Source: Verrucomicrobiota bacterium
GTDB lineage: Bacteria; Verrucomicrobiota; Verrucomicrobiia; Limisphaerales; JACDHS01
NCBI GenBank assembly: GCA_013820875.1
Contig: JACDHS010000012.1
Span: 1-59,239, forward strand
Direction of reading: 5' to 3'
DNA: 59,239 nt
Shown here: in pieces, positions 1 to 59,239 of the stretch
Layout of the letters: the number at the start of each line of letters is the position of its first letter
How positions within the stretch are numbered: the stretch's first letter is position 1
Notes under the pieces: generated by a model
Databases searched by the model: none
What the model saw: the letters and a program-made list of their open reading frames with translations, nothing else
What the model was told of the DNA's origin: nothing
Made by a program: the position numbers and the translations under genes

Positions 1-270
1 GTCGCGTCCCGCGGGGACGCGACCTGAAACACGCGCGGGACGTCGCGTCCCGCGGGGATGCGACCCCAAACACGCGCGGGACGTCGCGTCCCGCGGGGAT
101 GCGACCTGAAACACGCGCGGGACGTCGCGTCCCGCGGGGACGCGACCTGAAACACGTGCGGGACGTCGCGTCCCGCGGGGATGCGACCTGAAACACGTGC
201 GGGACGTCGCGTCCCGCGTGGATGCGACCTGAAACACGTGCGGGACGTCGCGTCCCGCCGGGGATGCGAG
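1..270. repeat. 41-bp palindromic tandem array (six full units plus a partial one)
   Basis: Units start at 1, 42, 83, 124, 165, 206 and 247, an exact 41-base period. Each unit holds a hairpin: a 10-base arm GTCGCGTCCC, loop GCG, arm GGGACGCGAC. Most later units carry a C-to-T change in the right arm (GGGATGCGAC), which keeps the stem as a G:U wobble in + strand RNA. A second, competing hairpin spans the unit junction (CGCGGGAC, 5-base loop, GTCCCGCG). The seventh unit has an inserted C and dissolves into the transposase relic. Spacing, direct abutment and lack of unique spacers rule out a CRISPR array. It resembles REP/BIME sequences that accompany RAYT transposases. The array may continue left of the window. 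Confidence 0.9.
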
Positions 271-309
271 GTTTCGCGCGCTTTTCGGGGTGGTTGCAAG
301 TCGCTGTGG

Positions 310-736
310 ATTAGGTGTTTGGGTGGGAGTGGCACGGGTTATCTGCGGACGGTGTGCGATCATGTTCACCTGAATCCGGTGCGAGCGCATTTGTTGCGGC
401 CGGAACAGGCGTTAAAAGATTTTCGATGGAGCAGTTGGCCTGAATATCTGAAAGAGCTGGAGAAGCGCCCGCGATGGCTGCGAGTGGATCGGTTATTGGG
501 AGAGTTGCGTATCCCGAAGGATAGCCCTGCCGGAAGGCAGGAATTGGAGTCTTACCTTGGAAACGCGAAGAGCGGCCGAGGATGGTGAAGAAATAAAAAG
601 GATCCGTCGCGGATGGTGTTTTGGAGATGAGACGTTTCGCCGGGAGTTGCTTGAACAGGCGGAGCACAAAGCAGACGAAAACCATCACGCCGCGACCTTG
701 CGGGAGACGACTGAGGAAAAGGCGCGACGCGAAGTT
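310..736 (+). pseudogene. REP-associated tyrosine transposase (RAYT, Y1_Tnp family), decayed
   Basis: RAYTs are single-strand HUH/Tyr nucleases related to IS200/IS605 TnpA that mobilise REP palindromes. The remaining part begins at GTGYLRTVCDHVHLNPVRA and runs through a typical RFRWSSWPEYL-like segment and a C-terminal RRGWCFGDETF block. Three lesions are visible. The N-terminal half with the HUH motif is missing and replaced by the tandem array. The position that normally carries the catalytic Tyr in the D-Y-x-x-x-N-P motif is His (codon CAT). A frameshift near 557 moves the reading frame from ...ELESYL to ETRRAAEDG. The gene is certainly dead. The array beside it may be its former substrate. 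Confidence 0.8.
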
Positions 737-757
737 ACCCGAAACTCAAGGCGGCGC

Positions 758-787
758 TTGTCAGTCTGGGGGCAAAGACGATATTAT
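758..787 (+). promoter_or_regulatory. Predicted sigma-70-type promoter of the antitoxin gene, apparently leaderless
   Basis: TTGTCA (758-763) and TATTAT (782-787) are separated by 18 bases and each match consensus at 5 of 6 positions. Only six bases lie between the -10 box and the ATG at 794, and no Shine-Dalgarno sequence is present, so the transcript would start at or next to the A of the start codon. This is a prediction from sequence only. Confidence 0.5.
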
Positions 788-793
788 TCCCTC

Positions 794-1030
794 ATGAGCA
801 TAACCGCCGAAAAAGTTGCCGAGGTGCTGGCGCTGCCGCAACAGGACCGAGCCTATCTGGCCCATCAACTCATCGCCAGCCTCGACGACACCGTGGATGC
901 TGACGTCGAAACGCAGTGGAACGAAGTGATTGATCGGCGCTCCCGCGAGATCGAGGAAGGCAAAGTTACTTGCCGCCCGGTGGAGGAAACTGTTCGGGAC
1001 ATTCGCGCCAAGCTCAATGCGCGTCGTTAG
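794..1030 (+). CDS. Addiction-module antitoxin (Unstab_antitox family)
   Basis: A 78-residue protein starting MSITAEKVAEVLALP. It matches the short addiction-module component family (Pfam Unstab_antitox): an N-terminal helix, the conserved ALPxxDRAxLAxxLIxSLD segment, then W-x-x-E-I-x-R-R and a basic end. Members neutralise a co-transcribed RelE/ParE toxin and usually autorepress. The frame is open further upstream through the transposase relic, but conservation begins at this ATG, which sits directly behind a promoter-like sequence. The next gene overlaps the 3' end by 14 bases, as expected for translationally coupled toxin-antitoxin pairs. Confidence 0.85.
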   Translation: MSITAEKVAEVLALPQQDRAYLAHQLIASLDDTVDADVETQWNEVIDRRSREIEEGKVTCRPVEETVRDIRAKLNARR

Positions 1031-1304
1031 CCATCCTGAAGCTGACCAGGAACTGGAAGCCGCCGCGCTCTGGTATGAGGAGCGGCAGATCGATCTGGGT
1101 AATGACTTTCTTGATGAGTTCGAACGGACTTTGCGCCGCATCGTGGCCGAACCGGAACGCTGGGGCCAAATCCGCGGAGACAATCGCAAGCTCAATTTCC
1201 ATGGCTTTCCCTACGCCATCGTTTACAGCGTGCGCGGCGAAGTTCTCTACATCAAAGCCGTGATGCATTTGCATCGCCGACCCTTTTACTGGCAACACCG
1301 CTGA
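1017..1304 (+). CDS. RelE/ParE-family toxin
   Basis: A 95-residue protein starting MRVVSHPEADQELEAAALWYEE. It shows the RelE/ParE plan: an N-terminal helix pair (ADQELEAAALWYEERQIDLGNDFLDEFERTL in two helices), then IRGDNRKLNFHGFPYAIVYSV and a C-terminal strand with HLHRRPFYW. RelE members cleave mRNA on the ribosome and ParE members poison gyrase; sequence alone does not decide which this is. The HRRPFYWQHR ending is the conserved basic tail of the family. It overlaps the antitoxin gene by 14 bases. The start at 1017 is chosen because the upstream in-frame extension lies within the antitoxin and is not conserved. Confidence 0.85.
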   Translation: MRVVSHPEADQELEAAALWYEERQIDLGNDFLDEFERTLRRIVAEPERWGQIRGDNRKLNFHGFPYAIVYSVRGEVLYIKAVMHLHRRPFYWQHR

Positions 1305-1671
1305 ACTTCTTCCTTTAGCTGTTACGAACTTTTTTGACGTCATAATTGACCGAAGTGGCGTCATAGGATTTTTTGGGAGATGGCCGGACTGGCATCTGAT
1401 TTTGTGGCCGAATAGCCACGCTGAGGTCATAGCGTTGAAAAGTCTAACTCTAAGTCGTTCTACCAATAGCGGTTGGAATCTGATCGCACGATTGGACGGC
1501 AGCGATAGCAAAAGAGTTTTATCCGTCATTTCCGCGTTGGAATGCTCCGGAAAAGGTTTATTCGTCATTCCCACGAGGGAAAGGTCGAAAAAGTCACCTC
1601 TGGTGTGAGCTTTTCCATTCCGCAATTTCAGAGTAGGACTTAACATCAGATTAGGTTTAGGATCATTGAGC
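1305..1671. other. Gene-free gap, 367 bases
   Basis: No coding potential, RNA gene or convincing hairpin was recognised. Two GACGTCATA/GGCGTCATAGG-like words near 1337 and 1362 are similar, but too few to call a site. The gap must hold the promoter of the coaC gene. Confidence 0.5.
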
Positions 1672-2226
1672 ATGAGCGCCAGACCCAATGTTGTTCTCGG
1701 AGTGACAGGTTCCATTGCCGCCTACAAAGCCGCAGACCTGACCAGTCAGTTGACCAAGGCTGGATGCGACGTTCACGTCGTGATGACCGCCGACGCCGTT
1801 AAGTTCATCACCCCGCTGTGTTTCAAAACCCTCTCCCGAAATCCTGTTGTCACCGATTTATACGATGAAGAGGAAGGCTGGAAACCGACGCATATCAAAC
1901 TCGCGGATGAAGCGGACTTGTTTCTGATTGCACCTGCTACTGCAAACATCCTTGCCAAACTTGCCAATGGAATTGCAGACGATGCCCTGACCTGTATCGC
2001 CCTGGCTTTGAACACGAAGGCAAAAATTTTGGTCGCTCCTGCAATGAATGGGAAAATGTGGTTGCACCCGGCGACGCAGGAGAATGTGAAAACCTTGCGC
2101 ACCCGGGGAGTTGAGTTCATCGGGCCGGAGGAGGGATTGCTTTCCTGTGGTTACGAAGGTTTGGGGAGATTGTGGAAGACCGACGATATTGCCGCTGAAG
2201 TGCAAAAGATTCTTCAATTGAAATAA
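1672..2226 (+). CDS. coaC: Phosphopantothenoylcysteine decarboxylase, stand-alone
   Basis: Flavoprotein that oxidatively decarboxylates 4'-phosphopantothenoylcysteine to 4'-phosphopantetheine in coenzyme A synthesis. The protein has about 184 residues. The N-terminal GVTGSIAAYKAADL binds the FMN phosphate. THIKLADEADL carries the catalytic His, PAMNGKMW is the PxMNxxMW substrate motif, and SCGYEGLGR holds the active-site Cys of the flexible flap. In most bacteria this domain is fused to CoaB in a protein of about 400 residues; here the frame stops after the CoaC domain and the next gene is a kinase, so CoaB must be elsewhere. The ATG at 1672 is preferred over TTG at 1666 because of the AGGA nine bases upstream. 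Confidence 0.88.
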   Translation: MSARPNVVLGVTGSIAAYKAADLTSQLTKAGCDVHVVMTADAVKFITPLCFKTLSRNPVVTDLYDEEEGWKPTHIKLADEADLFLIAPATANILAKLANGIADDALTCIALALNTKAKILVAPAMNGKMWLHPATQENVKTLRTRGVEFIGPEEGLLSCGYEGLGRLWKTDDIAAEVQKILQLK

Positions 2227-2240
2227 CTGTTGTTCGCCGC

Positions 2241-3641
2241 ATGAATTTCGCAGGCCGCAATTTCATCCAAAAGTTGGGCCGCCTGCTGGGAACTCCTGGT
2301 TTGGAACCGGCGGAGCAGGCCGACCGAATCCAAGCCTTTGAACGGGATATTATTCTACCCGTTAAAGCGCTCATCATCCTGCTGCTGGTCTATTACTTTT
2401 TTTTCTCAAACTGGCTGGATGAACCGCAGCACATGCGGGAGGTAGCACTCCAGATGATTCGTGGCGCGTTCCTGATCTATATTGTCGTGAATGCATTTGT
2501 TGCGGTGCTGTTCGTGTGGGCGCGACACCTGGCCCTGCACTCGATTCAATGGACGGTTTACACAACAGGTCTGCTTGATGGGCTTCTTTTTGCCTCGTTG
2601 ACCTTTGTCACCGGAGGATTTGACAGCTTCGTTTTCTGGGTGTTTCCCGCGTTGATCTTGCGTAATGCGATCAGTGTTCCGCATGTCATACCGCAAATCG
2701 TGCTGAACCTCGCAACCGTTTTGTTTTATGTGTTTGCCGGGATTTTTGATGTGGCTGCGACTCAGGATGAGTTGGAGTATATCAGCCGTGCCACGCGGGA
2801 AGACCTGGGCATGATTCCACCGGAGAATGCTGCCGAACCGTTCGTTCTGCGTATCTCCATTCTCGTGCTCTGGACCTTCTGTTGTTATGGCGTGCAGGCG
2901 CTCCTCGAAAAGCATCGTCGCGCTGTGGAGGAAGCGGTGGAATTTGCCACACGCCAGGAACAACTACACACCGCAGGACGTCTTGCAGCGCAGATTGCGC
3001 ATCGGATCAAAAATCCACTCAGCATTATCAATAACTCAGCTTTTTCCCTCGAACGCGCGATTCGTCTTGGAAAAAATTCCAATACAGAACAACTCCAAAT
3101 CATCCGCGAAGAGGTTGAAAAAGCTGATCGTATCCTGACGGAGTTGATGGGCTACGCACAACTCGCCGAAGGTCGGGTCGAAAAGTTGGACGTGATTGAA
3201 GAGATTGAGCGCGCTGTGCAGGAAGCCTTTCCCAAAGCGGCTGACTACAAGGTTGAGATCAAGCGGAACTACGAACGCGGACTGCATCACCTCATGATGC
3301 AACGTTCCCATCTTTTTGAGATTTTGCTCAATCTTCTCACCAACGCCCGCGAAGCGATGCAGGGGCAGGGAACACTGCAGATTTCAGCAAGACAAGATCC
3401 GGATTATTCGATTATTGTGGAAGTGAAAGATTCGGGGCCCGGAATCCCGCCGGATAAAGTGGAACGAATCTTTGAAGCCTATGTTTCGACCAAAGAGAAG
3501 GGCACCGGACTTGGTTTGGCGATTTCCCGTCATAATGCCGAGATCTATGGGGGCACACTTCAGGCCGAATCAGAACTTGGACAAGGAGCCCGGTTTACTT
3601 TACGATTGCCGGTCAGAAGCGTTATGAAATTCACTAAATGA
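2241..3641 (+). CDS. Membrane sensor histidine kinase, NtrB/AtoS type
   Basis: A 466-residue two-component kinase. About six transmembrane segments (roughly 40-57, 73-93, 105-124, 127-141, 150-170, 203-221) form the input domain, with no large periplasmic loop. The H box AQIAHRIKNPLSIINN has the phospho-accepting His at 254. The ATPase domain shows LLNLLTNAREAM (N box), DSGPGIPP (G1), VSTKEKGTGLGLAISR (G2) and GARFTLRLP. The stop overlaps the start of the sigma-54 activator by four bases (ATGA), so the two are translationally coupled and the activator is its partner. The signal sensed is unknown. Confidence 0.9.
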   Translation: MNFAGRNFIQKLGRLLGTPGLEPAEQADRIQAFERDIILPVKALIILLLVYYFFFSNWLDEPQHMREVALQMIRGAFLIYIVVNAFVAVLFVWARHLALHSIQWTVYTTGLLDGLLFASLTFVTGGFDSFVFWVFPALILRNAISVPHVIPQIVLNLATVLFYVFAGIFDVAATQDELEYISRATREDLGMIPPENAAEPFVLRISILVLWTFCCYGVQALLEKHRRAVEEAVEFATRQEQLHTAGRLAAQIAHRIKNPLSIINNSAFSLERAIRLGKNSNTEQLQIIREEVEKADRILTELMGYAQLAEGRVEKLDVIEEIERAVQEAFPKAADYKVEIKRNYERGLHHLMMQRSHLFEILLNLLTNAREAMQGQGTLQISARQDPDYSIIVEVKDSGPGIPPDKVERIFEAYVSTKEKGTGLGLAISRHNAEIYGGTLQAESELGQGARFTLRLPVRSVMKFTK

Positions 3642-5053
3642 GCCAGGCACTCCCCCCGGTAATGATTGTAGATGACGAAAAGAACATGCGTTCTTCACTT
3701 CGCTCTATTCTTCTCGACGAAGGTTACGCTGTGCAGGCAGTTGAATCTGCGGAAGACGCGCTGGTGCAACTCAAGCGAGACGAATTTTTCATGATCATCA
3801 CCGACGCTCGCCTCGGCGGAATGAGCGGATACGAATTTCTCAAGCAGCTAAAACAATCCTGGCCGAAGCTGCCAGTCCTGATGATCACCGCCTACGCCAC
3901 TCCGAAGCTGGCTGTGGATGCGATCAAATCCGGCGCCATTGATTATCTGGCCAAACCATTTGCTCCCGAGGAATTGCTCCATGCCGTCTCGCGTTGCGCG
4001 GAACGGCACCACCTCATCCAGGAGAATACAACCCTCAAGGCCCGCGTTTCTGAACCCTACCAAATCGAGCATATCATTGGCGAATCCGGCAAGGTAAAGG
4101 AACTCCGCCAGTTGATCGAAACGGTCGCCCCAACAAACGCCACAGTTCTGATTTTGGGTGAAAGCGGCACCGGTAAGGAATTGATTGCCGGCGCGCTGCA
4201 TAGCTTGAGTGAACGCAAAGCGAACAATTACGTCCGGATCAATTGTGCCGCCATCCCGGAGGCACTTTTGGAAAGTGAATTGTTTGGGCACGAGAAAGGC
4301 GCTTTCACCGGTGCCTTGAAGCAAAAGCCGGGACGTGTCGAAGAAGCCGATGGCGGAACGATTTTCCTGGATGAAATTGGTGATATGAGCCGACCGCTCC
4401 AGGCGAAGCTCTTGCGGTTCCTCGAGGACGGATCTTTCACTCGCGTGGGTGGCAACGAAGAGTTGGGAGTGGATGTGCGGCTGATTGCAGCGACCAATCG
4501 CGACATCATCGAGGCAATCCGTGAAAATCATTTTCGCGAAGATCTGTTCCATCGCCTGAATGTTGTTCAATTCCGTCCACCCGCTCTACGCGAGCGTGGC
4601 GCGGATGTCATTTTGCTCGCGGAACATTTTCTGTCGCACTTTGGCAAGGCGATGAGAAAACAGGTGAAAGGACTTTCTCCGGGAGCCCGTAACAAATTGA
4701 CGTCACATCATTGGCCGGGAAATGTCCGGGAACTGCGCAACGTGATCGAGCGCGCAGTCATTCTCGAGCAGACCGCGGAGATTCAGCCGGAGAACCTTCC
4801 TGATTTTCATTTGGAGACCCGTTTGCGAAAGGCCGATTCAACCCCGATTGCCAATGGAAACTCGATTGATGACATCATGGGCGATCTCGAGCGGCAGCTC
4901 ATCATGAACACTCTCGAACAGAATCGGTTCAACCTGTCGCGTTCGGCGGAACAACTGAAGATCAGCCGCCACGCTTTGCGGTATCGCATGCAACGTTTGA
5001 ACATCACCACTGAAACGGAAGATGATGAAACAGGGGCCGTCGCTAAAAAGTAA
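3638..5053 (+). CDS. Sigma-54-dependent response regulator, NtrC family
   Basis: A 471-residue regulator. An N-terminal receiver holds Asp56 (IITDARLGG). The AAA+ domain has Walker A GESGTGKE (174-181), the sigma-54 contact loop GAFTGA (221-226), Walker B TIFLDEIGD and an intact arginine-finger region. A Fis-type helix-turn-helix lies near the end (LSRSAEQLKISRHALRYRM). It would activate RpoN promoters after phosphorylation by the kinase encoded just upstream. I searched by eye for -24/-12 elements near neighbouring genes and found none I would defend, so its targets are not evident here. Confidence 0.93.
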   Translation: MSQALPPVMIVDDEKNMRSSLRSILLDEGYAVQAVESAEDALVQLKRDEFFMIITDARLGGMSGYEFLKQLKQSWPKLPVLMITAYATPKLAVDAIKSGAIDYLAKPFAPEELLHAVSRCAERHHLIQENTTLKARVSEPYQIEHIIGESGKVKELRQLIETVAPTNATVLILGESGTGKELIAGALHSLSERKANNYVRINCAAIPEALLESELFGHEKGAFTGALKQKPGRVEEADGGTIFLDEIGDMSRPLQAKLLRFLEDGSFTRVGGNEELGVDVRLIAATNRDIIEAIRENHFREDLFHRLNVVQFRPPALRERGADVILLAEHFLSHFGKAMRKQVKGLSPGARNKLTSHHWPGNVRELRNVIERAVILEQTAEIQPENLPDFHLETRLRKADSTPIANGNSIDDIMGDLERQLIMNTLEQNRFNLSRSAEQLKISRHALRYRMQRLNITTETEDDETGAVAKK

Positions 5054-5059
5054 TCCTTC

Positions 5060-5356
5060 ATGAACTTTCAATTGATCGCGAGTATGGACCCATTGCAAAA
5101 CCTTCCTGGAGCAGTTCCTGAGACGGGTGGGGCGGAGTTGCTAGGGGGAAATTTGCTGGTCCTGATTTTTGCCGTCCTGGTCGTCGTCATTTTTGTTGCG
5201 GCATGGGCGATGTTTATTCGCAAACCACGGCGAACGGCAAGCATTACCCCTGAAGAAGCGGCGGCTTCGCTGGGCAGAACTGGTCGGAAGCGAAAAATGA
5301 AGCAGCGTTATCCTTCACTCGCCGAAACTGGCGGATTGCCACCGATCAAATCATAA
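5060..5356 (+). CDS. Small single-pass membrane protein, unknown
   Basis: 98 residues from the ATG at 5060; another ATG at 5087 (MDPLQNLPG) is possible. A hydrophobic segment at about 30-51 (LLVLIFAVLVVVIFVAAWAMF) is followed by a strongly basic tail (FIRKPRRTAS, GRKRKMKQRYPSLAETGG), predicting N-out/C-in topology. No family is recognised. It lies seven bases after the NtrC-like regulator and 13 bases before the HpnD-like gene, so it is probably co-transcribed with both. The function cannot be assigned. Confidence 0.65.
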   Translation: MNFQLIASMDPLQNLPGAVPETGGAELLGGNLLVLIFAVLVVVIFVAAWAMFIRKPRRTASITPEEAAASLGRTGRKRKMKQRYPSLAETGGLPPIKS

Positions 5357-5369
5357 GGTTTAAAAGGGC

Positions 5370-6236
5370 ATGGAACAGAGCAGGGCAATCACTCGCAAAA
5401 GCGCTTCCAATCTCGCGCTCGCGTTTATTCTTTTACCGAAACAAAAGCGCGATGGCATGTCCGCTCTCTATGCTTTCTGCCGGGAAGTGGATGATATTGC
5501 GGATGACGAATCTGTCCCGGTGGAGAAACGCCGCCTTGAGCTGGCCCGATGGCGAGAGGATGTTCGAGCCGCGTGCGAAAACAAACAGCCGGAGATTGCC
5601 GTAAACTGCGAGCTGCAACCGGTCATCCAACAATACAAACTTTCGTTTCAATACTTTGACGAACTGATCAAAGGGGTCGAAATGGATCTCGATATCAAGC
5701 GTTACGATACGTTTGAAGCTCTGGAAGAGTATTGCTACCGCGTCGCTTCAGTGGTTGGCCTCCTGAGTATTGAAATCTTTGGCTACAAAAATCCAGCATG
5801 CCGCGATTACGCAGTTTATCTTGGGAAAGCGCTGCAATTGACCAACATTCTGCGCGATGTGCGTACCGATGCCGAGCGCGGGCGTATTTATCTGCCACAA
5901 TGTGAACTGCAAAAGTTCCAGGTGCCCCCGGAAGATATTCTGAATTTTCGTTATTCGGAAAACTACCGAAAACTTGCCGAACATGTTGCTGAACGGGCTT
6001 CTTACTTTTATCGCCTGGCCCGCGAAACACTTCCGCGGGAAGATCGACGATCCATGGTCGCCGCGGAACTGATGGGCTCGGTTTATTGGCGGTTGATGGA
6101 GAAATTGAAACAGCAACAGTTCAACGTTTTTGGCCCCACGCCAACCCGCCTCAATAAAGCTCAGAAGATATTGCTGATTCTCCGCACGTGGCTCCGCTTG
6201 AATTCAGGGGGCATGGCTCCTAACTACGGAGCTTAA
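5370..6236 (+). CDS. Squalene/phytoene synthase family protein, HpnD-like
   Basis: A 288-residue trans-isoprenyl diphosphate synthase that joins two prenyl diphosphates head to head. The first Asp-rich motif is FCREVDDIADD and the second is LTNILRDVRTDAERGR; YCYRVASVVGLLSIEIFGY matches the HpnD/CrtB helix between them. YRVASxVGxLS is typical of presqualene diphosphate synthase HpnD, which acts with HpnC and HpnE to make squalene for hopanoids, but phytoene synthase cannot be excluded. No HpnC, HpnE or desaturase gene is in the window. It is the last gene of the run that starts at coaC. Confidence 0.85.
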   Translation: MEQSRAITRKSASNLALAFILLPKQKRDGMSALYAFCREVDDIADDESVPVEKRRLELARWREDVRAACENKQPEIAVNCELQPVIQQYKLSFQYFDELIKGVEMDLDIKRYDTFEALEEYCYRVASVVGLLSIEIFGYKNPACRDYAVYLGKALQLTNILRDVRTDAERGRIYLPQCELQKFQVPPEDILNFRYSENYRKLAEHVAERASYFYRLARETLPREDRRSMVAAELMGSVYWRLMEKLKQQQFNVFGPTPTRLNKAQKILLILRTWLRLNSGGMAPNYGA

Positions 6237-6606
6237 ATCTATCAACTTGGCGTGCCTGTTTTAAGCGGTAAGAAAATCGAAATTTTCCTCTTGCAGAAAC
6301 GAGAATGTGGGGAATCTTGCGGTGGGTTAAAATGGAAATTGGAACCGGCCCGGAGTTTCGATGGGTTTCTCTGGGTCGGTTTTTTACACGCGGACACCCT
6401 GCCTCGACTGCCTTTCCAACCTGAATTCGGCAAGTTTCTTAACCGCTAATCTGCGCTAACCGAACGCTAATCCGAGGTCGTTTCTGAATCCCTCAGGGAT
6501 GGACCCCTTGCGAGATTAACCTTGGACTTATCCCGCGCGATAAGTCGGCTGCGAACAATGCAAAGCGGTCTTTTTCGGAGATTCTTCGCGTCCTGTGTGA
6601 CGGTTT
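6237..6606. other. Gene-free gap between convergent genes, 370 bases
   Basis: Lies between the ends of the HpnD-like gene (+) and the oxidoreductase (-). A short AT-rich hairpin (GAAAAT, loop CGAA, ATTTTC) occurs near 6273, but there is no T run after it. Nothing else was recognised. Confidence 0.45.
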
Positions 6607-7944
6607 TTACACCTTGATCCACTTTGGTTCCCATCCTTTGCGGTATTCGCGGCGAAGGTATTGGTTAGCCTCTTTGACATTTCTAAACTCCAGCTTTTCC
6701 AGATTCCAAACCAGGGTTTGGTTCGGGAAACGGGTTGCCACACCTCCAAGCAGAACAGTTTCGGTGAGTGCTCCGGCGTAATCGAAGTTCGCGGATGCCT
6801 TGTCGTTACCCCGGATCGCTTCGAGATACTGCTTCCAATGATTCAGCGGCGGAAGTTCCGGATATTCATAGCCTTGATAATTCGCGACCGGGAGCAGTTG
6901 CGGTCTGCCAACGTGCGGCAGGAGCATGACTCCTTTGGTTCCGATGAAAATGGATCCTTGCTCCGGCAGCTTGATGTCGCCGAGAAGATTTTGAATGTTC
7001 TGCGGCGGACGTTTTTCGCCATCGTACCAGGTCACTCTGACAGTTTTGCCGTCAGTGTAAGGGGTGCCGGGAAACACATAATGAATCACCGCGTTGATCG
7101 CCCAGTTGTAGTCATTCGGCGCTGGGCCTTCTGAGCGAATTGAGAGCGGTGCTGTCAGAGCGAGGGCTTTGAAAACCGGGTCGTAGATGTGGCATCCCAT
7201 GTCTCCGAAAGTGCCAGTGCCGAAATCGAGACGCTTGCGCCAGTTGCCTGGATGATAATAGCGATCTAGATAGGAACGCTCTGTGGCTACCCCGAGCCAC
7301 ATGTCCCAATTGAACCCGGCGGGTATCGGATCCACGCGGTTTGGTTTCGGTTCCATGTCGCCCCACATTTTACTGCTCCAGGTATGCACTTCTTTCACTT
7401 TGCCGATCGCGCCGTCTTTGATGAGCAGGGCAGGGAGACGATACTGAACGCTTGAATGCACCTGGATTCCCATTTGGGTTACCACCTTTGATTTGCGAGC
7501 CTGCAATGTGACCTGGCGGCTTTCAAAAACATTTTGGGTCAGCGGCTTTTGACCATAAACATGCTTGCCGGCCTGTAATGCTGCCATGGCCATGGCTCCA
7601 TGCATGTGGTCAGGTGTGGAAATATTCACCGACTCAATGTTCTTCGCTTCTTTGTCCAAAAGTTCACGCCAATCCTGGTAAACTTTGACGCCTGGATATT
7701 TTTGCTTGAGTTCCTCTGTGCGACGCAAATCCACTTCAGCAACCGCGATGAGGTTGGCGAGTTTAGTATCCATGATGGCATTAAGATCGGAAGATGCCAT
7801 GCCGGTCGCACCGAAGCTCGCGTGATTGATGATCCCATTGGCAGAAACAGCGCCGAGCCGACTGACAAATGGAAAAGCGAGTCCTGCCAGCGCAGTGGTT
7901 TGAAGAAATGAACGACGCGAGATAATTCGTGAATGCGATTTCAT
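6607..7944 (-). CDS. Tat-exported Gfo/Idh/MocA-family oxidoreductase
   Basis: 445 residues. The N-terminus SRRSFLQTTALAGLAFPFV is a twin-arginine signal, so the folded enzyme is probably exported with its NAD(P) cofactor. The Rossmann part reads VSANGIINHASFGATGMAS, altered from the usual GxGxxG; the C-terminal alpha/beta domain includes FGDMGCHIYDPVFKAL, a typical substrate-site segment. The family's EKP motif appears as YGQKPL (Gln for Glu), a change shared by many planctomycete/verrucomicrobial members. Such proteins act on sugars or sugar derivatives, but the substrate is unknown. It is transcribed away from the serine acetyltransferase gene across a 317-base gap. Confidence 0.87.
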   Translation of the reverse strand: MKSHSRIISRRSFLQTTALAGLAFPFVSRLGAVSANGIINHASFGATGMASSDLNAIMDTKLANLIAVAEVDLRRTEELKQKYPGVKVYQDWRELLDKEAKNIESVNISTPDHMHGAMAMAALQAGKHVYGQKPLTQNVFESRQVTLQARKSKVVTQMGIQVHSSVQYRLPALLIKDGAIGKVKEVHTWSSKMWGDMEPKPNRVDPIPAGFNWDMWLGVATERSYLDRYYHPGNWRKRLDFGTGTFGDMGCHIYDPVFKALALTAPLSIRSEGPAPNDYNWAINAVIHYVFPGTPYTDGKTVRVTWYDGEKRPPQNIQNLLGDIKLPEQGSIFIGTKGVMLLPHVGRPQLLPVANYQGYEYPELPPLNHWKQYLEAIRGNDKASANFDYAGALTETVLLGGVATRFPNQTLVWNLEKLEFRNVKEANQYLRREYRKGWEPKWIKV

Positions 7945-8261
7945 GGGGGCTTTGTAACAGAAGCAAAAGGAGTGTGCCAGAGGGTTTTGCGCGGCGCTGT
8001 GCTGCCGGGGTGAGAATCTGATTTCCCCTTTTCTGGACAGGCAAGATTACCTGTGTCCTAAATAGCATCCAAAGTGGCCGAGCGTCGATCGTATCACCGC
8101 ACCTGCTGCGGCTGATGCTTCGCACAAATCAGAACAATAGAAACAACGAACCGCGTCGCGGTTACGCCGCGCTCCGAAAGGCAACGTGACCGCCAGTTTG
8201 AATCACACCTTCGGCAAGCCGCTCACTTGCCTTTCCGGGAGTCCTGCGGAATACTCGCGAC
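7945..8261. other. Divergent intergenic gap, 317 bases
   Basis: Separates the oxidoreductase (-) from the serine acetyltransferase (+), so it should hold both promoters. I see no clear operator palindrome or riboswitch-like structure. Confidence 0.45.
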
Positions 8262-9185
8262 GTGAAAGATCCGGTCACAGACTTGACCAACCAATTAGTT
8301 GCTTCCTACGCCCGGTCGGGCGGCATTAATCATTTGGACGGACGGAACCTGCCATCCAAAACTGCCATTGCCTCGATTACGGTAGATCTGCTGCGCCTGT
8401 TGTTTCCCGGGTTCTTTGATCAAACGACGATTCATTCTTCCGAAATAAGAGTCGTCACAGCGACCTTGATGGACTCCATTCTCGGGCGGCTCGAAGACGA
8501 AATTTACAAAAGTTTGGAATACAGTCGCCCATCGGAATTGGAGTCGCAGGATCTTCGTCGTGCGGCGCGTGAACTCACGCTGGACTTCCTGAGAAATCTT
8601 CCGCGCATCCGGGAAATCCTGCAGACTGACGTCGAAGCCGCCTTTAATGGCGATCCAGCCGCCCTGAGCAAAGAGGAAATTATAGTGGCCTATCCATTCA
8701 TTGACGCCATCGCCGTGCAGCGGATGGCACATGAACTGTTCAAAAAAAAGATACCATTGATCCCTCGCATCATGACCGAATGGGCGCATGCGCAGACGGG
8801 GATGGACCTGCATCCAGGCGCAACAATCGGTTCACATTTTTTTATCGATCACGGTACCGGCACCGTCATCGGTGAAACGTGCATCATTGGAAATAACGTG
8901 AAGCTTTACCATGGAGTAACGCTCGGTGCTCGCTCCACTTCAGGTGGACAGGAATTGCGAGGCAAGAAGCGGCATCCCACGATTGAGGACGATGTCACCA
9001 TTTACCCCGGGGCGACTATTCTCGGTGGCGAAACCGTTATTGGCGCGGGCAGCACGATTGGCGGAAATGTTTTTGTCATGCAAAGCGTTCCCCCGCATTC
9101 GCTCGTCGTGAATGAAGACGTCGAGGTGAAGGTGATGAGTAAGAAGGAACGGCAAGCTGGCAAAAAGCCGGACTTTCAAATTTAA
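8262..9185 (+). CDS. cysE: Serine O-acetyltransferase
   Basis: 307 residues from a GTG start. Makes O-acetylserine from serine and acetyl-CoA, the carbon acceptor for cysteine synthesis. An N-terminal helical domain of about 185 residues is followed by a left-handed beta-helix: GMDLHPGATIGSHFFIDHGTG, VIGETCIIGNNVKLYHGVTLGA, then HPTIEDDVTIYPGATILGG. The HPGATIG and FIDHGTG blocks supply the conserved His/Asp of the active site. The N-terminal domain is longer than in E. coli CysE and resembles the SrpH/EpsC group. The symbol is used in the broad sense. A hairpin straddles the stop codon. Confidence 0.88.
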   Translation: MKDPVTDLTNQLVASYARSGGINHLDGRNLPSKTAIASITVDLLRLLFPGFFDQTTIHSSEIRVVTATLMDSILGRLEDEIYKSLEYSRPSELESQDLRRAARELTLDFLRNLPRIREILQTDVEAAFNGDPAALSKEEIIVAYPFIDAIAVQRMAHELFKKKIPLIPRIMTEWAHAQTGMDLHPGATIGSHFFIDHGTGTVIGETCIIGNNVKLYHGVTLGARSTSGGQELRGKKRHPTIEDDVTIYPGATILGGETVIGAGSTIGGNVFVMQSVPPHSLVVNEDVEVKVMSKKERQAGKKPDFQI

Positions 9186-9196
9186 CTATTTGAAAG
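9173..9196. terminator. Hairpin at the end of the serine acetyltransferase gene
   Basis: CTTTCAAAT (9173-9181) pairs perfectly with ATTTGAAAG (9188-9196) across a six-base loop containing part of the stop codon. There is no T run, so it is not a classical intrinsic terminator. It lies between convergent genes and could stop transcription from either side. Confidence 0.35.
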
Positions 9197-9230
9197 CCCG
9201 CAGTCAGAGTGTTCCGTTAGCAGGTGAACA

Positions 9231-9890
9231 TTACTTCTGCTTGTTCTGCACCCATTGGATCGCGTTGAGAACCAGTTCGCTTGCGTTCTTTAGATTTAAC
9301 TTTTCCTTGATGCGTGCGCGGAAGGAATTGATCGTCGGAATTGTTAGCTTCATCGCCTCGGCAATTTGCCGGGTGCCGTGGCCCTGTCCAATCAGCTCGA
9401 ACACCTCAAGCTCACGGGGGCTCAGCGTGTCCATGGGAGACTTGGTGGCTTCGTTACGTCCGCCAATCAATTTGGAAACAAGCTGTGTGGACATTTTTTC
9501 GCTGAGATAAATTTCGCCGCTGAGCACCTGGCGAATGGCATCGCGAACTCTTTTGTTCGCTTCCTGTTTCATGATGTAGCCATTGGCGCCGGAACGAAGA
9601 GCGCGTTCGGCATAGAGCGATTCGTCATGCATGGACAGCACAAGGATCGGTGTCTCTGTATCAGAGGTGCGGATCAGCTTGATCAAATCGATGCCATTGC
9701 TGCCAGCGAGTGAGATGTCAATGATTGCCATATCCGGCTTGGCACTTTGCATCGCTTCGAGGGCTGTTTTGTCGTCGCCCGCTTCGGCGCAGACATGGAG
9801 GTCAGCTTCGCGATTGATCATCTGGCTGAGACCCTCGCGAAAGAGTTGATGATCATCGACAACCAGGATTGAGTTTTTTTTAGTTTCCAT
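9231..9890 (-). CDS. NarL/FixJ-family response regulator (LuxR HTH)
   Basis: 219 residues from the ATG at 9890. The receiver has acidic residues VDDHQ near the start, the phospho-acceptor Asp58 (MAIIDISLAG), Ser and Lys switch residues (LSMHDES, YIMKQE). The C-terminal LuxR helix-turn-helix reads LSPRELEVFELIGQGHGTRQIAEAM and is DNA-binding. An upstream ATG at 9926 would overlap the preceding kinase gene, but the extra residues are not receiver-like. It follows the kinase stop by about 14 bases and is clearly its cognate output. Confidence 0.9.
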   Translation of the reverse strand: METKKNSILVVDDHQLFREGLSQMINREADLHVCAEAGDDKTALEAMQSAKPDMAIIDISLAGSNGIDLIKLIRTSDTETPILVLSMHDESLYAERALRSGANGYIMKQEANKRVRDAIRQVLSGEIYLSEKMSTQLVSKLIGGRNEATKSPMDTLSPRELEVFELIGQGHGTRQIAEAMKLTIPTINSFRARIKEKLNLKNASELVLNAIQWVQNKQK

Positions 9891-9904
9891 GGGGGAGTTG
9901 GGTT

Positions 9905-11440
9905 TTACTTCTTCGGGAATAAGCATGTGACAAGAGTGCCGTTGTTTTGTTGGGCTTCGATGGTTAGTTTTGCGCCGATCATCTGGGCCCGGTAATTCAT
10001 AATATGCAAACCCATTCCTTTTCCACTACGATTTTCATTCCCATTCCCATTTTGAGCATGCATTCCGACTCCGTCATCGCGGACGCTCAGTGTATTATGT
10101 TTTTCGCCAGGTTCCAGGCTGATTGAAATATGTTTTGCCGCCCCGTGCTTGACTGCGTTCATCAGCGATTCATGCGCGATGTAGTACAAGTGTTCAGCAA
10201 GCGCATTATCCCGCAGCAACACCGGTTCTTTACAGCGGAATGTGCATCGTATTTTAAAGAGGCTTTCGCTGTTGAAAATCAATTCCTGCAGGGCGGAAAC
10301 CAAACCGTTTTCCTCGAGCTGCACCGGGAACAGGCCGCGGGCGATGCCACGGGTTTGGATCAGTGCATCGTCTATCAGGTTGCAAATCTTGCGGGAGTCG
10401 GCCGCTTCCGGAGCTTGTTTTTCCTCCAGTTTGTCACCCAGGATCTCCGTGAGGAAACTGATGCCAGCCAGGTGCTGGCAAATGCCGTCGTGCAGCAGTT
10501 GGCCGAGGCGGCGTTGTTCGCGGCTGCTGATCTCGAGGATTTCTTTTTGTAAACGGATCCGTTCGAAGGCTCCGCCGCAGTAGTCGGCCAGGGCCTGCAA
10601 TGTGTCCAGGTCTTCCTGGTTATAAGCGTTTGGCGAATAACTCTGGATTGAAAAAAATCCCAACACTTGTGTGCCGTTTCGCACCAGGACAATCAGGATC
10701 GAAGCAGAGGGACGGTTCTTATCTCCGAAAGGTCGCAGGTTTTTGTGCTCGAACGCCGGTTCGCTCCGCAGAATCAAGCGAGGTCCGCACGCCAGAACTT
10801 CTTCTCGGAGAGGCGTCGGATCCAGAGCCCAGCCTTCAGCGGAAACTTCACGTCTTTCGTCATCAAAAGTATCAACAGCAAAAACCTGGTAGCACTTCTC
10901 GCGGCCATGAGCGTAGAGATCAATGAAGCAACTATCCCAGCCAAACAATTCGTCGGCAACAGTGGTAATAATGCGTGCGGCTTCCTGGGGCGAAGTGGCA
11001 GAACTGAGGCTTTGCCCGAGTTTGGCGAATCCCTGGTAGCGTTTGCGCAATGCGCGCCGTTTACCTGATTCGCGCAGTTCTCTTTCCACCGCGGGCGCAA
11101 GACGTTTCAGATCGGATTTGCGGATGTAATCGCGCGCACCGGCTTTCATGGCAGCAACGGCGCGTTCCTCATCGATGACGCCGGAAATGATGATGAACGG
11201 AATGTCCCCTTCCTTTGCGTTTAGAATCCGGAGCGCTTCCAGCCCGCAAAATTCAGGGATTGAGTAGTCGCTCAGTATGATGTCCCAATCCTCGTTGAGC
11301 GCCGTCTCCATTGCCTCACGAGTGAAAACTTGCTGGAAACTGACATCGAAACCTCCCTGGCGCAGGGCGCGAGCCATCAGCAGCGTGTCGTCACGCGAGT
11401 CGTCAATGATCAGTAATCGCAACGGAACGCTCGTTTGCAT
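9905..11440 (-). CDS. Receiver-GAF-HisKA_3 sensor kinase (NarX/DesK type)
   Basis: 511 residues from the ATG at 11440. An N-terminal CheY-like receiver (Asp58 in IILSDYSIPE) comes first. A GAF-like domain (about 150-295) follows, beginning LGQSLSSATSPQEAARIITT. The dimerisation domain HisKA_3 has EQRRLGQLLHDGICQHLAG, with His317 as phosphate acceptor. The HATPase_c domain has EHLYYIAHESLMNAVKHG and VRDDGVGM. It is soluble, with no membrane segment, so it senses a cytoplasmic or receiver-delivered signal. The receiver at the front suggests it is itself the target of another kinase, making a phosphorelay. It is co-transcribed with the NarL-type regulator. Confidence 0.88.
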   Translation of the reverse strand: MQTSVPLRLLIIDDSRDDTLLMARALRQGGFDVSFQQVFTREAMETALNEDWDIILSDYSIPEFCGLEALRILNAKEGDIPFIIISGVIDEERAVAAMKAGARDYIRKSDLKRLAPAVERELRESGKRRALRKRYQGFAKLGQSLSSATSPQEAARIITTVADELFGWDSCFIDLYAHGREKCYQVFAVDTFDDERREVSAEGWALDPTPLREEVLACGPRLILRSEPAFEHKNLRPFGDKNRPSASILIVLVRNGTQVLGFFSIQSYSPNAYNQEDLDTLQALADYCGGAFERIRLQKEILEISSREQRRLGQLLHDGICQHLAGISFLTEILGDKLEEKQAPEAADSRKICNLIDDALIQTRGIARGLFPVQLEENGLVSALQELIFNSESLFKIRCTFRCKEPVLLRDNALAEHLYYIAHESLMNAVKHGAAKHISISLEPGEKHNTLSVRDDGVGMHAQNGNGNENRSGKGMGLHIMNYRAQMIGAKLTIEAQQNNGTLVTCLFPKK

Positions 11441-11496
11441 GCCTATTGGCCGGACTATAAGTGAAGCGAAGCGTTCGGTCACGCACGCAATTGCGG

Positions 11497-12624
11497 CTAC
11501 TTGATGAGGGTGCCAACCAGTTCAGACACGGTTTTTGCCCCGCAAGCTGCAATCCGTGTCTCCAGACCCCGAACAATATCGCGTGCGATGGATGGGCCTT
11601 CGTAAACCAATCCGGTGTAGATCTGTACGAGAGATGCGCCTGACATGATTTTGGCCAACGCATCATCCGCGTCGAAAACGCCGCCGACTCCGATAATCGG
11701 AAGTTTGCCACGGGTCTGGCGGAACAGATGACGAATAATCTGGTTACTGATGTAGCGGAGAGGGCGCCCGCTCAATCCACCCGTTTCAGCATAAATGTCT
11801 TGCAGCCGTTCATCTTCCGTGCGCGGACGGGTAATAGTTGTATTCGAAACGACAATTCCAGCTATTTTTCGAGGCCCAACCAACTCCAGGATTTCGTCGA
11901 GTGCTTCGAAGGAGAGGTCTGGCGCTACTTTGACGAGGATTGGTTTTGATTCGGTGAAGCTGACGTCGCCGGGCAGTCCGGATTGAGAGTTGATGTTTTG
12001 CAGGGCTGCGAAAATTTCATCCAGCGCCGATTTATCCTGAAGCTGGCGGAGATTCGGCGTGTTCGGCGAACTGACATTCACCACGAAGAAGTCTGCATAT
12101 TCACGGAGCACACGAAAGGAGTTGGCATAGTCTTCCGCCGCTTTTTCCAAAGGGGTGATTTTCGATTTGCCAAGATTGATGCCCACCGGGTGAATCGGCC
12201 AGCGTCGCTTTTTTTTCCAACTTTCGAGATTCGCCGCCATCGCCTGGGCCCCGGGATTATTGAATCCCATGCGGTTGATGAGCGCCTCCTCCTCCACGAT
12301 GCGGAACATGCGAGGTTGCGAATTTCCCGGTTGCGGATGCCACGTCACGCCACCCAGTTCACAAAAGCCGAATCCAAACTTTTCCCAGACAGGCACGGCT
12401 TGCGCTGTTTTGTCCATGCCTGCCGCGAGCCCGATTGGATTCGGGAAGTGCAGGCCGAATAATTTCACAGGCAGTTCAGGGGCGCTGTAGATTTTTTCCA
12501 ACCCGCGGCTGAGAACTGTGCTGCGGCTAATCCTGCCTAAAGTTGTGAGAGTGCGGTTATGAATAGTCTCGGAATCCTGTGTAAACAGGATTGGTCGGAC
12601 CAGATTTCGATACAGCCAACTCAT
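11497..12624 (-). CDS. pyrD: Dihydroorotate dehydrogenase (quinone), class 2
   Basis: 375 residues. FMN enzyme oxidising dihydroorotate to orotate in pyrimidine synthesis, passing electrons to membrane quinone. The N-terminal extension (LYRNLVRPILFTQDSETIHN) is the class 2 membrane-association helix pair. NPIGLAAGMDKTA, LGGVTWHPQPGN, RMGFNNPGA, NVSSPNTPNLR and IGVGGVFDADDALAKIMSGA are the conserved FMN and substrate motifs. The catalytic base is Ser, as in class 2, in the NVSSPNT motif. It sits upstream of the two-component genes on the same strand with a 56-base gap, so co-transcription is possible but not evident functionally. Confidence 0.94.
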   Translation of the reverse strand: MSWLYRNLVRPILFTQDSETIHNRTLTTLGRISRSTVLSRGLEKIYSAPELPVKLFGLHFPNPIGLAAGMDKTAQAVPVWEKFGFGFCELGGVTWHPQPGNSQPRMFRIVEEEALINRMGFNNPGAQAMAANLESWKKKRRWPIHPVGINLGKSKITPLEKAAEDYANSFRVLREYADFFVVNVSSPNTPNLRQLQDKSALDEIFAALQNINSQSGLPGDVSFTESKPILVKVAPDLSFEALDEILELVGPRKIAGIVVSNTTITRPRTEDERLQDIYAETGGLSGRPLRYISNQIIRHLFRQTRGKLPIIGVGGVFDADDALAKIMSGASLVQIYTGLVYEGPSIARDIVRGLETRIAACGAKTVSELVGTLIK

Positions 12625-12731
12625 CTAAGCGGGATAAACTGTCACAAATTTCACTTTTGAAGAAAGAAGAAACCGTGCCGTTTAGTTGACATGCTTGCGC
12701 TTGAGAAAAGAAATCTTAGGCTGCAACAGGA

Positions 12732-13535
12732 ATGCGCAAGTATTTGCACGTCATTAATGTCGGGATTCAGAACACGCTGGTTTACCGCGTTAACTTCCTT
12801 TTTCGGGCGACATTCGGGCTGATTCCTCTGATTGCGACAATTTACCTGTGGCGCGCCATTTTCGGAAGCAAGGAGGGGGATTACGTTGCCGGTTATACAC
12901 TGGCGAGCATGATTTCCTATTACCTGATCGTTACGATTGTGGATGCCCTTACTGCTGTGGCAGAGGACGACTGGCAAATCGCGGCTGAAATTCGCGAAGG
13001 AACGATCAGTCAATTCATTCTCAAACCAATAGACTTTCTTTGGTATCGGCTCTGCTTGTTTGTTTCCGGTCGCATCATCTACACGGCGGTCGCGATTGTT
13101 CCGGTCGGGCTTTTCATTTTCTTGATGCGCGAATACCTGGTGGCGCCGCCGAGCCTGGAGATTTTCGGTTGCTTCCTGCTCTCGCTGATGATGACCGCAT
13201 TGCTGCAATTCTTTTTGGCTTACACCATGGCATTGCTCGCGTTCTGGGTGCTGGAGGTTTCGACGTTCATCTTCATTCTCTACGCGGTTGAATACCTGGT
13301 TGGCGGGCATTTGTTTCCTCTGGATATTCTGCCGCCAGCCATCACAAATGTCCTGAGCTACACCCCATTTCCGTATCAACTATTCTTTCCCGTGAGTGTT
13401 TACCTCGGCCAGGCAACGGGCGACGCACTCTGGCGAGGCTTGATGATACAAGCGGCGTGGACGTTGTTTGCATATCTTTTGGCGCGCTTCGTCTGGAGCA
13501 GGGGAATCAGGAAATACTCGGCTTTTGGAGGATGA
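12732..13535 (+). CDS. ABC-2 family transporter permease (DUF990-like)
   Basis: 267 residues with about six hydrophobic segments and the N-terminal amphipathic MRKYLHVINVGIQNTLVYR typical of the ABC2_membrane_6 (former DUF990) family. A cytoplasmic stretch, VAEDDWQIAAEIREGTISQFILKP, lies between the second and third segments. Members form exporters with a separate ATPase. The second permease starts two bases after this stop, behind a GGAGG Shine-Dalgarno inside the 3' end. A perfect TTGACA occurs at 12686-12691, but no good -10 follows at normal spacing. The substrate is unknown. Confidence 0.85.
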   Translation: MRKYLHVINVGIQNTLVYRVNFLFRATFGLIPLIATIYLWRAIFGSKEGDYVAGYTLASMISYYLIVTIVDALTAVAEDDWQIAAEIREGTISQFILKPIDFLWYRLCLFVSGRIIYTAVAIVPVGLFIFLMREYLVAPPSLEIFGCFLLSLMMTALLQFFLAYTMALLAFWVLEVSTFIFILYAVEYLVGGHLFPLDILPPAITNVLSYTPFPYQLFFPVSVYLGQATGDALWRGLMIQAAWTLFAYLLARFVWSRGIRKYSAFGG

Positions 13536-13536
13536 T

Positions 13537-14331
13537 ATGAACCGCTATTTCTCCATCTACGCAATGCTCTGGCGGAACTCGGTCGTCCGGGAAATGAGTT
13601 TCAAAACGAATTTCATCTTATGGATATTTGTGGAACTGCTCTGGTTCGGGCTGCAAATCACTTTCTTCAGCGTGATCTACATGCACACCGATCGCATTGC
13701 GGATTGGACGAAATGGCAGGTCGTGATGCTGATCGGCGGGGCGCACTTTATTCAGCAAATGTTCCAGGCCTTTTTTCTCGTGAATTGCACGCAGCTCTCG
13801 GAACTCATTCGCACTGGCAAAATGGATTTTATGTTATTGCTGCCGGTGAATACCCGTTTTCTCATTTCCCTTCGACAAGTGGACCTTGGCGCATTTGTGA
13901 ATGCTGCTTCCGCCGCAGCGGTAATGTTTTATGCGGGAAAACAACTGCAACTCACGCCGACTGCCGGCCAGATCTCCGGCTTTCTGCTTCTTTGTGTGGC
14001 AAGCATTCTCATCCACTACTCGTTGATGTTTCTCCTGGCGACCATCAGTTTTTGGACCGTCCGCGCGCAAGGCATCATCTGGGGTTACTACAACCTGTTC
14101 AACATTGCCCGCATGCCGGAATCCGCTTTCCCTGCCGGGATATTCAAGACCATTTTCAAATTCGCACTGCCGATGCTGCTGGTCGCGAATGTTCCAGTGA
14201 AATTGTTGACTGAGAAACTGGCATCTCCGTGGGAAATGTTATTCCTGGTGATAATGAGCGTGGGCTGTTTTGTCGTATCGGAACTGGCCTGGCGTTTCTC
14301 CGTTCGGCGATACACCAGCGCCAGTTCCTAA
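13537..14331 (+). CDS. ABC-2 family transporter permease, second subunit
   Basis: 264 residues starting MNRYFSIYAMLWRNSVVREM. About six transmembrane segments, homologous in layout to the preceding gene, including RTGKMDFMLLLPVNTRFL at the place of the first permease's REGTISQFILKPIDF. The two would form a heterodimeric membrane channel. The start is fixed by GGAGG at 13528-13532. The ATP-binding subunit normally found upstream is absent: the gene before the pair is pyrD on the other strand. Either the ATPase is encoded elsewhere or the pair shares one. Confidence 0.85.
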   Translation: MNRYFSIYAMLWRNSVVREMSFKTNFILWIFVELLWFGLQITFFSVIYMHTDRIADWTKWQVVMLIGGAHFIQQMFQAFFLVNCTQLSELIRTGKMDFMLLLPVNTRFLISLRQVDLGAFVNAASAAAVMFYAGKQLQLTPTAGQISGFLLLCVASILIHYSLMFLLATISFWTVRAQGIIWGYYNLFNIARMPESAFPAGIFKTIFKFALPMLLVANVPVKLLTEKLASPWEMLFLVIMSVGCFVVSELAWRFSVRRYTSASS

Positions 14332-14437
14332 GAGCCTGTCTGAAAAATGGTGGAACGGGCTACCCATCCCGTTGTCGGCGACCACCTGCCGCCGAGTGTC
14401 GATGGTAGCCCATTCCACCCATTTTCAGACAGGGCTC
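14332..14437. repeat. Long imperfect inverted repeat, about 37-base arms
   Basis: Left arm 14332-14368 and right arm 14401-14437 are near-perfect reverse complements: GAGCC(C)TGTCTGAAAA, then TGGTGGAACGGGCTACC-like. The centre is 32 bases. It fills the gap between two convergent genes and begins directly after the permease stop. It could serve as a bidirectional terminator, but the arm length and GC content suggest a mobile palindrome (MITE or REP-like). Confidence 0.85.
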
Positions 14438-14458
14438 CAAAACAACTCCGAGGACTTT

Positions 14459-15316
14459 TTATTCGATCCGAAAATCGCGCACCCAATTTGCCGCCGCACT
14501 TTTTTCCACCCAAAATGCTTCACCAATTCCGATCACCGGCGGATCCGTTTGCCATTTCTTGCTCGGATAATCGTAAGTAACGTATTCCTGCTTGTCGCGG
14601 TCGAATATTTGGACTGAGTCGCCGTCGGTCAAAGGAAATTGCAAATCGGTATTGATTTGACCGGCGACAGGGATGAGGGAGCTGCGAATCGAAAAACCGG
14701 ATGGAACAGGATTCATCAACTTGCCCTGGGCGACTTGTCCGCAGAACTGCAAGGCGAACGTTTCCTGCGTCGGGTTGTAAAACAAGCCGCCTTCTCCGGC
14801 GACAAATTTTTCCATCGGATTGCTCCAGCGTCCTTTCGTGAATTTTGTTTCCACCATGTTGTGCTGGGTGGAACTGAACTTATGCAAGGCTGTGCCTTCC
14901 GGCATGTTCGGCAAAATCGAACCAATGAACTCAGCCGTATTCTCAAATGGATTCGCGATCAGCGCAAAGCCCGGCGGAGCATAAACGGTGACAAACCCAA
15001 GCACGTTTGTAGAAGGGCGGTCGCCGCTGTTGACCCGGTAGAAACGAAACTTGTATCGGGGCGCATCGGAATCGATAAACTCAGTCGTTTGAGTTGAGCA
15101 AGTCCCGCTGGCCACTGTTTCCCACGCCTTCAGAGTTGTCGAAGCCTGGATCTCGTAAGGGCAACCTTTAGCGCATGTAAACTCGAAGAAGAAAGCGCCG
15201 TATGGAAATTTACGCGCACCACTCAGCTTAGGCGAAATCGCCTCCTCAATCCTGTTTCGCCGAATAAAGCTCGTTACAATCCCTGCGATATTCGATGAAA
15301 ATGCAACAGCTGACAT
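14459..15316 (-). CDS. Hypothetical protein with a verrucomicrobial fibronectin-like segment
   Basis: 285 residues, no recognised enzyme motif. Residues about 45-100 (CPYEIQASTTLKAWETVASG, then EFIDSDAPRYKFRFYRV) match the pattern seen at the end of many secreted verrucomicrobial proteins: an ExASTxLxxW...FxDxxAxxFYRV beta-sandwich. The rest has repeated aromatic-rich, beta-like text (GLFYNPTQETFALQFCG, GIGEAFWVEK). No clear signal peptide is seen, although MSAVAFSSNIAGIVTSFI is mildly hydrophobic. Function unknown. It is convergent with the ABC permeases across the long inverted repeat. Confidence 0.65.
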   Translation of the reverse strand: MSAVAFSSNIAGIVTSFIRRNRIEEAISPKLSGARKFPYGAFFFEFTCAKGCPYEIQASTTLKAWETVASGTCSTQTTEFIDSDAPRYKFRFYRVNSGDRPSTNVLGFVTVYAPPGFALIANPFENTAEFIGSILPNMPEGTALHKFSSTQHNMVETKFTKGRWSNPMEKFVAGEGGLFYNPTQETFALQFCGQVAQGKLMNPVPSGFSIRSSLIPVAGQINTDLQFPLTDGDSVQIFDRDKQEYVTYDYPSKKWQTDPPVIGIGEAFWVEKSAAANWVRDFRIE

Positions 15317-15506
15317 AAATCCTTATCACCACTGTAGCCTATTATGGAGCAATTCAGCGAGGCTTAACCATGTCAGACAAGCGCTAGACGTTCTGTAAGA
15401 CCATTCCTACAAAAGAAGGTTCAAAGTTTCAGTTTTATGCTCAAAGTGAAGGCACAGCGATGCCCCAACTTTGAAGTTTAAACTTTGAACTTTGACTGAG
15501 TTTTGC
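15317..15506. repeat. Intergenic nested palindrome of TTCAAAGT-type words
   Basis: GTTCAAAGTTT (15419-15429) pairs with AAACTTTGAAC (15480-15490), and inside it TCAAAGT (15441-15447) pairs with ACTTTGA (15468-15474). The core word TTCAAAGT is reiterated on both arms. It resembles in design, but not in sequence, the elements at 40818-40924 and 49058-49118. Confidence 0.65.
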
Positions 15507-16346
15507 TCAAAGCGGTAATTCACCGCTGACAGGCACGGGTTCGGTTGCTTTCTCTTCGGGCCGGGATGGCTCCGTGGCTTCCGAGTTTTCAGCCTTCAAC
15601 CGAACAATGACAGGGCGAAGCAGTTGTCCGCGAAAACTGTACCCGCAGGCGACCGTTTCCGAAATTTGAGTATTAGAATCGGCGGATTGACCTTCGATTA
15701 GCTGGTGCTTCTCGGGATCGAATGTCTCATTGGCTGCCGCGATAAATGCATTGAGACCCACACGACGCGCGGTGTCCAGACAGGCATTTTGAAAATTGGT
15801 AAGTTGCTCGATGAGGCGCGGTTGGCCCGAGCGGACCGCACCCTGGCGAAGCGCGAACACATGATCCAACATTCGGACCAGCACTTCGAGCCATTCAGTT
15901 TCGCCGCGTTTCAGTTTCTCCAGTTCCAGGCGCAGATGCCCTTTCTCGGTATCATTCGCTTTTAGCAAAAACTCGCTGAACGATTTGGCCTCGTGAGCGA
16001 TCTGATCGGCCACTTGCTTTGCTGCCGCCGCCGTTTTGCTGGTCTCTTCATGCACCGCTTGCCAAAGAGAAGTGGACGAAGTGACCTGGGTTGCGACGTG
16101 TTCAATCTTCTGAATTTGTTGCGCCGCGGAGATGAGGTTCTCCGATTCAGCGATGTTCAACTTGGTCCTGAAAGGTCGCAGAAAGGTCCACGCACCGAGC
16201 GCAACGCACAAAATGATGGCATACACTTCCCAGAGGAGGAGGGGACGATGGCCATAATAGAACAAGGCGAAGGCCAGGCCAAAGAAAACCAGGTCCATCA
16301 GCAAAAACGGCCAAATGACGACTTTGGGGGTGGAACGTTCTGTCAT
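15507..16346 (-). CDS. Membrane-anchored GrpE-domain protein
   Basis: 279 residues from the ATG at 16346. Two transmembrane helices near the N-terminus (VVIWPFLLMDLVFFGLAFALF and LLLWEVYAIILCVALGAWTFL) are followed by a long coiled-coil (about 75-160) and a C-terminal GrpE-like fold: VRMLDHVFAL, RRVGLNAFIAA, FDPEKHQLIEG, ACGYSFRGQLLRPVIV. GrpE is the nucleotide exchange factor of DnaK. A membrane-tethered variant could recruit an Hsp70-like protein to the membrane. No dnaK or dnaJ is nearby. The assignment of the domain rests on the FDPxxH...GYxxxGxxLRPxxV pattern. Confidence 0.72.
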   Translation of the reverse strand: MTERSTPKVVIWPFLLMDLVFFGLAFALFYYGHRPLLLWEVYAIILCVALGAWTFLRPFRTKLNIAESENLISAAQQIQKIEHVATQVTSSTSLWQAVHEETSKTAAAAKQVADQIAHEAKSFSEFLLKANDTEKGHLRLELEKLKRGETEWLEVLVRMLDHVFALRQGAVRSGQPRLIEQLTNFQNACLDTARRVGLNAFIAAANETFDPEKHQLIEGQSADSNTQISETVACGYSFRGQLLRPVIVRLKAENSEATEPSRPEEKATEPVPVSGELPL

Positions 16347-16574
16347 GCGCGGGAGATTAGTTGGCGCAGGTTCCCGTTTGAAAGCACTTTTTGGATTTTC
16401 GAGGAGCAAAAACTCTAACAGCGTCCATTTCCACAAGATGACTTCGTTCGGGGAAACGGTTTTCTTTCAGTCTGCAAAGTATCCCTCCGGTAGAGATTAA
16501 CACTTGATTTTCTTTTCGGAAATCTGTTTTGGAAATCGCTATAGGACTTAGCAAAGTAGCAACTCACTGAGAGA

Positions 16575-17228
16575 TCAGGGCATAATCACTCGATTCGTAA
16601 GGACTGACTGTTTCACCGCCGCGCGCAAACCCCGATCGTTCAGAAAGTGGACACTGCCATCTGCAAACAGCAGGTTTCCACCCTTTCTTCTCCACGGTCG
16701 TGTATGGACACGGTGGCTATCTTTTTGCCACGTAATATTTATTCCGGATCCCCAACTAAACATTTTCCCAATCTCCAGAGCATAGCCCTCCAGGGTGACA
16801 TCCCCAGCGAGAATACTCAATGGATCACCCGATTGAGCGTCGACGCCCAGAAAATAGCTAATATCTTCATCTTTGAGATCATCCCACCTCGCGACCGCAG
16901 TACGTTTCGGATTGAAAGGGCAATGAAGCACACTTACAGGAACGGCGTTTGAAATTGACCTGAAATGTGGGGAAAGATCCCCTATCAAAACATACTCCAG
17001 ACTACCGCCTTCGTTAGTGGATACCTGCATCGGAAATCGTTTCGAGTGGTCATTAGCAAATTCCTGAAAAGCTATGCCGACATGCTTTAAATTTTTCATG
17101 CACCTGTGTGAGCGCCTATCGCCAACCTTTACGAGAGCTGGCAAAAGCAAAATCAAAAGCCCCAGAATAATAGCTGTCGTTACAAGCAATTCAGTTCGGC
17201 TAAATGCGGATGATCCATGCACTTTCAT
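16575..17228 (-). CDS. Prepilin-type, H-X9-DG domain protein
   Basis: 217 residues. The start has a type II secretion/type IV prepilin-like segment (FSRTELLVTTAIILGLLILLLPALV), with a variant of the F-T-L-[IV]-E-L motif. The end has the H-X9-DG motif, RVHTRPWRRKGGNLLFADGSVHFL, with His and DG at the expected spacing. This architecture (SBP_bac_10/DUF1559-like) is expanded in Planctomycetes and Verrucomicrobia and is thought to form pseudopilin-like surface proteins. It is downstream of nothing obvious and is probably its own unit. Confidence 0.85.
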   Translation of the reverse strand: MKVHGSSAFSRTELLVTTAIILGLLILLLPALVKVGDRRSHRCMKNLKHVGIAFQEFANDHSKRFPMQVSTNEGGSLEYVLIGDLSPHFRSISNAVPVSVLHCPFNPKRTAVARWDDLKDEDISYFLGVDAQSGDPLSILAGDVTLEGYALEIGKMFSWGSGINITWQKDSHRVHTRPWRRKGGNLLFADGSVHFLNDRGLRAAVKQSVLTNRVIMP

Positions 17229-17519
17229 ACTCTATTCGGGGAGGAAATCACGATGTGTATCTTCCCAGCAAGGAACATCCGCGATGTCGGCGCCCCAAAT
17301 AGGGGGAGGACAGTTATGGGTGATGTGCATGCACCATTGGCGTAGATGGCTGACGCTTTCCAAATCAGAGACTCCTTACGTCGTCTCCTACTTTTTCAGC
17401 GGGCTCTTTGAGGTTGCAAGATCATACAGGGAACTTTTACTCATATCTAATCACGCCCCTGATTACAGCCAACCACTTTCCACGCTGGCTTTTTTCCAAA
17501 GATGAGAGGAGTCTCGGTC

Positions 17520-18467
17520 ATGCCCGAGATCAAAGTGGAATGCGACTGTGGACAGCGTTTTAAGTTTGATGTGTCTCCAGTAAACGGACAAATGCCTTAC
17601 GTGGTGAACTGCCCTGTTTGCGGAGCGGACGGGACAGCAAAAGCCAATGCGATCCTGGCTTCCATGCCTCAGGCTGCCTCAATTCTGGCTTCAGCAGCAC
17701 CCATGCTCAATCGTCCTGTTCTCCGGGTATCCGCTGCCGATCAGGTAGCACCAGTGGCAACCGCACCGGTCGCACCGGCTTATGCTCCGGCCCAATCTTT
17801 TCCACCTCAGAAAGCGGCGCGGCAACCTAATTTCGCCCTGGGAGTTCTGGGGGCGGTCCTTGGGGGGCTGGTCGGAATGTTCGTCTGGTACTTTATCTTC
17901 AAAACAACCGGCAAAACCTTGGGCTTCCTGGCAATTGGTGTAGGCATTCTGACCGGCTACAGCGCTCGTTTGCTTGGACGTTATCACGGCACCAACATGG
18001 GATTGATCGCGGCTTTATGCGCTTTTCTCTGCATCATCGGTGCTCAATACATGCGGACCAAGGTGCAACTCATAACGTCTGATGACGAGATAACTGAGAT
18101 GTATGATGAAGAAATGGTTGATGCCAAAGCATTGATTGCAGCTATCCCCAATGGCACCGACGACGAAATCCGCCTTTACCTGGTTAAAGAAGCTAAGGAA
18201 TACGGAGGGAACCTGAAGAAGGAAGACATTGATGCCGAGGAAGTTGAGGATTTCAGAACAGAGGATCTGGTCCCGGCCCAGGATCTGGTTTCTGGCAAGA
18301 AGTCCAAGCAAATCTATGCGCAGGAGGTGCGCGAGAGTGATGCAGAACTTTATGACAGCCCCATCGGCAAAATCATCTTTTGGGTGATGGCGCTTGGCAT
18401 CTTCAATATCGTCTCCATCTGTATTGGAGTAGGTTCTGCCTACAAATTGGGTGCAGGCGAGGAATAG
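17520..18467 (+). CDS. Zinc-ribbon membrane protein, unknown
   Basis: 315 residues from the ATG at 17520 (MPEIKVECDCGQRFKF); an earlier start at 17502 adds six residues. A CxCG...CPVCG zinc ribbon (about 8-36) is followed by an Ala/Pro-rich linker (VAPVATAPVAPAYAPAQSFPP). Three hydrophobic segments lie around 105-190 (LGVLGAVLGGLVGMFVWYFIF; LGFLAIGVGILTGYSARL; MGLIAALCAFLCIIGAQYM). An acidic cytoplasmic region follows (DEEMVDAKALIAAI; KKEDIDAEEVEDF), then a last membrane helix (IIFWVMALGIFNIVSICIGVG). The function is unknown. The layout resembles predicted stress or envelope sensors, but nothing in the sequence proves this. Confidence 0.72.
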   Translation: MPEIKVECDCGQRFKFDVSPVNGQMPYVVNCPVCGADGTAKANAILASMPQAASILASAAPMLNRPVLRVSAADQVAPVATAPVAPAYAPAQSFPPQKAARQPNFALGVLGAVLGGLVGMFVWYFIFKTTGKTLGFLAIGVGILTGYSARLLGRYHGTNMGLIAALCAFLCIIGAQYMRTKVQLITSDDEITEMYDEEMVDAKALIAAIPNGTDDEIRLYLVKEAKEYGGNLKKEDIDAEEVEDFRTEDLVPAQDLVSGKKSKQIYAQEVRESDAELYDSPIGKIIFWVMALGIFNIVSICIGVGSAYKLGAGEE

Positions 18468-18775
18468 GGTTCCGTGTAAGGAGATTTACGCATCCCCGCT
18501 CAAGTGTTTTTAAAGGGGACAGTTTTCACTCACTATTGACACACGTTTTTGGTGTGACTAAATGGTCCGCTGCCACGGGTGCCGAGGATTGAATATCCAG
18601 GAGCGATTTATCATTTGATGAATCGGGGAGATCGGCGGGATGTCTCCAACCGCCTCTATGAATGCGCAGCAGTCCAATGGCTCATACCAAACTTAACTCG
18701 GTTTAGTGTGAAACCGAACAAGCGGCAGTATCGGCCTTAAGGCACGGCGTTCTTCCGAGCTTGCGGAAACGAACC
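18468..18775. other. Gene-free segment before the second tandem array, 308 bases
   Basis: Contains a small hairpin CACAC/GTGTG around 18541-18557 (loop GTTTTTG) with no T run. No gene or RNA recognised. Confidence 0.4.
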
Positions 18776-19165
18776 GGAAAGAAAGGTACCGAACCCGCGC
18801 AACAGATCCGTTTACGGAAAAATTTGTTACCGAACTCGCGGAAAAAGTTTTTTTACGGAAAGGAAAGTTAACAATCTCGCACGACGGGGAGCTGTTCCGG
18901 AAAGAAAAGTTACTGATCTCGCGCGACAAGTGGTTTTACGGAAAGATTTGTTACCGAACTCGCGCGACAAGTGGTTTTACGGAAAGATTTGTTACCGAAC
19001 TCGCGGAAAAAATTGTTTTACGGAAATAAAGGTTAACAATCTCGCCGCGACGGGAGTTGTTCCGGAAAGGAAAGTTACCAATCTCACGGAAAAAGTCCTT
19101 TTACGGAAAGGAAAGTTAACGAGTTTTCTGTTTCGGGAGTTTTTCCGGGTGGAAAACTGCCAGTT
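18776..19165. repeat. 41-42-bp degenerate tandem array, about nine units
   Basis: The shared ACGG/CCGG word recurs at 18776, 18814, 18855, 18897, 18938, 18979, 19020, 19062, 19103 and 19145, giving spacings of 38, then 41 or 42. The unit reads roughly TTTTACGGAAAG-GTTACC-AATCTCGCG. Two variants occur: TTTTACGG and TGTTCCGG starts, with ATTTGTTACCGAACTCG or GAAAGTTAACAATCTCG interiors. Units are more divergent than in the other arrays, so this one is older. The unit is not a multiple of three and does not encode a repeat protein. Confidence 0.85.
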
Positions 19166-19418
19166 TAGGTGAGTTGGGGGCTTTTCCTGATGAAATCAAT
19201 GTTGGAATCAAATTTTACAGTCTTCTGCGGCCCGTTTTGAATGGGATCATCGGGAGATGGGTTCTTTCCCCAATCTCGTCGGTTGCGATTTTTTTAAAAA
19301 GGCTTCGCGAGTGGAAGATTCCTGAGCCCCCTTTTTTAAAAAGGGATCCGCGACGGTCGGTTTTGTCCTTTGCAAATTCGAGTTGGCCAATCACTTTATT
19401 GGTCAAGATAAGCTGCTT

Positions 19419-19871
19419 ATGGAACCCGAGATCCCACAGAACGATCCCAGATTGCTCCGAGTCATAGTGTGGTGCAGCACGATTGCCGTGTCGGGTAGCA
19501 TGGGGTTGCTGTTTGGCTTCGATAATAGCGGTGGGCAATTTCGGTACGAATTTACATCCGCCAGTATTGTTGCTTCCGTCGTTGGACTGGTTTTGATGCT
19601 GCTGTTTTGGAGGAAGTTTTTTTCCCTGCGACATGACCAGAAGAGAACCGGGCGATTCATCCTGATTTGTTCGATTCTTTTTGTCCTGGCCTTTATCGGT
19701 TGCATTTTTCTGCCGCAATTTCGTCCGGCAGGCGGCAATACAAGTGACCTGCTTCAAGGTTTGATCCTGGGGTTTGCAGCAGTTGGCGTTGTTTTTTTCT
19801 TTGCGCGAAAGACGATGCGCATGCTGGAAAAAGCCGATGCAGATGCAAATGCTTCCAGGAAAGATCTGTAG
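19419..19871 (+). CDS. Small polytopic membrane protein, unknown
   Basis: 150 residues from the ATG at 19419; a TTG at 19383 is also possible. Four hydrophobic helices: LRVIVWCSTIAVSGSMGLLFG, ASIVASVVGLVLMLLFW, FILICSILFVLAFIGCIFL and LLQGLILGFAAVGVVFFF, with a C-terminal basic and Asp/Ala-rich tail (KADADANASRKDL). No family is recognised. It ends seven bases from the convergent DUF1501 gene. Confidence 0.65.
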   Translation: MEPEIPQNDPRLLRVIVWCSTIAVSGSMGLLFGFDNSGGQFRYEFTSASIVASVVGLVLMLLFWRKFFSLRHDQKRTGRFILICSILFVLAFIGCIFLPQFRPAGGNTSDLLQGLILGFAAVGVVFFFARKTMRMLEKADADANASRKDL

Positions 19872-19878
19872 GATACTC

Positions 19879-21339
19879 TCAGCTCAAAATCGATCGGACC
19901 ACTTGTCCTTCGTTGGTTGGACCGATCAAACGTTGATTCAGACCGAGGTATGGGAAACTGAACTGATGAGGATCAAGACCCATTTGATGCAAAATCGTGG
20001 CCTGCAAATCGCGCACAGTGACTTTGTCTCGCACGATGTGGTAACCAAAATCGTCGGTTGCACCGTAAACCATTCCTGGTTTCATGCCGCCGCCAGCCAT
20101 CCAAATGGTGAAGCAATTGGGATGATGATCACGTCCGAGGAAGGTTGACCCGTTTCGCGCCTCGTTCATCGGCGTGCGGCCAAACTCACCGCCCCAGATC
20201 ACCAACGTATCCTCGAGCATTCCGCGTTGCTTTAGATCTTTGATCAGAGCAGCACTCGCTTGATCCACTTCTTTGCATTTCATCGGGAGCCCCTTCAAAA
20301 GATCGTTGGAATCCCCGGTGCCATGCATGTCCCAACCCCAGTCGAAGAGCTGAACGAACCGCACTCCTTTTTCGACCAGTCGCCGCGCTTGCAAACAATT
20401 GTTGGCAAAGGAACCTTCACCCGGTTTGGCTCCATACATTTCGCGAATGTAGTCCGGCTCTTTGGAAATATCGAAAACGTCGGGAACAGTAATCTGCATC
20501 CGGTAAGCCAATTCATACTGCTCAATCCGCGTGAGTGTTTCCGGGTCGCGGTAAAGTTTCGCTTCTACTTCATTCAATTCCCGCAACTTGTCCAGGCTGC
20601 GACGGCGACTCTGCCGGTCCATACCCGGTGGATTTTCCGAATACAAGATGGGAGCGCCGGAAGTGCGGCATTGCACCCCTTGATACACGCTTGGTAAAAA
20701 TCCGCTGCCCCAAAGGCTTTTTCCGCCGGTCGGATCAGTGCCGCCGCTCAATAAGACAACGAACCCCGGCAGATCCTGGTTCTCACTCCCGAGTCCATAA
20801 GTAACCCAGGAACCCATCGAAGCTGCGCCAGCGCGTTGTGTGCCGGTGAACAAAAAGAGTTCCGCAGGCGAATGATTAAACTGATCCGTCCACATGGATT
20901 TGATGATGCATGCGTCATCGGCGAGTTCCGCAATATTGGGAACGAGATTGCTGAACCAGGCGCCATTCTTGCCGTGCTGCTTGAATTGGTGCGGAGTGCC
21001 GAGCAACTTGGGAACGCCTTTCAGGAACGGAAACGTCTGCCCACGGAGAACTTCATCCGGACAGGGTTGCATGTTCATCTCAAGGAGTTTCGGTTTCCAA
21101 TCGAACAGATCGAGCGATGGCGGAGCGCCCGACATGTGAAGATAGATAATCGATTTCGCACGGGCGCGAAGGGCAGGGGATTTGACCGCCAAAGGGGAGG
21201 GCGCCGTCGTTGCTGCCATGCTATCCCGCGCCAGTAATCCTCCCAACGCAACGCTGCCGATGCTCAACCCGGCGCGATGCAGAAATTGCCTGCGTGTTAA
21301 GGCGCGACCATGGGCAAAGCGAAAATTCGTCGGTTCCAT
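19879..21339 (-). CDS. DUF1501 domain protein, Tat-exported
   Basis: 486 residues from the ATG at 21339. The Tat signal is LTRRQFLHRAGLSIGSVALGG. DUF1501 proteins are alkaline-phosphatase/sulfatase-fold enzymes of unknown substrate. Typical text includes IIYLHMSGAPPSLDLFDWKP, MWTDQFNHSPAELFLFTG, WVTYGLGSENQDLPGFVVLL, GVRFVQLFDWGWDMHG, LVIWGGEFGRTPMNE and GRDHHPNCFTIWMAGGG, with conserved metal-type D, H and HH residues. It starts two bases after the PSCyt1 stop, so the two are co-translated. The same pair occurs again at 52021-56160. Confidence 0.92.
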   Translation of the reverse strand: MEPTNFRFAHGRALTRRQFLHRAGLSIGSVALGGLLARDSMAATTAPSPLAVKSPALRARAKSIIYLHMSGAPPSLDLFDWKPKLLEMNMQPCPDEVLRGQTFPFLKGVPKLLGTPHQFKQHGKNGAWFSNLVPNIAELADDACIIKSMWTDQFNHSPAELFLFTGTQRAGAASMGSWVTYGLGSENQDLPGFVVLLSGGTDPTGGKSLWGSGFLPSVYQGVQCRTSGAPILYSENPPGMDRQSRRRSLDKLRELNEVEAKLYRDPETLTRIEQYELAYRMQITVPDVFDISKEPDYIREMYGAKPGEGSFANNCLQARRLVEKGVRFVQLFDWGWDMHGTGDSNDLLKGLPMKCKEVDQASAALIKDLKQRGMLEDTLVIWGGEFGRTPMNEARNGSTFLGRDHHPNCFTIWMAGGGMKPGMVYGATDDFGYHIVRDKVTVRDLQATILHQMGLDPHQFSFPYLGLNQRLIGPTNEGQVVRSILS

Positions 21340-21341
21340 AA

Positions 21342-24300
21342 TCAACTCTTCATCAGGATGCCGTCCAGGTTAAGTAACACATTCGCGACGACAGTCCATG
21401 CGGCCGCTTCGGCGGCATTTAGGCCAGGAGGCAATGGGCCGAGCGGATCAGTCGCGAGTTTTTGAGCCGCTTCTTCATTGGAACCGTAGTGCGCCAACTC
21501 CGATTCATACAATTCGCGTAATGAGGCGATTTCCTGTTTGGAAGGCTGACGCGAGAGCACTGATCGCAGTCCGAATTCTATTTTCTCGACCACGGTCGTT
21601 CCGCCTTCAGTAGCGATGCGTCGTCCCAGTGCCTGGGCTGCTTCCACATAAATCGGATCGTTCAACGTTACATAGGCCTGCAACGGAGTGTTGGTGGGTA
21701 AACGTCGGAACGCGCAGGCTTCACGGCTCGGCGCATCGAATGTGGCCATGCTGGGATGCGGGACGGTTCGCCGCCAGATGGTGTATATGCCGCGACGATA
21801 ACGGTCTTCACCGGTGCTGGTCGGGTAAGTGCGTTCGCTGTTGAAAGCTGCCTTCCAGAGGTTGTCAGGTTGCGGTGGATAAACGCTTGGTCCGCCAATT
21901 TTTGGACTCAACAACGCGCTCAGTGCGAGCGCCTGGTCGCGAACCATTTCTGCCTCCAGTCGATGGCGAGGCGAGCGGGCGAGCAGGTAATTGGCGGGAT
22001 CTTTCTGCGACAGCTCCAGAGTCAAACGGGAACTTTGTTGATAGGTCGCACTCATCACAATGGTTTTGAGGAATTGTTTGGTGTTCCAGCCTTTGTCGCG
22101 AAGTTCCAATGCAAGCCAGTCGAGCAGTTCCGGGTGGCTCGGTTTGGTTCCCTGGGTTCCGAAATCTTCTTCCGTCTCGACAATGCCTCGTCCGAAAATC
22201 TGTGCCCAGAAGCGGTTCGCTGTCACGCGTGCGGTCAGTGGGTTCTCCGAACTCATCAACCATTGCGCAACGCCGAGGCGATTGGTTGGAGCGCCCGCCG
22301 GCCATGGATTGAATGCGGAAGGAAAGTCGGGCGACACCTTCTCACCGGGTTCGAGATAGTTGCCGCGATTGAACACATGCGTCAGTCGCATTTTGTCAGA
22401 TGCAAAGTCCTGCATGATCGGCACCTCGACCGGCTTGACTGCGTCGCGTTGCTTTTTCAGGTCAGCGATGCGGTTCCGGATCTTCGTGGTGGTGGTTGCG
22501 TATTGTTGAAACCATTCTGCAATTTCTTTCTTTTGTATGGTCGAACGTTCGGTCGAGGAAATCTCCAGCAGCTTCCGGATATTCGTCGGAATCACCATGA
22601 CAGGTGACGGCAGATCGGCCACCGAAAGCCTGAATCGTCCCAGAGTGTTGCTGCGTCCATACTCCTGCACGAGTTCGAAACGAAGCAGTGAATTGCTCGA
22701 AAGGGTGCCCGACGTTTCGAAGATTGCTACCCGCGATTTGCCCTGGTTCACACCAACGGCCCATCCGGATTTCTTTTCTGCTTTTTTGGCGGGTTTATCG
22801 ATTGCTTTGGTGATGTCGAAACCTTTTTCGCTGAAGTCCGCAGTCGCATTGCGCAATGGCAGATTGGTTTCGGTATCACCGGTCTTTAAGAACACCTGCA
22901 AATCATTCAAAACAAAGTTACCGTCGGCGGCGCGGCCAGGGCCTTTTGCTGGCAAACTTTCGTCCGGCAACACTTCGAGGCGAATGGCGGTGATGTTCGT
23001 GAGCGCAGAACGAAACGTAAGTTTGTAGGTATCCTTGTCGGGAGATTTGGCGCCAGCCAGCAATGAATCGTCCCTCAATTTCGTAAAGGTTGTTCCGTTG
23101 GTGGCTTCCAGTTGAACCGGTTCCAATACGATCCATGCGCTTGAATTCGATTGGACCTTTTCCCACTCTGCCAATTCATCCATGAGTTCCCCGGACGGTG
23201 TGCCTAAAGTTTTTTCCGCAGAAGCAATGGCTTGATCCAGTGACTCGATTTTTTTGCGCTCTTCGGGCGTTGGCAATGGCAACGTCGGACGTTCATCAGG
23301 TTTGTCACTATCCTCGGTCTGATTGAAAAAGGCGTAGAACTGGTAATATTCGCGTTGGGTAATTGGATCGAATTTATGCGTGTGACATTGGGCACAACCC
23401 ATCGTTAATCCCATCCACGCCTGCGCAGTGACCTCCGCGCGATCTTTCACTGCCGCGACTCGCCACTCTTCATCTTCGGTTCCCCCTTCGGTGTTCGTCA
23501 TCGTATTGCGATGGAAGGCGGTTGCGACCCTTTGTTCGTCCGTAGCGTTCTCGATCAGATCGCCCGCGAGTTGTTCGGTGGTGAACTGATCGAAGGGCAT
23601 GTTGCGATTGAAGGCATTGATCACCCAGTCGCGAAAAGGCCAGATGTTCAAGCGCAACGGATCGGAGCCGTACCCGGCCGAGTCGGCGTAGCGCGAGAGG
23701 TCCAGCCACATTCTGGCCCAACGTTCTCCATAGCGCGGAGAAGCCAGCAATCGATCCACAGCCTTCTCATACGCGTTGGGAGATTTATCTTTTAGGAACG
23801 CTTCAACTTCCGCAGGCGTTGGAGGCAAGCCGGTCAAATCAAGGGAAACACGGCGGAGCAGGGTGGAGCGTTCGGCTGGCGGGGAAGGTTTCAGTTTCGC
23901 CGCTTCGATCTTTGCCAGAACGAAATGGTCGATTTCATTTTGCGGCCATTTCTTGCCTTTTACTTTGGGAATCGCTGGAGCAACCGGCTTTTTGAAAGCC
24001 CAATGCTTATCGTAAGTCGCCCCTTGTTGAATCCACTTTTTTAACAATGCAATTTCTTCAGACTTGAGTGGATGACCTTCTTTCGGCGGCGGCATCACTT
24101 CATCGGGATCGGTGCTGGTGATGCGGTTGATTAACTCACTTTGTTTCAGGTCACCCGGTTTGATGGCAAAAGTCCCGCCTTTGCGTTCCTTGATGGCTTC
24201 CTCGCCAATGTCCAAACGCAACCTGGCTTTGCGAGATTCTTCATCCGGCCCATGACAATGAAAACATTTGGAGGAAATAATCGGGAGAATCTCGGCGCCG

Positions 24301-24395
24301 AAATCAACCGCATCTTTGCCAGGTGCGCTACGCCCGGTGAACGAAAGCAGCAGAGCCGTCACCACCAGCAAAAATTTTATGACCGAGCGGCTCAT
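21342..24395 (-). CDS. PSCyt1/DUF1549/DUF1553 cytochrome-like protein
   Basis: 1017 residues. A signal peptide (SVIKFLLVVTALLLSFTGRSA) is followed by a haem c site CFHCH at about 44-48 in the PSCyt1 domain. DUF1549 (residues about 150-350, LDLTGLPPTPAEVEAFLKD) comes next. A central region with coiled and beta-like text is followed by DUF1553 (PLTARVTANRFWAQIFGRG onward). These large proteins pair with DUF1501 across Planctomycetes and Verrucomicrobia. The role is unproven and probably periplasmic redox processing of polysaccharide or sulfated substrates. It is the middle gene of a three-gene operon with DUF1080 and DUF1501. Confidence 0.93.
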   Translation of the reverse strand: MSRSVIKFLLVVTALLLSFTGRSAPGKDAVDFGAEILPIISSKCFHCHGPDEESRKARLRLDIGEEAIKERKGGTFAIKPGDLKQSELINRITSTDPDEVMPPPKEGHPLKSEEIALLKKWIQQGATYDKHWAFKKPVAPAIPKVKGKKWPQNEIDHFVLAKIEAAKLKPSPPAERSTLLRRVSLDLTGLPPTPAEVEAFLKDKSPNAYEKAVDRLLASPRYGERWARMWLDLSRYADSAGYGSDPLRLNIWPFRDWVINAFNRNMPFDQFTTEQLAGDLIENATDEQRVATAFHRNTMTNTEGGTEDEEWRVAAVKDRAEVTAQAWMGLTMGCAQCHTHKFDPITQREYYQFYAFFNQTEDSDKPDERPTLPLPTPEERKKIESLDQAIASAEKTLGTPSGELMDELAEWEKVQSNSSAWIVLEPVQLEATNGTTFTKLRDDSLLAGAKSPDKDTYKLTFRSALTNITAIRLEVLPDESLPAKGPGRAADGNFVLNDLQVFLKTGDTETNLPLRNATADFSEKGFDITKAIDKPAKKAEKKSGWAVGVNQGKSRVAIFETSGTLSSNSLLRFELVQEYGRSNTLGRFRLSVADLPSPVMVIPTNIRKLLEISSTERSTIQKKEIAEWFQQYATTTTKIRNRIADLKKQRDAVKPVEVPIMQDFASDKMRLTHVFNRGNYLEPGEKVSPDFPSAFNPWPAGAPTNRLGVAQWLMSSENPLTARVTANRFWAQIFGRGIVETEEDFGTQGTKPSHPELLDWLALELRDKGWNTKQFLKTIVMSATYQQSSRLTLELSQKDPANYLLARSPRHRLEAEMVRDQALALSALLSPKIGGPSVYPPQPDNLWKAAFNSERTYPTSTGEDRYRRGIYTIWRRTVPHPSMATFDAPSREACAFRRLPTNTPLQAYVTLNDPIYVEAAQALGRRIATEGGTTVVEKIEFGLRSVLSRQPSKQEIASLRELYESELAHYGSNEEAAQKLATDPLGPLPPGLNAAEAAAWTVVANVLLNLDGILMKS

Positions 24396-24419
24396 GATTG
24401 AATTGGAACAGGGAACAAA

Positions 24420-25205
24420 CTACTTCTTCGCTGCCTTCTTACCAGCCGGCCGTATCTCGATATTCCGATAAAACACTTCGGCGAACTCTGCCTGAAGCGC
24501 GATTTTACCCTTTGTCAGCGGTTCCCATTTATCATCCACCAACCTCGCCATGGAAAACACCATATTGTTCGTTTGACCGTTAATGATATGAACAGCCGAG
24601 TCCCCGCGAATCTTTACCTCAACAGTATTCCAGCCTTCTTTTTCGGCGATGTGACTTTTCCTGATGCCGATCACGCTGTTTGTTTTCACAAAAGTGTTCA
24701 TGACACCTCCGTCCTTTTCCGGAAGAAACACGTGCTGCTTTTTGGATGGATCAACGGTGGTTTGCACCTGGGTGCGTACCGCCCAAATATCGCCCGTGTC
24801 ACCCTCCTGAATCTGGCATTCCACACTGGACGGCCAAACCTGCTCGTCAAAGCAATGGTAGAGCAACCCGGAATCCCTGATCTTATCAACGCGAGGCGCA
24901 AACTTTTTCGTTCCCCATTTATATTCAAAACGAAGGTCGTAGTCGGCGTATTCCTTTTCGGTGCAGACCACGGCAATCGGTTGCTTGGATCCTTGTTCCG
25001 CATCGGGATAGATGTGAATCATGCCATCGGTGACTCCGACGATCTTCGTGGGATCAGAATTTTTCGGCTGCCCCTTAACATGCACATACCACCCGGATAG
25101 GTCTTTGCCGTTGAAGATGCGTTGCCAACCATCCTTTTTGCTTTGGGCGTTTATTCCTAAAACACCGACAAAGAGAATCGCGATGATGTGAAGGCTATAT
25201 TTCAT
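24420..25205 (-). CDS. DUF1080 (3-keto-disaccharide hydrolase family) secreted protein
   Basis: 261 residues with an N-terminal signal (YSLHIIAILFVGVLGINAQ). The DUF1080 jelly-roll, a concanavalin-like fold, reads GWQRIFNGKDLSGWYVHV, then YADYDLRFEYKWG, DSGLLYHCFDEQVWPSSVECQIQEGD and ITNGQTNN-like, with RDSGLLYH the conserved core. Some members hydrolyse 3-keto-glucosides; others have no known activity. It is the first gene of the operon, 24 bases before the PSCyt1 gene. Exported, probably outside the cytoplasm. Confidence 0.88.
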   Translation of the reverse strand: MKYSLHIIAILFVGVLGINAQSKKDGWQRIFNGKDLSGWYVHVKGQPKNSDPTKIVGVTDGMIHIYPDAEQGSKQPIAVVCTEKEYADYDLRFEYKWGTKKFAPRVDKIRDSGLLYHCFDEQVWPSSVECQIQEGDTGDIWAVRTQVQTTVDPSKKQHVFLPEKDGGVMNTFVKTNSVIGIRKSHIAEKEGWNTVEVKIRGDSAVHIINGQTNNMVFSMARLVDDKWEPLTKGKIALQAEFAEVFYRNIEIRPAGKKAAKK

Positions 25206-25539
25206 GTATTTGGTCAGACTGTGTTTTCTTGTTAAAAGTAACGCAAGTTTTGTTCTGTTGAGCGTGTAATGCCTGAATTATGCAGGGCTGATGCTTCAGT
25301 AAAAGAAAACAAATTTCCGGAACTCCAAGGGGGGTGATTGAAAGCGGGTGAGACAGGGGTTGATGGAAGAGTCAGTATTCATAACGAAAGGAATGAATGG
25401 AAAGGTCTAACTAACCTCCCGAAGCCGAGTGTTGCCAGGGCAGAGGAAAGGCGGACGAGGTCGTGGAAGCTTCCACGCAATGTTTTCCAGGATGTTCCCG
25501 GCCACGTTTTTTGAAGGTTTCAAAACTTCTTTTTCGGTT
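25206..25539. other. Gene-free segment upstream of the third array, 334 bases
   Basis: Must hold the promoter of the DUF1080-PSCyt1-DUF1501 operon, which reads leftward from 25205. No clear box, RNA or hairpin was recognised. Confidence 0.4.
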
Positions 25540-25829
25540 CCAAAATTATGCGCGGAGATTTTTAAGCTCCATTTTTGGTTCCAAAATTATGTGCGGAAGT
25601 TTTTAAGCTCCATATTTGGTCCCAAAATTATGTGCGGAAGTTTTTAAGCTCCATTTTTGGCTCCAAAATTATGCGCGGAAGTTTTTAAGCTCCATATTTG
25701 GCTCCAAAATTATGTGCGGAAGTTTTTAAGCTCCATTTTTGGTTCCAAAATTATGTGCGGAAGTTTTTAAGCTCCATATTTGGCCCCAAAATTATGTCCT
25801 GAATGTTTTTAAGGAGCTTAAAAACATTC
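25540..25829. repeat. 41-bp tandem array with alternating unit types and an inverted end
   Basis: CCAAAATTATG recurs at 25540, 25581, 25622, 25663, 25704, 25745 and 25786, an exact 41-base period. In six successive junctions the segment CCATTTTTGG alternates strictly with CCATATTTGG, so the true higher-order unit is 82 bases. The last unit ends in a perfect hairpin, 25801-25829: GAATGTTTTTAAG, loop GAG, CTTAAAAACATTC. Its right arm is an inverted copy of the unit's own TTTTTAAGCTCC, so the array is capped by a reversed fragment. Confidence 0.93.
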
Positions 25830-26209
25830 AGAACACGTCACAAGCCGCTTTAGATCAGATACTTGTCCGAGATTCCCCAAAATTGATGAGAAAATAGAAA
25901 CCAATTTGGTCCGATTTCTAGAATTCGGTGGAAAATGGGACCAAGAAGCTCCAAATTCCAGAATTTCCCCCTCTATCCGATACGATTTTGACCCCTTTTT
26001 CTGGCATTCCGAAAAAGCTATTCGTCCGGGCGAGCAAGTATGGTCTGATCTGAGGGATTGCGGCGCGTTGGGCCTTGGCACAAGGAGCGAATCATCGACG
26101 GCAATCGCCGCATGCAATCTGTCTCCTCACCCGGTTGAAATCACACCCTGCCTGGGTTCATCCCTGATTTAATCTTTGCAAGGGCGCGGCACTGTCGTAG
26201 ATATTCCGG
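25830..26209. other. Gene-free segment upstream of cimA, 380 bases
   Basis: Between the third array and the cimA leader hairpin. The words CCAAAATTGATGAG and TGGTCCGATTTCTAGAATTCGG are mildly AT-rich and may contribute to a promoter. Nothing specific recognised. Confidence 0.4.
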
Positions 26210-26225
26210 TTCCGCCTCGGCGGAA
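26210..26225 (+). promoter_or_regulatory. Perfect hairpin directly before the cimA start
   Basis: TTCCGCC, loop TC, GGCGGAA, ending four bases before the ATG at 26230. The right arm carries the only purine-rich sequence that could act as ribosome binding site, so folding would hide it. It may be a simple translational brake. Confidence 0.45.
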
Positions 26226-26229
26226 TAGA

Positions 26230-27870
26230 ATGAAAGTGAAACCTCAAGTAGAAATCTACGATACGACCCTGCGCGACGGAAGTCAGGGTGAAGGCATCAA
26301 CTTTTCGGTAGCGGACAAGCTTCGCATTGCCGAAAAACTCGACGCATTCGGTATTCACTACATTGAAGGCGGTTGGCCGGGCTCCAATCCCAAGGACATC
26401 GAATTCTTTCAACTCGCCAAGAAACGCAAATTTAAAAACGCGAAGCTCGCGGCATTCGGTTCCACCCGCCGCAAAGGCATTGCCGTCGAAGACGATGAAC
26501 AGGTGCAACTGCTGATCGATGCCGAAACACCAGTGGTAACGATCTACGGCAAAACGTCCATGTTGCACGTGAAGGAAATCCTTCGCTGCACACCGGAAGA
26601 GAATCTCGCCATGATCGGCGACACCGTTCGCTATCTCAAAGATCACGGCAAGTTCGTCGTTTACGATGCCGAACACGGATTCGACGGTTACAAACTGAAT
26701 CCCGAATACGCCATCGCCACCTGGCAGGCCGCTGAAAAAGCTGGCGCTGACATCATCGTCCTGTGCGACACGAACGGTGGTTCGTTGCCGAGCGAGATCA
26801 AAGAGATCACGGGTGTGGCTTGCGGCAAATTGAATGCGCGCGTCGGAATTCATACCCACGACGACATCGGACTCGGTGTCGCCAATGCGCTCGCCGGTTT
26901 GGAAGCAGGCGCAACCCATGTGCAAGGAACCGTGAACGGTTACGGTGAACGGACCGGCAACTGCAACATCACGAGCACCATCCCGAACATCGCTTACAAG
27001 ATGAAGAAGCGCTGTTTGCCGGAAGGTTCGTTGCGCAAATTAAAAGAGCTTTCCCAGTTCGTGGATGAAATCGCGAACATCCGCCACAGTCCGCGCCAGC
27101 CGTGGGTTGGTTCAGCAGCCTTCTCGCACAAAGGCGGCACGCACGTGAACGCTGTTCAAAAACTGGTTTCCAGCTACGAACACATCGACCCCGAATCGGT
27201 CGGCAATCAGCGACGCATCCTGGTGAGCGATCTGTCTGGTCGCAGCAACATCGTGATGAAAGCGCAGGAGCTTGGTTTCAAAATCGCCAACGACACTCCT
27301 GAACTGAAACACATCTTAAACCGCATCAAGGAACTGGAACACGCCGGCTATGAATTCGAAGCTGCGGAAGGTTCTTTGGCGCTTCTGATCCGTCGTCGGT
27401 TGAAGAATGAACCGCCGCCATTTGTGGTGGAGGCTTATCACGTCTCCATGCGGCGCGATGCGGCAATTCAGAAAGGGACGGAAGGAAAGTCGGTTTGCGA
27501 AGCGACGGTAAAAGTCCGCGTTGGAAATCAATTCGCGCACACCGCCGCCGACGGTGATGGTCCGGTGAACGCCTTGGATTCTGCCTTACGCAATGCGTTG
27601 GTGAACTTTTTTCCACAGCTCAAACGCGTTCAACTAACGGATTACAAAGTCCGCATCCTGGACGGCGAAAAAATCGAACCCGTCAGCACTCCAGCGAAGC
27701 CCGGGCAGGATTCCGGCACCGCCTCGAAGATTCGAGTGCTGATCGAATCCAGCGACGGCAAAGAACAATGGGGCACCGTCGGCGTAAGCACCAACATCAT
27801 CGAAGCCAGCTTGCAGGCTTTGGTGGATAGTTTGGAGTATGGGCTTCTGAAGAAGACGAAAAAGGCTTAG
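26230..27870 (+). CDS. cimA: (R)-citramalate synthase
   Basis: 546 residues from the ATG at 26230, chosen because an upstream TTG (26176) would place non-conserved residues before MKVKPQVEIYDTTLRDGSQ. HMGL-like TIM barrel with YDTTLRDGSQGEG, HTHDDIGLGVANALAG and NGYGERTGNCN; a C-terminal LeuA-type allosteric domain starts near 400. It condenses pyruvate and acetyl-CoA to citramalate, the first step of the threonine-independent isoleucine route. The long C-terminal regulatory domain implies isoleucine feedback. No other branched-chain gene is in the window. A hairpin lies immediately upstream. Confidence 0.92.
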   Translation: MKVKPQVEIYDTTLRDGSQGEGINFSVADKLRIAEKLDAFGIHYIEGGWPGSNPKDIEFFQLAKKRKFKNAKLAAFGSTRRKGIAVEDDEQVQLLIDAETPVVTIYGKTSMLHVKEILRCTPEENLAMIGDTVRYLKDHGKFVVYDAEHGFDGYKLNPEYAIATWQAAEKAGADIIVLCDTNGGSLPSEIKEITGVACGKLNARVGIHTHDDIGLGVANALAGLEAGATHVQGTVNGYGERTGNCNITSTIPNIAYKMKKRCLPEGSLRKLKELSQFVDEIANIRHSPRQPWVGSAAFSHKGGTHVNAVQKLVSSYEHIDPESVGNQRRILVSDLSGRSNIVMKAQELGFKIANDTPELKHILNRIKELEHAGYEFEAAEGSLALLIRRRLKNEPPPFVVEAYHVSMRRDAAIQKGTEGKSVCEATVKVRVGNQFAHTAADGDGPVNALDSALRNALVNFFPQLKRVQLTDYKVRILDGEKIEPVSTPAKPGQDSGTASKIRVLIESSDGKEQWGTVGVSTNIIEASLQALVDSLEYGLLKKTKKA

Positions 27871-28134
27871 CACGAATTTCAGGTATGTGTTTGATAAATG
27901 CGTTCCAGAAATTGCCTGTCGTAATCGCTATAGAATTCAGAATCAGTTTTGTGCAGTGCGTCCGAATTTCCTGAACACCTGCCGGGACGCCTCCCGACCA
28001 TCTATGTTGCCCCGTCGAATGCTGAGGTGGATGTTACGATTTCAGCGGTGAACAAGGGTGGGAAGGTGCTTCGAGTGATGTGGTTGCGATCCAAATGGGT
28101 GGGGGGCAATAGCCGAAAGGCCACACAAGGCGTT

Positions 28135-28317
28135 TCAATCAAAATCCGAGCAACTCATGAAGTAATGACAACGCGGGCAGCGCAGTTTGCATTTTTCGTT
28201 GTGTAACTCGTGGCTGCAGCGAGGACACCAGCGCCAATGTTCGCCGGGTGAGTCGTCGTTTTCGATCGGACAACTTTGATCTTGGGGCGAGTTGTTGTCA
28301 GCAATAGGCGTGGACAT
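28135..28317 (-). CDS. Small zinc-ribbon protein, 60 residues
   Basis: MSTPIADNN start. The second half is CPRCSHELHNEKCKLRCPRCHYFMSCSDF in two parts: CPRC, then CKLRCPRC. It matches a short conserved verrucomicrobial pattern CPRCGxxLxxxxCKLxCPRCGYxxSCSD. Two Cys pairs would bind one zinc ion. The first 25 residues are disordered and acidic. Divergent from the alpha/beta hydrolase gene across 68 bases. Function unknown. Confidence 0.65.
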   Translation of the reverse strand: MSTPIADNNSPQDQSCPIENDDSPGEHWRWCPRCSHELHNEKCKLRCPRCHYFMSCSDFD

Positions 28318-28385
28318 ATTTTCTTTTAATCTGTCTCGCTTTGAAGGACAAGTCTGGCGTCCTGCTGAAAGCATGGCAGAGTTGC

Positions 28386-29225
28386 ATGATGGCTTTTTGG
28401 AAAGGCAAATACGGTAAGCGGAATCTGCTCGCGCTGGTTCTGTTTCCGATGATCGCATTTATGTTGTTTCGCTGGTTTGAACACAGTCAGATTTATCATC
28501 CGTACTCCGCACATGAATCCTCCCCGGAAGCGATCGGACGGGAATTCAAGGAAGTGTACCTGGGGGATAAACCAAAACTGCACGCCTGGTTCTTCCCGGC
28601 GCAACAGGGTTCGGCCCGAACCAACCTGACGTTTCTCATCTGCCACGGGAACGGCGGGAATATCAGTCATCGGCTGGATCTTTGCGATTTGCTGCTGGAG
28701 ACGGGCGCGAATGTTTTCATTTTTGATTATCGTGGTTACGGGCGGAGTTCGGGCAGGCCGAGCGAGGAGGGAACTTATGCCGACGCCCAGGCGGCTTATG
28801 GTTGGTTGAAGCAAAATGGGTTTGCGTCGGAGCAGATTATTGCATTGGGTGAATCCTTGGGCGGGGCCGTGGCTGCGGAACTGGCGGTGCGCGAGAAACT
28901 GGGTGGATTGATTCTGCAAAGCACGTTTACCTGTATTCCGGATATTGGCGCGGAATTGTTTTCCTGGTTGCCGGTGCGGCAGATTTGCAGCATTCATTAT
29001 GACACTGGCCGAAAGTTGCCCGGATTGAAGCTGCCGGTAATGGTCATGCATAGTCGCAGTGACACGTTGATCGGCTTTCAACATGCGGAAAAAAATTTCG
29101 CAATCGCCAATGAACCAAAGTTATTCTGGGAACTGAAAGGTAATCACAACGACACCCTTGTAACTGATTCACAAATCTACTTTCGCGGAATCGAAGAATT
29201 CCTCACACTGCTCGAACAAAAATGA
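28386..29225 (+). CDS. Membrane-anchored alpha/beta hydrolase
   Basis: 279 residues from the ATG at 28386 (an upstream TTG at 28341 is less likely). A single hydrophobic anchor (NLLALVLFPMIAFMLF) precedes a soluble alpha/beta fold: HGNGGN oxyanion region, FDYRGYGRSSG, nucleophile Ser157 in GESLGG, acid Asp in HSRSDTL, and His in GNHND near the end. Resembles Bem46/DUF-type serine hydrolases, with unknown substrate. Four-base overlap (ATGA) with the aminotransferase gene, so they form an operon with a third gene of unknown function. Confidence 0.87.
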   Translation: MMAFWKGKYGKRNLLALVLFPMIAFMLFRWFEHSQIYHPYSAHESSPEAIGREFKEVYLGDKPKLHAWFFPAQQGSARTNLTFLICHGNGGNISHRLDLCDLLLETGANVFIFDYRGYGRSSGRPSEEGTYADAQAAYGWLKQNGFASEQIIALGESLGGAVAAELAVREKLGGLILQSTFTCIPDIGAELFSWLPVRQICSIHYDTGRKLPGLKLPVMVMHSRSDTLIGFQHAEKNFAIANEPKLFWELKGNHNDTLVTDSQIYFRGIEEFLTLLEQK

Positions 29226-30547
29226 AAACAGCTCTGTCGCAACTCGGCCAAAACACCGCGCCTCCTTCCATCTCCTGGTTGATGCAACTCGCCTTGTCCC
29301 GTCCCAAAATGGTTTCCCTGGCAGCGGGTTTCACTGATAACGAATCTCTCCCGGTCAGTGAAGTGCGCGAAGTGTTGGCGGAAATTCTGGCGACGGATGC
29401 GACAGGCCAGGCCGCGTTGCAATACGGCACGACGCCGGGCGATCCCCAATTGCGCAAGCTGACTGCGGCTCATCTGCTGTCGCTCGATGCGGATGCAATC
29501 AAGAATTACAAAGTGCCGGCGAATGGAACGAAGGCTGTTGCGCCGAACAAGAAGTCGCCGTCGTATGCGCCGGAGAGTGTATTGATCACCAATGGCTCGC
29601 AGCAGTTGCTCTACATGATCACAGAAGCGTTGTTCGATCCGGGTGACATCGTGATCCTGGAAGATCCGACTTATTTTGTTTACCTCAACATTGCGCAGAG
29701 CAGGGGGTTGAAGTGTCGCGGGGTGAAGTTGCTGGAGGATGGAATTGATCTGCAGCATCTCGAAGACATCCTGGAAGATTTGAAGGTTAAAGGCGAATTG
29801 CCGCGCCTGAAGATGCTTTATCTCGTTACCTATTTTCAAAACCCGAGCAGTGTCACGACCAGTTACGAGAAGAAATGTGCCGCGCTCAAATTGCTGAAGA
29901 AATACGAGAAGCTCGCCGGGCATCCGATCTACCTGCTCGAAGATGCGGCGTATCGGGAATTGCGTTTCAGCGGTGCGGAGGTGCCAACTGCGTTGACTGC
30001 GCCGGTGAATGCTGAGCGCGTGATTTTTGCGGGTACTTACAGCAAGCCGTTTTCGACAGGGGTTCGCGTTGGGTTCGGTGTGTTGCCGGAACCACTGCTG
30101 ACGGTTGTCACACGTATCAAGGGCAATCACGATTTTGGCAGTGCCAACATTTTGCAGCAGATACTGAAGCATTCGATGAGCAGTTGCCGTTACAAAGGGC
30201 ATTTGCAAAATCTACGGCAGCGTTATCAACGAAAAGCGGAAGTGATGTTGAAAGCTTTGCAGAAACATTTTCCGAAAGAAGTGACATGGATCGAGCCGGA
30301 GGGTGGCCTGTATTTCTGGGTGAAGGCACCATCGTATATCGCCACCGGACCGAAATCGCGCCTGTTCAAAACCGCAATCGAGAACGACGTCCTCTATGTG
30401 CCGGGCGAGCTTTGTTATGCGGATGATTCCAGCCGCCGCAAATCCACCAACGAAATGCGACTGAGCTTCGGTGGTGCTTCGTTGAAGAATATTGAGCTTG
30501 GGATCGCGCGCCTCGGGAAAGTGCTTCATTCGCAATTGAAGAAATGA
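29222..30547 (+). CDS. PLP-dependent aminotransferase, class I/II (LysN/2-aminoadipate-like)
   Basis: 441 residues. The PLP lysine is Lys275 in GTYSKPFSTGVRVGFG. Other fold I residues are TNGSQQLLYMI, the EDPTYFVY stretch, YFQNPSS (Asn), LLEDAAYREL (Asp, Tyr) and a C-terminal RLSFGGASL with the substrate-binding Arg. Best fits the MocR-like/LysN subgroup, which acts on 2-aminoadipate, kynurenine or aromatic amino acids. The substrate is not fixed by sequence. Coupled to the hydrolase upstream and the unknown gene downstream, each by four-base overlaps. Confidence 0.9.
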   Translation: MKTALSQLGQNTAPPSISWLMQLALSRPKMVSLAAGFTDNESLPVSEVREVLAEILATDATGQAALQYGTTPGDPQLRKLTAAHLLSLDADAIKNYKVPANGTKAVAPNKKSPSYAPESVLITNGSQQLLYMITEALFDPGDIVILEDPTYFVYLNIAQSRGLKCRGVKLLEDGIDLQHLEDILEDLKVKGELPRLKMLYLVTYFQNPSSVTTSYEKKCAALKLLKKYEKLAGHPIYLLEDAAYRELRFSGAEVPTALTAPVNAERVIFAGTYSKPFSTGVRVGFGVLPEPLLTVVTRIKGNHDFGSANILQQILKHSMSSCRYKGHLQNLRQRYQRKAEVMLKALQKHFPKEVTWIEPEGGLYFWVKAPSYIATGPKSRLFKTAIENDVLYVPGELCYADDSSRRKSTNEMRLSFGGASLKNIELGIARLGKVLHSQLKK

Positions 30548-31302
30548 CCTTCGCGATTGTCCAGAGTTCGCTGGATATCCCGGACGTGGAGAGCTTGAAG
30601 CGGGCGTTTCGCGCTGTTCCCACGTTGACGGATGTTGATGCGCATATTCTGGCGAATGACGCGTTTGGAATTTTGGTAAAACGTAAATCCGCCAAGCATG
30701 CGCAGGCACTGATCCAATCGTTGCGCAGCGAAGGGATCGAGGCAGAGATGGTAGCCGACAAGTTGCTGCCTGAGATGCCGGAAACGAAGTTCGTTCGGAA
30801 ACTGGAATGCACGCCGGATGCCTTGATCCTGCACGATGCGCTGGGCCGACCTTTTCCGCTGCCGTGGGAGCATATCATGTTGATCGCGGCAGGGAATGTG
30901 AAGCTACAGAAGTTTAATCGAATCTCTACAGAGAGGAAGGTCATTCGATTTGACGCGCGCGGCAATCCGCACAGGGTGACGCAAACGGATTACTCATCCA
31001 AAGAAGAAAGTCGTTTTGAATTCCTGCTCGAAATTATTCTTACCCGGGCCATCCTTCGCTATAGCGTGACCGTGGATAAAACCATGCTGTTCCAATTCCT
31101 CGGCGATCAATTTAATCCGAAGCTGGATCAAAGCTTTGGGCAATTGATTTGTCAATTGACGCAGTTTGCTCCACATGCGGGTTTAAATCGAGGGGCCTAC
31201 TATCTGCGGGAGAATGCAGAAAATGTTTTCTCTTACCCCAGCAAGAATGCGTTCCACGAAGAGATCATCTGGCTGCTGTGGAAGATGAAGCAAGCGGAGT
31301 GA
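30544..31302 (+). CDS. Unknown protein coupled to aminotransferase
   Basis: 252 residues, overlapping the aminotransferase stop by four bases. The N-terminus (FAIVQSSLDIPDVESLKRAFR) resembles an alpha/beta sandwich of about 80 residues. A middle part (LILHDALGRPFPLPWEHIMLIAAG) and a C-terminal helical part (FEFLLEIILTRAILRYSV; FHEEIIWLLWKMKQAE) follow. No catalytic motif or membrane segment. Nothing similar is recognised with confidence. Context suggests a linked role with the aminotransferase, but this is inference. Confidence 0.75.
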   Translation: MTFAIVQSSLDIPDVESLKRAFRAVPTLTDVDAHILANDAFGILVKRKSAKHAQALIQSLRSEGIEAEMVADKLLPEMPETKFVRKLECTPDALILHDALGRPFPLPWEHIMLIAAGNVKLQKFNRISTERKVIRFDARGNPHRVTQTDYSSKEESRFEFLLEIILTRAILRYSVTVDKTMLFQFLGDQFNPKLDQSFGQLICQLTQFAPHAGLNRGAYYLRENAENVFSYPSKNAFHEEIIWLLWKMKQAE

Positions 31303-31323
31303 TTTGATCGGGTTACTTCGAAA

Positions 31324-31352
31324 TTGCTTCGCTTTCTCCTTAAGACTATCTT
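31324..31352 (+). promoter_or_regulatory. Possible leaderless promoter of the AbrB-like antitoxin
   Basis: TTGCTT (31324-31329), 17 bases, TATCTT (31347-31352), then six bases to the ATG at 31359. The match is weaker than the promoter at 758, and the -10 to ATG distance is the same. Confidence 0.35.
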
Positions 31353-31358
31353 TCCGAA

Positions 31359-31586
31359 ATGACAACAATGCTCAGTGCGAAAGGACAGATTGTTATCCCA
31401 ACGGAGTTACGGGAGAGGAAAGGTTTTAAGCCTGGTGATGAGTTTGAGATTGAAGAAATGGCCGATTCTCTGGTTATTCGGAAGAAGCAACGCAATCAAG
31501 GTTTGGTTGCGCACCTGCAGAGATTGAAGGGCACGGCGTTAAAACCTGGAACGATGAAAGGCACACTGAAGCCGGCGCGTTTCTGA
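31359..31586 (+). CDS. AbrB/MazE-fold antitoxin of a VapBC-like pair
   Basis: 75 residues. SAKGQIVIPTELRERKGFKPGDEFEIEE is the swapped-hairpin AbrB/SpoVT DNA-binding domain, followed by a linker and a basic tail (KGTALKPGTMKGTLKPARF) that should bind the toxin. Stop and the toxin's start share one base (TGATG), as expected for a coupled module. It would repress its own promoter with the toxin. Confidence 0.88.
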   Translation: MTTMLSAKGQIVIPTELRERKGFKPGDEFEIEEMADSLVIRKKQRNQGLVAHLQRLKGTALKPGTMKGTLKPARF

Positions 31587-32008
31587 TGTTCTTAATTGAT
31601 ACTAACGTCTTCTCGGAATTGGCTAAACCAGAGCCAAATCACGGCGTTGTGAGGTGGTTGGCAGATCACGAGAATGGAATTTTCATCAGCAGCATCACCA
31701 TCGCTGAAATTCAATCAGGCATCGCTCGACTGGTTCCCAGTCGCCGTCGAGAAACTCTTCAGAGCTTCTTAAACACGCTTCGCGAGAATTATTCTGGTTC
31801 GATTATTCCGTTCGCTGAGTCGGACGCAATCGCATGGGGATTTCTGGATGCACAGCTACATCAGAAGGGAAGAAAGATTCCTGCACGTGATAGTCTGCTT
31901 GCTGCAACGGCTCTGGCCCGCAACCTTGCCATTGTAACTCGGAACGAGAAGGACTTTGCTCCGACTGAGGTGAAAATTGTGAATCCTTGGAAAGCTCCTG
32001 ACCGATAG
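31586..32008 (+). CDS. PIN-domain toxin, VapC family
   Basis: 140 residues. Acidic residues of the PIN nuclease site: Asp5 in MFLIDTNVFSE, Glu in SSITIAEIQSGI, Asp in ARDSLLAATAL and a C-terminal TRNEKDF with Asp. VapC toxins are ribonucleases that cut tRNA or rRNA. It is coupled to the AbrB-type antitoxin. The reading frame is intact. Confidence 0.9.
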   Translation: MFLIDTNVFSELAKPEPNHGVVRWLADHENGIFISSITIAEIQSGIARLVPSRRRETLQSFLNTLRENYSGSIIPFAESDAIAWGFLDAQLHQKGRKIPARDSLLAATALARNLAIVTRNEKDFAPTEVKIVNPWKAPDR

Positions 32009-32109
32009 GTGCGAGAAAGAAGCAGGTCGCTCTTTATAGCCTGCTTGAACCTCCTCCATAATTACCAGATTAGCCTTTGGAACATCTACTGATGCCGCTT
32101 CCGCTTTCC

Positions 32110-32448
32110 TCATCCCGGTGGCCAGCTCATCGGTCGTCCACCGAGAATGTGCAGGTGCAAATGTGGAACGGATTCTCCCGCGTCGGGGCCGTTATTGATC
32201 ACGAGCCGGAAACCACCTGAAGCAAGACCGGCCTTTTCGGCAATCTCTGCCGCTTTCAACAGCATATGCCCGAGCACCTGGTGGTCTTCCGGTTTCGCAT
32301 CGGCAATGCGCGGGATCACTTTTTTCGGAATGACCAGGATGTGAGTTGGAGCAGCAGGTTTGATGTCCCGGAGCGCGAGCACCTTGTCATCTTCGTAAAT
32401 GATGTCGGCTGGGATTTCCCGGGCGATGATTTTTTCGAATAGAGTCAT
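32110..32448 (-). CDS. HIT-family hydrolase (histidine triad)
   Basis: 112 residues from the ATG at 32448 (MTLFEKIIAREIPADI). The HIT active site HLHLHILGG is at the end, with RLVINNGPDAGESVPH before it. Hint-type proteins hydrolyse adenosine phosphoramidates and similar nucleotides. A typical compact cytoplasmic enzyme with no unusual features. Confidence 0.92.
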   Translation of the reverse strand: MTLFEKIIAREIPADIIYEDDKVLALRDIKPAAPTHILVIPKKVIPRIADAKPEDHQVLGHMLLKAAEIAEKAGLASGGFRLVINNGPDAGESVPHLHLHILGGRPMSWPPG

Positions 32449-32505
32449 AGAAGCTTCGATTGAAAGTCCCACACTTCTGTCATTTCCCGCAATCAGGTGG
32501 AAACC

Positions 32506-33078
32506 TCACCAGACCACAAGCGAGCAGGAATTCTTCTTCGACTCGGCACTCATGCAGCCGCGGAGATATTCCACAATCTGATCGTTCAATATCTGGCAAC
32601 GACCGCACCAACGTTGGGATCCGGTCAGCTGCTTGACGCAACCGCGCAATCCCTTGAAGCGCAGTATCTCGGCAGAACTGTTCAGTTCCTGGCGGAGATG
32701 GTCGCGAAGACTGGCAAAGAAAATAAGCTCGAAACCTTTGCCAGCGGATGCGGCCAATTCGCACAGGTCTGTTTCACAAACGCGACTGCCGGGTTTGGCG
32801 TTAGGTTCCGCCTCGGTTTCGCTGGATTTCACTGTCAGGCCGAAACCGCGAAGCACCTTTTCCAAGGCTTCGGAGAACTCGGCTACCGTGACAAAGTTTT
32901 TCCCCAGTTCATTTTTGAAGTAGTGCAGAACCGCGGCAGAAGCATTCCGCACTAAATCGGGTTCAAGGAATTCCACGGCTTCGCCAATTAACTCGATCGT
33001 GACGAGTTCGGCGGAGCAGGGGATATTCTCACCGTTTGATGTTTGGAAGATCAAATAATCGGGATTGAGCTGGATCAT
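32506..33078 (-). CDS. Unknown protein overlapping nrdR
   Basis: 190 residues, start MIQLNPDYLIFQTSNG. No domain is recognised; it looks like a soluble alpha-helical protein with Cys-rich pieces (RVCETDLCELAASAG; RWCGRCQI) near the C-terminus. The 5' end overlaps the nrdR 3' end by 50 bases in another frame, an unusually long overlap. The conserved-looking N-terminus makes it likely real. Translation probably follows nrdR. Confidence 0.65.
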   Translation of the reverse strand: MIQLNPDYLIFQTSNGENIPCSAELVTIELIGEAVEFLEPDLVRNASAAVLHYFKNELGKNFVTVAEFSEALEKVLRGFGLTVKSSETEAEPNAKPGSRVCETDLCELAASAGKGFELIFFASLRDHLRQELNSSAEILRFKGLRGCVKQLTGSQRWCGRCQILNDQIVEYLRGCMSAESKKNSCSLVVW

Positions 33079-33535
33079 CGCGCCTCCTTTTTTCTAGTTT
33101 ATCAACTTCCTGAACGAAATCGTCCGCTTCCTCGAAGCGCCGATAGACGCTCGCATAACGGACGTAGGCCACTTTGTCGAGGTCTCGCAGTCCTTCAATT
33201 ACCCTCTCGCCAATTGCCATGGACGGAACCTCGCCTTCGTAACTGTCGCTGAGTTGCTGGGAAATATTATCGACCAGAGTTTCGATGGCCTGGGGACTGA
33301 CGGGCCGCTTCTGGCAGGCTCGTTTGATGCCTGAGATTAGTTTCTCACGGGAAAATTCTTCGCGGCGCCCATCGTATTTCACGACCATTAAACCGGCGCG
33401 TTCAACCTCTTCGTAGGTGGTAAAGCGGTAGTTGCAACTGAGGCATTCGCGTCGGCGCCGAATGGTGGCGCCTTCTCGGGAGGCCCGTGAGTCGATCACC
33501 TTATCATCCTGATTTCCGCATTTAGGACATCGCAT
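33029..33535 (-). CDS. nrdR: Transcriptional repressor NrdR
   Basis: 168 residues. Zinc ribbon with MRCPKCGNQDDKVIDSRASREG and RRRECLSCNYRFTTYE, then the ATP-cone domain (VVKYDGRREEFSREKLISGIKRACQKRPVS). NrdR binds ATP/dATP and represses ribonucleotide reductase genes. Two Cys pairs (3/6 and 31/34) bind zinc. No nrd gene or NrdR-box pair was recognised in the window. The length is normal for the family. Confidence 0.95.
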   Translation of the reverse strand: MRCPKCGNQDDKVIDSRASREGATIRRRRECLSCNYRFTTYEEVERAGLMVVKYDGRREEFSREKLISGIKRACQKRPVSPQAIETLVDNISQQLSDSYEGEVPSMAIGERVIEGLRDLDKVAYVRYASVYRRFEEADDFVQEVDKLEKRRRDDPAQSRLFDLPNIKR

Positions 33536-33690
33536 AACGATACCGCAACCTGTAGCTAATTAAGATTCCTACCATACTAAATGTAGTGGGGTCAAGGTGC
33601 TGTGAGTGATTTAGTGAAATTGTTATTCACATTCGTTGCCGTGCGGACCCCTTGGGATACTTGCTTTCGGACGATTGTTTCTGTTCCCAC

Positions 33691-33735
33691 AAAAAAAGTC
33701 CCACTTCGCAGAAGCAAAGTGGGGCGATTCTTTTT
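33691..33735 (-). terminator. Intrinsic terminator of the phosphoesterase gene, with signs of bidirectionality
   Basis: CCCACTT (33700-33706) pairs with AAGTGGG (33717-33723), loop of ten bases. On the minus strand the stem is followed by seven T (A run 33691-33697), just past the gene stop at 33800. On the plus strand a T run (TTTTTT) also follows, so it could work both ways. Confidence 0.8.
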
Positions 33736-33799
33736 TAGGATCAGCGACTACGAACATTTGCCAGGCACCAAATGAACGAGCGTTCCCGGTTGAAAGTGC

Positions 33800-35047
33800 C
33801 TACTTCTTATCAGGTCGGGTGCGAGCGGAGTTCAGGGTCGTCTGATCGAAAACCGTGCCATCTGCATCATACGCTTTGAATTCGATGCGTCCTTCAGGAT
33901 GCAGCGTGACGCAATGCAGGTGTCGGCGGGCTTCCGATTTTGCCAGGTACCAGGCCTCTTCTGGTGTGGCTGGCGTGCGGGTGGTCACTCCCCAGGCGCC
34001 GTCACCAAGATACAAGAGGCCGTCTGCGTCGTTGCGTTTGTGATTGCGCAGAGGGTGAGTGCGTTTGTAGGTGTGATGATCATGCTCAAAAACAGCCGAC
34101 ACCCCGAACCGTTCGAACTGTGAAATCCAATTGGTGCGAATCTCGACCGACCGTTCGTGCTCGGACGGCAGCTTTCCTGGAGCCGCTTTCGTGGTGCCAT
34201 AAGCGGGCCAATGATAGCCCGGGAAAACGAATTGCTGCCCTGTGCGCTTTGCGAGCGCCTCGGTCAGCCACTCGGTTTGCTTGCCGCTGATGGGCTGCGT
34301 GTGCGCAGAGTCCAAAGCGATCAGTGAGAGGTAACGTCCGAAATCGAGCGCGTAATAGGAACGATTCTCTGGCAATGCGAAGAAACCATAGAAGTAAGGC
34401 GCATCCTCAGGAATGCGTCCGTTGTAGTGACCCTTTACTTCATGATTGCCGATGCCGACGATGATCGGAATGAGCCGTCCATCTTTGCCGCGCATCAGTT
34501 TGGTCCATGATTGGAACCAGTCCAGGTAACGGGTCGCGTAAACGCCATTTTCATAAGCGATGTCGCCCAGGATAAAAACGAAGCTCGGATCGAGTTTCGC
34601 GGCCCGCGCGTTCATGGCATCCAAATACTCGCGGCTGTGCATCATGTCGCCGCCATTGACGAACGTCAGCGGTTTGGTCAATTCCGCGGGCATTGTTCGG
34701 AAGCGCTGAATCTGCTTTTTATCTTCGATAGCTTCGTCGCCAATGCTGAACTCATACATCGTGTCAGGCTTCAAACCGGTTAATTCCACCAAACGCACCT
34801 GGAGCACGGATGGGACTGCCTGGTGATGAGTGCCCGATTTGGATTTCCATTGTTCACTGTCCAGCGGCCGATACCATACGGTTTTGGTCCCTTCTTGATA
34901 AAGATTCACCCAGTTCACCGTGATGGTGGTGGTGGGGTCGCGTTGCCAGGTGAGGTAAAGCCCAACTCGGTCTATTTGAGCGTTGAGATTGCTGGTGGCA
35001 AGGAGGAGTCCAGCGATCAGGAGTAACAGTGTCTGTTTTATCATCAT
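33800..35047 (-). CDS. Secreted purple-acid-phosphatase-like metallophosphoesterase
   Basis: 415 residues with a signal peptide (IKQTLLLLIAGLLLATSNLNA). An N-terminal fibronectin-III-like domain (VGLYLTWQRDPTTTITVNW ... YEFSIGD) is followed by a metallophosphatase: NGGDMMHS, LGDIAYENG, GIGNHEVKG, PGYHWPAYG and FEHDHHTYKRTH, the seven-ligand set of purple acid phosphatases (the last motif reads EHDHH rather than GHxH). It probably releases phosphate from organic esters outside the cytoplasm. Ends at a strong terminator. Confidence 0.88.
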   Translation of the reverse strand: MMIKQTLLLLIAGLLLATSNLNAQIDRVGLYLTWQRDPTTTITVNWVNLYQEGTKTVWYRPLDSEQWKSKSGTHHQAVPSVLQVRLVELTGLKPDTMYEFSIGDEAIEDKKQIQRFRTMPAELTKPLTFVNGGDMMHSREYLDAMNARAAKLDPSFVFILGDIAYENGVYATRYLDWFQSWTKLMRGKDGRLIPIIVGIGNHEVKGHYNGRIPEDAPYFYGFFALPENRSYYALDFGRYLSLIALDSAHTQPISGKQTEWLTEALAKRTGQQFVFPGYHWPAYGTTKAAPGKLPSEHERSVEIRTNWISQFERFGVSAVFEHDHHTYKRTHPLRNHKRNDADGLLYLGDGAWGVTTRTPATPEEAWYLAKSEARRHLHCVTLHPEGRIEFKAYDADGTVFDQTTLNSARTRPDKK

Positions 35048-35132
35048 GATTACTTGGAAATGTGACAGGGCGACTGCAAAGTTTATTCGTTTTATCTCTG
35101 CTTTTTGTAACTATCAAACCACCATTGAGTGC

Positions 35133-36647
35133 TTAATTCCTGCTCAACGCATCCAGCGCAGGAAAACGGAAATCTTCGGATGGCGTGTGCTGCTCGCGCA
35201 TTAGTTTATCCATCCTGGCGACGATCTTTTGGTTTTTCGCGGAGACATCGGTTGTTTCCGCCGGGTCATTTTTCAAATTATAAAGTTCGATGTGAAGATT
35301 CGGCGCGGCCTTATCGCGGCGATTCAGATTTTGGCGCACTGCTTTCCAGTCGCCCACGCGAACCGACTGCTGGCCTCCATAATTCGGCGCAGGAAACTCG
35401 CGATAAAGAAATGGACGTTCCGACTGTTTTTTTCCGAGGAGCACTGGCGCAAAACTGATTCCATCGATCTCCCGGGGTGCTTTGCTTTTCGCCCCGCTCA
35501 GGTTCAGCAACGTCGGCATCCAATCTTCGAAACCGGTCACGCGATCAGATTCAGTGCCAGCTTTGATCCTGCCTTTCCAGCGAACAATCGTTGGCACACG
35601 GATTCCGCCTTCGTAAACCGAACCTTTGTAGCCGCGCATGCCGGCATTTGAATTGAAGAAGCCACTATCCACGCCGCCGGAACCATCCACCGCCGGGCCA
35701 TTGTCCGAGGTGAAAACAAAAATCGTCTCTTCATCCAATCCAAGTTCGTTGATCAATTCCATCATGCGGCCCACCTCGCGGTCCATCCGCGTAATCAAGG
35801 CTGCGTAAGCGGCGCGGGGTGTGTAATGAGGCAGATAACTTTTTCCGCCGGGGTAAGGAGTCTCCGCAAACATTCCGGCGTATTCCTGCAAAGAATCTTC
35901 CGGCACCTGCAGGGCGAGATGCGGAATGATGGTTGGGAAATAGAGGAAGAAAGGACGGTCTTTATGTTCACGAATGAAGCGCAAAGCTTGTTCGGCATAG
36001 AGATCGGGCGCGAACTCTTTGCCGATGAATTGTTTGTAAGATGCCGGATCGTTCGGGTCGGCGTTCTCCGGCAATTTTTGATGCGCCGAGAACTCATGGT
36101 TATTCAAACTCACGCGACGATCGTTGTCGTAGAGATAAGTGGGATACAAATTATGCGCCACACGCTGGCAGTTGTAGCCATAAAACCGGTCGAACCCTTG
36201 TTTGAGGGGGCTGCCGGAACTCTCGGGACTGCCCAGACCCCACTTGCCGAATGCGCCTGTGACATAGCCACTTTGCTTCATTAGTTCCGCCAGGGTGATC
36301 TCCTCGTCGGGAATTGGAAACTGGCCTTCCGGTTTGATCTCACGATTATCCCGAGAGGTGGCGTGGCCTGGATGTTTGCCGGTCATCAACACGCAACGCG
36401 CCGGCGCACAGACCGGACTGCCGGAGTAATGTTGGGTAAACTTCATTCCTTCCCTGGCCATGCGATCGATGTTAGGCGTCTTGATCTTCGTTTGCCCAAA
36501 AGCGCCGACATCCCCGTAGCCGAGGTCATCAGTTAAGATGAAAATGATGTTTGGGTTGCGCGTCTGCTTCGCGAACGCTTCAGGACTGATGCAGAGCAGG
36601 GCGACAAGAATGATAGCGAGCAATCTGGCGAAATAACGCAACGACAT
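35133..36647 (-). CDS. Arylsulfatase, secreted
   Basis: 504 residues, signal peptide (LLAIILVALLCISPEAFA). Sulfatase fold with FILTDDLGYGDVG near the start and the formylglycine motif Cys80-Ala-Pro-Ala-Arg (SPVCAPARCVLMTG). Metal ligands at DD (40-41) and VFTSDNGPAVDG are present. It needs a formylglycine-generating enzyme to become active. Divergent from the next sulfatase with only 41 bases between starts. The substrate is unknown; family members desulfate polysaccharides. Confidence 0.92.
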   Translation of the reverse strand: MSLRYFARLLAIILVALLCISPEAFAKQTRNPNIIFILTDDLGYGDVGAFGQTKIKTPNIDRMAREGMKFTQHYSGSPVCAPARCVLMTGKHPGHATSRDNREIKPEGQFPIPDEEITLAELMKQSGYVTGAFGKWGLGSPESSGSPLKQGFDRFYGYNCQRVAHNLYPTYLYDNDRRVSLNNHEFSAHQKLPENADPNDPASYKQFIGKEFAPDLYAEQALRFIREHKDRPFFLYFPTIIPHLALQVPEDSLQEYAGMFAETPYPGGKSYLPHYTPRAAYAALITRMDREVGRMMELINELGLDEETIFVFTSDNGPAVDGSGGVDSGFFNSNAGMRGYKGSVYEGGIRVPTIVRWKGRIKAGTESDRVTGFEDWMPTLLNLSGAKSKAPREIDGISFAPVLLGKKQSERPFLYREFPAPNYGGQQSVRVGDWKAVRQNLNRRDKAAPNLHIELYNLKNDPAETTDVSAKNQKIVARMDKLMREQHTPSEDFRFPALDALSRN

Positions 36648-36669
36648 GTGCCGATGTTATGACACACGT

Positions 36670-36682
36670 TTGGCACTGCCAA
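36670..36682. promoter_or_regulatory. Perfect 13-base palindrome between divergent sulfatases
   Basis: TTGGCA, central C, TGCCAA lies in the 41-base gap between the two ATGs. Only one such palindrome is seen in the window. It is a candidate operator for a repressor controlling both genes. Confidence 0.5.
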
Positions 36683-36688
36683 CTGTGA

Positions 36689-38110
36689 ATGCAGAGCGTA
36701 ACCAATCGGCAGCCACCTTCCGTCTCTATCACCGTGATCAGCCGACTTATTCTCCTGCTTGTGTCCTGTGTCCTTGGTATCTCAAACGCAAATGCCGCCA
36801 AAGAAGCGACTCCTGCCCGGAAGCCAAATGTCCTCTTCATCGCAGTGGATGATTTAAACCATTGGGTCGGCTATACCGGGCGCAATCCTCAAACCAAAAC
36901 GCCAAACATAGATCGCCTTTCCCGGATGGGTGTCTCCTTCATGCGCGCGGATTGTGCATCGCCATCCTGTAATCCTTCCCGCGCTGCTTTGATGAGCGGC
37001 ATGCGCCCGAGCACCACTGGCATTTATCAAAATGGAGAAAATTGGAAGCAAAAGATACCCGAGGGTCATGGCCTCTCGTCCACATTTCAGAAGGCCGGTT
37101 ATTTTGCCGCCGGGGCAGGCAAGATTTATCACGGCAACTCCTACTATCCCAGTGAGTGGGATGATTATTTCGTAAAAAAGGGGGCCGATGCCGGGGATCA
37201 TGGCCCCAAACGGGTGAAGAAGATGGACGGCTTCCATGACCCGATGAACCACGACTTGAAGGACAACGATCTGGCCGACTGGTACACCACCGATTACTGC
37301 ATCGAACAATTGCAGCAAAAACATGATAAACCATTATTCCTTGCTTGCGGATTGCAGAAGCCGCATTTGCCCTGGGTTGTGCCGCGCAAGTATTACGACC
37401 TTTTTCCGCTGGATGAGATTCAACTCCCGCCTTACCAGGAAGATGACTTGCAAGACATTCCGGAAGCGGGCATTCGCATGGCCAAAGAGGAAGGTGATCA
37501 TAAGAAAATTCTAAAATCCGGCCGCTGGAAAGCAGCCATCCAATCTTATCTCGCCACCATTGCCTACACCGACATGAATATCGGGCGTCTTCTCGACGCT
37601 CTCGAAAAAAGTCCGCATCGCGACAATACCATCATCGTTCTATGGGGTGATCACGGTTGGCATCTGGGAGAGAAGGACCATTGGCGCAAGTTTGCGCTTT
37701 GGGAAGAAGCGGTCCGTACACCATTCATTGTTGTCGCACCTGGTGTGACCAAACCGGGAACCATCAGCCAACGACCGGTTGATTTGATGAGTATCTATCC
37801 CACTCTCTGTGAACTCACCGGCATTCCTCTGCCGAAACATGTCGAAGGACTCAGCATTAAGCCGTTGCTGATCAATCCAAAAGCCAGGTGGAAAACGCCC
37901 GCCCTATGCACTTTTGGCTACAACAATCACACTGTTCGCACCGAGCAATGGCGTTACATCCGTTACGCGGACGGTAGCGAAGAACTTTACGATCATACCA
38001 AAGATCCCTACGAATGGACGAACCTTGCTAACGACAAAAAGACTCAATCCGTCCGCGCAGACCTCGCCAGGTGGTTTCCGAAAACGAATGTGCCTGAGGG
38101 GAAGAAGTAG
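36689..38110 (+). CDS. Sulfatase, iduronate-2-sulfatase-like
   Basis: 473 residues. Near the N-terminus is a signal-like segment (VISRLILLLVSCVLGISNANA); a GTG at 36734 might be the true start. Formylglycine motif Cys94-Asn-Pro-Ser-Arg in SPSCNPSRAALMSG, and metal-binding VDDLNHWVG and WGDHGWHLGEKDHW. The TKTPNIDRLSRMGVSF and DKPLFLACGLQKPHLPW text fits iduronate-2-sulfatase-like members. Divergent with the arylsulfatase, so the two are probably co-regulated on a sulfated glycan. No polysaccharide lyase is directly adjacent. Confidence 0.9.
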   Translation: MQSVTNRQPPSVSITVISRLILLLVSCVLGISNANAAKEATPARKPNVLFIAVDDLNHWVGYTGRNPQTKTPNIDRLSRMGVSFMRADCASPSCNPSRAALMSGMRPSTTGIYQNGENWKQKIPEGHGLSSTFQKAGYFAAGAGKIYHGNSYYPSEWDDYFVKKGADAGDHGPKRVKKMDGFHDPMNHDLKDNDLADWYTTDYCIEQLQQKHDKPLFLACGLQKPHLPWVVPRKYYDLFPLDEIQLPPYQEDDLQDIPEAGIRMAKEEGDHKKILKSGRWKAAIQSYLATIAYTDMNIGRLLDALEKSPHRDNTIIVLWGDHGWHLGEKDHWRKFALWEEAVRTPFIVVAPGVTKPGTISQRPVDLMSIYPTLCELTGIPLPKHVEGLSIKPLLINPKARWKTPALCTFGYNNHTVRTEQWRYIRYADGSEELYDHTKDPYEWTNLANDKKTQSVRADLARWFPKTNVPEGKK

Positions 38111-38575
38111 GACTTGCCTCTAAACCGAATTGGCTGATTCGATGTTCCGGAACGATTTTTCCGGGAAAACGCCTCGCGACAGGCTGACGTGAGGCGATTT
38201 ACGGCGTACATCGGGCTACGTCAGGCTGACGTGAGGCGATTTACGGCGTACATCGGTCCACGTCAGGCTGACGTGAGACGATTTACGGCGATTTTGGTTC
38301 TGGAAACGGCAGTGATTGCCCGCGAAACACGTAAAAACAAAGTTTTTAAACTGTTTTTGGTCTCTTTCGCAGTTTTTTCGCGTGGTTCGCGGGCAAAACT
38401 GTTCCTAATTGCAGCCGACGAAAAGCGGCACGGGGACTGCCGCACTCCAAGACGCTGGCGCGAAATTGATGCCGACAGGATACCGGCAGAACGTACGCGG
38501 GGGGGCAGGCAACCGGCGTTCCTTCCGCGATCCCGGCGGAGGGAGCGAAGACTGCGAGTCGCCTCGGGGGGCTTC
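38111..38575. repeat. Gap with a 42-bp direct repeat and an inverted repeat
   Basis: CAGGCTGACGTGAG recurs at 38180, 38222 and 38264, a 42-base period, about 2.6 copies ending near 38300. Downstream, GCCCGCGAAACACG (38318-38331) pairs with CGTGGTTCGCGGGC (38381-38394) with one mismatch around an AT-rich loop. No gene recognised in the 465 bases. Confidence 0.85.
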
Positions 38576-39505
38576 TTACTTCTGCCCGCTCGCCAGGATG
38601 GTTTGGAAATGGGGTGGTTGATCTTCGCGGGCGACGATGCTGATTTCGATTTTCTTGAAACCAGCTTCTTCAAGCCAACGATGCAAATCGCTTTCGGCGA
38701 AGCCGAGCCAGCGATCGCCGTAGAGTTCGTGGGCTTCCTCGAAGTTGTGTTTTAACAGATCCAAAATCATTAGCTGGCCGCCGGATCGGAGAATTTTGTG
38801 CGCGCTCTTGATGGTGATCTGCGGGGACTCAGCGTGATGCAACGCCTGGCTGAGCACTGCGAGGTCAATGGTGCCGGGATCGATCGGTGGGTTTTCCAAA
38901 TCGCCAAGGCGGAACTCCAGGTTCTTAAGATTGTTCTTCTTAGCTTTCGATTCGCCGAAGGTCACCATCTTCTCCGAGTTATCCACGGCGATGACCTTTT
39001 TGGCACGTCTCGCCAGGAGTTCACTTAACAAACCTTCGCCCGAGCCGAGGTCGGCAATGGTGATGGGAGGAATGATGCGCAGGAGCAAGTGGCCAAATGC
39101 CTGCCAACTTCTGCCGGGCCCGTAACTGCGATCGAACCGTCCAGCCACCTGGTTGAAGTAAACCTGGTCCTGTTGTTTACGTCGGTCGAGGATGCGTTTC
39201 AGGTTGATCTGATCGGCGTCGTAATCGGGGAGTTCCTTGCCGCCGCGAATGGCGAGTTGAATGAATTCGTTTGCATCGGAATCGGCGCTTTCATTCAGCG
39301 CGTAGAATGTCCGTTTCCCCTCGCGCCGCGCCTGGACGAGGCCGGAATCCTGGAGCAGACCGAGATGGGTGGAGATACGGGATTGGCCGAGCCGGGTGAC
39401 CTCCTGCAACTCATTGACCGCGATCTCATCGCGTTCCAACAGGGCGAGAATCCGCAATCGGGTCGGATCAGAGAGGGCGCGTAATGATTTAAGGGTAGAA
39501 GACAT
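38576..39505 (-). CDS. sahR: ArsR-family regulator fused to a methyltransferase domain (SahR-like)
   Basis: 309 residues. N-terminal ArsR winged helix: LRALSDPTRLRILALLERDEIAVNEL, then LGQSRISTHLGLLQDSGLV as recognition helix and wing. The C-terminal part is a Rossmann methyltransferase fold with ADLGSGEGLLSELLAR, VIAVDNSEKMV and LDLLKHN. SahR of Proteobacteria is an ArsR regulator whose methylase-like domain binds SAH and represses metK, ahcY and related genes. This gene is divergent from metK with ahcY next, so the assignment is strong by context. No Cys triad for arsenic binding is seen. Start ATG at 39505. Confidence 0.8.
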   Translation of the reverse strand: MSSTLKSLRALSDPTRLRILALLERDEIAVNELQEVTRLGQSRISTHLGLLQDSGLVQARREGKRTFYALNESADSDANEFIQLAIRGGKELPDYDADQINLKRILDRRKQQDQVYFNQVAGRFDRSYGPGRSWQAFGHLLLRIIPPITIADLGSGEGLLSELLARRAKKVIAVDNSEKMVTFGESKAKKNNLKNLEFRLGDLENPPIDPGTIDLAVLSQALHHAESPQITIKSAHKILRSGGQLMILDLLKHNFEEAHELYGDRWLGFAESDLHRWLEEAGFKKIEISIVAREDQPPHFQTILASGQK

Positions 39506-39555
39506 GTTCCGGTTTTTACCTATGGCGTTTTAATCAAGAATTCACAAAATCCCGT

Positions 39556-39595
39556 TTGACGTTGGATAGGAGGGATATATCATCCCATCTTGATA
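39556..39595 (+). promoter_or_regulatory. metK promoter with overlapping operator-like inverted repeat
   Basis: TTGACG (39556-39561), 16 bases, TATCAT (39578-39583). TATCA (39578-39582) and TGATA (39591-39595) form an inverted repeat whose left arm lies in the -10 box; GATATATC (39574-39581) is also palindromic. A repressor here would block RNA polymerase. ATCAAGA-like words occur at 39532-39538 and, inverted, 39588-39594. The leader to the metK ATG is about 47 bases. Confidence 0.55.
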
Positions 39596-39636
39596 CGTCA
39601 ATACGTGGTTTGATAAACACTCAGCGAAATTACTAA

Positions 39637-40809
39637 ATGAGCAAGAATTACATCTTTTCTTCTGAATCCGTCGGTGAAGGCCATCCGGACAAAGTTTGCG
39701 ATACAATTTCTGATGCGATCCTGGACGCCTGCCTGGCGCAGGACAAAACCAGCCGCGTGGCTTGCGAGACATTCGTGAAGAGCAATGTCGTGGTGGTCGG
39801 CGGTGAAATCACCACCCGATCGAAGTTCCATGTGAACGACATCATTCGTGCTGCAATCCGCGAAATTGGTTACGTCAATTCAGACGACGTTTTCCACGCT
39901 GACCACGTTTTCATCACCAACTTGCTCACCCGCCAGAGTCCGGACATTTCCCAGGGTGTTGACGCCAAGGAAGCCGATGGCAAAGACACAGCAGAGCAGG
40001 GTGCCGGTGATCAAGGTTTGATGTTCGGCTATGCCTGCACAGAAACCCCTGAGTTGATGCCGGCGCCGGTCATGTTCGCGCATCGTTTGGGGCGTGAACT
40101 CACCCGCATTCGCAAGAGCGGCAAAGTGAAATGGCTTCGTCCCGATGCGAAGAGCCAGGTTTCTGTGCAATACGAAAACGGCAAACCAGTTCGCATTACC
40201 AACGTCGTCATCTCCACACAGCACACGGATAATGTGAAGCACAAGGAGATTAAAGATTTCTGCATTAAAGAAATTGTCCAAAAAGTTCTCCCGGCCGAGA
40301 TGCTTGATAAGAAGACACAATTTCTCATCAACCCGACCGGCCGTTTCGTGATTGGTGGCCCTCAAGGTGACAGCGGTTTGACGGGTCGTAAAATCATCGT
40401 TGATACCTACGGCGGCATGGGCCGTCATGGCGGTGGCGCATTCTCCGGAAAAGATCCGAGCAAAGTGGATCGCAGCGCCGCTTACATGGGCCGTTACGTT
40501 GCCAAGAATATCATTGCGGCAGGGCTCGCGACTAAGGCGGAAATCCAATTCGCCTATGCCATTGGCTACCCGGAACCGGTATCCGTTTGTGTGGATACGT
40601 TCGGCACGGGCATCGTTAGCGATGAGAAGATCGAACAAGCGGTTCGCGAAGTGTTCAGCTTTAAACCGGCTGCGATCGTGAAACAATTGAACCTTCTCCG
40701 CCCGATCTATTCCAAGACGACCAACTACGGCCACTTCGGCAAGAACGATCCGGATATCACCTGGGAGAAGACGGATAAGGCTGCGGCTCTCAAGAGGGCA
40801 GCGAAGTAA
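39637..40809 (+). CDS. metK: S-adenosylmethionine synthetase
   Basis: 390 residues. Makes SAM from methionine and ATP. The ATP motif is [24 protein letters not shown] is the hexapeptide-like loop, and [19 protein letters not shown] is the P-loop-like motif. Standard length. Followed 124 bases later by ahcY, so one operon of SAM cycle enzymes is likely, interrupted by a palindrome. No Shine-Dalgarno sequence is apparent before the ATG. Confidence 0.96.
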
Positions 40810-40817
40810 TTTCAAAA

Positions 40818-40924
40818 GTATTCAGTTTTCAGTGTTCAGTTTTCAGAACTGGGCACTGGAGCTGGATACATTTCTTAACGCGCAACTCGCGCAAACTGAA
40901 TACTGAACACTGGAAACTGAATAC
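40818..40924. repeat. Inverted repeat of TTCAGT words between metK and ahcY
   Basis: 29-base arms 40818-40846 and 40896-40924 pair with two mismatches. Each arm is itself a reiteration of TTCAGTT/TTCAGTG-type words, with GTATTCAG at the outer ends. In RNA it would make a long stem between the two SAM-cycle genes, possibly attenuating ahcY. No T run follows. Confidence 0.8.
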
Positions 40925-40933
40925 TAAAAGAAC

Positions 40934-42454
40934 ATGGCAAAAATAAAACTTACTGCCCCTCGCTCCAAGCCGACCAAAAGCTCGCTCGCACTGCCGAAGA
41001 GCGGCAACGGCAAAGCCAACCGTCTTGCAATCGCTGGCAATGGCAAAGCAAAAGAAGATTTCAAAGTGCGCGATCTCAGCCTCGCTGAGTGGGGACGCAA
41101 AACCATCCAGGTGTCCGAGCACGAAATGCCGGGTCTGATGGCCATTCGCAAAAAGTATGCGAAGAGCAAGCCGCTCCAGGGGGTGCGTATCACCGGTTCG
41201 TTGCACATGACAATCGAAACCGCGGTGCTCATCGAGACGCTCGTTGCTCTCGGCGCTTCCGTTCGCTGGGCGAGTTGCAACATTTTCTCCACGCAGGATC
41301 AGGCTGCAGCCGCGATTGCGGTGACTGGTGTTCCGGTGTTTGCCTGGAAAGGTGAGACACTCGAAGAATATTGGGATTGCACGCTGGACGCATTGACCCA
41401 CCCGGGCAACAAAGGTCCGGAACTCGTCGTCGATGACGGTGGGGATGTGACTTTATTGATCCACAAAGGTTACGAACTGGAAAACGGTGACAAATGGGTC
41501 AATACCCCGAGCGGTTCGCATGAAGAACAGGTCATCAAGAATTTGCTCAAGCGCGTGCTCAAGGAACGTCCCGGTTTCTGGCATGAAGTGGTGAAGGATT
41601 GGCGGGGTGTTTCGGAAGAAACCACCACCGGTGTGCATCGTCTCTACCAGATGCTCGAACAAGGTAAACTCCTTGTGCCTGCCATTAACGTAAACGATTC
41701 CGTCACCAAATCGAAATTCGACAATCTCTACGGCTGCCGCGAATCGCTCGCGGACGGCATCAAGCGCGCGACGGACGTCATGATTGCGGGCAAAGTGGCT
41801 TGCGTCTGTGGTTACGGCGATGTCGGCAAAGGTTGTGCGCAATCCCTGCGCGGATTCGGCGCTCGGGTCATTGTCACCGAAGTCGATCCGATCAATGCCT
41901 TGCAGGCGGCGATGGAAGGTTTCCAGGTAAATACCCTCGAAAGCACGCTCGGCACCGCTGACCTTTATGTCACGACGACCGGTAATTGCGACATCATCAC
42001 CTTCGAGCACATGCAGAAGATGAAGGATCAAGCCATTGTCTGTAACATCGGCCATTTCGATAACGAAATTCAGATGGATCGTTTGAACACCGCGAAGGGT
42101 GTGACGAAGATCAACATCAAGCCGCAATACGACAAATACACCTTCCCGAAGGGCAAATGTATTTTCGTTCTCGCCGAAGGTCGTTTGGTGAATCTCGGTT
42201 GCGCCACCGGTCACCCGAGCTTCGTGATGTCGAACTCATTCGCGAACCAGGTTCTCGCCCAGATTGATCTCTGGAAAAACAAGGACACTTACAAAGTCGC
42301 GGTTTATCGTTTGCCGAAGAAACTCGACGAAGAAGTCGCCCGTTTGCACCTCGAAAAAATCGGCGTGAAACTGACGAAGCTCAGCAAGAAACAAGCTGAC
42401 TATCTCGGCATCTCGGTGGACGGCCCGTATAAGCCGGATCACTATCGCTACTAA
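40934..42454 (+). CDS. ahcY: Adenosylhomocysteinase (SAH hydrolase)
   Basis: 506 residues. Hydrolyses SAH to adenosine and homocysteine, relieving product inhibition of methyltransferases. About 40 Lys/Ser-rich extra residues precede the conserved [24 protein letters not shown]. Further motifs: [24 protein letters not shown], the NAD-binding [19 protein letters not shown] and the C-terminal KPDHYRY. The N-terminal extension looks unusual for the family. With metK and the SahR-like gene it makes a compact SAM-cycle unit. A perfect terminator follows. Confidence 0.96.
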
Positions 42455-42480
42455 GGCAGGGATACTTTTAGAATCTCACA

Positions 42481-42513
42481 AAGGCGAACGGATTTTTCCG
42501 TTCGCCTTTTTTT
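42481..42513 (+). terminator. Strong intrinsic terminator after ahcY
   Basis: AAGGCGAACGGA pairs perfectly with TCCGTTCGCCTT over a TTTT loop, with seven T from 42507. It isolates the metK-ahcY operon from the sigma factor gene. Confidence 0.93.
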
Positions 42514-42572
42514 ATTCGGTCGGTGAATCGAAGGTCTGTAACGTTTCTCGACCGCTGTTGTCTTCCGGTTAA

Positions 42573-45320
42573 ATGAACGAGACCAATCCAATTGATGCTG
42601 TCCAACAGGATGCCGAAGCGGTTACCGCGATTCGGAGTGGTGACGCGGAACGGTATCGCGAACTCGTGGAACGCTATGAACGGCGTGTTTTTGCGATCGC
42701 GTGGAGTCGGTTGGGGGATGCGGCCCTTGCGGAGGAAGCAGCCCAGGATGCGTTTGTTCGTGGTTATCAGCAGCTGCGTTTGCTGAGCGACGGCGCAAAG
42801 TTCGCGGGTTGGATCAGTTCAATCACTCGCAATATCGCCATCAACCTCGGGCTGCGCCATCGCCGTGAACTGAAGAAGCGCGAACGCTGGGCGCTGGAAC
42901 AGGTGACGTCGGAGAGTGGCGAGTCCGAAGATGAAAATTTCACGCCAGAAACGTTGCGCCGGACTTTGGAAGATATTTCCGCCGCACATCGCGAATGCCT
43001 CGTCCTGTTTTATCTCGAAGGCAAAAGCGGGAGTGAAGCTGCCACTGCACTGGGGGTATCGGAAGCAGCCTTTCGAGTGCGGTTGCATCGGGCGCGAGTA
43101 GCGATTCGCGAACAGTTGGATAAGAAGTTGGAAAACTCTCTGCAGAATCTGCGTCCGACCAAGCCAATCGTGCCTGCGGTGATGGCGGCGATCTTTCTCA
43201 CCTCATCCGCGAAAGCTGCGACTGGAGGTGCTTTAGCAGGCGGCGCAGGAGCTTTAGGCGGCGGTAAAGGTTTTTTGTTTTCCTGGTTTTCTTTGGTGCC
43301 CCTGATCGGCGCGTTGCCCGGTGTTTTGTTTGCCTGGTTTGTGGGAGGAATGGAACGGCGGAACTTCCGCGATCAAGAAGGTTTTCGTCCGGCATTTCAG
43401 CGGCGCTACCTGCGAAGTTTTATGTGGGGCTTTCCGCTCGCGATGGTGGTTGGTATCTTTGCTTATTCTTTGGTTAGCTCCACAGACTTGGGTTTTTCCA
43501 ACAAGATAGGAAAAACAGTGGTGGCCGTATTTCTCCTGTATCTCACCTTGTTTGCAGCACGGTCGCTCTACATTGCGAGGAATGCGTTCCAGGTGGGCAT
43601 GGTTGTCTATACTGTCATTCTAGTGGTCGGCAATACTGCGGTCATAGTCGGTTGGCTTCCCAAACAGTTTTTTGCGCTCCCGATCATTCTTGGCAGCATT
43701 CTTTTGATACTTCTACTCAAGAAGCGGCCACTGCGAATGGATTACAATCTCTTCCTCCGCGCTGCCCAGGGTTTGCTTGATTCGCCGTCGCCGGTTTCGC
43801 CGATTAAAGGTGATGTGTTAAGCCGTGGTGAGATCCTGATGTTCGCTCGTTTCCTTGGGGCTCGCTGGCTCGTATCCAATTTCCGATGGGAGAATAATGG
43901 GTTGGCGCTTCAGTTGCCGTCGGTGGAGACTCATTTTGTCAAAAACCTCTCCATGCTTTTTATGCCGTTGTTTCGAAAGAATGGCTCATGGGTTCTACTT
44001 GCAGCGGATGGCACGGTTCGGGCGAATGCCGGTTCAAATGATTTCAAACGCTTGGAAATGTTAACCGGTAGATCGTTGTTTGAACTGGATAGCTTTGTGG
44101 CGAACTCCGTAGAGCATGCCTGGCGGGAATTTCGTCTTGGAAACATTGAAGCAGCCGAGAAGGCGATTGGCCAATTGCCTGACTCGGAGGTGTTCGTGGT
44201 CGCGCCAGAGCGCGCGAAATCCACTCTCTGGTGGCGAATGCTGCTCGGTACGTCAGTGGCTCTGATGCTGTTTTCCTCGTTCGGCCCATATTTGTTTCCT
44301 GCATGGTTTTCGAAACAAAAGCCGGTTTCGATTTCAGAAACAGAGGTGCGCCGGTTCCTCGGGGAAATTCAAGCTGATACGAACCGGAATGTAAGGGTAA
44401 AAAATGACATTCTGACTGCACTCACCTTTTGTCGCGTTCTTCCACCAACCAATCTTTTTGCTCCAAACGCTTTACAGACGATGCAGAAGGAGGTTTTTCG
44501 GGTGTCTGGTGTCGAGAGCCAGGAAGAAGTGAAACCTTCCAATCTATTTGAAAGTTTTCTTCTTACCGAAGCTTTGATGGGCGATTGGCTGGATTGGAAT
44601 GCGATTGAGCTGCAACCCGCCGACTTTAGAAATTATTTTCAAACTGATCGGGGCAGGAAAGGTGAGGATAATTGGCAGTTTTTACTCACTCGTTGCAAAT
44701 CCTGGTCTTGGGTGATTGAAGGGGAAGGCGACGTAAGGCGGATAAGAGGCTCCGGTCTGGCGCAATTGCAACTTCTACAAGAGGTGGACTGCCTCGATCT
44801 CATAGACCGAGACAAACTCATCCAACAGATCGCTTCTGTGCAGATCCTGTCCGGCGAGGTTCCAGTTGGACAGCCCTCGATTCATTATTGGAAGAATGTC
44901 CGAGGGCTTTTTCACACACCCAGTTGGCCGACATTGGAAGAGACTTACTTTTCAATCGCCGCTTTGGAAATTCTTGGTGGGCTCGATAAGATCGATCGCG
45001 AAGCCTGCGTCAAAGGCATTTTGCGTCTGCATCGCAGGAAAGGCTTCTTCATCTCTCCGCAGCCGGGTGGCTACAACGAATACAAGATCGACGGAAGCGC
45101 GCGTGATTCATTCTGTGCGTTCGAGTCACTCCGGATTCTCGGTGCGTTGAACCGCGTGAAGGACTTGGATCAATGGCAATTCCGATCCAGACGACAGAAA
45201 GACGGGTCTTTAACCTGGAACAACATCGAAGCCTGGGTGTTGCAGCAGCGCTTGAACAAAACATTGCGCGAAATGCAAAATAACCCGCAATCGCCCGTCC
45301 AGTCCCTCTCACGGGAATGA
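42573..45320 (+). CDS. ECF sigma factor fused to a membrane domain and a toroid-like C-terminus
   Basis: 915 residues. Residues 1-190 are a full ECF sigma factor: sigma-2 near FAIAWSRLGDAALAEEAAQD and sigma-4 at YLEGKSGSEAATALGVSEAAF with a recognition helix (VRLHRARVAIREQL). From about 236 to 382 there are five hydrophobic helices, and another at 551-570. A weaker one at about 199-216 would decide on which side the C-terminus lies. Residues 383-550 have no recognised fold. Residues 580-915 show alpha-alpha repeats like prenyltransferase/terpene-cyclase toroids (TLEETYFSIAALEILGGL; DSFCAFESLRILGAL). No anti-sigma gene lies beside it, so sensing and transcription may be linked in cis. Confidence 0.85.
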   Translation: MNETNPIDAVQQDAEAVTAIRSGDAERYRELVERYERRVFAIAWSRLGDAALAEEAAQDAFVRGYQQLRLLSDGAKFAGWISSITRNIAINLGLRHRRELKKRERWALEQVTSESGESEDENFTPETLRRTLEDISAAHRECLVLFYLEGKSGSEAATALGVSEAAFRVRLHRARVAIREQLDKKLENSLQNLRPTKPIVPAVMAAIFLTSSAKAATGGALAGGAGALGGGKGFLFSWFSLVPLIGALPGVLFAWFVGGMERRNFRDQEGFRPAFQRRYLRSFMWGFPLAMVVGIFAYSLVSSTDLGFSNKIGKTVVAVFLLYLTLFAARSLYIARNAFQVGMVVYTVILVVGNTAVIVGWLPKQFFALPIILGSILLILLLKKRPLRMDYNLFLRAAQGLLDSPSPVSPIKGDVLSRGEILMFARFLGARWLVSNFRWENNGLALQLPSVETHFVKNLSMLFMPLFRKNGSWVLLAADGTVRANAGSNDFKRLEMLTGRSLFELDSFVANSVEHAWREFRLGNIEAAEKAIGQLPDSEVFVVAPERAKSTLWWRMLLGTSVALMLFSSFGPYLFPAWFSKQKPVSISETEVRRFLGEIQADTNRNVRVKNDILTALTFCRVLPPTNLFAPNALQTMQKEVFRVSGVESQEEVKPSNLFESFLLTEALMGDWLDWNAIELQPADFRNYFQTDRGRKGEDNWQFLLTRCKSWSWVIEGEGDVRRIRGSGLAQLQLLQEVDCLDLIDRDKLIQQIASVQILSGEVPVGQPSIHYWKNVRGLFHTPSWPTLEETYFSIAALEILGGLDKIDREACVKGILRLHRRKGFFISPQPGGYNEYKIDGSARDSFCAFESLRILGALNRVKDLDQWQFRSRRQKDGSLTWNNIEAWVLQQRLNKTLREMQNNPQSPVQSLSRE

Positions 45321-45359
45321 GATTGGATCATACCCGTTACCCCGGATTGCAGCCACCTT

Positions 45360-45617
45360 CTACGTGATCATTTGATAGACTTGGAACCGTTCAGGCAAGG
45401 TGGTGAGTTTCTCGATTTGCCGTTCCCACCGGACCAGTTTTGCGGCGACTGTTTTGGAGCCTTTGACTTTCCGACCCGCGCTAACGAGCGCTTTGAGTTG
45501 GTCTTGTTTGAACGCGGCCCTTTGAATCGCATAATTAATTGGATTCACATCGGTAACCGATTGGAATTTATGCTGTTGAATTTCAACCCTCAAGTGTTCG
45601 AACTCTTTGCGTGTCAT
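45360..45617 (-). CDS. Small unknown protein, basic coil
   Basis: 85 residues (MTRKEFEHLRVEIQQHKF). Lys/Arg-rich amphipathic helices in the middle and end (AGRKVKGSKTVAAKLVRWERQIEKL). No membrane segment or known motif. Overlaps the 84-residue gene upstream by 35 bases, so it is translated from the same transcript. Confidence 0.55.
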   Translation of the reverse strand: MTRKEFEHLRVEIQQHKFQSVTDVNPINYAIQRAAFKQDQLKALVSAGRKVKGSKTVAAKLVRWERQIEKLTTLPERFQVYQMIT

Positions 45618-45837
45618 ATTTTAAGTTTCCCATGTTCTGTGGAAGAGGCAGGATGATGTCGGATGCGTGATTCTCAAAGGTGAGTCTGATCTGGACGCCA
45701 GATAGTTGCCTGGCCTGACAGAAGTTCAGCGCGTTCAACGTATTCGGAAAACTACGCGCCAACAATTCATCCCGTGTCCAACTATCATTCTCCTGCAGAT
45801 AGAGCAAATTACCTTTTTTTTGTAGTACAACTTTCAT
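45583..45837 (-). CDS. Small unknown protein, MKV family member 1
   Basis: 84 residues with a good Shine-Dalgarno-like GGGACCGGGA before the ATG. The N-terminus MKVVLQKKGNLLYLQ, a middle ALNFCQARQLSG and a C-terminal VRTLEG are compatible with a small alpha/beta protein. It is paralogous to the 67-residue gene at 45997-46200. Function unknown. Confidence 0.65.
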   Translation of the reverse strand: MKVVLQKKGNLLYLQENDSWTRDELLARSFPNTLNALNFCQARQLSGVQIRLTFENHASDIILPLPQNMGNLKYDTQRVRTLEG

Positions 45838-45996
45838 TCCCGGTCCCTTGATTTGCTGATGAGCATTACCCTTATCTGGAATCGGCGGTGTAGTGCAAGC
45901 TGTTAGACTGGAAACTTATCCCCAAAACCCTCCGAAAGTTGTGAATAACTTTTTTCAGGGATCTGGGATGTCGTGGAAAACTCCTCATACATACAT

Positions 45997-46200
45997 TTAG
46001 TCGTCGCATCGAATTGGCATTCGATAATGATGGCCTCCCGACTCAATCACGATCGCGTTATTGGAAAGATTGTTGCGATAACAAAAGCTGATTGCATCCC
46101 AGGTGGTTTTAAAATCGGACGCCTCTTCACGATTGCATGTGCGCTGCCCGTTTTCTCTCAGGAACAACCCAGTTTCCTCATTTTTGATCAATACTTTCAT
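45997..46200 (-). CDS. Small unknown protein, MKV family member 2
   Basis: 67 residues from the ATG at 46200, behind GGGAAACGAG. It starts MKVLIKNEETGLFLREN, with a shared centre DAISFCYRNNLSNN matching ALNFCQARQLSG of the neighbouring paralog: MKV, xLxL, xxW, AxxFCxxxxL. The frame extends upstream, but without conservation. Function unknown. Confidence 0.65.
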   Translation of the reverse strand: MKVLIKNEETGLFLRENGQRTCNREEASDFKTTWDAISFCYRNNLSNNAIVIESGGHHYRMPIRCDD

Positions 46201-46632
46201 CTCGTTTCCCTTTGCAATATTAGTGAAAACCATCCTCCAGAGTTTCGATTTAACAACGGAGATGAATTCCGATTCGTGTGCAGTCGTTTTTCTCATTGCA
46301 TCATCAGAGAGAGGGAGGGGAGGCACTGGGCGAAAGTCCGAAGCGAATAGAAACTTTCGTGAAGCACGTTAATCCCGAAGCTAAAGTGCTTTGGGCATTT
46401 CTTCAGGGTGCTGCCTGCGTCTCCCTGGCAGAAAGAAACCTGCGAGCGGTCGCAATAGTTCTCTCATCGCTTGCTACTTGAAAACCTGTCAGCAAGTGCC
46501 AGCAGCACATTGGTGCGGCAGTTCATTAGGTTGTTCGCAGCCATTCTCAATCTCACCTGTTAAGCCGAAACGTTGACTTTAAGATTCACGGCATCTATTG
46601 CTACTGCTCGATTTTTGATTAGGTTCGATTCT
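46201..46632. other. Gene-free gap, 432 bases
   Basis: Divergent between the small MKV genes and the ferredoxin. No RNA, repeat or defensible operator recognised. Confidence 0.45.
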
Positions 46633-46920
46633 ATGCCGAAAGTGACTGTATTGCCTGCTGATGTGTCCGCGGAAGTGCCCGCGGGGGAATTGCTGCTTGA
46701 AGCCGGCGAAAAAGCCGGTGTGGAAATGGAAGCAGGATGTTTCAATTGTTCCTGTGGCACCTGTGCTGTTGAAGTGGTCCGCGGGATGGAAAACCTCGAT
46801 GAACCCACCCCGGAAGAACTGGATGTCCTCGATGCCTGGAACAAAGATCCGGAGAAGTATCGTCTGGCATGTTGTGTGAAAGTTTTGCGAAACGAAGTCG
46901 TCATCAAGGCCGGGCATTAA
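46633..46920 (+). CDS. [2Fe-2S] ferredoxin, plant/xylene-monooxygenase type
   Basis: 95 residues from the ATG at 46633 (MPKVTVLPADVSAEV). Cys36, Cys41 and Cys44 form a CX4CX2C motif (GCFNCSCGTC) and a distal Cys80 or Cys81 (RLACCVKV) completes the cluster. Single-domain beta-grasp ferredoxin. It precedes the pdhA gene by 117 bases and could donate or accept electrons in central metabolism, but a link to the pdh genes is not proven. Confidence 0.87.
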   Translation: MPKVTVLPADVSAEVPAGELLLEAGEKAGVEMEAGCFNCSCGTCAVEVVRGMENLDEPTPEELDVLDAWNKDPEKYRLACCVKVLRNEVVIKAGH

Positions 46921-47000
46921 GAAGTGTATTGAACCATGCCAGTCTCAATCAGAGATCACGCATCACGCTTTAACTTTTACATTTCCCCCAAAGAGAAGAT

Positions 47001-47029
47001 TTGCGCCACCCATTGAAAACCGCGATAAC
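47001..47029 (+). promoter_or_regulatory. Possible promoter just before pdhA
   Basis: TTGCGC (47001-47006), 17 bases, GATAAC (47024-47029), then eight bases to the ATG at 47038 with no Shine-Dalgarno. The leader would be nearly absent. Weak evidence. Confidence 0.3.
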
Positions 47030-47037
47030 TAGCCCCG

Positions 47038-48063
47038 ATGTCAGTTGTGAGTGAAGCAGTGCCAATCAACAATATCTCGCGCGAAGATTACCTGAGCGCG
47101 TTTCGCTGGATGCTTCTGGCGCGTTTGTTGGACGAGAAGATGGCCAACCTTTATCGCGCTGGAAAAATTTTCGGCGGCGTATATCTCGGCCGTGGCCAGG
47201 AAGCCGTGAGCGTTGCGGTTGGCATGGCGCTACGCAAGGGCGATGTGTTTGCGCCTTTGATCCGCGATGGCGCTGGCCGCCTCGCTTTCGGTGAACCAAT
47301 TCTTGATGCCATCCGTACCTGCATGGGTTCGCCACTCGGTCCGATGCGCGGGCGCGACGGCAATGTTCATCGCGGTCATCCCAGGGAAGGCCTTCTTCCG
47401 ATGCTTTCGCATCTCGGTTCCATGATTTCAGTGGTTAACGGAATTTTAATGGCGCGACGTTACAAAGGGAACGACGGAACCGTCGGCGCAACCTGTCTCG
47501 GCGAAGGCGGAACTTCCACCGGCGCATTTCATGAAGCCATGAACCAGGCTGCCGTTGAAAAACTTCCGCTGGTCATGCTGGTGGTGGACAATCAGTACGC
47601 CTATTCGACTCCCACATCACGCCAGTTTGCCTGTGCCAGCCTGGTGGATCGCGCAATCGGTTATGGCATTGAAGGTCACAGCCTGGATGGAACGAAACTG
47701 GACGCTTGTTTGGGCACGTTGCAAAGGGCGGTCGATAATGCTCGCTCCGGCAAAGGACCGCAATTGATCGTCGCAAAACTGCTGCGCCTTTGCGGTCATG
47801 GCGAGCACGACGACGCCAGCTACATTGACCCGAAGTTGAAAGAATCTCCCCTCGGTTGCGATTGCATGAAGCTGGCTGAAACAAATATTTTGCAACAACA
47901 GTGGGCCGACGAAACAGCGATCGCGAGTTGGCGCACAGAAGCGGTGCAGAAAATTGAAGAAGCCGTTTCCATCGTGCAGCGCGAAGCCGCTCCTGATGGC
48001 TACAAAGAAAATTGGCAGGCCCTCGCTTCCAAACATCTGGGCGAAGTTTATCCGGAAGCGTAA
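47038..48063 (+). CDS. pdhA: Pyruvate dehydrogenase E1 component, alpha subunit
   Basis: 341 residues. With the beta subunit it decarboxylates pyruvate on ThDP and transfers the acetyl group to lipoyl-E2. The ThDP-binding segment is LGEGGTSTGAFHEAMNQAAVEKLPLVMLV in two parts: GEGGTSTG and EAMNQAAVEKLPLV. Phosphorylation-loop-like residues RGHPREGLLP and SHLG are present. Followed ten bases later by pdhB. The specificity, pyruvate versus branched 2-oxo acid, cannot be proven; the operon order favours pyruvate. Confidence 0.9.
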   Translation: MSVVSEAVPINNISREDYLSAFRWMLLARLLDEKMANLYRAGKIFGGVYLGRGQEAVSVAVGMALRKGDVFAPLIRDGAGRLAFGEPILDAIRTCMGSPLGPMRGRDGNVHRGHPREGLLPMLSHLGSMISVVNGILMARRYKGNDGTVGATCLGEGGTSTGAFHEAMNQAAVEKLPLVMLVVDNQYAYSTPTSRQFACASLVDRAIGYGIEGHSLDGTKLDACLGTLQRAVDNARSGKGPQLIVAKLLRLCGHGEHDDASYIDPKLKESPLGCDCMKLAETNILQQQWADETAIASWRTEAVQKIEEAVSIVQREAAPDGYKENWQALASKHLGEVYPEA

Positions 48064-48072
48064 TCGTAATCG

Positions 48073-49041
48073 ATGAACAGCATTACCTACCTCGAAGCCA
48101 TTCGCGAAGCCCAGGCCAAGGCATTGAAGGACGATCCCCGCGTTTATATTTACGGACAGGATGTCGGGGCATTCGGCGGTGCATTTAAGGCGACCAAGAA
48201 CCTCGCCAACGAATTTCCTGGACGCGTCATTGATGCGCCCATCAGCGAAGATGCCATCATTGGTTCTGCGATCGGCGCCGCCATTGAAGGAATGCGTCCA
48301 ATCATCGAAATGCAGTTCGCCGATTTCTCAACCGTCGGTTTCAACCAGATCGTCAACCACGCTGCCGCTTACTTTTGGCGCACGAATGTTCCGCTTCCTA
48401 TCGTGGTTCGACTTCCCTCGGGTGGCACCACCGGGAGTGGACCGTTCCACAGTCAAAGTATGGAAGCGATCTACGCGCATTATCCGGGCCTGATCGTAAT
48501 GACGCCTGCTACGGTGGAAGATGCCTATAGTATGTTGATTGAGGCGGTCGCGATCGATGACCCTGTCATTTTCTGCGAGCACAAATATCTTTATTACCAT
48601 CTCAAGGCCGACAAATTGCCGAGTGAAGCATTGCCCACTGGCAAGGCGCGCATCGCCCGTCCAGGTCGTGATTTAACGATCGTGACCTACAGCGCGATGG
48701 TGCATGAAGCATTGGCCGTTGCCGAAGAATTGAAGACGGAAGGATACGAGATCGAAGTGGTGGATCTCCGTTCCATCAAGCCTATTGATACCGATACCGT
48801 CATTGCCTCGGTCGCGCGCACTGGACGTTTGCTCTGCGTTGGCGAAGCCTGGCCCTGGGGCGGAGTCACCGCCGAAGTGATCGCGCGGGTTGCCACGGAA
48901 GCATTCGACCTGCTCGATGCCCCCCCGCAACGTCTTAACGCTAAAGACACGCCCATTCCGTATCATCCGAATTTGTGGAGCGTCCATCGTCCGACCTCCC
49001 GCAGTATCTCGGATGCCGCCCGAAAACTTTTGCAAACGTGA
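48073..49041 (+). CDS. pdhB: Pyruvate dehydrogenase E1 component, beta subunit
   Basis: 322 residues. Conserved SITYLEAIREAQAKALKDD, GQDVGAFGGAFKATKNL, APISEDAIIGSAIGAAIEGM and the C-terminal transketolase domain VVDLRSIKPIDTDTVIASVARTG. It pairs with pdhA to make the ThDP site. The gene is followed by a palindromic insert before the E2 gene. Confidence 0.93.
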   Translation: MNSITYLEAIREAQAKALKDDPRVYIYGQDVGAFGGAFKATKNLANEFPGRVIDAPISEDAIIGSAIGAAIEGMRPIIEMQFADFSTVGFNQIVNHAAAYFWRTNVPLPIVVRLPSGGTTGSGPFHSQSMEAIYAHYPGLIVMTPATVEDAYSMLIEAVAIDDPVIFCEHKYLYYHLKADKLPSEALPTGKARIARPGRDLTIVTYSAMVHEALAVAEELKTEGYEIEVVDLRSIKPIDTDTVIASVARTGRLLCVGEAWPWGGVTAEVIARVATEAFDLLDAPPQRLNAKDTPIPYHPNLWSVHRPTSRSISDAARKLLQT

Positions 49042-49057
49042 AGAACATAAACACAAC

Positions 49058-49118
49058 GGAGTATTGGAGTAGTGGAGTAATGGAGTTTTGTTCCATTACT
49101 CCAACACTCCAGCACTCC
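49058..49118. repeat. Palindrome of 8-base GGAGTNNT words between pdhB and pdhC
   Basis: Left arm is four copies of GGAGTNNT (starting 49058); right arm 49092-49118 is the reverse complement in copies of the word (ATTACTCC, AACACTCC, AGCACTCC), with about four mismatches. It would form a long stem in the transcript between E1 and E2 genes. Confidence 0.85.
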
Positions 49119-49135
49119 AGTTTCCCATTCTGATC

Positions 49136-50338
49136 ATGCCTCAACTTCCCATCATCATGCCGCAACTGGGCGAGTCCATCGCCGAGGCCAACATCGTTAA
49201 CTTCCTGGTTAAAGCGGGCGACACCGTTGCTGCCGATCAGGACATCATCGAGGTGGAGACCAACAAGGCGACCATGAACGTCAGTTCGCCGGGCAGTGGT
49301 CGTGTTGAAAAGTTGATTGCCAAACAAAATGAAAGTTATGCCGTTGGCGCGATCCTCGGTTACCTCGAGGTCACCGAGGAAGAAGCGCAACGACTCGGCA
49401 TCAATGGTTCGCCAACGCCAATCGAAGCAGAAAAGATCAGTGGTAACGGCGAGAAAACTGCAGTCACAGAAATTCGCCAGCCAGAAGTCGAACCAACCGT
49501 GCGCGGTCTGCCTGTTCCAGCCAGTGCGAGGGGTGCAACTTATCTTTCTCCGCGCATGAAAGCGCGCATGAATGAACTCGGTCTGCACGCTGCTGACATG
49601 GCCGGCATCGCCGGCAGCGGCGCAGCAGGGCGCGTCACCATCGACGATCTCGAAAAATTTATTGCCAGCCTGGAAAAGCTGAAGCTCAGCGATGCTTCCC
49701 CTATGCGTATCGCAGTCGCCGATGCCATGCGTCGCAGTTGCGCTCGTCCTCTTGCGACCGTCGCATTGCCATTCTGCCTCGATCCGCTTTTGGTGCATCG
49801 CAAGAAAACGGAACCAAAGCCGGGTCCCGCACTTTACGCCATGCGTGCCCTGGCCATTGCACTGGCAGAAAACAGCGCTCCTGCCGGACGCCTGATCGGC
49901 AGCAAAATTGTTCATCCGCCCGCGATCGACATCGGTTTTGCTGTGGAAGTGGAAGACGGCGTTTTGGTTCCAGTCTTGCGCGAAGTGGAAAAGCGTTCGT
50001 TGTCAGAACTTACTGTCCGTTACAACGAGCTCGTAGAATTCGCGCGTCAACGCAAACTGCCGCGCGACGCCACTGGCGGTTCCATTGCGACTGTCACAAA
50101 TTTCGGCACGTTCGGCCTAACTTGGGCCACGCCCATCCCGCTTCCGGAGCAAACGCTTGTGCTCGGTTTGGGTGCAGGCAAAAAAGTTCCAAGCTGGGAC
50201 GAATCGAAACAGGCATTCCTCCCGATCATGGAAGCGAACCTGACCCTCAGCTTCGACCACCGCGTTCTCGATGGCGGCGGAGCCGGGCGATTGCTGGCCA
50301 GAGTGGCGGCTTTGTTGCAGGCGCCGGAGAAGTTGTAA
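49136..50338 (+). CDS. pdhC: Dihydrolipoamide acetyltransferase (E2) of pyruvate dehydrogenase
   Basis: 400 residues from the ATG at 49136. One lipoyl domain with Lys44 in VETNKATMNV, a peripheral-subunit-binding domain (YLSPRMKARMNELG ... GSGAAGRVTIDDLE), then the catalytic core ending SFDHRVLDGGGAGRLL, with HxxxDG containing the catalytic His. It passes the acetyl group to CoA and docks E3. No E3 (lpd) gene is in the window. The ORF is followed by a truncated toxin relic. Confidence 0.93.
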   Translation: MPQLPIIMPQLGESIAEANIVNFLVKAGDTVAADQDIIEVETNKATMNVSSPGSGRVEKLIAKQNESYAVGAILGYLEVTEEEAQRLGINGSPTPIEAEKISGNGEKTAVTEIRQPEVEPTVRGLPVPASARGATYLSPRMKARMNELGLHAADMAGIAGSGAAGRVTIDDLEKFIASLEKLKLSDASPMRIAVADAMRRSCARPLATVALPFCLDPLLVHRKKTEPKPGPALYAMRALAIALAENSAPAGRLIGSKIVHPPAIDIGFAVEVEDGVLVPVLREVEKRSLSELTVRYNELVEFARQRKLPRDATGGSIATVTNFGTFGLTWATPIPLPEQTLVLGLGAGKKVPSWDESKQAFLPIMEANLTLSFDHRVLDGGGAGRLLARVAALLQAPEKL

Positions 50339-50409
50339 CGACACGGCGTGCTGACATTGCATCCGGTCGCACGAAAACACACAAAGAAGCTGATAATTTT
50401 GTTGGAGTC

Positions 50410-50583
50410 ATGGGCCACACAATGGACTTCAAGGTAATCTGGGCAGACTCCGCAATCGCAGACTTACACGAAATCTGCACCTACATTGCGCAACACGACT
50501 CTCAGGCAGCTTATCGAATGGGTCAGGGCATTCTTGATCACGTTGCCATCCTCTCTTCTTTTCCGCTGATCGGTCCTACATAA
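50410..50583 (+). pseudogene. ParE/RelE-type toxin fragment
   Basis: Starts MGHTMDFKVIWADSAIADLHEI and runs to SFPLIGPT, then an in-frame TAA at 50581-50583. Intact toxins continue for another 40-45 residues with a basic IxYRV segment. A degenerate possible continuation (IRYKVHH) is in a different frame after 50620. No antitoxin gene precedes it. It is a decayed, harmless remnant. Confidence 0.65.
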
Positions 50584-50789
50584 TTAGATGCGAATTGCGA
50601 AATGCTGAAGAAAAGAACAAGGATTCGTTACAAGGTCCACCATAGCGATTGGACACCATTCACCGGATCCATAACTTTGCCCGTTCCCGAATTCGTGAGA
50701 ATTTTGTGATTCGTGTCTAAAATCCTTCTTCTCGCTTCGAATTCTCGTGTAGGGATTGTTGTTTTTCATACGTCAGCCCTGAAACGACG

Positions 50790-50822
50790 TTGACGTAAGT
50801 TGCAAATGAGACTATTAATAGT
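50790..50822 (+). promoter_or_regulatory. Promoter and palindromic operator of the Xre-RES module
   Basis: TTGACG (50790-50795), 17 bases, TATTAA (50813-50818). The perfect palindrome ACTATTAATAGT (50811-50822) includes the whole -10 box. The ATG is only six bases after the palindrome, at 50828, and no Shine-Dalgarno is present, so the message is predicted to be leaderless or nearly so. Confidence 0.55.
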
Positions 50823-50827
50823 ATCAA

Positions 50828-51349
50828 ATGAGTAAACCATTGACGAAGCAGCATGCCGGGAAAACTTCTGCCGTTGCGGTTGTCCGGGAGAAAAGCGCAC
50901 CCTGGACCGTCAAGAAAGCCAGTGGCGTGGTCAGCTATTGTGTTCATGGACCGGGCGGCAAGATTGTGGCCGCGGATTTTACCACTCCCAAACTGATCGA
51001 AGTCCTGCGAAGCGGGCTGCCGGTGCAGGAGTTGAATGATTTACAGACCACTCTCGAAGTGCCCATGGAAAAGCTGGTGCCGATGCTTGGAATCTCCAAG
51101 GCCACGCTCCATCGCCGCAAAGCCGAAGGAAAACTGGATCCGGCGGAATCCGATCGTGTTGTTCGCTTTGCCCGGCTTATGGGCCGGGCCTTGGAAGTTT
51201 TGGAGTCTGAGGAAAGTGCCCGTCAATGGCTGACTTCGCCTCAATTCGGACTTGGCGGTGCCGTGCCGCTCGAATACGCGGAGACGGAAGTGGGCGCCCG
51301 TGAAGTCGAAGACCTGCTGGGCCGCATTGAATACGGAGTCTATTCCTGA
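50828..51349 (+). CDS. Xre/MbcA/ParS-family antitoxin of a RES-Xre system
   Basis: 173 residues. A helix-turn-helix lies near the middle (VPMEKLVPMLGISKATLHRRKAEGKL), followed by the DUF2384 domain (VVRFARLMGRALEVLESEESARQWL and LGGAVPLEYAETEVGAREVEDLLGRIE) that occupies the RES toxin active site in known structures. One-base overlap with the toxin gene. It should repress its promoter through the palindrome upstream. Confidence 0.9.
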   Translation: MSKPLTKQHAGKTSAVAVVREKSAPWTVKKASGVVSYCVHGPGGKIVAADFTTPKLIEVLRSGLPVQELNDLQTTLEVPMEKLVPMLGISKATLHRRKAEGKLDPAESDRVVRFARLMGRALEVLESEESARQWLTSPQFGLGGAVPLEYAETEVGAREVEDLLGRIEYGVYS

Positions 51350-51804
51350 TGGACGAAGCGTGGCGCATCGTCAAGGAGAAGCATGCGGCCACGGCTTTCA
51401 CCGGGGAGGGCGCAGCCAAAGCAGGTGGGCGTTGGAACTCGCGCGGAGTGTTTCTCGTTTACGCCAGTGGCAGCAAATCCCTCGCTACTTTGGAGAGCCT
51501 GGTTCATTTGAACCCACCCGTCACTTTTAAATACGTCGCCTTTTCTTTGAAGTTTGATCGCGCTTTCGTTGAGGTTTTTCCGATCAAGAACCTTCCAGCC
51601 GGTTGGCGGGCTGAGCCTGCGCCTGCTTTCACCCAAGCCATTGGCGACCGTTGGGTGAAGTCGGCCAGATCGCCCATGCTCGCATTGCCCAGCGTCATCA
51701 CTGGCGAGACTAATTATCTCCTCAACCCCAGCCATCCGGATTTCAAAAAAATCACCATCGGCAAGCCTGAACCGTTTACGTTTGATCCCCGGCTGCTTGC
51801 TTGA
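51349..51804 (+). CDS. RES-domain toxin
   Basis: 151 residues. The conserved RES core is ATAFTGEGAAKAGGRWNSRGVFLVYAS, here described in two parts: FTGEGAAKAGGRWN and SRGVFLVYAS, followed by SLATLESLVH. RES proteins are ART-like enzymes that consume NAD+, depleting the cell. The frame is intact and coupled to the Xre antitoxin. The hallmark Arg, Glu and Ser letters are visible. Confidence 0.92.
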   Translation: MDEAWRIVKEKHAATAFTGEGAAKAGGRWNSRGVFLVYASGSKSLATLESLVHLNPPVTFKYVAFSLKFDRAFVEVFPIKNLPAGWRAEPAPAFTQAIGDRWVKSARSPMLALPSVITGETNYLLNPSHPDFKKITIGKPEPFTFDPRLLA

Positions 51805-52020
51805 GCAACCGTGAGCGCCACCTTCCCATCTCTGGACAATCGTGCTCACGCTAAATGCCCAACTCCCAACTGGCTCAAATGTGTCTAAAAAGTTCTATTC
51901 CCATTAGGGAGGCATCTCACTTAACCAAACGGCAGTGGGGCATGGGCCGTACAGTAAATATCCGAACTGTCCCAACCCTTTTGTTTGTTACCTTGAGCCG
52001 TTGCCCAACGTCATTATTCC

Positions 52021-54708
52021 GTGAATCCCGTGAAGCAGTTGCTGTCGATAATTATCGTTTGCTGGCCAGCATTGACCGCTTTTGCCCAACCGGCTACCGG
52101 TGAGTCACTTGCGAATGACGAAGATACCCAGCGATTCTTCGTTCGCGAGGTCCGTCCGCTGCTTCAAAAGAAGTGCTTCGGCTGCCATGGCGATGACCAA
52201 CAGGGCATCGAAGGGGAACTCGATCTGACTTCACGCGAAGGCTTCTTAAAAGGTGGCGAAACCGGGAAACCGGCGCTGATCCCCGGCAAACCGGACGATA
52301 GCTTGATGTTCCGTGCGATCCTGCGCACCGATAAGATGAAAATGCCGCCGAAAGATCGGAACGCACTTTCAACGGAGGAGATCGAAGTATTCCGACGATG
52401 GATCGCAGCGGGAGCTCCGTGGTCGGATGCAACTGCTCCTGCTACTCCAATCAAGTGGAATTTCAAAGCCGAGGACATCTGGGCGTTTCAGCCGGTGAAA
52501 AAAGTGGCTGTGCCTGAAATTCGCCCCCCGCAGTCCGTCACCCGAAATCCGATTGACGCTTTCGTCCAGGAAAAACTGCACGCGGAACAGTTGCAACCTG
52601 CTCGGCTCGCGGACAAGGCGACTCTTATTCGCCGCGCCAGCCTTGATCTCACCGGCCTGTTGCCTGAACCGAAGGAAGTGGACGCATTCATTGCAGATGA
52701 GAGTCCTGACGCTTTCGGGAAAGTCATCGAACGTCTCCTTGCCTCGCCGCATTACGGTGAAAAAATGGCGAGGCATTGGTTGGATGTGGTTCGCTATGCC
52801 GATACCGATGGTTTTTCCAATGACTACGAACGTCCGAACGCCTGGCGCTATCGCGATTACGTTATCCGATCCTTCAACGCTGATAAACCTTACGACCGCT
52901 TTGTGATCGAACAACTCGCTGGCGACGAACTGGCCGCGAGCCAAGGGAGCACACCAGATCCTGAGTTGCTGATCGCCGTGGGCATGCTGCGGATGGGGCC
53001 ATGGGAACAGACCGCCATGAGTGTTGTCGAAGAGCAACGGCAATTATTCCTCGATGACGTGACCGCCAGCGTCGGTTCCACTTATCTTGGGCTCACCACG
53101 GCCTGCGCGAAATGTCACGATCACAAATTCGATCCCATCTCGGCAAAAGATTACTATCGCCTGCAAAGTTGTTTTGCTCCCGCGCAATTTGAATTGCCCG
53201 GACTCGATTTCCTTCCTGGAGAAAACACCTCCCGATTCGATCAAGAAAAAGCGCGAGTTCAAGATGCGATTAAATCGATTCGCGCCCGGCAGAAAGAGTT
53301 CTCGAGCAAGCGCGATCTTGCTCTGCGCGAGTGGTTGAAGGAGAAAGGTTACAAGACGCTTAAGGAAGTTCCAGCCAGGGAGCGTCCGCAAAAAGATTTC
53401 GGCATCACGAAGGAAGAAGGTGAGCGTGAGAAAGTGTTGCGCAAACGGATCGAATATTTGGAACGCGAGATGCAGCGGTTCAAGCCGCAGGCTTTCAGTG
53501 TGGCAAACAAAAAGGCTGGCAGTTCCGATGCGCCACCGTTGTTACACATTTTGATCGGTGGCGCTTTGGAAACGCCCGGCGAACCTGTGACCCCAGGAGT
53601 CTTGAGTGCGGTTTATAATTCGGACGATTCGAAAACGCCCTCGGACTGGAACACCATCCCGCAGGAGACCGGGAACCGCCGGTTGAAATTGGCACAATGG
53701 ATTGCAAGCTCCGACAATCCGCTGGCTGCGCGCGTCATGGTGAATCGGGTATGGCAATGGCATTTCGGTAAGGGACTCGTCAAGAGCAGTAATAATTTTG
53801 GAAAGATGGGAGACAAACCGACTCATCCTGAACTGCTCGATTGGTTGTCAGTTTATTTTATTGAGCATGGTTGGAGTGTGAAGGAGATGCACCGGTTGAT
53901 CCTTCGTTCTCACACGTATCAACAGAGTTCCGTGCCGCACAATGCCGAGGCGTTGAAGAAAGCCGATCCGGAAGAAAAGTTGCTGGGATTTTTTGCGCCA
54001 CGCCGTCTTACTGCGGAGGAATTGCGCGATAACATGTTGCGCGTGGCAGGGGAGTTGAATGACGAAATGGGAGGGCCACCCGTTCTTCCGGAAATGAATC
54101 TTGAAGCCGCGCTGCAACCGCGCCGAATCATGGGAAGCGTGGCTCCTGTCTGTGTCCCGAGCTTTGCAAAAGAGCAGCGCAACCGGCGCACGATCTATGC
54201 GATGCAAATTCGCAGTCTCATGAACCCAATGCTCGAGGTGTTCAACGCTGCGCCGACTGACAATTCCTGCGAACGACGCGACGAAACGACTGTTACCCCG
54301 CAGGTGTTTGCTTTGTTTAACAGTCAAAGCGCGCATGATGCCGCCCTGGCGATGGCGAGTCGGTTGGCAAAAAGCGGGAAAGCTCCTGCCGCCCGTGTGG
54401 CGTTGGCATTTCAACTCGCTTACGGCCGGCAACCGTCGCGCAAAGAAGAGGAACTTTGCCTGAAACATCTCCACGATCTGGAAAAGCATCATCGCACCAC
54501 CGCGCCCGTGGATTTCTCATTCCCCGAGAAGGTTATCCGCAGCATGGTTGGAGAGTTCACGGGTGAATCGTTTGATTTCGATGAGCAATTGGATATGTCG
54601 AAATACGAGTATAACCTTCGCCCGAGTGAAGTGAATCCCGAAACGCGCGCGCTGGCCGATCTTTGCCTCGTGCTTTTGAACTCACACGAATTTGTTTATG
54701 TATATTAA
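52021..54708 (+). CDS. PSCyt1/DUF1549/DUF1553 protein, second copy
   Basis: 895 residues from a GTG start. Signal-like LLSIIIVCWPALTAFAQ, then haem site CFGCH at 52-56. DUF1549 (LDLTGLLPEPKEVDAFIADE) and DUF1553 (PLAARVMVNRVWQWHFGKG onward) follow the standard order. It is shorter than the first copy at 21342-24395 because the central region is reduced. It ends 12 bases before the paired DUF1501 gene. Function unknown, presumably extracytoplasmic. Confidence 0.92.
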   Translation: MNPVKQLLSIIIVCWPALTAFAQPATGESLANDEDTQRFFVREVRPLLQKKCFGCHGDDQQGIEGELDLTSREGFLKGGETGKPALIPGKPDDSLMFRAILRTDKMKMPPKDRNALSTEEIEVFRRWIAAGAPWSDATAPATPIKWNFKAEDIWAFQPVKKVAVPEIRPPQSVTRNPIDAFVQEKLHAEQLQPARLADKATLIRRASLDLTGLLPEPKEVDAFIADESPDAFGKVIERLLASPHYGEKMARHWLDVVRYADTDGFSNDYERPNAWRYRDYVIRSFNADKPYDRFVIEQLAGDELAASQGSTPDPELLIAVGMLRMGPWEQTAMSVVEEQRQLFLDDVTASVGSTYLGLTTACAKCHDHKFDPISAKDYYRLQSCFAPAQFELPGLDFLPGENTSRFDQEKARVQDAIKSIRARQKEFSSKRDLALREWLKEKGYKTLKEVPARERPQKDFGITKEEGEREKVLRKRIEYLEREMQRFKPQAFSVANKKAGSSDAPPLLHILIGGALETPGEPVTPGVLSAVYNSDDSKTPSDWNTIPQETGNRRLKLAQWIASSDNPLAARVMVNRVWQWHFGKGLVKSSNNFGKMGDKPTHPELLDWLSVYFIEHGWSVKEMHRLILRSHTYQQSSVPHNAEALKKADPEEKLLGFFAPRRLTAEELRDNMLRVAGELNDEMGGPPVLPEMNLEAALQPRRIMGSVAPVCVPSFAKEQRNRRTIYAMQIRSLMNPMLEVFNAAPTDNSCERRDETTVTPQVFALFNSQSAHDAALAMASRLAKSGKAPAARVALAFQLAYGRQPSRKEEELCLKHLHDLEKHHRTTAPVDFSFPEKVIRSMVGEFTGESFDFDEQLDMSKYEYNLRPSEVNPETRALADLCLVLLNSHEFVYVY

Positions 54709-54720
54709 GGACGCCAGCAC

Positions 54721-56160
54721 ATGGGGGGCAAAGCAGCCATGAACCCGCACATCCTTTCCCATCGTGAAGCATTCGCACTGAACCGCCGCGCCTTCATGTA
54801 TCGGCTCGGCTATGGGCTGGGCGGTCTCGCCTTCACCTCGTTGCTTGCCCGTGATCTGCAAGCCAGTGTGCTCGCGCCCAAAAAGCCGCATCACGATGCA
54901 AAGGCCAAAGCCTGCATCTTCCTCCTGATGGAAGGTGGCCCGAGTCACATTGATACGTTTGATCCCAAACCCAAGCTGGATGCATTGCACCTGAAAGAAT
55001 TTGTTCGTGACGAGAAATTCGCCTCGGCCATGGCGAGCGGTAAACGCTATTACGTGAAGAGTCCCTTCCGTTTTCGCAAGGCAGGCAAGTCAGGGATTGA
55101 TATCTGCGAAAACTTCGAACACCTCGCCGATTGTGTTGACGACCTTTGCATTTATAAAGGGGCTACCGCGCAAAGCGTGAATCATCCCACAGCGCTGTAT
55201 CATCTGAATACCGGCAACCAATTTGGCGGCGATCCTGCGATCGGTTCATGGGTGACGTATGGTCTGGGCGCCGAGAACCAAAATCTTCCCGCTTTCATGG
55301 TGCTGCCTGAAGTGGCCTATCCGCAAGGCGGCTCGGCCAATTGGTCCAACGGCTATTTGCCCGCCTACTTCCAGGGCACACCGTTGCGACCGGCTGGTTC
55401 GCCGATCCTGGATCTGAATCCCCCGGACGGAGTGACTCGCCAACGGCAGCGCACGAACCTCGATCTGCTCGCCGAATTGAATCGCTTGCACCAGGGAAAA
55501 TATCCCGGACACGAAGATCTTCCCGCGCGCCTTGAAAACTATGAACTGGCCTATCGCATGCAGACGGAGGTTCCCGAGTTGCTCAGCCTGGAGAACGAGA
55601 ACGCTGAAACAAAGGCCCTCTACGGATTGGACGACAACGAGACGCACGATTTCGGACGACGTTGTTTGCTGGCACGGCGGCTAATCGAAAAAGGCGTTCG
55701 ATTTGTGCAGCTTTATTCCGGCGGTTGGGACTCACACGATTACATTGAGAAAGCGCATTCATCCCGAATTCGTTCCGTGGACAAACCGATTGCCGGGTTG
55801 TTGAAAGATTTGAAACGTCGCGGGATGCTCGACAGCACGTTGGTGATCTGGGGCGGTGAGTTCGGTCGTTCACCCGACAATGGCATCCGCGGTGGCGGCG
55901 TGCAGTTTGGTCGCGATCACAATGCCAAAGGCATGTCGATGTGGTTCGCCGGCGGCGGCGTGAAATCCGGTCATGTGATCGGCGCGACGGATGAAACGGG
56001 TGAGAAAGCTGTGGAAGTTGTGCGTCCGCTTAAAGACGTTCATTGTACGATCCTGCACCTGCTCGGCCTGGATGATAATAAACTCACCCACTTTCACGGA
56101 GGCCGATTCAAGCAACTCAGCCAGGTGGGTGGTGCGGTGATTAAAGAGTTGTTGGGTTAA
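54721..56160 (+). CDS. DUF1501 domain protein, second copy
   Basis: 479 residues; a second ATG at 54739 may be the start. Tat-like signal NRRAFMYRLGYGLGGLAFTSLL. Typical DUF1501 pieces: FLLMEGGPSHIDTFDPKPKL, SVNHPTALYHLNTG, WVTYGLGAENQNLPAFMVL, GVRFVQLYSGGWDSHD, LVIWGGEFGRSPDNG, GRDHNAKGMSMWFAGGG. It pairs with the preceding PSCyt1 gene as in the first module. The first module also has a DUF1080 gene, which this lacks. Confidence 0.92.
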   Translation: MGGKAAMNPHILSHREAFALNRRAFMYRLGYGLGGLAFTSLLARDLQASVLAPKKPHHDAKAKACIFLLMEGGPSHIDTFDPKPKLDALHLKEFVRDEKFASAMASGKRYYVKSPFRFRKAGKSGIDICENFEHLADCVDDLCIYKGATAQSVNHPTALYHLNTGNQFGGDPAIGSWVTYGLGAENQNLPAFMVLPEVAYPQGGSANWSNGYLPAYFQGTPLRPAGSPILDLNPPDGVTRQRQRTNLDLLAELNRLHQGKYPGHEDLPARLENYELAYRMQTEVPELLSLENENAETKALYGLDDNETHDFGRRCLLARRLIEKGVRFVQLYSGGWDSHDYIEKAHSSRIRSVDKPIAGLLKDLKRRGMLDSTLVIWGGEFGRSPDNGIRGGGVQFGRDHNAKGMSMWFAGGGVKSGHVIGATDETGEKAVEVVRPLKDVHCTILHLLGLDDNKLTHFHGGRFKQLSQVGGAVIKELLG

Positions 56161-56176
56161 AGTGCCACGAAATTCC

Positions 56177-56437
56177 ATGAGTAAACGATTTCAACAGAAT
56201 TTTGGTATCACACTCATCGTGTCGGCTGCCTTGGCTGGTTTGGTCATCGAGCTTTGGTTGGGAAACATTGTTTCAACACATCCACCCGAGATTATTGGTC
56301 ACGAGAGTTCAGCAACCGGGAGTTATACGGCTGTTTTTGTTCAGTTCTCTTTTCATTGGGCAGTGTTGCTCCCATTATTGGCTATGTTTACTGTTGGACT
56401 GACTTGTCTTCTGATTTCAGCAAGAAGGCTGAGATAA
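56177..56437 (+). CDS. Small two-helix membrane protein, unknown
   Basis: 86 residues from the ATG at 56177 (MSKRFQQNFGITLIVSAA); a GTG at 56162 adds five residues. Helix one is FGITLIVSAALAGLVIELWLG and helix two WAVLLPLLAMFTVGLTCLLI, with a loop of about 35 residues. The TAA stop shares a base with the acetyltransferase start (TAATG), so translation is coupled. No recognised family. Confidence 0.6.
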   Translation: MSKRFQQNFGITLIVSAALAGLVIELWLGNIVSTHPPEIIGHESSATGSYTAVFVQFSFHWAVLLPLLAMFTVGLTCLLISARRLR

Positions 56438-56937
56438 TGCGCCCTCAATTTGAACCAAGACGAGGCAGCGAACGCATGACCATCATCAAACTATTCGACA
56501 ATCTCACTCATCGCGAACCAGTTATTGCGTTATGGGAGGCGATTTTCGGTTATGAGACCGCTCACAACAGTCCAGGCCTTGTCATTGACAAGAAAATCGC
56601 GATCAATGACGAACTGTTCTTTGTTGCCCTTTTGGATGCTGAGGTCGTTGGCACGACCATGGCCGGATACGATGGTCATCGCGGTTGGATTTATTCAGTC
56701 GCAGTCCACCCCGGGCATCGCAAGCAAGGGATCGGTACCAGCCTCGTCTCACACGCGGAGCGTGCGCTAATCGAGCGAGGTTGCGTGAAGATCAATTTGC
56801 AGATTGCGCAGGGCAACGAGAGTGTTGCGGCGTTTTATTCCTCACTGGGCTATGCCGAAGAGAAGCGCGTCAGTATGGGAAAACGGATAGATGAAAACAG
56901 CTCAATCTCCTCTTTCTCGCCCGACACAAACGGCTGA
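56437..56937 (+). CDS. GNAT-family N-acetyltransferase
   Basis: 166 residues. The acetyl-CoA motif is VAVHPGHRKQGIGTSLVSHAE; motif B is VKINLQIAQGNESVAAFYSSLGY. Resembles YpeA/RimI-like members (MTIIKLFDNLTHREPVIALWE). The ATG at 56476 might be used instead. The substrate is not predictable. Coupled to the small membrane protein upstream. Confidence 0.9.
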   Translation: MRPQFEPRRGSERMTIIKLFDNLTHREPVIALWEAIFGYETAHNSPGLVIDKKIAINDELFFVALLDAEVVGTTMAGYDGHRGWIYSVAVHPGHRKQGIGTSLVSHAERALIERGCVKINLQIAQGNESVAAFYSSLGYAEEKRVSMGKRIDENSSISSFSPDTNG

Positions 56938-56967
56938 ACCCCCCGTCAAGCCTGACGCCAATGGTCA

Positions 56968-57354
56968 CTATCCGGTGGCCGTTCCAGGGAAATTCTCGCT
57001 GGTATGATGTGCTTCACCTTTGACGGATCTGAGCGGGAGTTCGATTGAAAAGGTGGTGCCTGCGCCGAAGGTGCTTTCCACATGAATAGCGCCGCCATGG
57101 GCCTCGACAATGGCTTTGCAGATAGCGAGCCCCAGGCCGCTGTTGCCTTTACTGCGGTTGCGCGCTTTATCCACTCGATAGAACCGCTCGAATAAATGGG
57201 GCAGGGACTCTGCCGGAATACCCACTCCGTTATCAGTCAATCGAAAGACTGCTTTATCCCGTTTGCGTTGGAGCGAAAGACAAACTTCGATTCCTTCCGG
57301 GTTATGTTGAATGGCATTGTTAAGAAGGTTTGTTAGATAGCGGAGAGGCGACTG
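56968..57354 (-). pseudogene. Histidine-kinase ATPase fragment, decayed
   Basis: The frame reads SPLRYLTNLLNNAIQHNPEG (N box), LTDNGVGIP (G1), HLFERFYRVDKARN and NSGLGLAICKAIVEAHGGAI (G2), the C-terminal half of a heavy-metal-type sensor kinase. It opens abruptly after a stop at 57355-57357; in another frame just upstream HDSRLSAI matches the expected previous residues, so a one-base deletion near 57340 has shifted it. No dimerisation domain or partner regulator is left. Confidence 0.75.
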
Positions 57355-57566
57355 TCATGCAGTCTTTATCTCAGAGATCACCTTAAGTTCAGATGAAGGA
57401 GAACGAGATGGAGTTGGCAATTTTAGTTGTTTCATTCGCAAAATGCGGCAGGAGATCTCGATTGGCTTTGTTTTTAATGGCGGTGTCACCTGTCTTTGCC
57501 ATGAAGAAACATGCTGTCACTGGCGTCACAACTAATGTGCTCCTCTGGCAGTTCAGTAAGAAAACT

Positions 57567-58910
57567 ATGTTAAACTCTGATAAGCTTCTCTCCTCCCTTT
57601 TAGGCGTGGTGATCCTCCTGGGTTGTTGTGTAACCATCCACGCTGGCGCAGTGAAACAAGTCGTCTTGAACGATGATGGTGGTTGGTGCTGGTACGAAGA
57701 TGAGCGCGCCATTGTTGTGAAGAACAAACTCTTCCTCGGCACAGTGGCAAACGGAGCGCATGACCCATCCCGGAAGGGAGATATCGATGCGATCACCTAC
57801 GACTTTAAGACAGGCAAAATCACCCGCGACATTCTGCATAAAAATTTTGAGGCGGACGATCATGATTCTCCCGCCTTTTTGCAGCGCGCCGACGGGCGAG
57901 TTCTCGCGATGTACTGCAAACACAACCCCGAAAATAAAATTTACTATCGGGTGACCAAAGCTCCCGGCGACGGTTCAGAATGGCAGGAGGAAAAGGTATT
58001 CGTGCCGAGCCAAAGCAGTCGTGTGACCTACTCCAACCTGCATTGGTTGCAAAAAGAGAACAAAGGCAAGGGGCGCATCTACAATTTCTTTCGGGGCTAC
58101 GATAATACGTTCAAGCCATCCTGGATGTTTTCTGACGACCAGGGCGATACATGGACCGCAGGGGGTGTGCTGATTGATTTTCAAGACAAGATACGGCATC
58201 GGCCCTATGTGAAGTATGCCTCGAACGGCAAAGATACGATTCACTTTGTGTTTACCGAAGCGCATCCGCGTAATTACGACAACAGCATCTATCACGCATA
58301 CTATCGGAATGGCTCACTCCATGGCAGCGACGGTAAATTGATCCGCCAATTGAGTGAGAGTCCGTTTTTCCCTTCCGAGGCCACCCAGGTTTTCCAGGGA
58401 GATTCCGCAAACGTGGCGTGGACCCAGGACATGGAGCTCGATTCCAAAGGGCATCCGCAAATTGTCTATTCCGTGCAGAAAGATTCCGCAGGATTGCCAT
58501 CAAGACAGGGTGGTATGGACCATCGGTATAGGTTCGCGCGATGGGATGGAAAACGCTGGCACGATTCTGAAATCGCCTATGCCGGTTCCAGGCTTTACGC
58601 CGGGGAAGATGATTATACGGGTGGCATCTGCATTCATCCAGATGATCCAAAAACCGTTTTTATCTCAACGAATGTTGATCCGGTTACGGGCCAAAAGACG
58701 GGTAGCGGCCATTACGAGATATATCGCGGCAACACCCGCGATGGAGGCGCCACATGGAAGTGGAGCGCCATCACAGAGAACTCGCACCAGGATAACTTGC
58801 GGCCCATCGTGCCAAAGTGGCAGAAGGGAAAAACAGCGCTTCTTTGGCTGCGTGGCAGTTTTTCGAGCTACACCAAATATACATTGGAAGTTGTCCTGCA
58901 AAAGGACTGA
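57567..58910 (+). CDS. Secreted BNR_4-repeat protein, putative glycan-active
   Basis: 447 residues from the ATG at 57567, chosen because the signal peptide (LLSSLLGVVILLGCCVTIHAG) follows directly; an earlier ATG at 57393 lacks support. The BNR_4-type beta-propeller reads WCWYEDERAIVVKNKLFLG, DDHDSPAFLQRADGRVLAMY, NFFRGYDNTFKPSWMFSDDQGDTW, DTIHFVFTEAHPRNYDNSIYH. Several polysaccharide lyases of sulfated or uronic glycans have this fold, but catalytic residues cannot be confirmed. Its possible link to the sulfatases is inference from class. Confidence 0.82.
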   Translation: MLNSDKLLSSLLGVVILLGCCVTIHAGAVKQVVLNDDGGWCWYEDERAIVVKNKLFLGTVANGAHDPSRKGDIDAITYDFKTGKITRDILHKNFEADDHDSPAFLQRADGRVLAMYCKHNPENKIYYRVTKAPGDGSEWQEEKVFVPSQSSRVTYSNLHWLQKENKGKGRIYNFFRGYDNTFKPSWMFSDDQGDTWTAGGVLIDFQDKIRHRPYVKYASNGKDTIHFVFTEAHPRNYDNSIYHAYYRNGSLHGSDGKLIRQLSESPFFPSEATQVFQGDSANVAWTQDMELDSKGHPQIVYSVQKDSAGLPSRQGGMDHRYRFARWDGKRWHDSEIAYAGSRLYAGEDDYTGGICIHPDDPKTVFISTNVDPVTGQKTGSGHYEIYRGNTRDGGATWKWSAITENSHQDNLRPIVPKWQKGKTALLWLRGSFSSYTKYTLEVVLQKD

Positions 58911-59239
58911 CAACATCTGGAGCGCGGCTGTGTGCGTTGTGCATTCCCATACCTGTTCATCTGGGGGGCTATAGCGATTACCAAAAGTAATTTCCGGATA
59001 GGGACTCAAGTTTGATCGGAAACGTCCGGTGTTCAACCGCGAGCGTTTATTGCACGGCGGGCTGTCTGGTTCCTTCTCCTCGGGGGAGAAGGTCACTGCC
59101 ATTTAGTTAAGCCGCGATCACTCCCTTTCAGGGCTGAAAGCCCGGCATGTGATAGCCTGGGCTGCAGCGAGTCCGACGAGCAAGGCCCAGGTAAAGATCA
59201 TCGGAAACCCAAAGCTCTGTAAGAGCGACATACTTGTCC
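58911..59239. repeat. Repeat-rich terminal gap with two hairpins
   Basis: CCTTCTCC pairs with GGAGAAGG (59072-59092, loop TCGGG), and GGGCT(GAA)AGCCC is at about 59130-59142. The latter is inside an apparently interspersed element running to the window end. No large gene is visible in these 329 bases. Confidence 0.6.
59118..59231 (-). CDS. Very small hydrophobic ORF, 37 residues, within the terminal repeat
   Basis: From ATG (59229-59231) to TGA (59118-59120), it reads MSLLQSFGFPMIFTWALLV, then GLAAAQAITCRAFSPERE. One predicted membrane helix. Too short for firm support; it may be a chance frame in a repeat. Its C-terminus is encoded by the GGGCTTTCAGCCC palindrome. Confidence 0.25.
   Translation of the reverse strand: MSLLQSFGFPMIFTWALLVGLAAAQAITCRAFSPERE

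Follow-up and report, generated by a model that had tools for sequence, protein, structure and literature searches.

The window analyzed here is the whole 59,239-nucleotide stretch of DNA from a Verrucomicrobiota bacterium. On its forward strand, an open reading frame of 915 amino acids (positions 42573–45320, with ATG at 42573 and the stop codon at 45318–45320) encodes a protein composed of sigma, membrane, middle, transmembrane (TM) and toroid parts. The frame is uninterrupted and has been kept in divergent homologs, and dN/dS values of 0.06–0.38 across three pairs of homologs indicated purifying selection on every domain of the fusion; an artefact of the frame or of the start codon was therefore ruled out. 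Upstream lie genes that we take, from their sequences, to be metK and ahcY. They end in an intrinsic terminator (positions 42480–42509, forward strand, a 13-bp stem followed by a T-run) whose predicted fold is very strong (-23.6 kcal/mol, z -6.85) and which divides them from the ECF gene. Given this terminator and the metabolic appearance of the genes downstream of the frame, the ECF gene stands alone. An earlier note on this DNA, made from the sequence only, had stated that no anti-sigma gene is adjacent, which was borne out by comparison of gene neighborhoods: neither an anti-sigma gene beside the frame nor any neighbor conserved across homologs was found, and the gene neighborhood pointed to no partner protein.

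The full-length protein was modeled with AlphaFold2 from 31 homologs (mean pLDDT 83), and its layout comprises an ECF sigma domain (residues ~10–190), a membrane domain (~198–384), an alpha/beta domain (385–548), a TM helix (549–574) and a toroid (575–915), all encoded on the forward strand. Sigma70 region 2 (residues 31–98, positions 42663–42866; PF04542, E = 1e-11) and Sigma70 region 4 (Sigma70_r4_2, residues 128–177, positions 42954–43103; PF08281, E = 9.6e-10) are present without region 3, the arrangement by which ECF sigma factors are recognized, and PF04542, PF08281 and TIGR02937 all exceeded their cut-offs. The N-terminal residues 1–190, which the earlier note had described as an ECF sigma factor, are therefore one by the Pfam curated thresholds for both Sigma70_r2 and Sigma70_r4_2. 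The six or seven hydrophobic helices noticed at that time are also present. Five confident ones form the membrane domain at residues 234–384 (positions 43272–43724; helices 234–263, 271–303, 308–332, 338–359 and 364–384 by AlphaFold2 secondary structure and hydropathy), a weaker segment is found at residues 198–216 (positions 43164–43220), and the last TM helix occupies residues 549–574 (positions 44217–44294; hydropathy, charges and the AlphaFold2 model). The weaker segment, which was delimited by hydropathy and charges in 30 homologs and has A-x-A at its end, lies in a linker after the sigma domain (residues 193–236) that is of low confidence in the model.

The middle region (residues 385–548, positions 43725–44216) had been left unassigned in the earlier note. 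It still has no known family, and it can now be described from the homolog alignment as a conserved domain in its own right (model pLDDT 88) and as part of the family core. It begins with R-P-x-R-M-D-Y-N-L-F-L-R immediately after the membrane domain, and R-x-D-Y-N-L-F-L-R is conserved in the alignment. No Pfam family matched this domain, and the best hits among solved structures were weak (Foldseek E 0.55; VIA-align Z 4.9). Judged by the model, the domain appears to be without a known family or fold, by which a new fold is not implied.

Residues 575–915 (positions 44295–45317) form an alpha-alpha toroid similar to prenyltransferase beta subunits. Such a fold had been guessed from alpha-alpha repeats, and structure prediction had been proposed as the test; the AlphaFold2 model indeed contains the toroid. 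It aligned best with 6j74_B, the beta subunit of GGTaseIII (VIA-align Z 13.8, rmsd 4.2, 269 residues, 12% identity), and the best 41 rows of the VIA-align search were all protein prenyltransferase beta subunits. In addition, PF00432 (Prenyltrans) matched residues 730–866 above its cut-off (E = 2.8e-7, 30.7 bits compared with 26.5) and was found in 18 of 22 homologous tails (E of 0.1 or better), and the sequence profile of the C-terminal tail matched GGTase-I beta (E = 1.5e-7). Since VIA-align and the tail profile both pointed to prenyltransferase beta subunits, the guess was right. The toroid shares its fold with the geranylgeranyl- and farnesyltransferase beta subunits but differs from them in the lack of an alpha subunit nearby and in the low identity of 12%; the zinc-ligand repeats fall outside its sequence alignment to GGTase-I beta.

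The same fusion, for which a genome survey had been suggested, was identified in about 20 distinct full-length homologs from Verrucomicrobiota and one planctomycete. Searching contigs with the alignment succeeded, and the single-protein query gave no matches. Using the middle-to-toroid part as a query, we detected the family in 31 of the 320 genomes examined from the order to which the window belongs, as well as in other Verrucomicrobiota records. In a phylum-wide draw only 3 of 388 genomes (that of the window and two more) were positive, and the distribution is therefore patchy. The commonest form is sigma-membrane-middle-TM-toroid. One clade (support 98/96) has the same core with a different tail, TPR-like by eye, and the members from Sumerlaeota and Omnitrophota, which have the core without a toroid, stop after the last helix. 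Thus, the conserved core is sigma-membrane-middle-TM, a chassis that carries a toroid, another tail or none. As judged from the sequences, the toroid is the commonest C-terminal module of the family and is replaceable. The earlier note had named a two-gene arrangement separated by a frameshift as evidence against a single fused protein, and no split version was found among the homologs. A two-gene ancestor of this kind was rejected, the incomplete homologs being contig ends, fragments or deletion remnants.

Of the protein, one such remnant (L137, L006:339-1061, G015:C104) retains the first ~16 residues and the middle domain together with the helix on either side of it, and the family promoter is still present. 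An in-frame gap, which may reflect a deletion or an assembly artefact, has taken out the sigma domain and the greater part of the membrane domain. Another extended ECF of a different clade (472 amino acids; L065:7703-9121, Sedimentisphaerales) adjoins the planctomycete member on the opposite strand.

Three members of the family (L031, L053 and L068) bear the sigma domain of another ECF clade. In the sigma tree, the other 27 members formed one group (support 100/98.9) and these three were placed in a different set (100/100); constraining all family sigmas to one clade was rejected (AU p = 8e-5). In the tree built from the membrane and middle domains, L031, L053 and L068 were apart from each other, corresponding to three changes of sigma type, and placing them in a single clade was rejected as well (AU p = 1e-82). 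On these trees, the sigma module has been exchanged about three times on the same chassis. With three independent changes, the sigma part is replaceable as well.

The acquired sigma domains came from the type-B verrucomicrobial extended ECFs. These resemble the present family in that the ECF domain is followed by a hydrophobic segment and then by a C-terminal region that varies, but they belong to another sigma clade, have another promoter and, in those sampled, carry other tails. The type-B clade is greatly expanded in the order, with 30 copies in one genome (G001, loci L107–L136) and 7 in the genome of the window. In G001 and other genomes, most type-B ECFs have long C-terminal extensions, with frames of 400–1150 amino acids. 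The sequence TGTY-N3-TTT-N8-GCG was observed beside the start codon upstream of most sampled type-B genes.

Upstream of the 915-residue frame, we identified conserved motifs on the forward strand that constitute an ECF-type promoter of the gene, TGTAAC-N17-GTCTT, with the -35 element TGTAAC at positions 42537–42542 and the -10 element GTCTT at positions 42560–42564. This promoter is conserved across homologs: GTAAC-N17-GTCT was present within the 250 upstream bases of 17 of 21 genes, compared with at most 3 in shuffled sequences. The -10 element and the start codon are 8 nt apart, a distance at which the mRNA is probably leaderless or nearly so.

The promoter follows the type of the sigma domain. 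Motif A (GTAAC-N17-GTC, no more than 100 bases from the start) was found in 23 of the 27 genes with the usual (type-A) sigma, including members from Planctomycetota, Sumerlaeota and Omnitrophota, and in 0 of 12 type-B genes, whereas motif B (TGTY-N3-TTT-N7..9-GCG) was found in 11 of the 12 type-B and 0 of the 27 type-A genes (shuffled rates in this comparison, 0.0013 and 0.0004). One of the four exceptions to motif A, L035, is explained by a wrong start codon, the promoter being present. Fisher tests of promoter against sigma type gave p values of 5e-7 and 7e-9, which are optimistic because the motif definitions came partly from the same sequences; the rows are also related. A stronger argument for the match of promoter and sigma domain is the natural swap, in which all three swapped members (L031, L053 and L068) have motif B and none has motif A. 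That these members carry the promoter of the acquired sigma type is strong evidence for a functional sigma domain that transcribes the gene encoding it. ECF sigma factors often read the ECF-type promoter of the gene that encodes them, and positive autoregulation by the sigma domain would be very likely on these comparative sequence grounds.

With regard to membrane topology, the net charges of the loops after confident helices 1, 3 and 5 and of the stretch before the last helix were +3.1, +1.7, +1.8 and +3.1, respectively, in 30 homologs, and the alternate loops were near neutral (+0.3, 0.0 and +0.1). According to the positive-inside rule, positively charged loops lie on the cytoplasmic side, and this charge bias would therefore place the middle domain in the cytoplasm and the toroid outside it. 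An extra crossing between the sigma domain and the first confident helix is then needed because the sigma domain must be cytoplasmic. The sole candidate is the stretch 198–237, which is weakly hydrophobic and almost uncharged. However, residues 198–216 form no clear helix in the AlphaFold2 model (short and of low confidence), which counts against the proposed topology. On balance, we consider it likely, with some reservation, that the toroid is extracytoplasmic and acts as a sensor. The hydrophobic segment after the sigma domain ends in A-x-A in most members (SSAKAA, or NSVQAA in the other sigma type). In the window (43164–43220) and in the homologs, this alanine-rich region may resemble an internal signal-peptidase site.

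Extended ECFs are an established kind of regulator, and at least 26 groups with N- or C-terminal extensions have been described (PMC8999054). IutY of Pseudomonas putida (ECF243), in which the sigma and anti-sigma factors are fused, is cut by Prc and RseP and responds to aerobactin via cell-surface signaling, and in ECF52 (SCO4117), ECF48 and ECF53 of Actinobacteria, the extension is at most 400 residues long and contains a zinc-finger anti-sigma domain and one to two helices (PMC8999054). The 915-residue protein is similar to IutY in that an N-terminal ECF domain and a membrane-anchored C-terminal regulatory extension are in one chain with no separate anti-sigma gene, and to the actinobacterial groups in that an ECF domain is joined to membrane segments, with an extracytoplasmic binding domain in the case of ECF52. 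It differs from IutY by its multi-helix membrane domain, alpha/beta domain and toroid and by the lack of a conserved receptor gene nearby, and from the actinobacterial groups by an extension of ~725 residues that lacks a zinc finger and has a toroid at its end. Pfam revealed no recognizable anti-sigma domain, either zinc-finger or class I, in the whole protein or in the middle domain, and for this reason we keep it apart from the IutY/ECF52 kind, although it may still work like them. ECF42 (TPR tail), ECF41 (SnoaL tail) and ECF238/CorE also have a C-terminal sensor or control domain on the sigma factor, but no membrane domain is described for them (PMC8999054).

Building on the anatomy and toroid fold, the exchangeable sigma and tail modules and the joint switching of promoter and sigma domain, as seen in the sequences and the model, we favor with moderate confidence a one-protein transmembrane signal transducer with a self-transcribing sigma domain. 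A cytoplasmic ECF sigma domain would be tethered by the multi-helix membrane domain and the cytoplasmic middle domain, and the last helix would carry the toroid outside the cytoplasm, where a ligand or partner would probably be sensed. Triggering of the sensor would make the sigma domain accessible to RNA polymerase, via cleavage or conformational change, and the freed sigma would transcribe its own gene from TGTAAC-N17-GTCTT in a positive feedback loop. We also infer, at about the same moderate level, that inhibition would occur in cis, as the earlier note had suggested, which is consistent with the absent anti-sigma gene and the autoregulatory promoter. As for the release step, proteolysis may be proposed tentatively, and a conformational change is possible if somewhat doubtful. 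A site-2 protease gene is present in the genome of the window, but because all 14 of the control genomes have one too, its presence is no specific support for proteolytic release.

One form of this release step, compatible with the signal transducer, would be a fused sigma/anti-sigma factor subject to regulated intramembrane proteolysis as in IutY, with the middle domain or residues 190–236 as the anti-sigma part. The resemblance of the architecture to IutY and ECF52 (PMC8999054), the presence of site-2 protease genes and the frequent A-x-A-like ends of the segment after the sigma domain speak for it, but the middle domain has no recognized anti-sigma family and its model has no close counterpart among solved domains, six to seven helices are present rather than one or two, and the protease genes are universal in the control genomes. 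We regard it as a tentative suggestion only.

In the search for a wider regulon, a strict pattern, GTAAC-VWTT-N13-GTCTT, matched 24 places in 20 genomes compared with 4 for a reversed control; 18 of these were at the family's own genes or a remnant, and the other 6 were about as many as expected by chance (control 4). A one-mismatch search in the genome of the window showed no excess (67 versus 143 for the control). Thus, in neither the own genome nor the 20 genomes could targets beyond the own gene be distinguished from chance. This would mean a very small regulon, or else further targets with weaker sites. Two sites, L142 (one of the 6 non-family sites) and L099 of the own genome, lie inside coding sequence. 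Two others of the 6 are L145 and L139. At L145 (G128:C7:8159-8185), the family promoter of that genome is repeated along with the bases that follow it, and the gene after it is a candidate regulon member; the encoded protein has a single hydrophobic segment at its N terminus, a coiled coil and a NPDMKELIRSQQK motif. An exact match in the genome of the window, L139 (G000:C154:1669-1695), immediately precedes a type IV pilin-like gene and may be due to chance.

It is conceivable, if rather unlikely, that the family represents a membrane protein with a dedicated sigma whose regulon is about its own gene, with sigma, promoter and sensor tail as interchangeable cassettes and sigma and promoter swapped together about three times. 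A self-governing protein, in which the membrane domain and toroid do the work and the sigma domain serves only to set how strongly its own gene, the whole regulon, is expressed, would agree with the preponderance of family genes among the strict matches and with the lack of excess in the one-mismatch search. Yet the strict pattern would miss weaker target promoters, the extra sites L145 and L139 sit at gene starts, and the non-sigma part has no known role as an enzyme or transporter, and we think it unlikely. The opposite topology, with five helices followed by a middle domain outside and a cytoplasmic toroid, has in its favor the five confident AlphaFold2 helices before the middle domain and the short, low-confidence 198–216; it would, however, put every positive loop outside throughout the 30 homologs, contrary to the positive-inside rule, and seems improbable. 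That the toroid is an active prenyltransferase modifying a partner is very improbable in spite of its best fold matches being protein prenyltransferase beta subunits, as the sequence match spans two or three repeats only, an alpha subunit is absent nearby and some relatives have no toroid at all.

No toroid-bearing sigma factor was found in the literature searched, whose coverage was partial, and we found no description of an ECF that combines a multi-helix membrane domain with a prenyltransferase-like toroid, although fused regulators per se are already known. What is new here is the conserved own promoter, which changes together with the type of sigma domain. The three swaps of sigma domain and promoter indicate, without any experiment, how sigma domains and the promoters they read are paired, and the signal transducer that we favor is therefore directly testable in a heterologous host. 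It offers a ready-made modular design, in which a single chain combines sigma domain, tether and sensor, and it draws attention to the numerous extended ECFs of the same order, about which little has been described.
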